A stretch of 40,169 nucleotides of DNA from Gemmatimonadaceae bacterium (lineage in GTDB: Bacteria > Gemmatimonadota > Gemmatimonadetes > Gemmatimonadales > Gemmatimonadaceae), in contig JAICOJ010000021.1 of assembly GCA_025930755.1 (NCBI GenBank), positions 1 to 40,169 on the forward strand, read 5' to 3'. Both the position numbers and the translations under genes were made by a program. The notes under the pieces are model-generated. The model was given only the letters and a program-made list of their open reading frames with translations. It ran no database searches and was not told where the DNA came from. Positions 1-40,169 of the stretch are shown one piece after another. How positions within the stretch are numbered: position 1 is the first letter of the stretch; each line of letters opens with the position of its first letter.

Positions 1-76
1 CGGCAGCTTCGCTGCCGCGCCGTGCCGCCCCTGATCCCTGACCCCTGACTCCTGACCCCGGTTCAGGTCAGGGACC
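1..76. repeat. Hairpin plus heptad inverted repeat upstream of rpoA
   Basis: Bases 1-17 form a 7-bp hairpin (CGGCAGC/GCTGCCG, loop TTC). From 29 to 56 there are four consecutive 7-base units, CCCTGAT, CCCTGAC, CCCTGAC and TCCTGAC. An inverted arm follows: 66-74 (GGTCAGGGA) is the exact complement of 35-43. The right arm itself does not keep the 7-base period. The element lies before rpoA and after whatever gene precedes the window, so a role in transcript ending or processing is plausible but not shown. The remaining bases to rpoA hold nothing I recognise. Confidence 0.6.
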
Positions 77-167
77 GCGACTCCCTTACGAGCTCACCGC
101 GCGTCGCGGGCGGGGTGAGGCGTTGCCGGGCGACATTCTCCGGCATTGACCAGAGGGTCACACACAC

Positions 168-1232
168 ATGGCACAGACCATCGATCTTTCCGGCCTCGTT
201 CGGCCGCAACTCGTCGAAGCGACGAAGCGCGAGGACAACCCGAACGTCGCCGAGTTCCGTTTGCAGCCGCTCGAGCGCGGCTTTGGGCACACGCTGGGCA
301 ACGCGATGCGGCGCATGTTGCTGTCGTCGCTTCGCGGCGCCGCGGTGTGGGCATTCCGCATCGACGGCGTTCTGCACGAGCACCAGACCATCCCCGGCGT
401 CGTCGAGGACGTGCACCAGATCATCGGCAACCTGAAGTCGCTGGTGCTCACGCTGCCGGACGACGTCGATGAGGCCGTGCTCCGGATCCAGAAGTCGGAA
501 GCGGGTCCGGTCATCGCCGGCGACGTCGAAAGCGCGGGCGGTGCTCGGATCGTCGAGCCCGGGCACCATCTCTTCACGCTGCAGGACGACCGCGAGATCA
601 ACGTCGAGCTGTACGTGAACAAGGGCCGCGGATACATCGAGGCCGATCAGCATCCGCTCGATCGCGGGCTCCCGGTCGACCTCGTCCGCATCGATGCGAT
701 CTACAATCCCGTCCGCCGCGCGAACTTCGCGGTGGCCGAGACGCGCGTTGGGCAGCGGACCGACTACGATCGGCTCGTGCTGACCGTGGAGACGAACGGC
801 ACCGTCTCGCCGGAAGAGGCGGTGAGCTACGCCGCCGCGCTGGCGCAGACGCACTTTCAGTACTTCGCGAATTTCGGCTCGCACTCGCCGGCCATGATCG
901 CGGCAGGTGGCGAGCAGACCGGCGATGGTGCGCGGCTGCAGCAGCTCTTCAAGACGCCGATCGACGAGCTCGAATTGTCCGTGCGCTCGGTGAACTCGCT
1001 GAAGAACTCGGACATCCGCACGCTCGGTGATCTGGTTCGCCAGACGGAAAGTCAGATGTTGCAGGTCAAGAACTTCGGGAAGAAGTCGCTCCAGGAGATC
1101 GCCGATCTCCTCGAGCGTGAGGGCTTGAATTTTGGCATGCGGTACGAGGAGTCGGCGGAAGGCGTGCGCGTCGTGGATTGGGGCACGCCGCCGAGCCGGG
1201 CTGCCGCGGCCGCTCCGGACGAAGAGGAGTAG
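168..1232 (+). CDS. rpoA: DNA-directed RNA polymerase subunit alpha
   Basis: Alpha subunit of RNA polymerase (354 aa), which dimerises to start core-enzyme assembly and contacts promoter UP elements and activators. The N-terminal domain carries the conserved block [14 protein letters not shown] followed by [10 protein letters not shown] (about residues 37-60) and the GVVEDVHQI segment. The C-terminal domain (about 265-325) has the helix-hairpin-helix [14 protein letters not shown] that binds DNA. Length is slightly above the usual 310-340 because of an Ala/Glu-rich tail. ATG start at 168; the upstream AGAGGGTC is only a weak Shine-Dalgarno. It is followed 5 bases later by rplQ, the normal alpha-operon order. 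Assignment is secure. Confidence 0.98.
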
Positions 1233-1237
1233 GACAC

Positions 1238-1594
1238 ATGCGTCACCGGAAGGCAGGCCGACAGCTCCGGCGCACCAGCGAGCAGAAGCTCGCGCTGATG
1301 CGCGGACTGGCCACGTCGCTCATCGAGCACGAGGCGGTCGAGACGACCGAGGCGAAGGCGAAGGAGCTCCGTCCCTTCGTGGAGAAGCTGATCACGAAGG
1401 CAAAGGAGGGGACGCTGCACGCGCGGCGTCTCGCGAGCCGGCACGTGCGGAAGCGCGAGACGGCCGACAAGCTCTTTCAGGAGATCGGACCGCGGTACGC
1501 ATCGCGGGCCGGTGGCTACACGCGCATTCTCAAGACGGGCCATCGCAAGGGCGATGGTGCGGAGATGGCGCGCATCGAGCTCATCGAGGGCTGA
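1238..1594 (+). CDS. rplQ: 50S ribosomal protein L17
   Basis: Large-subunit ribosomal protein L17, 118 aa. The start chosen is ATG 1238 because the protein then begins [17 protein letters not shown], the classic L17 N-terminus, and GAGGAG lies just upstream inside the end of rpoA. A longer reading from 1178 would only add residues that overlap rpoA in another frame. The family blocks [16 protein letters not shown], the [17 protein letters not shown] region and the C-terminal GGYTRI...R are all visible. It is 5 bases after rpoA and 3 bases before rpmB, so the three genes are almost certainly one transcript. Confidence 0.98.
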
Positions 1595-1597
1595 CCC

Positions 1598-2960
<1,363 letters not shown>

Positions 2961-2962
2961 GT

Positions 2963-3902
2963 ATGCGGGCGCTCGTCACCGGGGCGGCCGGATTCGTCGG
3001 GCGGTGGCTCGGCCGCGAGCTGGTGGAACGCGGCTGGGAGGTCACCGGGACCTGTCTCGAGGATGCGCCGCCAACGGTCGCACCTAACGACCCGCTGTCT
3101 ACCGTTCGCTGGCAGGTGGCGGACGTCCGCCGCAGTACGGACCTCGCGCGTCTGCTCGACGTGGCGAAGCCCGACGCGGTCGTGCATCTCGCCGGAGTCG
3201 CCTTCGTCCCGGCGGCACAGGCGGATCCCGGCGCGGCGCTCGACGTGAATGTGATCGCCGCCGCCCGTCTCCTCGCGGACGTGAAGACGCGCCGAGCCTC
3301 GGGCACGCTCGATCCTCTGGTGCTGGTCGTAGGCAGTGGTGAGCAGTATGGGCGGCATGACGCCGGCGAGATGCCCCTCGCCGAATCGGCAGAGCAACGC
3401 CCGCACTCGGTGTACGCGGCGTCCAAGGTGGCGCAGGAGTTCGTCGCCCTCGAGGCGTTTCGATCCTCGGGGGTTCGCATCCTCGCCACCCGCAGCTTCA
3501 ACCACAGCGGTCCGGGACAGGCCGAACGATTCGTGATGCCCGCGCTGGTCCGTCGGGCGCTCGCGGCGCGAACGAGCGGCGAACGCGGGTTGGCGATCGG
3601 GAATACGACCACCGTCCGCGATTTCCTGCACGTGCGAGACGTCGCGCGCGCGTACGCGGATCTGCTGGAGCGCGGCACGCCGGGCGAGGTGTACAACGTC
3701 GCGAGCGGCAGGGGCGTGGACGTCGGGACGCTGGCCAAACGCGTGCTTGCTCTGGTGGGCGTCGATGCGATATTGAACACCGACGCTGCGCTGGTGCGTC
3801 CCGTCGAGGTGCCGGTCCTCATTGGCGACGCGACCAAGCTCCGACGCGCGACCGGATGGTCCCCGCGTTTGACTCTCGACTCCATCATCGACGATCTGAT
3901 CC

Positions 3903-3919
<17 letters not shown>
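2963..3919 (+). CDS. rmd: GDP-6-deoxy-D-mannose reductase-like NAD-dependent epimerase/dehydratase
   Basis: 318-aa extended short-chain dehydrogenase with the N-terminal [16 protein letters not shown] nucleotide-binding motif and the active-site pair in [11 protein letters not shown] (about Y150/K154). The segments [10 protein letters not shown] and [14 protein letters not shown] resemble Rmd enzymes, which reduce the 4-keto group of the Gmd product to give GDP-D-rhamnose. Its position 2 bases after gmd supports that substrate. A GDP-fucose synthase is a less likely alternative. ATG 2963 is chosen because the Rossmann motif begins there; a longer frame starting at 2780 overlaps gmd. The end overlaps carB by 17 bases. 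Confidence 0.8.
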
Positions 3920-7148
<3,229 letters not shown>

Positions 7149-7154
7149 TCTATC

Positions 7155-7257
7155 TGAACGGCAAAGATGCCAGAGTTCAGAATACCGATTTCAGAATTCA
7201 GCACGCGCTTCCGCATTCTGCATTCTGTATTCTGATTTCTGTCATTTTTGCCGTTCA
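7155..7257. repeat. Long heptad inverted repeat after carB (CAGAATT unit)
   Basis: The gap between carB and the aminotransferase is almost filled by one imperfect hairpin with arms of about 47 bases. The base of the stem is perfect for 11 bp (7155-7165 with 7247-7257). Inside, the left arm reads in 7-base steps CAGAGTT (7171), CAGAATA (7178), CCGATTT (7185), CAGAATT (7192). The right arm reads CCGCATT (7211), CTGCATT (7218), CTGTATT (7225), CTGATTT (7232), CTGTCAT (7239). The stem starts 6 bases after the carB stop. A transcript terminator or processing hairpin is plausible. It shares TTCAGAATTCAG with the element after secA. Confidence 0.75.
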
Positions 7258-7278
7258 TCCAACCCGACCAATGCACCA

Positions 7279-8391
7279 ATGCCCGTCCCGCTCCTAGACC
7301 TCAAAGCACAGCACGCCGCCATCAAGGATTCCGTCGTCGCCGAGATGCTTCGCGTCGTCGACGATCAGGCCTTCATTCTCGGTCCGGCGGTTGAGCGCCT
7401 GGAGCGGGCGGTCGCGCAGCTTTCACGCGCGAAGCACGCCATTGGATGCGCGAGCGGCACGGACGCGCTGCTCCTCGCCTTTCGCGCGCTCGACATCGGT
7501 CGGGGGGATGAGGTCATTACGACGCCGTTCACGTTCTTCGCCACGGCGGGCACCATTCATAACGTGGGCGCGACGCCGGTGTTCGCTGATATCGAGCCTG
7601 AGACGTTCAATCTCGATCCGGCGCTGGCCGCCGCCGCGGTGACGGCGAAAACCCGGGCGGTGGTGCCCGTCGACCTCTTCGGCCAGATGGCGGAGATCGA
7701 GCGTTTCTCGGAGCGGATGCCTGACATCCCGGTGGTCGAGGATGCGGCGCAGTCGATAGGCGCCCGCCGCAGGATCCGGGGCCGCGACGTCATGGCGGGG
7801 GAAGCGGCGACGATCGGGACGCTCTCGTTCTTCCCGACGAAGAATCTGGGCGGGTACGGGGATGGCGGGATGATGGTCACGCAGGACGACGCCCTTGCCA
7901 TGCGCCTGCGTCGGCTTCGCATTCACGGCGGCGCGCGCGAGTACTTCCACGACGAAGTGGGATACAACAGCCGCCTCGATACCCTTCAGGCCGCGGTGCT
8001 GCTCGCCAAGCTGCCGCATCTCGAGGGGTGGAGCAGCGCGCGGCGTGAGCACGCGCGCTACTACGACGAGGCGCTCGCCGGGGTCGCCGGGGTGCGGACC
8101 CCGGTCGTCCGGGCCGAGAATGAGTCGATTTTCAATCAGTACACGATTCGAGCGGACCGCCGCGACGATCTGGCCGCTCACCTCAAGAAAAAAGGCATTG
8201 GCACCAAGGTGTACTATCCATTGCCGCTGCACCTCCAGCCCTGCTTCGCGTACCTGGGATACAAAGCGGGCAGCTTCCCGGAGTCGGAGCGCGCCGCCGC
8301 CGAGGTGCTCTCGCTCCCGATTTTTCCCGAGCTGACCCCCGCCCAGCTCGAGGAGACGGTGTCCGGCATACGCTCGTTCTATGGCCGCTGA
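7279..8391 (+). CDS. DegT/DnrJ/EryC1/StrS family PLP-dependent sugar aminotransferase
   Basis: 370-aa PLP enzyme that transfers an amino group to a keto-sugar nucleotide. The family is shown by VPLLDLKAQ near the N-terminus, the substrate loop TPFTFFATAG, VEDAAQSIGA, the PLP lysine in FFPTKNLGGYGDGG and GYNSRLDTLQAAVL. The exact sugar cannot be read from sequence. Because it overlaps a UDP-GlcNAc 4,6-dehydratase-like gene by 11 bases, a UDP-4-amino-4,6-dideoxy-GlcNAc product (PglE-type) is the best guess. A WbpE-type or perosamine-type activity on the Gmd product is an alternative. ATG 7279; first gene of the tightly packed envelope string. Confidence 0.88.
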   Translation: MPVPLLDLKAQHAAIKDSVVAEMLRVVDDQAFILGPAVERLERAVAQLSRAKHAIGCASGTDALLLAFRALDIGRGDEVITTPFTFFATAGTIHNVGATPVFADIEPETFNLDPALAAAAVTAKTRAVVPVDLFGQMAEIERFSERMPDIPVVEDAAQSIGARRRIRGRDVMAGEAATIGTLSFFPTKNLGGYGDGGMMVTQDDALAMRLRRLRIHGGAREYFHDEVGYNSRLDTLQAAVLLAKLPHLEGWSSARREHARYYDEALAGVAGVRTPVVRAENESIFNQYTIRADRRDDLAAHLKKKGIGTKVYYPLPLHLQPCFAYLGYKAGSFPESERAAAEVLSLPIFPELTPAQLEETVSGIRSFYGR

Positions 8392-10387
8392 TCACCATGA
8401 CCGCGAAGTCGTGAAGGGCGCGGAACTTGCTCCTTCTGACGCGCCCAGGCCAGTTGAGTCTGCAGACTCCAGTGACGATACGCTCGTGATCAATCTGCTC
8501 TTTCGGTACCGCACGGTACTGATTGTCAGTTTTCATTTCGTTCTCCTCCTCTTCAGCTACTGGATCGCATACGTGCTGCGGTTCGAGGGCTTCGTCCCCC
8601 GGCCGTACATCGACGCGTTCATCCAGTCCCTGCCCATCCTGCTCGGCTGCCGCCTGCTCGCGTTCGCGCACTACGGCCTGTATCGGGGCTGGTGGCGCTA
8701 TGTCGGCATGCGGGATCTGTACAACCTGATCCAGGCCGTCGCGGTGAGCTCGCTGGTATTCACGGCGGCGCTGCTCTTCATGGGGGGGGAGGCGACCGTC
8801 CCCCGCTCCGTGATCGTGCTCGATGCGTTGCTCACCATCGTCCTCATCGGCGGCGTGCGGTTCGCGCTGCGCGCGGTGCGTGAGAACCGCAGACCGAAAC
8901 AGGGCCCCCGATTGCGCCGCGTGATGATCATCGGCGCGGGCGATGCGGGCGAGCTCCTCCTCCGCGAGATGCACAACAACCCGCGGCTCGGATACGTCCC
9001 GGTCGGATTCGTGGACGACGACCAGCGCAAGATCGGCTTCCAGATCCACGGCGTCGACGTGCTGGGGACGACGTCGGAGCTGCTCGAGGTGCTGCAACAG
9101 CATCCGGCGGATGAGCTGATCATCGCCATTCCGTCGGCATCGCGCGAAGAGATCCAGGACATCGTCAACCGGTGTCTCAAGTCCGGGCTTCCGTTCAAGA
9201 TCATCCCGGCCATTGCCGCGCTGTCGGACGGCAAGGTGCACATGAGCCAGGTCCGCCCGGTCCGCGTGGAGGATCTGCTGGGGCGTGAAGAGGTGAATCT
9301 CGACACGACGCGCATCCGCGCCGACATCGCCGGCCGCCGTGTGCTGATCACCGGCGCTGGCGGCTCCATCGGCTCGGAGCTCGCGCGGCAGGTCGCGAGC
9401 TACGGTCCCGCGATGCTGACGCTCGTCGAGCGCAGTGAGAACTCCCTCTTCCTGATCGATGAGGAGCTCCGCCGGAAGTCGCGCGGCCTGGTGGTGCATC
9501 CCGTGATTTGCGACATCAGGGATCGACGAGACCTGGAGCTGTTGTTCAGTGATACGCGACCCGACATCGTCTACCACGCGGCCGCGTTCAAGCATGTGCC
9601 GATCATGGAGTGGCACGTCGGGCAGGCGGTGGAAAACAACGTGTTCGGCACGCACAACGTCGCCGACCTGGCCGCGCAGGCCGGGGCGAAGCTGGTGCTG
9701 ATCTCCACCGACAAGGCGGTCGCTCCGAGCAACGTGATGGGGGCCACGAAGCGCCTGGCGGAAAAGATCGTTCTCTGCGCCCAGCGCCGGGGCAACGCGC
9801 GCTTCGTCGCCGTGCGCTTCGGCAACGTGTTAGGCAGCGACGGCTCGGTCGTGCCGCTGTTCACGCGGCAGATCAGCGACGGCGGCCCCATTACCGTCAC
9901 GCATCCCGACGCCACCCGCTACTTCATGACGATCCCGGAGGCGGTGCAGCTCGTGCTGCAGGCCTCCGTGCTCGATGAGGCGGCGGATCGCATCGTGATG
10001 CTGGAGATGGGCGAGCCCGTGAAGATCGTGGACCTGGCGCGCAATCTCATTCGCCTCTCGGGCTTCGAGCCGGACGTCGACATCCCGATCGTGTTCACCG
10101 GGTTGCGCCCCGGTGAAAAGATCCACGAGCAGCTGACGTCGGAGACGGAGGAGACGCTTCCGACGCGCTACGAGAAGATTCGCATCGTGCGCACGGAAGG
10201 TCCGGAAGCGCTCGATCGCGGCCTGGAACAGTTGCGCGCGGCGGTCGAGTCGCGAGACGAAAAGGCCATCGTTCGCCGCCTCCAGGAGCTGGTGCCGGAG
10301 TTCTCGCCGCAGGCGACGCTGTTGGCGAACCTGCGCGAGCGCGCAATCTCGCCTGATCCGCGCGCGCGAAGCCGATCTGCTGGGTGA
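8381..10387 (+). CDS. WbpM/CapD-type membrane-bound nucleoside-diphosphate-sugar 4,6-dehydratase
   Basis: 668-aa protein with four hydrophobic segments in the first ~170 residues (around LIVSFHFVLLLFSYWIAYVL, the LPILLGCRLLAF region, AVAVSSLVFTAALLF and VIVLDALLTIVLIGGV). Two Rossmann regions follow: a CoA-binding-like one starting MIIGAGDAGELLL (about 182) and the catalytic SDR starting LITGAGGSIGSELARQ (about 321). In the active site the usual Tyr is Met (NVMGATKR, about 450), as in large WbpM/PglF enzymes that dehydrate UDP-GlcNAc with retention of configuration. ATG 8381 overlaps the aminotransferase. It probably supplies 4-keto-6-deoxy sugar for surface glycans; the exact substrate is inferred. 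Confidence 0.9.
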   Translation: MAADHHDREVVKGAELAPSDAPRPVESADSSDDTLVINLLFRYRTVLIVSFHFVLLLFSYWIAYVLRFEGFVPRPYIDAFIQSLPILLGCRLLAFAHYGLYRGWWRYVGMRDLYNLIQAVAVSSLVFTAALLFMGGEATVPRSVIVLDALLTIVLIGGVRFALRAVRENRRPKQGPRLRRVMIIGAGDAGELLLREMHNNPRLGYVPVGFVDDDQRKIGFQIHGVDVLGTTSELLEVLQQHPADELIIAIPSASREEIQDIVNRCLKSGLPFKIIPAIAALSDGKVHMSQVRPVRVEDLLGREEVNLDTTRIRADIAGRRVLITGAGGSIGSELARQVASYGPAMLTLVERSENSLFLIDEELRRKSRGLVVHPVICDIRDRRDLELLFSDTRPDIVYHAAAFKHVPIMEWHVGQAVENNVFGTHNVADLAAQAGAKLVLISTDKAVAPSNVMGATKRLAEKIVLCAQRRGNARFVAVRFGNVLGSDGSVVPLFTRQISDGGPITVTHPDATRYFMTIPEAVQLVLQASVLDEAADRIVMLEMGEPVKIVDLARNLIRLSGFEPDVDIPIVFTGLRPGEKIHEQLTSETEETLPTRYEKIRIVRTEGPEALDRGLEQLRAAVESRDEKAIVRRLQELVPEFSPQATLLANLRERAISPDPRARSRSAG

Positions 10388-12069
10388 TGCGCTTCCGGTC
10401 ACGACTCGTCGCACTCGCCCTCGCCGCCTCACCCTTCGCCTCCGCGTCCGCACAGCACGACCTCCTCACGCTGCCGATCGCCGACCCGGCGTATCGGCAG
10501 TTCGACGGGCTCTCGCGCACGGGATGCATCGCGGCGCGGGTGTCGCCCTATCGGCCGTATCTCCTCAGCAACATCCGGCGAGCTCTCGTAGCCGCCGTGC
10601 GTGAGGAGGAGTGCCGTGGCGGGATTCTGGATGAGCTCGTGCGGCGCTTCCGGCCCGACACCGCGTCTCCGCCCCCGGTTCCCGAGCCGGGCGCGGTGCC
10701 TCCCGTCGGCCCTGTCATGCTCGAGGACATTGCCGAGCGTCCCGAGGAAGAGGAGGCGACCGGACTGCGCGCAGGTGCGGAGGTTGGCGTCCGGCTGACG
10801 TCGCTCAGCCGGGGCGTGATTCGTCCCCTGTGGCTCGACGCGCGGGAGATCGCCGATGGTGACCCTTCGGCGGCTGGATTTGGTCGTCTGCGCGTCACCT
10901 GGGATGGGGGCGACCGCATCGCGGCGGTGGCCGAGGCGACCGCCCAGACGGATGGCACGAACGACCCCCTCGTCCGCGCTCGAGCCTTTCGAACGACATC
11001 CGGGGTGTTCGACTTTACCGAGGCGTACGTGAACGCGAGGCTCGGGCGGGTGGGGCTGTCGTTCGGCCGGGCGCGTGAAGCGTGGCTGGGAGAGGGAGAA
11101 GAGTCGACCGTTCTCTCGGCCCACGGGCCCCCGCTCGACCGTCTTCTCGTGACGGCACGATGGTCGCGTCTAGAGATCCGCGCCATCTTCGCGTCCATCG
11201 ACGACGTCGTGCTCACCGTCGTGGAGGATTCGCTGGTTCCGGGAACGCCAGACCAGCGGATTCACCGGATGCTTGCGGGGCACGCGTTTACGATTCGTCC
11301 TGCGCGAGGGTGGGAGCTGACGCTGGGTGAGACGGCGCTGCTGTCGCGGCGTGGTGGGGGGGTCGATCTCGCCTTCGCCAACCCGCTCATGCTATATCTC
11401 GTGACGGAGCACGATACGAGTTATGCGGGTGGCTCGGCGACCGGGAACAATCTCACGGTTTTCGGGTCGACACGGCTGCAGCGGGGTCGGTTTGCGGCCG
11501 AGGCGGAGCTTGTCGTCGACGACATTCAGATCGACGCGGAGGACCGGGCAAGGATTCCGCACCAGCTCGCGTGGCGCCTGTCGGGGACGATGGGCATCTC
11601 GGCGCCGTGGCCGGCGAGCGTCGGGGCCGAGTATCGGCGGTCCGACAGCTACGCGTACATGCGCCGGTACTACTCCGAAGTGTATCACCAGTACGGGCGG
11701 CCACTTGGCAGCGAGCTTGGTCCGGATGCGAATCTGGCGCGTGTCTCGGCCGAAGTCTGGCCGACGGGCCGTGTGCGATTTTCGGGAAGCGCGGGCCGGT
11801 GGAATCGGGGAGCCCTTCGTCTTGGGCAGCGGCCGGCGCAGGCGGCATTCGGCCACGCGGGCGAACCGTACCCGTCGGTGAGTGCGGACCGTCCCGCGGT
11901 GCAGGAAGCATGGCTCGGTGACGCGAGTGTGGAATGGCTCGACCCGACGCTGCCGGTGCGCCTTACGGTCGAGCTGGCGAGTGTCGACAACGTGAACAAT
12001 CAGCCCGGCGAGTCCGGGAATTTTCTGCGAGCGCATCTTGTTGCGAGTTATCGCTTTCGATATCCGTAG
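10387..12069 (+). CDS. Predicted outer-membrane beta-barrel protein, Wzi (capsule assembly)-like
   Basis: 560 aa with a signal peptide ending about ASASAQ, alternating hydrophobic strands with many aromatic residues, and a C-terminal VASYRFRYP that looks like a final barrel strand. The mid and C-terminal parts (LTLGETALLSRRGG, FANPLMLYLVTEHD, VDDIQID, and an SDSYAYMRRYYSEVYHQYG segment) recall the Wzi capsule-assembly family, which anchors polysaccharide at the outer membrane; I give this from memory with moderate certainty. ATG 10387 overlaps the preceding stop by one base (TGATG); GTG 10384 is an alternative. Its place just before wza- and wzc-like genes supports an envelope polysaccharide role. 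Confidence 0.68.
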   Translation: MRFRSRLVALALAASPFASASAQHDLLTLPIADPAYRQFDGLSRTGCIAARVSPYRPYLLSNIRRALVAAVREEECRGGILDELVRRFRPDTASPPPVPEPGAVPPVGPVMLEDIAERPEEEEATGLRAGAEVGVRLTSLSRGVIRPLWLDAREIADGDPSAAGFGRLRVTWDGGDRIAAVAEATAQTDGTNDPLVRARAFRTTSGVFDFTEAYVNARLGRVGLSFGRAREAWLGEGEESTVLSAHGPPLDRLLVTARWSRLEIRAIFASIDDVVLTVVEDSLVPGTPDQRIHRMLAGHAFTIRPARGWELTLGETALLSRRGGGVDLAFANPLMLYLVTEHDTSYAGGSATGNNLTVFGSTRLQRGRFAAEAELVVDDIQIDAEDRARIPHQLAWRLSGTMGISAPWPASVGAEYRRSDSYAYMRRYYSEVYHQYGRPLGSELGPDANLARVSAEVWPTGRVRFSGSAGRWNRGALRLGQRPAQAAFGHAGEPYPSVSADRPAVQEAWLGDASVEWLDPTLPVRLTVELASVDNVNNQPGESGNFLRAHLVASYRFRYP

Positions 12070-12736
12070 GCTGGCTCTGGTCGGGGCACTGCTCCCCGCG
12101 ATCGCGTATGCGCAGGACACGGTGCGCGTTCCCGTTCCGCCTGTCGATACTAGCGCGACGCAAACCGGCGTCGAGCGTAGCGTCGGCGTGCTGCGACCCG
12201 GCGACGCGTTGAAGATCGCGGTGTGGCGGGAGCAGGAATTGAGCGGCGAGTATTTGATTGATGCGCGCGGCCTCGTACAAATTCCTGGACTGGGAGACAT
12301 CGTCGTCGCCGGACTGACGCCAATGGAAGCGAAGGATCGGCTCAGCGAGCAGCTCGTTCGCCGAGGGATCGTCTCCCCCGAGATCGCGGTACAGCCTGTC
12401 ATCCGGGTGTCCGTGCTTGGCGAAGTTCGCAGCCCCGGATTGCTGTCGGTCGAGCCGGGAACCAACCTCATTCACCTGATCACCCTGGCGGGCGGGCCCA
12501 CCGAGCGAGCGAACATGAAGGCGGTTCGCGTGATTCGCGCGGGCCGGCCGTACGAAGTGGATCTTCAAAGCGCGCTGAGCGGTAGCTCGGCGGGGCGGGT
12601 CGTCTTGTTCTCGAACGATGTGGTCTTCCTGGATCGAAAACGGGGATTCACCCGTGACACTCTGTCCTTGGGGATGAACGTGCTGACCGCCGTCCTGAGC
12701 ATTGTCAGCCTCGTGACGGTCGTACAGAACCGCTGA
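12038..12736 (+). CDS. Wza-type polysaccharide export protein (Poly_export/SLBB)
   Basis: 232-aa periplasmic/outer-membrane exporter. After a signal peptide (…AIAYAQ) comes the Poly_export domain with LRPGDALKIAVWREQELSGEY and GLVQIPGLGDIVVAGLT. An SLBB-type beta-grasp follows (VSVLGEVRSPGLLSVEPG, then LITLAGGPTERANM). The hydrophobic C-terminal segment LGMNVLTAVLSIVSLVTVV could be the membrane-spanning helix seen in Wza. It has no lipobox cysteine, unlike E. coli Wza. The start is uncertain: TTG 12038 overlaps the barrel gene by 32 bases, and TTG 12041 or a slightly later codon would still keep the signal peptide. It ends 7 bases before the tyrosine kinase gene, its usual partner. Confidence 0.88.
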   Translation: MLRVIAFDIRRLALVGALLPAIAYAQDTVRVPVPPVDTSATQTGVERSVGVLRPGDALKIAVWREQELSGEYLIDARGLVQIPGLGDIVVAGLTPMEAKDRLSEQLVRRGIVSPEIAVQPVIRVSVLGEVRSPGLLSVEPGTNLIHLITLAGGPTERANMKAVRVIRAGRPYEVDLQSALSGSSAGRVVLFSNDVVFLDRKRGFTRDTLSLGMNVLTAVLSIVSLVTVVQNR

Positions 12737-12743
12737 GGTCCGT

Positions 12744-15161
12744 GTGGGCGAGTCGATGATCGAACAGCGGCAGGAGGGAATGCTCGGGTCGACGGACCGG
12801 GCGCTCCCGCTGCGCAATCTCATCTCCGCGCTGCGCCATCGTTGGTGGGCGTTCGCCCTGGTGCTGGCGCTAGTGCTCGGAATTTCGACCTGGCGGACAT
12901 CGCGGACGATGCGACTGTACGCAACCACGGCGACCGTTCGCATTCAGGAGCTCCAAACCGGTCCTGTCGGCGTGCAATCGCCCTCGGTTCGCGATTATCG
13001 CGTCGATCCGATTCAATCGGAGCAGGAGATCATCAAGAGCCAGGCTGTCGCGGAGCGCGTCGCTGAGCACCTCGGGCTGCGTCTCGCGATCCTCAGCCCT
13101 CCGAAGCTCCAGCGGGGCGCGCTGTTCGGCCAAACGACGGCCGAGGTCGACTCGGCGGTGCAGTATGGCGAGTTCGTCGTCCGGCTTCGCGGCGATGGCT
13201 ACTCGCTCTTCTCCAACGACCGGATGCTGGCGTCAGCGCCCTACGGGCAGGAAGTGCGGGGCGGGGGCGTCGCCTTCACGATTCCGACGCGGCCGCGCAT
13301 CGAGGAGAACGAGATCCGCCTGACCGTGATGACGCTCAGTAACGCGGCCTCACATGTCCGCGGCCGCCTGACGACGCGGAGCCGGCCCCAAACGAACATC
13401 GTCGAGATCTCGTATACCGGGCCAGATCCGGTCATGGTCGCGCAGATCGCCAACACCGTGGCCCTGATGTACGCGCGGTACACCACCGAGCAGCGGCGCC
13501 GGCTGGCGATCGAGCGTACCCGGTCCACGGCGGACGCCGTGGAGGACCAGCGAGCCGAGCTCGCGCTCAAGCAGCAGGCGCTCACGGAGTTCAAGGAGCG
13601 CGGCCGTCTCTCCAGCATCGAGGCCGAGCAGGAGGCGTTAGGCAACCAGATTCAGGGCTTCACGTCCCAGCGCGATGCGCTCCTCATCGAGCAGCGAACC
13701 TACGCCACGATTCTCGGCAAGGTGACGCAGGCCGACACCGCTGATCAGGAGCTCCGCCAGCTCGCGGGCACCGGCGCCATTCGCGACAACGCGCACATGC
13801 AGTCGCTTTTCGACCGATGGTTCGACCTGCAGAAGCAGCGAGCGCAGATCATGGCCCCCGGTCGGAACGAAAACTACCCCGACATCATCGCCGTCGATCA
13901 GCTGATTCGCGCGACCAAGAACGAGCTGCAGCAGGCGAGCAACTCGTACCTCGTCGGCCTGCGTTCGCGTATCTCGTCGTTCGACAATCGCATCAACGAG
14001 CTTCGTCGTGAGATGGAGAGGTACCCGTCGCTCGGCGCCCAGGAACAGCGGTTAGTGGCGGAGGTGCAGACGGCGCAGCAGCTCTACGGCACGTTGCTCG
14101 GCGAGCTGCAGCGCGCGCGCATCGCGGAATCGAGCGAAGCGGGGTACGTGACCGTCATCGACGACGCGATGCAGCCCTTTTCGCCCGTCTCGCCGAATCG
14201 GCGGCGCATCTTTCTCACGGCCCTCATCTTTGGGTCGATCCTCGGGCTCGGCGCCGCGGTTGTCCTCGAGAATCTCGATGATTCGGTGAAGTCGCCAGAC
14301 GAGGTCCGCGAGCAGTTCGGGTTGTCCGTGGTCGGCACGATTCCGGGTATCAAGGACTCGGACCTGCCTGGAGAAAACGGGGCAGAGGTCGCCCGTCGGC
14401 TCGCGACTCATTTCGATCCACGCTCCCCAGTGGCGGAGGCGTATCGCTCGCTGCGAACGAATCTCGCCTTCGCGCGTGCGCACGAAGCGATGCGCATTCT
14501 GGTGCTCACCAGTCCCGGACCGGCCGACGGCAAGTCGACGACCGTCGCGAATCTGGCCATCACGTTTGCGCAGCAGCAGCAGCGCACACTCCTGATCGAC
14601 GGCGATCTGCGGCGCGCGGTGCTCGACAAGATGTTCAAGGTCCCGAGGTCTCCCGGCCTCACCGACGTGCTCGTCGGGCGGCAGCGCCTGGCCGATGTCG
14701 TTCACAAGACCGAGATCGAGAACCTGTCGGTGGTCGGAAGCGGGCCGTTCCCGCCCAACCCGTCAGAGCTCCTCGGCTCGAGCGCGATGCGAGACGTTCT
14801 GCGCGACGCGAAAGCCGAGTTCGATGTGGTACTGATCGATTCGCCGCCGCTGCTCGCGGTCACCGATGCGGCGGTGCTGGCCACGATGGCCGACGGCGCG
14901 ATCCTCGTCATTCGTGTGGGGGCGACGGCCAAGGCGGCCGTTCGGCGTGCCGTCGCGCAGCTGCAGACCGTACATGGTCACGTCGTGGGAGCGGTGCTCA
15001 ACGATGTCGACCTGCGCAGCGGCGCGTTCAGCGGTAGCTACGGGTACTACTATTACTACTACTACGGCGAGGGCGCACGGAACGGGAAGCGCGGACCGAT
15101 CGATCGCCTACGGCAGTGGCGAGACAAGCGAGTGGGGAGAGTCTCCGTCGAGGATCAGTGA
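12744..15161 (+). CDS. Wzc-type chain-length regulator / tyrosine autokinase (BY-kinase)
   Basis: 805-aa inner-membrane protein that controls polysaccharide polymerisation and export by phosphorylation. It has an N-terminal Wzz domain with a first membrane helix (WWAFALVLALVLGI, about 34-47) and a long coiled-coil periplasmic part (about 240-440). A second membrane helix follows (FLTALIFGSILGLGAAVVL, about 490-510), then the cytoplasmic BY-kinase with Walker A GPADGKSTT (about 592-600), Walker A' TLLIDGDLRR and Walker B VLIDSPP. The C-terminus carries the expected tyrosine cluster, here an unbroken run of seven Tyr (15045-15065). GTG start at 12744; ATG 12756 is possible. The stop overlaps the next start codon, linking export to the peptide-modification genes. 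Confidence 0.93.
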   Translation: MGESMIEQRQEGMLGSTDRALPLRNLISALRHRWWAFALVLALVLGISTWRTSRTMRLYATTATVRIQELQTGPVGVQSPSVRDYRVDPIQSEQEIIKSQAVAERVAEHLGLRLAILSPPKLQRGALFGQTTAEVDSAVQYGEFVVRLRGDGYSLFSNDRMLASAPYGQEVRGGGVAFTIPTRPRIEENEIRLTVMTLSNAASHVRGRLTTRSRPQTNIVEISYTGPDPVMVAQIANTVALMYARYTTEQRRRLAIERTRSTADAVEDQRAELALKQQALTEFKERGRLSSIEAEQEALGNQIQGFTSQRDALLIEQRTYATILGKVTQADTADQELRQLAGTGAIRDNAHMQSLFDRWFDLQKQRAQIMAPGRNENYPDIIAVDQLIRATKNELQQASNSYLVGLRSRISSFDNRINELRREMERYPSLGAQEQRLVAEVQTAQQLYGTLLGELQRARIAESSEAGYVTVIDDAMQPFSPVSPNRRRIFLTALIFGSILGLGAAVVLENLDDSVKSPDEVREQFGLSVVGTIPGIKDSDLPGENGAEVARRLATHFDPRSPVAEAYRSLRTNLAFARAHEAMRILVLTSPGPADGKSTTVANLAITFAQQQQRTLLIDGDLRRAVLDKMFKVPRSPGLTDVLVGRQRLADVVHKTEIENLSVVGSGPFPPNPSELLGSSAMRDVLRDAKAEFDVVLIDSPPLLAVTDAAVLATMADGAILVIRVGATAKAAVRRAVAQLQTVHGHVVGAVLNDVDLRSGAFSGSYGYYYYYYYGEGARNGKRGPIDRLRQWRDKRVGRVSVEDQ

Positions 15162-16378
15162 TGGGGTCGCCCAGGAAAGCTGATCCCGCCGCGAGCTCCT
15201 CGGTGGGTCCGCCGGGTGAAGCCCAAGACGCCGCGGTTGCCGTATCCCTGGCGCTGGGGCTTGCTGAGCAGCGGAAGCCTCGCGATTGGGGACGTGTCCT
15301 CGCGGTTGCTCGCTCCGAGCGTATTGCCGTGCTTGGATGGCTGCGTAGTGGGGAGTACCTGAGGGCCCACGCACCGAGCGAAGTCATCTCGGCCTGGCGC
15401 GCCACGGTCTTTCGCGCCGATGCGCTGGCCCGAGCGCAGTGGCATCATGTCGGCCTCCTCGTTGACCGATTGCAGGCGGCGGGCTTGCATCCCATGGTCT
15501 TGAAAGGCCTTCCGCTCGCGGCTCGACTGTACTCGTACGTGGGCGCACGCGTTCCATGTGACATCGATCTGTACATTCCGCCAGACGAGCGCGCTGCGGC
15601 GCATGAGGTCGTCTCCGCAGCCGGGTGGAGCGGATGGGCCGGCGACGCGCCGTGGGATGCGGCGTACGCGATGCGTCAAGACGACCGGGTGCTGTACCTG
15701 GAGCTCCACTCGAGCCTGACTGGCGACATCCTCACACACTGCGGGCCGCTTCCGATCGCGAGCGCGCTGTGGGAGTACGAGGGAACTGCCGTGCGCGCGA
15801 TGGTCGGGGATGGCCTTCCTGTCTACCTTGCCGCGAATCTCGCAAAGCACGTCCCGGTGCCGCTGATATCGCTGTTTGATCTCGAGACTCTGTGGGCCGG
15901 TCTCGATCAGGCGCACCGTACGGCGTCCATGACGGTAGCACGGACGGCACGGCTGCATCACTGCATGAGGTGGGCACTGGCCCAAGCGAATTCTCTGCGT
16001 GACGTCGCCCGTGGCGATCGCGCCGCGATGCGGAGCCTCGGCTTGATTGGCGGGCAACGTCAGTCGGTGCACGGGCATTTCCGGTTGGCGCGCCTGGCGG
16101 ATTCGCCTATCGATGCCGCTCGAGTTGCGGGAACGTGGATTCTTCCGCGAGCTTCCCGAAAATCCCTGCGTCACGCACGTCTTTTTTGGGCGCAGCGTCT
16201 GAGGGGGTTGTTCAAGAGACGGCTCGTCGTCCGCCGGGACTATGATCTCGTCGCCGAGGCCGCTAACCCGGGGCGGTCTTTGCTTTCTCGCATGGTCGAA
16301 CCAAACATCCCCGCCACTCGTGCGAGCGGCTCCCGTGACCTTCCCTGGCACGCAGCCGACATGCGGCGAACGCTGTGA
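15161..16378 (+). CDS. NTP_transf_5-type nucleotidyltransferase family protein
   Basis: 405 aa. The visible core is the MVLKG motif (about 112-116), then R130 and the acidic DIDL (134-137), followed by ELHSSL (181-186). This is the pattern of the uncharacterised nucleotidyltransferase family that accompanies some RiPP and HprK-related systems. The acidic pair in DIDL is the expected metal-binding site. No membrane segment is evident. ATG 15161 overlaps the kinase stop by one base; a reading from 15116 would overlap further and lacks support. The substrate is unknown; modification of a phosphorylated peptide or a sugar phosphate are both possible. It opens the six-gene module that ends with the Cys-rich peptide. 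Confidence 0.8.
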   Translation: MGSPRKADPAASSSVGPPGEAQDAAVAVSLALGLAEQRKPRDWGRVLAVARSERIAVLGWLRSGEYLRAHAPSEVISAWRATVFRADALARAQWHHVGLLVDRLQAAGLHPMVLKGLPLAARLYSYVGARVPCDIDLYIPPDERAAAHEVVSAAGWSGWAGDAPWDAAYAMRQDDRVLYLELHSSLTGDILTHCGPLPIASALWEYEGTAVRAMVGDGLPVYLAANLAKHVPVPLISLFDLETLWAGLDQAHRTASMTVARTARLHHCMRWALAQANSLRDVARGDRAAMRSLGLIGGQRQSVHGHFRLARLADSPIDAARVAGTWILPRASRKSLRHARLFWAQRLRGLFKRRLVVRRDYDLVAEAANPGRSLLSRMVEPNIPATRASGSRDLPWHAADMRRTL

Positions 16379-16944
16379 TGTCGATGCAGCGTGATACCTG
16401 GCAGGGTCGGACGGACACTGGACCGCTTGACTTGCGCCCATCGGCGGTGCGCGTGACTACGAAGGCGGGTCCTACTCCCTCGAACGATGACCGCACTTTC
16501 AAGGCGGTTCGCGATCTCATTGAGGCGGGTGAGGAGGTATGGATCACGGTCACCGGACGGAGTATGGAGCCGACCCTGCATCCCGGTGATCGTGTGCTCC
16601 TTCGTCCGCCCGACAGTGCGTGGTTTCGGGGGCGGGTCGTCCTCTCTGAGTTCTCGGGACGTCCCGTGCTACATCGCCTACTCCATATCCGCCCTGAAAC
16701 CGTGACGACGGCCGGCGACGCGTGCCGGCGCGAGGATCCGCCCGTGTCGCGGTCGGCGCTGATCGCTGAGGCGGTCGCAGTGCAGTGCAAACGCGGAACC
16801 GTCCCGCTTCTGCCGACGCTGCGGTTTGGCAAGTGGGTAATGCTGCGCTATTTCGGAGCCACGGCCCGACAGGCTTCGCGACGCGCCTGGTGGCGCGCCG
16901 TCGCGGCGCTGAGAACGGTCCGCGCTACCGGTGACGTGGCATGA
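16378..16944 (+). CDS. Soluble S24/S26-like serine peptidase
   Basis: 188 aa. The serine motif GRSMEPTLHPGDRVLL (S62) is that of signal-peptidase/LexA-clan (S26/S24) enzymes. The second catalytic position appears as VLHR (H99), the Ser-His arrangement of SipW/Sec11-type signal peptidases rather than the Ser-Lys of LepB; GDA (113-115) matches the later conserved box. I see no hydrophobic anchor at either end, so it is probably cytoplasmic or peripheral. Good candidate for removing the leader of the peptide encoded at 19424, but that is inference. ATG 16378 overlaps the previous stop by one base; GTG 16375 is an alternative. It overlaps the kinase gene by 4 bases. Confidence 0.75.
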   Translation: MSMQRDTWQGRTDTGPLDLRPSAVRVTTKAGPTPSNDDRTFKAVRDLIEAGEEVWITVTGRSMEPTLHPGDRVLLRPPDSAWFRGRVVLSEFSGRPVLHRLLHIRPETVTTAGDACRREDPPVSRSALIAEAVAVQCKRGTVPLLPTLRFGKWVMLRYFGATARQASRRAWWRAVAALRTVRATGDVA

Positions 16945-17855
16945 CGGATGCCCGAGTGGTGGCGCACCATGGGCGCATCGTCGGATCCGAGGTCTATCTG
17001 CGCGTGGGTGTGCACACGTTGCGCTTCTGGTCCCCCGATCCAGCCCTCGAGTTCTTCGTTCACTCCTCGCACGAGCCGTTCGTCCTTGCCCAGCCCGTGG
17101 ATGCGGATTGTGACGTGCGTTGGGAGATCGGTGAGGTGACCCCCTCGGATACTCCGGTGGTCAGAACCTCGGGGGACCGATGGGAACTTCGCCGGACCGA
17201 CAACGACTGGGAGGAGTTCACGTTCCTGGGCGTCGGGCACGTTCCGAACCTCGTTCTACGCCTTTCGCCCGACATGCGTCAGGCGACCGCCATTCGCTCC
17301 CCGCGAGCAGCGGATGACCGAATTATCTTTGCCTCTGAGCATCCGTGGTCCGAGTTTCTGGTGTGTCGCCTTGTCGGAAGGGACGGCGGTGTCCTGCTGC
17401 ATGCCAGCTCGGCTGTCGTGGATGGCGGCGCGCTCCTGTTCGTTGGACACTCCGGAGCGGGCAAATCGACGATTTGTGAAATTGCCGAGCAGGCCGGTGC
17501 TACGGGCCTGAGCGATGACCGCACGATTGTGATGTTTCGCGATGGGAATCCGATCGCGTGGGGAACTCCCTGGCATGGGAGCTTTGCTCGCACGTCCGCC
17601 GCGTCAGCGCCCGTTACCGGCTTGTTCCTGCTCCAGCAGGACAGCGTCGATCGTACGGAGGCGATTCCAGGTGAGCGCGCGCTCAAGGAGCTGTTCGTTC
17701 GGCTGATTCAACCCCGGATCACGTCCATTGAAGTCTCGAACACGTTGGACGCGCTTGCCACGCTCGTCGCCGTGCGACCGCTGCACTCCTTGCACTTTCA
17801 ACCGACGCCGGCGGCGGTACAGCTCGCACGGGCCGTGGCTGCCAAGATCCGGTGA
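16941..17855 (+). CDS. HprK-related serine kinase-like protein
   Basis: 304 aa. The C-terminal half matches the HPr-kinase fold: LLHASSAVV, P-loop GHSGAGKST (169-177), GLSDDRTIV (189-197) and GTPWHG (208-213). The N-terminal ~130 residues are variable, as in HprK-related proteins of peptide and polysaccharide loci, and no PTS HPr gene is nearby. In the lasso-peptide pathway of paeninodin, an HprK homologue phosphorylates the C-terminal Ser of the precursor. Here the candidate precursor also ends in Ser, so a similar reaction is plausible but unproven. ATG 16941 overlaps the peptidase stop (ATGA). Confidence 0.82.
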   Translation: MTDARVVAHHGRIVGSEVYLRVGVHTLRFWSPDPALEFFVHSSHEPFVLAQPVDADCDVRWEIGEVTPSDTPVVRTSGDRWELRRTDNDWEEFTFLGVGHVPNLVLRLSPDMRQATAIRSPRAADDRIIFASEHPWSEFLVCRLVGRDGGVLLHASSAVVDGGALLFVGHSGAGKSTICEIAEQAGATGLSDDRTIVMFRDGNPIAWGTPWHGSFARTSAASAPVTGLFLLQQDSVDRTEAIPGERALKELFVRLIQPRITSIEVSNTLDALATLVAVRPLHSLHFQPTPAAVQLARAVAAKIR

Positions 17856-18238
17856 GGGGAACGGCAGCGCGCGGTTCTCTCGATACTCCTGGCGTCTCAC
17901 ATGGCGTCCTTCTTGCTCACAGCGCCTTTCATATGGGGATCGTTCAATCGATGGCCACCCGGTTCATGCGCGGTGACCGGCATGTATACCGCAACATCGC
18001 TGGCGAACACCTGCTCATCGCGCTTCATGGAGACAGTCCCGAGCCGCTTTTCGCATTGACACCTACCGCGGCTTTCCTGTGGGAGCAGCTCAACGACTGG
18101 TGTACGCAGGAGGAGCTCGCGGCGGCACTCAGCCAGCGGTTCGATGTGACGGCTGAGCAGGCCGCGCGCGACATTAACGACTTTCTCGCGCAGCTCGATG
18201 AGGTACGCGCGCTGCAAACGCAGGAGAGTACACCGTGA
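17852..18238 (+). CDS. PqqD-like RiPP recognition element (RRE) protein
   Basis: 128 aa as read from GTG 17852, which overlaps the kinase stop. The PqqD/RRE winged-helix region begins around RFMRGDRHVYRNI and continues through FALTPTAAFLWEQL, the EELAAALSQRFDV helix and AARDINDFLAQLDEV. Such proteins bind the leader of a precursor peptide and present it to modifying enzymes such as the adjacent radical SAM enzyme. The first 27-33 residues look unrelated to the fold, so ATG 17933 (101 aa) or ATG 17951 (95 aa) may be the true start. Neither has a clear Shine-Dalgarno, and translational coupling favours 17852. It overlaps the radical SAM gene by 4 bases. Confidence 0.85.
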   Translation: MRGTAARGSLDTPGVSHGVLLAHSAFHMGIVQSMATRFMRGDRHVYRNIAGEHLLIALHGDSPEPLFALTPTAAFLWEQLNDWCTQEELAAALSQRFDVTAEQAARDINDFLAQLDEVRALQTQESTP

Positions 18239-19398
18239 GCTGTGGCGTTCCGGTCATTCGCGGGGAGACGATTCGGGATCGCCTCATGGCGAAGGCGCGC
18301 GCTGATCGCATTCCGCTCCAGGCGGAAGTCGAGATCATCGCGACGTGCAACTTCAAGTGCGTGCACTGCTACATTGCGCCCTGTGCGGAGCACGAAGATC
18401 GAATGTCGCTCGAGCAGGCACGGGTGATTCTTCGCAAGCTCATGGACGCGGGCACGATGACCGTTCTGCTGACGGGCGGTGAGGTTCTCACGCACAAGCA
18501 GTTCAAGGAGATCTACCTGGAAGCCAAGCGGTGCGGATTCCAGATCTTCATCAATACGAATGCGTACTTGATCGGCGAGCGCTGGGCGGATTTTTTCGCC
18601 GAGTGGCCGCCGGAGACGATCTCGATCAGCATTTACGGCGCGACCCCGGAGTCATACGAGCGGCTCACGGGTATTCCGCGCTCCTACGAACGCTGCATGC
18701 GCGCCGTCGACCTGCTGCTCGAGCGCGGTGTTCCGATGGAGCTCAAGTGTCCGGCGATGACGATCACCAAGGACGAGCTCCCGTTGATCAAGGCGTGGGC
18801 GGCGTCGAAAGGGCTGCGGTTCCGAACCGACCACAATATCATGCCCCAGGAGAAAGGGGGCCTGCAGCCCCTGCAACTCCAGCTTTCGCCCGAGGAAGTG
18901 ATCTCGATGCAGCAGCGGCTCGACCCCGGGCTCGTCGAGCAGCGCCGCTATGCGGAGCGCCGGGTGGGGGAGGCAAGCGGGTTTGTCGGGGACCGGGTCT
19001 ACCTCTGCGGCGCCGGCAAGATCAGCCTTGCGATCAACGTGCATGGGGGCGTGACGACCTGCACGACCTCGCGAAAGGTGGTTGGGAACCTGTTCGAGCA
19101 ATCCTTTGACGAGGTGTGGGACGCGCTGGGCGGAAAGGTCGCAGCGCGGTATCCTGTCGGGCATCCGTGCGCGACGTGTCAGTTCCACGGCATTTGCGCT
19201 GGCTGTCCGGCGACCGTCGAATCCCTGACGGGGCTACCCACGGGCTATGTACAGCTGTACTGCAAGATCACGCACATGCGCGCCTACGAGATGGGGTACC
19301 ACCCAACCGGCGTTCCGCGCACCGTCACGAGCGGGATTCCTAGCGGGATTGTGACGCCGGGCGCTACGACGGCCCGCATGCTGCCAGTATTGAATTGA
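18235..19398 (+). CDS. Radical SAM/SPASM peptide maturase
   Basis: 387 aa. CNFKCVHC (C38, C42, C45) is the CxxxCxxC motif for the SAM-binding 4Fe-4S cluster, and TGGEVL (80-85) the SAM-contacting motif. The C-terminal SPASM domain holds cysteines for auxiliary clusters: C…GGVTTC, then CATCQFHGICAGC, then a last Cys in YCKI. The spacing CX2CX5CX2C is one residue shorter at the end than the usual CX2CX5CX3C. Enzymes of this class install thioether, C-C or other radical links in RiPPs, or modify sugars. Next to a PqqD-like protein and a Cys-rich small peptide, peptide maturation is the likely role. GTG 18235 overlaps the RRE gene by 4 bases. Confidence 0.9.
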   Translation: MSCGVPVIRGETIRDRLMAKARADRIPLQAEVEIIATCNFKCVHCYIAPCAEHEDRMSLEQARVILRKLMDAGTMTVLLTGGEVLTHKQFKEIYLEAKRCGFQIFINTNAYLIGERWADFFAEWPPETISISIYGATPESYERLTGIPRSYERCMRAVDLLLERGVPMELKCPAMTITKDELPLIKAWAASKGLRFRTDHNIMPQEKGGLQPLQLQLSPEEVISMQQRLDPGLVEQRRYAERRVGEASGFVGDRVYLCGAGKISLAINVHGGVTTCTTSRKVVGNLFEQSFDEVWDALGGKVAARYPVGHPCATCQFHGICAGCPATVESLTGLPTGYVQLYCKITHMRAYEMGYHPTGVPRTVTSGIPSGIVTPGATTARMLPVLN

Positions 19399-19423
19399 CT
19401 CCGGACTCCTAATAGGGGGTGTC

Positions 19424-19600
19424 ATGACCAAGCGCGATCCGTACATCAAGCCGTCACTACTGCGACTCGAGTTCACCCAGGACGTCGCCGTCTGCGACAT
19501 CACGAGCTGCAAGACCTCGACGAGCTCGTCGGGGCAATGCATCGGCAGTCAGGCGGGGGCCTGCGACAGCCCCTCGTGTAGCTCGGTCGTCGCGAGCTGA
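19424..19600 (+). CDS. Putative Cys-rich RiPP precursor peptide
   Basis: 58-aa small gene 25 bases after the radical SAM stop, with AGGGGG at 19414-19419 as ribosome-binding site before ATG 19424. The N-terminal leader is charged and contains Y7-I-K-P10-S-L12, matching the YxxPxL motif bound by RRE proteins in lasso-peptide pathways. The C-terminal part is rich in Ser, Thr, Gly and Cys, with cysteines at 24, 29, 39, 47 and 52. Two of the segments are CDITSC and CDSPSC, i.e. a repeated CDxxSC. The last residue is Ser58, a possible acceptor for the HprK-like kinase. It has no signal peptide. I know no named family for it; identification rests on composition, motif and context. Confidence 0.78.
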   Translation: MTKRDPYIKPSLLRLEFTQDVAVCDITSCKTSTSSSGQCIGSQAGACDSPSCSSVVAS

Positions 19601-19607
19601 CTCCGTG

Positions 19608-19639
19608 ACGGCGCCGGCTGCGTGTCCGGACGGCGCCGT
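19608..19639 (+). terminator. GC-rich hairpin just after the precursor gene
   Basis: Perfect 9-bp stem ACGGCGCCG (19608-19616) / CGGCGCCGT (19631-19639) with a 14-base loop, starting 8 bases after the precursor stop. No T-run follows, so it may be a stability or processing hairpin, or a weak or rho-assisted terminator, that raises precursor mRNA relative to the downstream lipoprotein gene. Confidence 0.4.
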
Positions 19640-19708
19640 GGGCATGATTGGGCACAGCGATTGCGACTAGGATCACAAAATCACAACAGTCAGCCAGCCG
19701 AGGTACGC

Positions 19709-21256
19709 GTGGTAACGGGTCTTCACTTGTCGCGCGCCTGCGTCGCGATCATCGCGTTTGGCGTCGCATCGCTCGCGGCGTGCGACGACGATCCGTCGGG
19801 ACCAGACCGGACCGCGCTCACGCCCAGTATCCTGAATGACTCGATCATCGGGCGCCAGGAAGCGCTTCGAATCGTGTTCAACTCCCGTATCGATCCGCGC
19901 ACGGGGTTGGACCCCGAGAACTTCGTGGTCACGAACCTGTGCAGCGGCCTGCGCGTGCCGGGTGCGGTCCGGATCGGAACGGATTCGGCCGGCAATCGCG
20001 ACACGTTGATCTTCTCCCCGTCGCAGACCATCCCGTTTCTGACCCCGCTGTCCGTTCGGGTTCAGAACATCCTTACGACGGGCGGCCGGGCGCTCAACGC
20101 GCCATTCACGATCAACGTGAGAACGGAGACGCCGCCAGTCAGTGATATCAGCTGGGAAGCCACCGATTCGCCGACGCAGGATCCGGGTTCCGGTATCTTT
20201 TACCTGGATCGCGAGCGGGGCTTTTACAGCACCCGCACCGGAACGATCTTCCGGACGATCGACGGTGGCGAGTCGTGGGAATTTCGGTACAAGAACGATG
20301 ACTTCACGGCCGTGCGGAGCATTCGCGCGGCGACGGCCGACTCCCTGTACATCAGCGCGGCGCCGAAGCTGGGTGGCACGACGGTTTCGGCCACGGGGCT
20401 TTTCCGGTCGATCGACGGCGGTCTGACGTTCTCCCCGATCTTCATTCAGGATCCGGGAGACATCCGTCATACGGTGATGCGCAAGCTCGCCGGTCGGCGC
20501 CCGATCCTGCTGGCGTTCGGGAACATCGGTCGGTTGGCCGTGTGGCGCGTCGACGAGAATGCCGGTACCGTGACGCGATTTGGCCCGGTCGGTGGCATCA
20601 TCATCGGCAACTCCGGGGATCTCTCTCCGGATGCATCGCGCGCTGTGGCGGTGGGACTTACGACGTCGCCGACGCCCGGCACCTTCAACGGCGCAGCGCT
20701 CGTCTCGCTCGATTCGGGGAAGACGTTCACCGATGTCACCGGGTTGCCGGCGGGCACACGGCAACTGCGTGGCGCCGGCTTCATCGACAACACGACGGTT
20801 CTCCTCCTCGGAGACACCTCGACGGTCGTGCGCCTGAACACGACGACCGGCACCTCGGTGCGGCTGGGTGCCGCTGCCGGCATTCCACAGCGAACGGTCT
20901 CCGCCGACAACGTCATCACGACGTACCATTTCACACGCGCCGAGTTTGCTCCCAACAATCGGGAGATCGGGTTCATGATAGGGTACTCCATCATCGACCG
21001 CCCGGTCGGTGGCGACATCAAGCGCGGCGTTATTCTCATGACTCGCGACGGTGGAGACACGTGGGTCCAGCAGGCCGTGTCCGGCGCGGGAGAGAATGGT
21101 TTGGGGTTCCCTCCACTCGGCGAATCGGCGGGCCAGGGCGATCTTCACGTACTTGCGAGTGACTTTGCCAACGTTGCTGGCGATGAGGGCTTCATTGCGC
21201 AGCGCCCCGGTGATGTTGAGGTGGTAACCGCTGCCTGCGCCTTCAATACGCCCTAA
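19709..21256 (+). CDS. Secreted lipoprotein with Ig-like and Asp-box (BNR) repeats
   Basis: 515 aa from GTG 19709, chosen because the protein then starts with a clean signal peptide and the lipobox LAAC (C25). Residue +2 is Asp, which in E. coli keeps lipoproteins at the inner membrane; whether that rule holds here is unknown. Residues about 35-145 look like a bacterial Ig-like (Big_5) domain. The rest contains Asp-box motifs TIDGGESW (~183), SIDGGLTF (~233), SLDSGKTF (~333) and TRDGGDTW (~444), as in BNR/Ycf48-type beta-propellers. The function is unknown. It follows the peptide gene by 108 bases and precedes the next gene by 14. Confidence 0.75.
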   Translation: MVTGLHLSRACVAIIAFGVASLAACDDDPSGPDRTALTPSILNDSIIGRQEALRIVFNSRIDPRTGLDPENFVVTNLCSGLRVPGAVRIGTDSAGNRDTLIFSPSQTIPFLTPLSVRVQNILTTGGRALNAPFTINVRTETPPVSDISWEATDSPTQDPGSGIFYLDRERGFYSTRTGTIFRTIDGGESWEFRYKNDDFTAVRSIRAATADSLYISAAPKLGGTTVSATGLFRSIDGGLTFSPIFIQDPGDIRHTVMRKLAGRRPILLAFGNIGRLAVWRVDENAGTVTRFGPVGGIIIGNSGDLSPDASRAVAVGLTTSPTPGTFNGAALVSLDSGKTFTDVTGLPAGTRQLRGAGFIDNTTVLLLGDTSTVVRLNTTTGTSVRLGAAAGIPQRTVSADNVITTYHFTRAEFAPNNREIGFMIGYSIIDRPVGGDIKRGVILMTRDGGDTWVQQAVSGAGENGLGFPPLGESAGQGDLHVLASDFANVAGDEGFIAQRPGDVEVVTAACAFNTP

Positions 21257-21270
21257 CGACCCACGACACC

Positions 21271-22545
21271 ATGACCGTGAGAATTTTCCTACGCAGTCTC
21301 CGTCACCGTGCGTGGCTTACCGTCGCGTGCACGGCGCTTCTCTCGCTGGCTACCGTCCCGAGTGTCGCACCCGCTCAAAGTGTCGCGGGCGGCGACTTCG
21401 ATATCTGTGATTACTGCGGCAACCTCGTCGGGAACGTGCTCCGGTTGCGGGGGCGTGCGGACTTCGGCACCAACCCCGGAACCTTCGTCCTTTTTAACGC
21501 GTCGAGCGTGGAGCAGGACGTCGACGGGGACGGCTTCACCGCCGGCATCGACTTCACCAACCTCTTCATTTCCAGCGTTGGTGACTTCCAGAACGTGGCG
21601 GACCCGTCACGCATTATCGAGTCCGCCAATTTCGTCCTCGGTGACGCGCTGAACCCGTTGCGGAACGGATTTCAGAACGTGGTGCGTGTGTCGGTGCGAA
21701 TACCGGGGGGCACGCCGGCAGGCATCTACAGCGCGAGCGTGCAAATCCGGGATTCGGTCCGTGCGCCCGGCGTCAATCCCAATGGCGAGCAGCTGCGCAT
21801 CGACCACTTCGTCATCGAGATCGAAGTACTGCCGACGTTTGCCGCGGACCTTGTCCGCGCCGACACCAACGTCCGCGCGGACTCGCTGCGGATCGCGGGG
21901 CGGGCTGGACAGACCGCCCGGGGCGTTATCCGCGTCGCGAATACCGGCAACGTGAATTTGTCGAACGTGCACCTGGAATCGACGGACCTGGTTGCCACGT
22001 CCGGTACCGGGCTGCGGATTCGGCGGGAGCGCATCTCGTTTGCTCCGGAGGCACTCCCAAACCTGTCGCTTGCTGACACCCAGCGAGTCGTCGTCACGGT
22101 CAGGGTGCCCCCGGGGCTGCTCGCGGGCGACTATCGCGGTGAGATTCTGCTCCAAGGCGACTCGTTGAGGCCGCGACGCATCCCATTCACCGTATCCGTG
22201 CAGACCCCGGGCGATCTCGTCTTCGAGACCAACCCGGTCAGCGGGCAAAACAACGATCGGGCCGTGATCATCTTCAACGCCGATCCGGGCACCCGATGGG
22301 AGATGCGAATCTTCGACATGCTCGCGCTGACGACGTACGCGGCGGAGGGAACCGTCTTCGAAGGCAGCACGGGGACGGCTGACCCGCTGGATGACATCCC
22401 GGGTGACCAGGCCGTCCGCGTGACGTGGCCACTGCAAAATGGCCGCGGCGAGAACGTCGCAGGCGGCATGTATTATGTCGTCGTCAACGCCGTGCAGGAC
22501 GGAGATTCGCGTCAGCTGCGTGGAAAACTGATGGTCATTCGATGA
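21271..22545 (+). CDS. Secreted protein with C-terminal FlgD-like/sorting-type Ig domain
   Basis: 424 aa with a signal peptide ending about VAPAQ. An N-terminal region has CDYCGN and a DVDGDGFT stretch that could bind calcium. The middle (about 185-310) has two or so beta-sandwich segments of the type seen in cell-surface adhesion repeats (ARGVIRVANTGNVNLSNVHL, VVVTVRVPPGLLAGDYRG). The end, GGMYYVVVNAV…RGKLMVIR, resembles FlgD-like Ig domains and type IX secretion sorting domains. I cannot name a family for the whole protein. ATG 21271. Its stop overlaps the start of the PorV-OmpA gene (ATGA), suggesting the two products are made together. Confidence 0.7.
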   Translation: MTVRIFLRSLRHRAWLTVACTALLSLATVPSVAPAQSVAGGDFDICDYCGNLVGNVLRLRGRADFGTNPGTFVLFNASSVEQDVDGDGFTAGIDFTNLFISSVGDFQNVADPSRIIESANFVLGDALNPLRNGFQNVVRVSVRIPGGTPAGIYSASVQIRDSVRAPGVNPNGEQLRIDHFVIEIEVLPTFAADLVRADTNVRADSLRIAGRAGQTARGVIRVANTGNVNLSNVHLESTDLVATSGTGLRIRRERISFAPEALPNLSLADTQRVVVTVRVPPGLLAGDYRGEILLQGDSLRPRRIPFTVSVQTPGDLVFETNPVSGQNNDRAVIIFNADPGTRWEMRIFDMLALTTYAAEGTVFEGSTGTADPLDDIPGDQAVRVTWPLQNGRGENVAGGMYYVVVNAVQDGDSRQLRGKLMVIR

Positions 22546-24095
22546 GGGTCGCCATGTTTCGAGCACTTACGTTCGTCGCTCTCGCCGCTTCGGCAGCCCT
22601 CGCTTCCTCCGCCCAGGCGCAGTTCGGCGGTGGTGGCCAGGATGCCGGCGTTTATAGCATGACGATCCTCGGAATTCCCGTTTCGCCACGGGCGGTCGCC
22701 CTCGGGGAGGCAATGGCGGCGATCGATCGGGATCCGTCGACGATCTGGTACAACGCGGCGGGAATGCTCGGGCTCCGGACGAATGCGTTCACCGTCACGG
22801 CGGCACAGCGGTTCGCGCAGACACAGATCATCGGTACGGCTGTCACCTTCCCCACTGAAATCGCCACGTTCGGCATCGGGGCGCGCGCCTTCAACGCGGG
22901 GACGATCGAGGTACGGGCCGAGGGTGAGCCGACGGGTGGGGACATGCGTGCGTATCAATGGGCGCTCGAGGGCGGCGGCGCCTTGCAGCTCGCGCGCTGG
23001 TGGCGCTGGGGTGGCACCCTCGTGTTCACGCAGGAGCAGCTCGGCGACGCGAGCGAAGCCTCCGTGGGAGTCAATTCGGGGATGCAGTTCCCCGACATTT
23101 TGTTTGGTCGGGTAACGCTTGCCGGTGGCGTTCGCAACTGGGGCACGAACGTCAACTTCGACGAGGGGTTCGAGGGCTTCTCCCCGCCGCAAATGCTCTA
23201 CGTCGGGGCGGGAATCGACGTGTTCCGGCGGAGGAATCTGATTCAGACCCCGATGCTGTTCCGTGGACAGCCGATCATTTTTGACGCGAAGGTCGTGGGC
23301 CAGGTCAACATCCCCGACCGGATGGAGCCATACGTCGGCCTCGGCGTCGAAGCGACGGTGAACGGGGTCGCGATCGGCCGCATCGGGTATCAGACGGGCG
23401 ATGACAACCGCTCGGGGATCTCGCTGGGCGCCGGGGTGAACGTCGGACAGTTCCGCCTGGAGTACGCGTTCCGGAACTACAAGAATGGGGGCGCCGGGTT
23501 CTTCGAGAACGACCCGGTGGGCGATGCGCATAACGTGAGCTTCACCTTCTTCTGGGGCGAGCGCGAACGGAACGAGCCGGTCGTGCCCGTGGTCGTGGCC
23601 GCGCCGGTCGACACCGCGTCGATCAATGCCGCCGTGCGCGGCGCCATCCAGGAGCAGCTCGCCGCGCTCCGTCCGTTACTCGATTCGCTGCGTGCGCAGC
23701 AAGTCACCATCGAGCAGGCCGATCTGGTGTCGCGGTACATCGTTCCCGTTCATTTCGGCTTCGATTCCGCGGTGGTTCGGGAGACCGACTTCGAGGTGCT
23801 CGGCAACGTTGCCGAGGTCATCCGGCGCGTCTATCCCACGGCACTGGTGACGATCGAGGGCTTCGCGGATCCGGCTGGCTCAGTGCAGTACAATCTCGAT
23901 CTGTCCCGCCGGCGCGCGCAGGCGGTTCGCGACGTCATGATCTCGCGGTTCAACCTGCCGTCGCAGCAGCTGCGGGCCATCGGGTATGGCGAGCAGGCCG
24001 CCCGACAGATCATTCCCGGTGCGCGACGCGACGACCCCGGTGCGCAGTCGAACCGGCGTGTCGTCTTCACCATCGACGCGACGCAGCGGTTCTAG
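22542..24095 (+). CDS. PorV/PorQ-like outer-membrane barrel fused to an OmpA peptidoglycan-binding domain
   Basis: 517 aa from ATG 22542 (overlaps the previous stop). After a signal peptide (…AQAQ), residues about 30-350 form a FadL-like barrel of the PorV/PorQ type, with the typical opening GIPVSPRAVALGEAMAAIDRDPSTIWYNAAGM. A linker rich in Val/Pro and Gln leads to an OmpA C-terminal domain (about 400-515) with VHFGFDSAVVRE, the GFADPAGSVQYNLDLSRRRA box and SNRRVVFTI. PorV-type proteins usually lack OmpA; the fusion would tie a surface-protein carrier or pore to peptidoglycan. A 12-bp hairpin follows. Confidence 0.84.
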   Translation: MRVAMFRALTFVALAASAALASSAQAQFGGGGQDAGVYSMTILGIPVSPRAVALGEAMAAIDRDPSTIWYNAAGMLGLRTNAFTVTAAQRFAQTQIIGTAVTFPTEIATFGIGARAFNAGTIEVRAEGEPTGGDMRAYQWALEGGGALQLARWWRWGGTLVFTQEQLGDASEASVGVNSGMQFPDILFGRVTLAGGVRNWGTNVNFDEGFEGFSPPQMLYVGAGIDVFRRRNLIQTPMLFRGQPIIFDAKVVGQVNIPDRMEPYVGLGVEATVNGVAIGRIGYQTGDDNRSGISLGAGVNVGQFRLEYAFRNYKNGGAGFFENDPVGDAHNVSFTFFWGERERNEPVVPVVVAAPVDTASINAAVRGAIQEQLAALRPLLDSLRAQQVTIEQADLVSRYIVPVHFGFDSAVVRETDFEVLGNVAEVIRRVYPTALVTIEGFADPAGSVQYNLDLSRRRAQAVRDVMISRFNLPSQQLRAIGYGEQAARQIIPGARRDDPGAQSNRRVVFTIDATQRF

Positions 24096-24126
24096 CAATC
24101 TTCGCTCAACACGTGCATCATTCGTG

Positions 24127-24154
24127 ACGGGCGAGAGAGCGATCTCTCGCCCGT
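24127..24154 (+). terminator. Strong hairpin with GNRA loop after the PorV-OmpA gene
   Basis: Perfect 12-bp stem ACGGGCGAGAGA (24127-24138) / TCTCTCGCCCGT (24143-24154) closed by a GCGA tetraloop, 31 bases after the stop codon. No U-tract follows (only TT and then GC-rich sequence), so it is either a U-less terminator or a 3'-end protecting hairpin. The rest of the 137-base gap to ugd shows no other feature I can support. Confidence 0.6.
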
Positions 24155-24232
24155 TGTGCGTCCGTGGCGCACGCCCCCTGAACGAGTCGCGCCCGCAATA
24201 GCTACGCGGGGGCGGACAACCAGAGCCTCACC

Positions 24233-25540
24233 GTGCAGATCACTGTCATCGGGACCGGATACGTCGGTCTCGTCGTTGGCGCCTGCCTCGCCGAAACCGG
24301 AAACGACGTCATTGGAGCCGATACTGACGCGACGAAGATCGAGAACCTGCATCGGAACATCCTGCCGATCTACGAGCCCGGTCTCGACGACTACGTCGAG
24401 CGCAATCAGTCGCACGGGCGGCTCACGTTCACGACGGACATTCCACAGGCGATCGCGGCAGCCGAGGTCATCTTCATCGCCGTCGGAACGCCACCCGACG
24501 AGGACGGCTCCGCAGATCTCCGCCACGTGCTGGCAGTTGCGGAGCAGATCGGGCGGCACGCGAGCCGCGAGATCGTCGTCGTGACGAAGTCCACGGTACC
24601 GGTCGGTACCGCGGCAAAAGTCGAGGAAGTCATCAGCCAGCACGCGCGGTGGCCCGTTCACGTCTGCAGTAACCCGGAGTTCCTGAAGGAAGGTGCCGCG
24701 GTCGAGGATTTCATGCGTCCCGATCGCGTCGTGCTGGGGGTGAGTACCGATCATGCGCGATCAGTGTTGGCTGAGCTCTACGCGCCCTTCCTCCGTACCG
24801 GGAAGCCCATCCTGTTCATGGATGTCGCCTCTGCCGAGCTCACCAAATACGCGGCGAACGCCATGCTGGCGGCGCGCATCTCCTTCATGAACGAGATCGC
24901 GAATCTCTGCGAGCGCGTCGGAGCGAACGTCGATCTCGTGCGGAAGGGAATCGGCTCGGACTCGCGGATTGGAGCGGCGTTCCTCTTCCCCGGCCCGGGA
25001 TACGGAGGATCATGCTTTCCAAAGGACGTGAAGGCCCTTGTGCGCACCTCGCGCGCATGCGGAGCGCCGCTGGGCGTGCTCGAGGCCGTTGAGGCCGCCA
25101 ACGAGCGACAGAAGCGCCGCCTTTTCGAAAAGCTGGGCGGGGCACTCGGGGATAGCTTGAACGGATCGCGGGTGGCGGTGTGGGGGTTGGCATTCAAGCC
25201 GCAGACCGACGACATGCGCGAATCGCCCGCCCTCATCCTGATCGATCAGCTCCTCGAGGCAGGCGCGTCAGTCGTGGCCCATGACCCGGTTGCGATTCCG
25301 GAGGGGCGGCGACGGCTGGGCGATCGCGTCGCGTTCGCCGAGACCAGCTACGCCGCGCTCGAGGGCGCGGATGCGCTGGTGATCGTGACCGACTGGAACG
25401 AATACCGCCATCCGGATCTCAAGCGCATCAAGACGATGCTCAAGCGGCCGATCGTCGTCGATGGCCGCAATCTGTATGACCCGGCCAAGATGCGCTCGCT
25501 TGGCTTTACCTACCTCTCGATCGGACGGAGCGAGGGGTGA
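24233..25540 (+). CDS. ugd: UDP-glucose 6-dehydrogenase
   Basis: 435 aa. Oxidises UDP-glucose twice to UDP-glucuronate with NAD. N-terminal Rossmann motif [17 protein letters not shown], then [17 protein letters not shown], the central-domain block [20 protein letters not shown], and the catalytic cysteine in [10 protein letters not shown] (about C260). The C-terminal UDP-binding domain has [19 protein letters not shown] start at 24233 lies directly before the conserved N-terminal strand. The stop overlaps the next gene's GTG by 3 bases. With that gene being a UDP-glucuronate decarboxylase-like enzyme, the pair would make UDP-xylose for surface glycans. Confidence 0.94.
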
Positions 25541-26484
25541 GGGTAGTCATCACCGGGGCGGCGGGATTTCTCGGGTCGCATCTGAGCGACCGGTTTCTGG
25601 CAGAAGGAAGCGAAGTCGTCGGGGTCGACAATCTCATCACCGGTAACGCCGACAACCTCGCGCACCTGGAACGCGAGACGCGGTTCACATTCGTCCGACA
25701 GGATGTTTCGCGGGCCCTTACCGTCGACGGCAAGGTTGACGGCGTGCTGCACTTCGCCTCGCCGGCCAGTCCGATCGATTACCTCGAGCATCCAATCGCC
25801 ACGCTCGACGTGGGCTCTCTCGGAACTCGAAACGCGCTCGAGCTCGCGCGGTCGCATGGCGCGCGCTTTTTCATGGCGTCCACATCCGAAGTCTACGGCG
25901 ATCCGCTCGAGCATCCGCAGCGCGAGACCTACTGGGGCAATGTGAATCCGATTGGGCCGAGGAGCGTGTACGATGAGGCGAAGCGCTTTTCGGAAGCGCT
26001 CACCATGGCGTATCACCGGGAGCTCGGGCTCGATACGCGAATCGTCCGGATCTTCAACACGTACGGGCCTCGCATGCGCCCGCGGGATGGGCGCGTCGTG
26101 TCGAACTTCATCGTGCAGGCCCTCGCGGGCGAACCGTTGACGATCTATGGGGACGGATCGCAGTCACGCTCCTTTTGCTATGTGTCGGACGAAGTCGACG
26201 GGATCTATCGCTTGTTCATTCAGGGCGATGCCGAGCCGACCAACGTGGGAAACCCGGACGAGTTCACCGTTCGCCAGCTCGCGGACCTGATTCTGGAGCT
26301 TACCGGCTCGAAGTCGACGATCGTGTCGATGGCGCTTCCAACCGACGATCCGAAGGTCCGCCGCCCCGACATCACCAAGGCGCGTGAGAAGCTGGGGTGG
26401 TCCCCTCAGGTCCCTCTCCGGGAAGGGTTGAAGCGGACCATCGACTGGTTCCGGGAGCGGGAACGGGCGCTGGAAAAGCGCTAA
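25537..26484 (+). CDS. UDP-glucuronate decarboxylase (UDP-xylose synthase)-like
   Basis: 315-aa extended [47 protein letters not shown], active-site SVYDEAKRF (about Y144/K148), [12 protein letters not shown] and [15 protein letters not shown]. These segments fit the UXS subgroup, which oxidises and decarboxylates UDP-glucuronate to UDP-xylose, better than GalE-type epimerases. It overlaps ugd, which makes its substrate. GTG start 25537. The last six codons and the stop (ERALEKR end) lie inside the left arm of an intergenic repeat, so the C-terminus may have been shaped by repeat insertion. Confidence 0.88.
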
Positions 26485-26593
26485 GGGCGCTGGACCAGCG
26501 CTGGAAGCCCGGCGGTGATCCCCTCAGCGCTTTCCTGCGCCACTGGCGCCTGTCCAGCATCTTGTCCGTTCTTCAGCGCTTCTCCAGCGCGCC
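26465..26593. repeat. GCGCTGG-rich inverted repeat overlapping the end of the UDP-xylose synthase gene
   Basis: GCGCT words start at 26467, 26478, 26487 and 26498 (steps 11, 9, 11). The outer arm 26465-26485 pairs with 26571-26593, leaving one bulge and few mismatches. An 18-base block GGCGCTGGACCAGCGCTG at 26486-26503 is identical to 34444-34461 in the spacer after rel. The left arm includes the coding end and stop of the preceding gene. From here to bamD the gap holds only the promoter-like motif listed next. Confidence 0.7.
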
Positions 26594-26662
26594 TGTACCC
26601 TCTAACTTCCTCTGTTTGTGCGCTTTCGCGCTCCCGGCTGAACCTCCCGCCGAGCCCCGGTG

Positions 26663-26668
26663 TAGCAT
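26663..26668 (+). promoter_or_regulatory. Possible -10 element for a leaderless bamD transcript
   Basis: TAGCAT lies 7 bases before ATG 26676, with no Shine-Dalgarno between. If it is a -10 box, transcription would start at or within a base or so of the start codon. No convincing -35 is visible, so this is tentative. Confidence 0.3.
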
Positions 26669-26675
26669 TCGCGAT

Positions 26676-27443
26676 ATGCCCGTCAATTCGATAGCTCGGA
26701 CCGTGGCCGTGATCATGATCGCGCTCACGGCCTGCCGTGCCGATTTCGAGCTCAAGAGCTTTACTCAGGACACCGACCTGTACCAGGCGGCGCTTCGCGA
26801 GCTGCAGCACCGTCATTGGGACAATGCGGTAGCCGGGTTCGAGCGTCTGACCATCGAGCTCCCCGCGCGCGACACGCTCATGCCACTGGCGTTCTACCAC
26901 CTCGGCAAGGCGCGGCAGGGCAAGAAGGAGTGGCTCCTGGCCGCGCAGGCGTTCACCCGGGTCACCGAGAGCTTTCCCGACGACACCCTGGCCGACGATG
27001 CGTTGTACGAAGCCGGTGTCTCCTATGGCCGGCTCTGGCGCAAGCCGGAGCTCGATGCACAGTACGGCGAAACCGCCATCAGCACGCTGCGGATGATGCA
27101 GGGGATGTATCCGAACTCCCCGTTGAACGACGACGCGCAGCGCGAGATCGACCGCCTAACGAACTGGCTCGGGACGAAGACCTACGAGACGGGGATGTTC
27201 TACATGCGCCGGAAGGCCTACGATCCCGCCATCATCTACTTCAAGGACGTGCTGCGGCTGTACCCGACCGCCCCCATCGCCCGTGAGGCGGGGATCAAGC
27301 TGGTCGAGGCGTATACCGAGATCAACTATCGCGAGGAAGCGCAGGAGCAGTGCGCGTCGCTGCGGCAGAGCTATCCGAGCTCGGCGGAAGTCCGCGAAGT
27401 GTGTGGCAACGCGCCGGCGACGGCGCAAACGCCCACGCCCTGA
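26676..27443 (+). CDS. bamD: Outer-membrane assembly lipoprotein BamD
   Basis: 255 aa. Lipoprotein signal with lipobox LTAC (C20), then TPR-type helical repeats: LYQAALRELQHRHWDNAVAGFERL, the LGKARQGKKEWLLAAQAFTRV segment, ADDALYEAGVSYGRLWRKPELD and TYETGMFYMRRKAYDPAIIYFKDVL. This is the BamD/ComL pattern; the protein is an essential part of the BAM complex that inserts beta-barrels in the outer membrane. ATG 26676 is used because the signal peptide starts there; an upstream extension would translate the repeat. nadD begins 3 bases after its stop. It is consistent with the many barrel proteins in the window. Confidence 0.88.
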   Translation: MPVNSIARTVAVIMIALTACRADFELKSFTQDTDLYQAALRELQHRHWDNAVAGFERLTIELPARDTLMPLAFYHLGKARQGKKEWLLAAQAFTRVTESFPDDTLADDALYEAGVSYGRLWRKPELDAQYGETAISTLRMMQGMYPNSPLNDDAQREIDRLTNWLGTKTYETGMFYMRRKAYDPAIIYFKDVLRLYPTAPIAREAGIKLVEAYTEINYREEAQEQCASLRQSYPSSAEVREVCGNAPATAQTPTP

Positions 27444-27446
27444 CGT

Positions 27447-28010
27447 GTGCGCCTCGGCGTCCTCGGAGGCACGTTCGATCCACCGCACGTCGGCCACCTG
27501 CTTGCGGCCTCCGATGCGTTCGAGACGCTCGCGCTCGACCGTCTGCTCTTCATCCCGGCGGCGGCTCATCCGTTCAAGGGTGACAGCGTCGGTGCGACGC
27601 CCGAGCAACGCGTGGACATGCTCGCCCTCCTGATCGCGGGCGATGTGCGGTTCGGCATCGATACGATCGAAATCGAGCGGTCGGGGTTATCTTACACGGT
27701 CGACACGCTGGCCGACCTGGCCCGCCGCTATCCGGACGCAGAGCGCTTTTTTCTCATTGGTGAGGATCTCGTGGACCAGGTGGCCACCTGGCGCGCCCCC
27801 GAGCGGTTGACGCAGCTGGCGGAGATCATCGTGCTCGCGCGCGGGGATGCGCCGCAATCGGCCGCCGGGCAATTTCGGCGTCTGAATACCCGCCGTGTCG
27901 ACGTGTCGTCGACCGAGATCCGCGCGCGCGCGCGCGCCGGTCTGTCACTCCATGGGTTCGTGCCCGATCCCGTCGTCGCGTACATCCGCGACGCCGGGCT
28001 GTATCGCTAG
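27447..28010 (+). CDS. nadD: Nicotinate-nucleotide adenylyltransferase
   Basis: 187 aa. Adenylates nicotinate mononucleotide with ATP to deamido-NAD in NAD synthesis. The nucleotidyl-transferase motif GGTFDPPHVGH sits at residues 7-17, and the conserved SSTEIRARA motif near residue 152 matches the ISSTxIR box. Intermediate landmarks include FIPAAAHPFK, the HPFK-like substrate loop, and FFLIGEDLVDQVATW. GTG start at 27447, 3 bases after bamD; secA begins 9 bases after its stop, so the three genes probably share a transcript. Confidence 0.94.
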   Translation: MRLGVLGGTFDPPHVGHLLAASDAFETLALDRLLFIPAAAHPFKGDSVGATPEQRVDMLALLIAGDVRFGIDTIEIERSGLSYTVDTLADLARRYPDAERFFLIGEDLVDQVATWRAPERLTQLAEIIVLARGDAPQSAAGQFRRLNTRRVDVSSTEIRARARAGLSLHGFVPDPVVAYIRDAGLYR

Positions 28011-28019
28011 AGGTTCGTC

Positions 28020-31322
<3,303 letters not shown>

Positions 31323-31337
31323 GCGACACGGCAAAGA

Positions 31338-31446
31338 GACGGAATTCAGAACACAGTATTCAGAATTCAGACGAAGTGACGGGGAGCCATCCGGTGGCTC
31401 CCCGTTGTCGTTCCTGGGTTCTGAGTTCTTTATTCTGACTTCGGTC
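31338..31446. repeat. Heptad inverted repeat after secA (CAGAATT unit)
   Basis: Two 52-base arms (31338-31389 and 31395-31446) are imperfect complements with a 5-base loop. The left arm runs in 7-base steps CAGAACA (31347), CAGTATT (31354), CAGAATT (31361), CAGACGA (31368). The right arm runs CTGGGTT (31414), CTGAGTT (31421), CTTTATT (31428), CTGACTT (31435). The unit is the same as in the element after carB. The apex is a strong GC hairpin listed separately. Bases 31447-31551 up to radC show nothing else I can support. Confidence 0.78.
31379..31405 (+). terminator. Hairpin terminator after secA
   Basis: Perfect 11-bp stem ACGGGGAGCCA (31379-31389) / TGGCTCCCCGT (31395-31405), loop TCCGG, 56 bases after the secA stop. 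It is followed by T-rich but interrupted sequence (TGTCGTTCC). It is the apex of the larger heptad repeat, making a very long stem possible. It probably ends the bamD-nadD-secA transcript. Confidence 0.7.
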
Positions 31447-31551
31447 ATCCTCGCCGTCCCCGGTCAACAAGAAGGCCCGCCCCGCCGATTGCGGATGATG
31501 CGCTTCGAGGGCGTGCGGGACAGCATAGGCGCTCCAAACCGCGAGCCCCCG

Positions 31552-32256
31552 ATGGCTGGCCAACCGTCCCCCAAATCGTTAAGTATTCGAGAGCTACCTC
31601 GGTCGGAGCGGCCGCGGGAACGGCTCAAGGCGCTGGGCGCACCTGCACTCAGCTCCGCCGAGCTGCTCGCCATACTGGTGGGGAGCGGGTGTGGTGGGCG
31701 TTCAGCCCTCACGGTCGGTCAGGACATCCTCGTCCGCGCTGATGGCTCGCTGCGACGGCTGGCGGCGCAGCCCATGGCCGCGCTCACCGCGTACTACGGC
31801 GTGGGGTCGGTACGTGCAATCACCATTCACGCGGCGCTCGAGCTGGGCCGCCGAATGGTGCTGGAGGCCCGCAAGGAAGGAGACCCTCTTCGGTCGCCTC
31901 GGGACGTGTACGCGGCGTTCGCGCCGCGACTCGAGGATCTCCCGGTCGAGGAGTTTCACGTGGCGATCCTCGATGCGCAACACCGGCTGGAGCGGGACGT
32001 GACCGTCACTCGGGGAATCCTCAATTCGTCGCTCGTCCACCCGCGTGAGGTGTTTCGAGAGGCGATCGCGGAGCGGGCGGCGGCCGTCATCCTGGTGCAC
32101 AACCATCCGAGCGGCGACCCGACGCCATCGGCGGACGACCGGCTCGTCACGGAACAGCTCGTGGCCGCCGGTCGGTTACTGGATATACCCGTTCACGACC
32201 ACGTGATCGTGGGGCGTGGACGATACGTGAGCTTCGCGGAGGCGGGACTGCTGTAA
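31552..32256 (+). CDS. radC: RadC family JAB/MPN-domain protein
   Basis: 234 aa. The N-terminal helix-hairpin-helix-like part (RERLKALGAPALSSAELLAILVGSG) is followed by the RadC JAMM domain with the metal motif HNHPSGDPTPSADD (about H184, H186, D194 or D197). RadC proteins were once linked to DNA repair; their true role is unclear. ATG 31552 places the usual RadC beginning (SIRELPRSERPRERL) a few residues in; upstream in-frame ATGs near 31498 are possible but add no conserved sequence. The stop TAA overlaps the ATG of rel by one base. Confidence 0.92.
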   Translation: MAGQPSPKSLSIRELPRSERPRERLKALGAPALSSAELLAILVGSGCGGRSALTVGQDILVRADGSLRRLAAQPMAALTAYYGVGSVRAITIHAALELGRRMVLEARKEGDPLRSPRDVYAAFAPRLEDLPVEEFHVAILDAQHRLERDVTVTRGILNSSLVHPREVFREAIAERAAAVILVHNHPSGDPTPSADDRLVTEQLVAAGRLLDIPVHDHVIVGRGRYVSFAEAGLL

Positions 32257-34433
32257 TGGCGACAACGGCGCTGGGCGCGGTGATTCCCGGGTGGGCAATC
32301 GAGGATGCGGCCGCCATGGAGCGGCTCGACGTCGACCTCCTCGCGCGCGCGTACCGATTCTCCGATCGCGCGCACGCGGGACAGAAGCGCTCGTCAGGCG
32401 ACGCCTACGTCTCGCACTGTGTGGAGGTCGCCAAGATCCTGGCCGAGCTGCACCTCGATTCGGTGACGGTGGCGAGCGGTCTCATTCACGATGTGATCGA
32501 GGACACCGGGGTCAGCGTCGAGGAGATCGAGCGCGAGTTCGGCAGCGAAATCGCCGCGATCGTCGATGGCGTGACGAAGATCGGGAACATCACGTTCCGG
32601 TCGACGCAGGAACGCCAGGTCGAGAACTATCGAAAGCTGCTGCTGTCGATCGCCAAGGATGCGCGCGTCATCCTCATCAAGCTCGCCGATCGCCTGCACA
32701 ACATGCGGACGCTGGATTACCTCCCCGATGAAAAGCGCCGCCGCATCGCGCAGGAGACGATGGACCTCTACGCGCCGCTCGCGCACCGCTTCGGGATGGC
32801 GAAGCTGCGCTGGGAGCTCGAGGATCTCTCGTTCAAGCACCTCGAGACCGAGGGATACAAGAGCCTGGCGCGGCTGGTCGCGGCCAAGCGAGCGGAGCGC
32901 GAAGGACTGATCGCGCAAATGCGAGACCCGATCGAGCGCGTGTTGCGCGACGCGGGACTCGTGCACGCCGAGGTGACGGGCCGGCCCAAGCATCTCTGGT
33001 CGATCTTCAAGAAGATGAAGCAGCGCGAGAAGCCGTACGAGGAGATCTACGACCTCATGGCGATTCGCGTCCTCGTCAACACCGTTCCGGAGTGCTACCA
33101 CGCGCTCGGGCTCATCCACGAGGGGTGGACGCCGCTGCAGGAGCGCATCAAGGATTACATCGCGCAACCGAAATCGAACGGCTATCAGTCGCTGCACACG
33201 ACGATCTTCGGACCGGGGAAGCAGCTCTTCGAGATCCAGATCCGTACGCGCGACATGCATCGGACGGCCGAGTTCGGGATCGCCGCGCACTGGCTGTACA
33301 AGGAGACTGCGAAGACGCGGGACGAGCTCGACGAGAAGCTGGGATGGTTTCGTGAGATTCTCGCGATGCAGCTCGATGCAAAGACGCCTGACGAGTTCCT
33401 CGAGTTCCTGAAGCTCGACCTCTACCAGGACGAGATCTTCGTCTTCACGCCGACCGGCGACGTGATCCAGCTGCCCAAGGGCGCAACGCCGATCGACTTC
33501 GCGTTCGCCGTGCACACCGAGGTCGGCGTGCGCTGCCAGGGGGCGAAGGTCAACGGGAAGATCGCCCCGCTCTCTCGACAGCTTCGCAATTCGGATCAGG
33601 TCGAGATTCTCACGTCGTCATCGGCGCGGCCGAGCCGCGACTGGCTGGCGCACGTGCGCACCGGGCGCGCGCGTCACAAGATCCGTCAGTGGATTCGGAA
33701 CGAGGAGCAGGCCACGTCGGCCAAGCTCGGGCGCGATATCCTGGATCGCGAGGTGAAGCGCCGCCGCCTCGAGCGACCGGACGACGACAAGCTGCTCGCC
33801 GTCGCGAAGCAGCTGTCGCTCTCCGACGTGCGACATCTCATCGCCTCGATCGGACAGGGCGATGTGCACGTCTCACAGGTGTTCAAGCTGCTCTATCCCG
33901 AGGCGGATGAGACGCCCGAGCAGCCGGCCAAGGCAGCCAGCGCGTTCGAGCGTCTCGTCGACCGGATGCGCGGGACGACGCGCGGCGTCCGGATCCAGGG
34001 CGTCGATGGGCTGATGATCCGGTACTCCCAGTGCTGCCAGCCGGTTCCTGGTGATCCGGTCGTGGGCTACGTCACTCGGGGGCGGGGCGTCAGCATCCAT
34101 CGCGCCGACTGTCCCAACCTTCTGCTCCTCTCGGCTGAGCCGGAACGTCGACTCGAGATCGACTGGCAGGAGATGGAGGGAGAGCTCTTCGTCGTGCGCC
34201 TGGGCATCGAGGCGACCGATCGCCGTGGCCTGTATGCGGACCTCGCGGCCGCCGTCACGGAGACGGGGACGAACATCAAGAGCATGGAGGTGCGCAGCGG
34301 GGATGGCGGCGTCTTCGGCTCGGTGCTGGTCGAGGTCGAGAACCTCTCCCACCTGCAGAAAATCGTGAAGGCGATCCGCCGCGTGAAGGGAGTGACGGAT
34401 GTCGCGCGGAGGGAGCGGGTGACGGCTGAGTAG
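32256..34433 (+). CDS. rel: Bifunctional (p)ppGpp synthetase/hydrolase (Rel/SpoT)
   Basis: 725 aa. The HD hydrolase domain has the metal residues in YVSHCVEVAK (H54) and LIHDVIEDTG (H78, D79, with E82/D83), so hydrolase activity looks intact. The synthetase domain contains GRPKHLWSIFKKM, YDLMAIRVLV and the QIRT…EFGIAAHW block. TGS (VFTPTGDVIQLPKGATPIDFAFAVH) and a C-terminal ACT domain (about 650-722) follow, with the conserved QCCQPVPGD segment. This is the long regulator of the stringent response to amino-acid starvation. ATG 32256 overlaps the radC stop. Confidence 0.97.
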   Translation: MATTALGAVIPGWAIEDAAAMERLDVDLLARAYRFSDRAHAGQKRSSGDAYVSHCVEVAKILAELHLDSVTVASGLIHDVIEDTGVSVEEIEREFGSEIAAIVDGVTKIGNITFRSTQERQVENYRKLLLSIAKDARVILIKLADRLHNMRTLDYLPDEKRRRIAQETMDLYAPLAHRFGMAKLRWELEDLSFKHLETEGYKSLARLVAAKRAEREGLIAQMRDPIERVLRDAGLVHAEVTGRPKHLWSIFKKMKQREKPYEEIYDLMAIRVLVNTVPECYHALGLIHEGWTPLQERIKDYIAQPKSNGYQSLHTTIFGPGKQLFEIQIRTRDMHRTAEFGIAAHWLYKETAKTRDELDEKLGWFREILAMQLDAKTPDEFLEFLKLDLYQDEIFVFTPTGDVIQLPKGATPIDFAFAVHTEVGVRCQGAKVNGKIAPLSRQLRNSDQVEILTSSSARPSRDWLAHVRTGRARHKIRQWIRNEEQATSAKLGRDILDREVKRRRLERPDDDKLLAVAKQLSLSDVRHLIASIGQGDVHVSQVFKLLYPEADETPEQPAKAASAFERLVDRMRGTTRGVRIQGVDGLMIRYSQCCQPVPGDPVVGYVTRGRGVSIHRADCPNLLLLSAEPERRLEIDWQEMEGELFVVRLGIEATDRRGLYADLAAAVTETGTNIKSMEVRSGDGGVFGSVLVEVENLSHLQKIVKAIRRVKGVTDVARRERVTAE

Positions 34434-34443
34434 GCAGAAGAGA

Positions 34444-34527
34444 GGCGCTGGACCAGCGCTGAGGGCGCCGGGGAAGCGCTGCGCGTCGTCAGCGCCTTTC
34501 CAGCGCCCTCAGCGCGTTTCCAGCGCC
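34444..34527. repeat. GCGCTGG-rich inverted repeat after rel
   Basis: Arms 34444-34481 and 34490-34527 (38 bases each, about seven differences, some G-U compatible) with an 8-base loop. GCGCT/GCGCC words start at 34445, 34456, 34465 and 34476 (steps 11, 9, 11). In the right arm AGCGC starts at 34491, 34502, 34511 and 34522 with the same steps. The first 18 bases are identical to 26486-26503. It begins 11 bases after the rel stop and probably acts at the transcript end. Confidence 0.75.
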
Positions 34528-34556
34528 ATTCCGCTCCCGAAGAGACACCGATACGC

Positions 34557-34562
34557 TATATT
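34557..34562 (+). promoter_or_regulatory. Possible -10 element for uvrB with very short leader
   Basis: TATATT, within GATACGCTATATTGC, is the only AT-rich block in the spacer and lies 9 bases before ATG 34572. No Shine-Dalgarno separates them, so a leaderless or near-leaderless uvrB mRNA is possible. The -35 region is not recognisable. Confidence 0.4.
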
Positions 34563-34571
34563 GCACTCCCC

Positions 34572-36620
<2,049 letters not shown>

Positions 36621-36674
36621 GCGTGATACTCGTCATCGACGGCGACGCGCGCGTCGTCTAGCGCCGGCACGATC

Positions 36675-37130
36675 GTGCAATTCCACCACCATGTCATTCC
36701 GCCGCTGGCGGCGTCGGGAAAGGTTGCCGTCACGGAGCCGGAATTGCGGTCGTGGGGCGAGCAGCTTGGCCGGGCCGTCACCGCACCGCTTGCCATCGCG
36801 ATCTCCGGGGAGGTTGGGGCGGGGAAAACGACGCTTGCCCAGGCGATCTGCCGGGGCGCGGGCGTGCGTGACTTCGTGACATCGCCGACCTTTGCGCTGG
36901 TGCAGCGATACGACGGGCCGCGCTTTCCCGTGTACCACATCGACCTCTATCGTCTCGACTCCGCGCGGGACCTCGTGAATCTCGGGTGGGATGACGTGCT
37001 GCGCGATGATGCGCTGGTGTTGATCGAGTGGCCGGAGCGAGCCGACGACCACCTGCCGGCGGGTGCGCTGCACATTGAGCTCGAGCATCACCCGAGTGAT
37101 CCGACCAAGCGGCTGCTGCTCGCGGGATGA
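36675..37130 (+). CDS. tsaE: tRNA t6A biosynthesis ATPase TsaE
   Basis: 151 aa. P-loop GEVGAGKTT (45-53), the SPTFALVQRYDG segment, HIDLYRL and LIEWPERAD are the TsaE signature. TsaE is the ATPase that works with TsaB, TsaC and TsaD to make threonylcarbamoyl-adenosine on tRNA. GTG 36675 is taken as start; the first ~15 residues are not conserved, so a slightly later start is possible. It is 54 bases after uvrB, and its end overlaps tsaB by 4 bases. Confidence 0.93.
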   Translation: MQFHHHVIPPLAASGKVAVTEPELRSWGEQLGRAVTAPLAIAISGEVGAGKTTLAQAICRGAGVRDFVTSPTFALVQRYDGPRFPVYHIDLYRLDSARDLVNLGWDDVLRDDALVLIEWPERADDHLPAGALHIELEHHPSDPTKRLLLAG

Positions 37131-37795
37131 GCGAGACCATTCTGGCGCTCGACGCCTCGACGTACGCCGCGAGTGTCGCCATCCTGGACGGCAATACGAT
37201 AGTTCGGGAACGCACCGTCGCCATGCGCGACGCGCGGCATGAGCGTTTCATGCCCGCGGTCGCCGACGCGCTTGGCGAGGGGGGCCTGGCGCTCGTCGAC
37301 AGGATCGTCTGCGGGGCTGGGCCGGGCAGCTTTACAAGCCTTCGCATCGCGGCCTCGATTGCGAAGGGTTTGGCGGTCGCATCGGGAAGGCCACTCTTCT
37401 CCATATCCTCGCTTGCGCTTCTCATCGCCGGGGTCGAGGGTGGTCCGCCCGAGGGACGGTGGATCGCTCTGCTCGACGCGATGCGCGGGGAGTCTTTTTC
37501 CCAGGCTTTCGACGTCACGCCGGGCGGGGAAATCAGCGTGGCTTCCGAGGTGCGCGTAGTACGAGATGAAGAGATTGCCGCGCTTGCCCGTGCGATCGGG
37601 GCTCGAACCGCCGGAAAGGGTCGGGATCTCGAGGCGGCGCCCCACGCGCGGGGCGTTGCGCGGCTCGGTGCGCACCGGTCGCTCCAGGCACCGGTCGATC
37701 TGGCGTCCTGGGAGCCGGATTACGGCCGACTCGCGGAGGCCCAGGTGCGCTGGGAGGCCGTTCACGGCCGAGTGCTCGACGGGCGGTCGCGGTAA
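37127..37795 (+). CDS. tsaB: tRNA t6A biosynthesis protein TsaB
   Basis: 222 aa. ASKHA-fold protein, partner and activator of TsaD. ILALDASTYAASVAIL at the N-terminus, HERFMPAVADAL and the GAGPGSFTSLRIAASIAKGLA block are diagnostic. The C-terminal half is less conserved, as usual for TsaB. ATG 37127 overlaps tsaE (ATGA), and rimI follows 11 bases later: the widespread tsaE-tsaB-rimI arrangement. tsaD is not in the window. Confidence 0.93.
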   Translation: MSETILALDASTYAASVAILDGNTIVRERTVAMRDARHERFMPAVADALGEGGLALVDRIVCGAGPGSFTSLRIAASIAKGLAVASGRPLFSISSLALLIAGVEGGPPEGRWIALLDAMRGESFSQAFDVTPGGEISVASEVRVVRDEEIAALARAIGARTAGKGRDLEAAPHARGVARLGAHRSLQAPVDLASWEPDYGRLAEAQVRWEAVHGRVLDGRSR

Positions 37796-37806
37796 CCGGG
37801 GGTGTC

Positions 37807-38289
37807 ATGGTGAGCGCGCAAAGAGTCCAGGACGGTTCGAAAGAAAGCTCGATCGCGATCGCACCGGCTACGCGCGCCGACATCGACGGCGTCTCGCAGC
37901 TGGAGCTCGTCGCCTTCGCCGATCCGTGGACGCGCCAGGCATTCGAGGCCGCGCTGAAGGAGCGCCATGCCCGATTCCATGTCGCCCGCTCGGCCGAGGG
38001 CGCCGTCGTCGGGTACCTGATTGCGTGGTTCGTCCTCGATGAAGGGGAAATCGCGAACGTCGCCGTGGTGCCGGCGGCCCGCCGCCGCGGTATCGCCCGA
38101 GCGCTCCTCGAGACGATCATCGCTGAGGCGCGAGAGTCCCGGCTGGCGCGACTATTCCTCGAAGTCCGGGAATCGAACGTGGCTGCGCGCGCCCTGTACG
38201 CGTCGATGGGGTTCGTGCCGATCGCGCGGCGCCCGCGGTACTACCGCAAACCCGTCGAAGACGCGATCGTGCTACGGCTGGAGCTATGA
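37807..38289 (+). CDS. rimI: Ribosomal-protein-S18-alanine N-acetyltransferase
   Basis: 160-aa GNAT acetyltransferase. The acetyl-CoA loop VVPAARRRGIARALLE (about 87-102), EVRESNVAARALYASMGF and the RRPRYYRKPVEDAIVLRL end are the RimI pattern; the enzyme acetylates the N-terminus of S18, and in some bacteria acts more broadly. Its place after tsaB supports the call. ATG 37807 has GGGGGTG upstream; GTG 37810 directly follows and is an alternative. The 111 bases to ssb hold no further gene I can support. Confidence 0.9.
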   Translation: MVSAQRVQDGSKESSIAIAPATRADIDGVSQLELVAFADPWTRQAFEAALKERHARFHVARSAEGAVVGYLIAWFVLDEGEIANVAVVPAARRRGIARALLETIIAEARESRLARLFLEVRESNVAARALYASMGFVPIARRPRYYRKPVEDAIVLRLEL

Positions 38290-38390
38290 CGAAAACCGAG
38301 CGCAACGGAATCGGGATGCGCGCGACGATTCGGTGCCGTGCGCTCCCCGTCTGGTCGTTATCGTGAGCGACGAAACAACGGGCCATCGCC

Positions 38391-38396
38391 AGGAGG
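38391..38396 (+). promoter_or_regulatory. Strong Shine-Dalgarno deciding the ssb start
   Basis: AGGAGG ends 4 bases before GTG 38401. It fixes the ssb start there rather than at an in-frame upstream codon (38338), whose extra residues do not resemble SSB. Confidence 0.8.
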
Positions 38397-38400
38397 AATC

Positions 38401-38889
38401 GTGAGTCGAAGCCTGAACAAGGTGACGTTGATCGGCAATCTCGGAGCAGACCCCGAGGTCCGCTCGACGTCGGGGGGCAACCGGGTGGCGACGTTCTCGC
38501 TCGCCACCAGCCGTTCGTGGAACTCTGCGTCGGGAGAGAAGCAGGAAAAGACGGAGTGGCATCGCTGCGTCGTTTGGAACTCGAAGGCGTCCACCCTGGC
38601 CGACATCGTCGAGCGCTACCTCAAGAAAGGCGACAAGGTCTACGTGGAGGGGCGCATCGAGTACCGGCAGTGGCAGGACAAGGAAGGTCAGACGCGCTAC
38701 AGCACCGAGATCAACGTGCGCGAGCTGATCATGCTGAGCGGTCGCAGTGGCGGCGCGGATACCGACGGGGCCGAAGGATCGAGCCGGCGCCCGGCCGCGG
38801 CCGCAAAGGGCGCCGCCGGCGCTGCGGGGGGCGACTTCGAGGATTTCCGCGGAGCGCTCGAGGAAGAGGACGACGATTTACCGTTCTGA
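38401..38889 (+). CDS. ssb: Single-stranded DNA-binding protein
   Basis: 162 aa. OB-fold with SRSLNKVTLIGNLGADPEVR, FSLATSRSW, EWHRCVVWNSKA, DKVYVEGRIEYRQWQD and an LIML strand, then a Gly/Ala-rich linker and the acidic tip DDDLPF that recruits repair and replication partners. GTG start with a strong ribosome-binding site. The OB-fold (about 1-110) and total length fit bacterial SSB. It is followed by the largest gene-free spacer of the window, which holds the heptad inverted repeat. Confidence 0.97.
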   Translation: MSRSLNKVTLIGNLGADPEVRSTSGGNRVATFSLATSRSWNSASGEKQEKTEWHRCVVWNSKASTLADIVERYLKKGDKVYVEGRIEYRQWQDKEGQTRYSTEINVRELIMLSGRSGGADTDGAEGSSRRPAAAAKGAAGAAGGDFEDFRGALEEEDDDLPF

Positions 38890-38899
38890 GGGGCGGGCG

Positions 38900-39026
38900 A
38901 ACTGCGAACTGCGAGCTGCGAACTGCGAGCTGCGAGCTGACGGCCTCGGGGTACTCATTCCGGCGGGACAGAGCTTCCCGAGGTTTCTAGTTCGCAGCTC
39001 GCAGTTCGCAGCTCGCAGTTGCAGTT
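38900..39026. repeat. Heptad inverted repeat after ssb (ARCTGCG unit)
   Basis: Left arm: AACTGCG at 38900 and 38907, AGCTGCG at 38914, AACTGCG at 38921, AGCTGCG at 38928, then AGCTGAC. Right arm: CGCAGCT at 38993, CGCAGTT at 39000, CGCAGCT at 39007, CGCAGTT at 39014, then GCAGTT. A 29-base block (38907-38935) is the perfect complement of 38992-39020, and an inner stem CCTCGGG (38944) / CCCGAGG (38977) continues the fold. It starts 10 bases after the ssb stop. Bases 39027-39140 show nothing I can support. Confidence 0.85.
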
Positions 39027-39140
39027 ACGTCCTCCCGTCGTCCCGCGTCTCCACTGTGGACAGAATCACCGGGTTCGTGGGGCGAAGTGACCGATCGCAC
39101 CACGAGCGCCTTCTCTCTTGTCACTCTGGGGAACGTTTCG

Positions 39141-40169
39141 ATGCCGCGTCTTGAACGCAGCGCGCCGGTGAAGCGGCGCCCAGCCCTTCACCCGCTCCGC
39201 CTAACGCGAGCGGTGGTGCTCGCGCTCGTGGTGCCCGCGATCGCTCTCGCCCAGGAGGCGACGGAGCGGCGCACGCACGTCGTCAAGACAGGGGACACGC
39301 TGTGGGATCTGGCCGGAGCCTATCTCAGCGACCCCTTCCTGTGGCCAGAGATCTACCGCATCAACACCGACGTCGTGGAGGATCCGCACTGGATCTATCC
39401 CGGCGAAGTGCTCCAGATCCCCGGTCCCGGTGAGCTGACCGTCGCGGCCGACCAGCCGCTGCCGGTGGAGCAGGGGGTGGAGGATCAGCGCCCCGTGGGG
39501 CCGACGATTTTCGCGCGCGCCCAGACGGGTCCGAGCTACAGCCCACGACAGCTGACGGCAAACCGTCGCGTCGCGAGCCCGGACGACGTCGAGCGCGCGG
39601 CGGTTCGTGAAGGCGAGTTCATCGCTGCACCCTGGATGGATCGCAACGGCGGGCCCGAGCAGCACGGCCGCATCGTCGCCACCTCCGAGCTCCCGGGCAT
39701 CGGCCAGGCTTCGTATCCCATCCGCCTTTCCCCCCAGGATCGCATTTACGTCACGCTGCCGCGCGACGTCAGCGCCACGGTGGGGGAACGCTACCTGTCG
39801 TACGAGCTTGGCCCCTCGATGCCCCAGGGACAGATCGTCGTGCCCACGGGAATTCTCATCGTCGAGAAGCCTGGTACCGACGAAGCGACGCTCGTTCGCA
39901 TCGAGCGCATGTTCGGTGAGGTCAAGATCGGGAACCGCTTCATTCCGCTCGAGCGCATCCAGCTGCCTACGGATGCCCGGCCCGCCCCAGTGGACCTCGG
40001 CGTTCGCGGTCGTGTGATCTGGGTCGCAAGCAAGGCGGTACTCCCCTCGATCCAGCACTACCTCCTGATCGACGCCAGCCGTAAAGACGGTGTCAGCCTG
40101 GGCGATCAGTTTACTCTGATGCAGGGGCGGGTGGAGCTCGATCGTGGGGTGCGGCTGCCGGAGCAGCCC
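39141..40169 (+). CDS. Secreted LysM-domain protein (cut by window end)
   Basis: At least 343 codons from ATG 39141, open to the last base. A basic N-terminus and hydrophobic stretch VVLALVVPAIALAQ form a signal peptide. A LysM domain follows at about 50-95 (HVVKTGDTLWDLAGAYLSD, then the PFLWPEIYRIN block and YPGEVLQIPG), which binds peptidoglycan. The remainder shows beta-rich segments (RIYVTLPRDV, IVVPTGILIVEKP, LGVRGRVIWV) without a family I can name. LysM proteins of this shape occur near cell-wall and envelope genes in related phyla. The missing 3' part prevents a firmer call. Confidence 0.8.
   Translation, partial: MPRLERSAPVKRRPALHPLRLTRAVVLALVVPAIALAQEATERRTHVVKTGDTLWDLAGAYLSDPFLWPEIYRINTDVVEDPHWIYPGEVLQIPGPGELTVAADQPLPVEQGVEDQRPVGPTIFARAQTGPSYSPRQLTANRRVASPDDVERAAVREGEFIAAPWMDRNGGPEQHGRIVATSELPGIGQASYPIRLSPQDRIYVTLPRDVSATVGERYLSYELGPSMPQGQIVVPTGILIVEKPGTDEATLVRIERMFGEVKIGNRFIPLERIQLPTDARPAPVDLGVRGRVIWVASKAVLPSIQHYLLIDASRKDGVSLGDQFTLMQGRVELDRGVRLPEQP

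Follow-up and report, generated by a model that had tools for sequence, protein, structure and literature searches.

A rare candidate RiPP precursor family beside radical SAM, PqqD and HprK-like genes in a capsule locus of Gemmatimonadaceae

One question raised by the 40,169-nucleotide stretch of Gemmatimonadaceae DNA analysed here (the window) relates to the reading frame of only 58 codons that stands at the end of a row of enzyme genes. What kind of peptide does it encode, what do the enzymes encoded before it do to that peptide, and what links such a peptide to the capsule genes amongst which the whole set lies?

A rare precursor family behind a radical SAM gene

The reading frame (19424..19600, + strand) starts with ATG, translates as MTKRDPYIKPSLLRLEFTQDVAVCDITSCKTSTSSSGQCIGSQAGACDSPSCSSVVAS and is separated by 25 nt from the stop of the radical SAM gene at 19398, with the purine stretch AGGGGG just upstream of the start codon. 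It is thus the gene with its own ribosome-binding site that had been described in the original prediction, and the residues picked out there, Y7, P10 and L12 in the leader, the cysteines at 24, 29, 39, 47 and 52 of the core, the CDITSC and CDSPSC motifs and the C-terminal Ser58, are all present, the leader motif reading in full YxKPxLxxL. Among 201 window ORFs of 35-90 aa it alone carries Y..P.[LIVM] within the first 25 residues; when its own residues are shuffled, YxxPxL arises in the leader region in 0.1% of trials and a pair of CDxxSC motifs in 0/100,000. The domain and family libraries searched, of the Pfam and NCBIfam type, gave no family match for it. The gene is real, since it recurs at this very position in three related bacteria.

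These relatives were located through searches with the radical SAM protein that covered 60 relatives, 395 phylum genomes and 179 genomes of the family Gemmatimonadaceae. Close full-length relatives occur in three other genomes only, all Gemmatimonadaceae, namely G021 (67%), G366 (67%) and G003 (60%), and in 3/3 of these a short ORF follows the intact radical SAM gene after 25-36 nt, encoding MKRSQYIKPSVLQLDFTTDEEVVSLSSCKSNTSSQQQTIPHGPGSDCGSSFCNSVSPS, MERKEYIKPSVLQLDFSTDEEVVSFSSCKTNTDSTGSGLPVTCGNFGPGGDNPCTAAGNS and MSNRDEYVKPVLMQLHYSTEPEVAVAQACKTTGSASGPAVSGCQSADDPFVPCTQPGS, respectively. The original prediction had made itself answerable to the presence of a homologous small gene beside close relatives of the radical SAM gene, and it stands because such a gene follows in all of them that are intact. 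The pairwise matches of the window peptide to its counterparts in G021 (E 2e-11) and G366 (E 1e-8) are independent of the profile built from the four precursors, which finds its own loci at E 1e-27 to 1e-31 by construction. Against the 179 family genomes this profile gave nothing convincing beyond the four loci: the next-best match (9.5e-4) was rejected as a frame with an internal stop, and no orphan or duplicated copy of the precursor turned up elsewhere in the family, the four true matches alone standing out. The family of precursors is therefore real but rare (4/179 Gemmatimonadaceae species genomes) and has no model in the libraries searched. Public contigs with these loci are labelled Gemmatimonas sp. 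and Gemmatimonadaceae bacterium; a public-contig scan for relatives outside the Gemmatimonadaceae returned two of the same loci and nothing further, the 395 phylum genomes held no relative of the radical SAM protein outside the family at E 1e-30, and a plasmid search gave a single distant radical SAM protein of 24% identity.

What has been conserved within the family, and what has not, is instructive. For instance, G021 and G366, the closest pair, differ by 20, 18 and 34 at codon positions 1, 2 and 3 over 55 codons, and are identical at 19/23 leader residues as against 15/32 in the core. Invariant in the four precursors are M1, R4, Y7, K9, P10, L15, V23, C29, K30, C52 and S58, so that the family is characterised by the leader YxKPxLxxL, the motif [SA]CK[TS], two more cysteines towards the C terminus and the terminal serine (4/4). 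In the core of every homologue there are exactly three cysteines (28/47/52, 28/43/54 and 29/43/53), the middle one falling in no single shared alignment column. Two of the proposed family features, the YxxPxL leader and the C-terminal serine, thus hold throughout, whereas the third, the CDxxSC pair, belongs to the window peptide only; even the simpler Cx4C spacing is kept just once in G021 and is missing from G366 and G003. With the pair so confined, C24, C39 and the apparent symmetry of the core read as peculiar to the window genome. The suggestion of one ring per CDxxSC finds no support in the comparison, and CDxxSC as a repeating chemical unit was rejected, as the motif is missing from all three homologues, in each of which the first of the three core cysteines sits in [SA]CK[TS]. 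The broader proposal, that PqqD and radical SAM genes are accompanied here by a new family of precursors with an RRE-type leader, is borne out by the homologues, and with a short precursor, a conserved leader, a variable core and those two genes adjacent, the ORF is, on good support, very probably a RiPP precursor.

The operon and its capsule setting

The precursor gene is the last of a set whose members, on the + strand and mostly overlapping or nearly so, encode in order a nucleotidyltransferase, a peptidase, a kinase, a PqqD protein, a radical SAM/SPASM protein and the precursor; the same order recurs in G021, G366 and G003 over the extent of their contigs. The NTP_transf_5 nucleotidyltransferase (15116..16378) is assigned from PF14907 (8.9e-23), from its fusions and from a fold search with a model of pLDDT 78.6, which gave weak-to-moderate matches to nucleotidyltransferases, namely 5uvd (9.7e-4), ANT(2'')-Ia (8e-3) and FKRP (0.1). 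It forms one ORF with the peptidase in G001, G003, G010 and G029. This S24/S26-type peptidase (16375..16944), akin to archaeal-type signal peptidases (PF00717 4.2e-6; TIGR02228 1e-5, below cut-off), has conserved SM and HR motifs in the alignment and is a candidate leader peptidase. The kinase (16941..17855), with partial matches to ScmC and HprK-related families, a P-loop GHSGAGKST and an SDDR motif in the alignment, was modelled with AlphaFold2 at a mean pLDDT of 73.7, the catalytic part mostly near or above 90; Foldseek matched the model to PEPCK (5.7e-6) and to HPr kinase (4e-4), and a further structural comparison aligned 237 residues with PEPCK at Z 12.7 and an rmsd of 5.9, which gives the kinase a predicted PEPCK/HprK fold. 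A sequence search of solved structures gave no useful match for kinase or nucleotidyltransferase, hence both folds are predictions. The PqqD-type RRE protein (17852..18238; PF05402 9.4e-15, and alignment) is probably listed as too long an ORF, comparison with homologues suggesting a start at 17933 or 17951. The radical SAM/SPASM maturase (18235..19398, 387 aa; PF04055 1.5e-20, PF13186 9.7e-7) has seven SPASM-region cysteines that are invariant in the alignment of the four close relatives. A dedicated peptide exporter was not seen.

The set lies downstream of capsule/EPS export genes (10384..15161, +) for Wzi-like, Wza-like Poly_export and Wzc-like tyrosine kinase proteins (PF14052 4.2e-9; PF02563; PF13614/PF13807; TIGR01007 above cut-off), and sugar-nucleotide enzymes are also encoded upstream. 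In the window genome and the three others the cassette loci are syntenic in such a capsule/exopolysaccharide setting. On the other side a BNR/Ycf48-like protein (19709..21256, +; PF14870 3.8e-5) with a lipobox-like LAAC is a neighbour kept in the relatives, and is followed by a secreted protein of 424 aa (21271..22545, +) that co-occurs with the cassette, being found in 4/60 relatives, all among the 5 with a cassette. By hand calculation this has p ~1e-5 (5/487,635) if the genomes are independent, which, being related, they are not. A gene further downstream looks, by sequence, like a UDP-sugar dehydrogenase.

In G010, G029 and G394 this position is occupied by a second, divergent type of cassette (type B), with a radical SAM protein 34-40% and a kinase 22-25% identical to those of the window. 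The cassettes of G001, G010 and G029 stop at contig ends and two type B precursors are readable, MKNAVSREPTPKPYVAPTITRVHADPVRELLMVTSVCFQLGDPNCTNTNC in G010, whose last residue is Cys, and VPDNTRPTQPGRRPYEPPTITSVRLDPVRDMLSGCNTKASQFQCDPANEGIPLQT in G394, whose last residue is Thr; both contain cysteine. In G001, the sole same-genus genome searched (C55:22000-30854, compared with window 10384-17855), the Wzi-, Wza- and Wzc-like proteins are 85-90% identical to those of the window, after which identity falls to 44-45% for the nucleotidyltransferase and peptidase and to 34% for the kinase, in which the contig ends; the downstream flank of the cassette was not found in the incomplete G001 genome. 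This abrupt drop looks like either cassette replacement or rapid divergence inside a conserved capsule locus.

What the enzymes may do to the peptide

What the terminal serine may mean in combination with the upstream genes for an HprK-fold kinase and a nucleotidyltransferase goes beyond the original prediction, as do the capsule setting and the divergent counterpart. The reading that we prefer, to which we give a probability of about 0.5 as a whole, is that of a RiPP with a radical SAM-tailored core and a tailored C terminus, matured by an operon embedded in a capsule/EPS locus; the product is perhaps thioether-bridged, with its C terminus phosphorylated or glycophosphorylated. The chemistry that we infer would begin with the PqqD protein, as PqqD-type RREs are reported to bind W/Y/LxxP/L/I motifs (PMC12710340); here it would, in all likelihood, bind the leader YxKPxLxxL and present the peptide. 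The radical SAM/SPASM enzyme would then, with high probability, act on the core, its target being at least one of three conserved cysteines, C29 (in SCKT) and the two closer to the C terminus, C47 and C52, and there is an even chance that a cysteine thioether results. As a tentative third step the kinase may phosphorylate Ser58, and the phosphate may then receive a sugar or a nucleotide from the PF14907 nucleotidyltransferase. This step is drawn by analogy with PsmK and PsmN of the lasso peptide pseudomycoidin: in lasso clusters HprK homologues place a phosphate on the C-terminal serine side chain of the precursor, PsmN is required for the addition of hexose to that phosphate, and fusions of the N enzyme with the leader peptidase B2 occur in some cases (PMC8498205; PMC9266682). 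Finally, the S24/S26-type peptidase could plausibly, at about even odds, cut off the leader.

How secure is the third step? An HprK/PEPCK-fold kinase is encoded together with the precursor, and all four type A precursors end in serine, although these four are not independent, being related, and the argument is weakened because Cys and Thr are the last residues of the type B precursors, whose cassettes also have the kinase. The idea of a terminal serine as a general rule beside HprK-like genes was rejected, since leader-motif precursors near other such genes of the family show no regular Ser end in about 30 loci. It is thus a substantial, if minority, possibility that the target of the kinase and the nucleotidyltransferase is not the last serine, be it another residue or a component of the capsule whose genes surround the cassette, and that the peptide is modified by the radical SAM enzyme only. 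Set against this, the four enzyme genes form a tight operon with the precursor and remain together in both cassette types, and the lasso precedents modify the peptide itself.

The second step has its own competitor, that of a radical SAM RiPP without a thioether, in which, for example, a C-C or other cross-link forms at the invariant Lys30, or an epimerisation or oxidation takes place, with the cysteines in disulfides or binding metal. The radical SAM reaction cannot be read from homology, since the protein comes nowhere near the cut-off of any characterised NCBIfam maturase: it scores against many SPASM families of differing chemistry, the GeoRSP, heme synthase and NirJ2 types best, and amongst sactisynthases reaches 61/625 bits for StsB, 59/850 for AlbA and 50/300 for SkfB (score/cut-off). 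K30 is moreover as invariant as C29, and three cysteines per homologue cannot all pair. We nevertheless consider this alternative the less likely, as the best relative among solved structures, by profile, is SkfB (5e-21), and as the cysteines, in a core with few conserved residues, are themselves conserved and recur in the type B precursors. The resemblance to sactipeptides, especially the sporulation killing factor, rests in a radical SAM/SPASM maturase beside a cysteine-containing precursor; unlike in those systems the operon has a separate PqqD, a kinase and a nucleotidyltransferase, and the thioethers are ones that we infer.

The same combination of proteins is seen in SynChlorMet, with an HprK-like ScmC, the best NCBIfam match of the kinase, a PqqD-like ScmD and the radical SAM/SPASM proteins ScmE and ScmF. 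The scores, however, fall well short of the cut-offs (31/125, 22/100, 57/400 and 49/400 bits for ScmC, ScmD, ScmE and ScmF), and the operon differs in having one radical SAM gene, not two, no precursor match, and an added nucleotidyltransferase and peptidase. The NCBIfam HPr-rel-A system (HprK_rel_A with PqqD_rel_X) likewise pairs an HprK-related kinase with a PqqD-type partner, at weak scores of 20 of 200 bits and 16 of 35 bits.

The lasso tailoring pathways, those of paeninodin (PadeK), ThcoK/SyanK and pseudomycoidin (PsmK/PsmN), share with the locus the YxxP leader, PqqD-type RRE, terminal serine, HprK-type kinase and a nucleotidyltransferase sometimes fused to a peptidase, though the peptidase fused here is unrelated to lasso B2. 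It is these features, together with PF13471 peptidases on other contigs of the same genome, that would allow for an unusual lasso peptide supplied with peptidase and cyclase in trans, which we regard as very improbable. As had been noted from the outset, the window ORFs scanned include no lasso cyclase or transglutaminase-like peptidase, so this is not an ordinary lasso locus; in their place are a radical SAM/SPASM protein and an S24/S26-type peptidase, and it is a radical SAM gene, not a cyclase gene, that has been retained beside the precursor. The precursor has a cysteine-containing core and no match to the NCBIfam lasso leader models, whereas the lasso-like ORFs of the same genome have YEKPxxxxFGTFRELT leaders and match NF033521. 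That the precursor is a chance reading frame, short, rare and without family match as it is, was rejected as scarcely credible given the third-position codon bias and the conservation of place, length, leader, cysteines and last residue across four genomes.

Returning to the preferred reading of a radical SAM- and C-terminally tailored RiPP, its product may, though this is far from assured, act at the cell surface with the capsule, the co-inherited lipoprotein, the secreted protein and the PorV-like protein encoded downstream. More speculative, and improbable as it stands, is a peptide that bears both a radical SAM bridge and, on its last serine, a phosphoglycosyl group, is made by a cassette exchanged within the capsule locus, and partners the surface polysaccharide covalently or physically, for example as primer, cap or anchor. 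If true, the preferred reading would combine on one peptide two forms of tailoring known so far apart, that by radical SAM enzymes and that of a C-terminal serine by kinase and nucleotidyltransferase, and would link capsule production in Gemmatimonadota with a modified peptide. Open-access literature searches found no paper on radical SAM/SPASM proteins together with an HPr kinase, and none joining a modified peptide, capsule production and Gemmatimonadota. The operon is compact and testable, with one substrate and five enzymes.

Downstream neighbours and other cassettes of the genome

The gene at 22542-24095 encodes a barrel of the PorV/PorQ family that includes an OmpA domain (NF033709 7e-31, above cut-off), and the 424-aa secreted protein has, by our own reading, a FlgD-like C terminus; the pair recalls parts of type IX secretion. 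Elsewhere in the genome, locus L110 (G000:C207, 1676-3689) has two tandem lasso-like precursors with YEKPxxxxFGTFRELT leaders, one ending in SGRS and the other in SGSCGSRS, and behind them an HprK-like gene. At locus L112 (G000:C136:17000-27000, 3824-5939) a second radical SAM gene, 26% identical, precedes an HprK-like gene and an ORF of 81 aa that carries PWVAPALTRHASLTALT and has no cysteine after the leader; this is perhaps another radical SAM-plus-kinase peptide cassette of the same genome.
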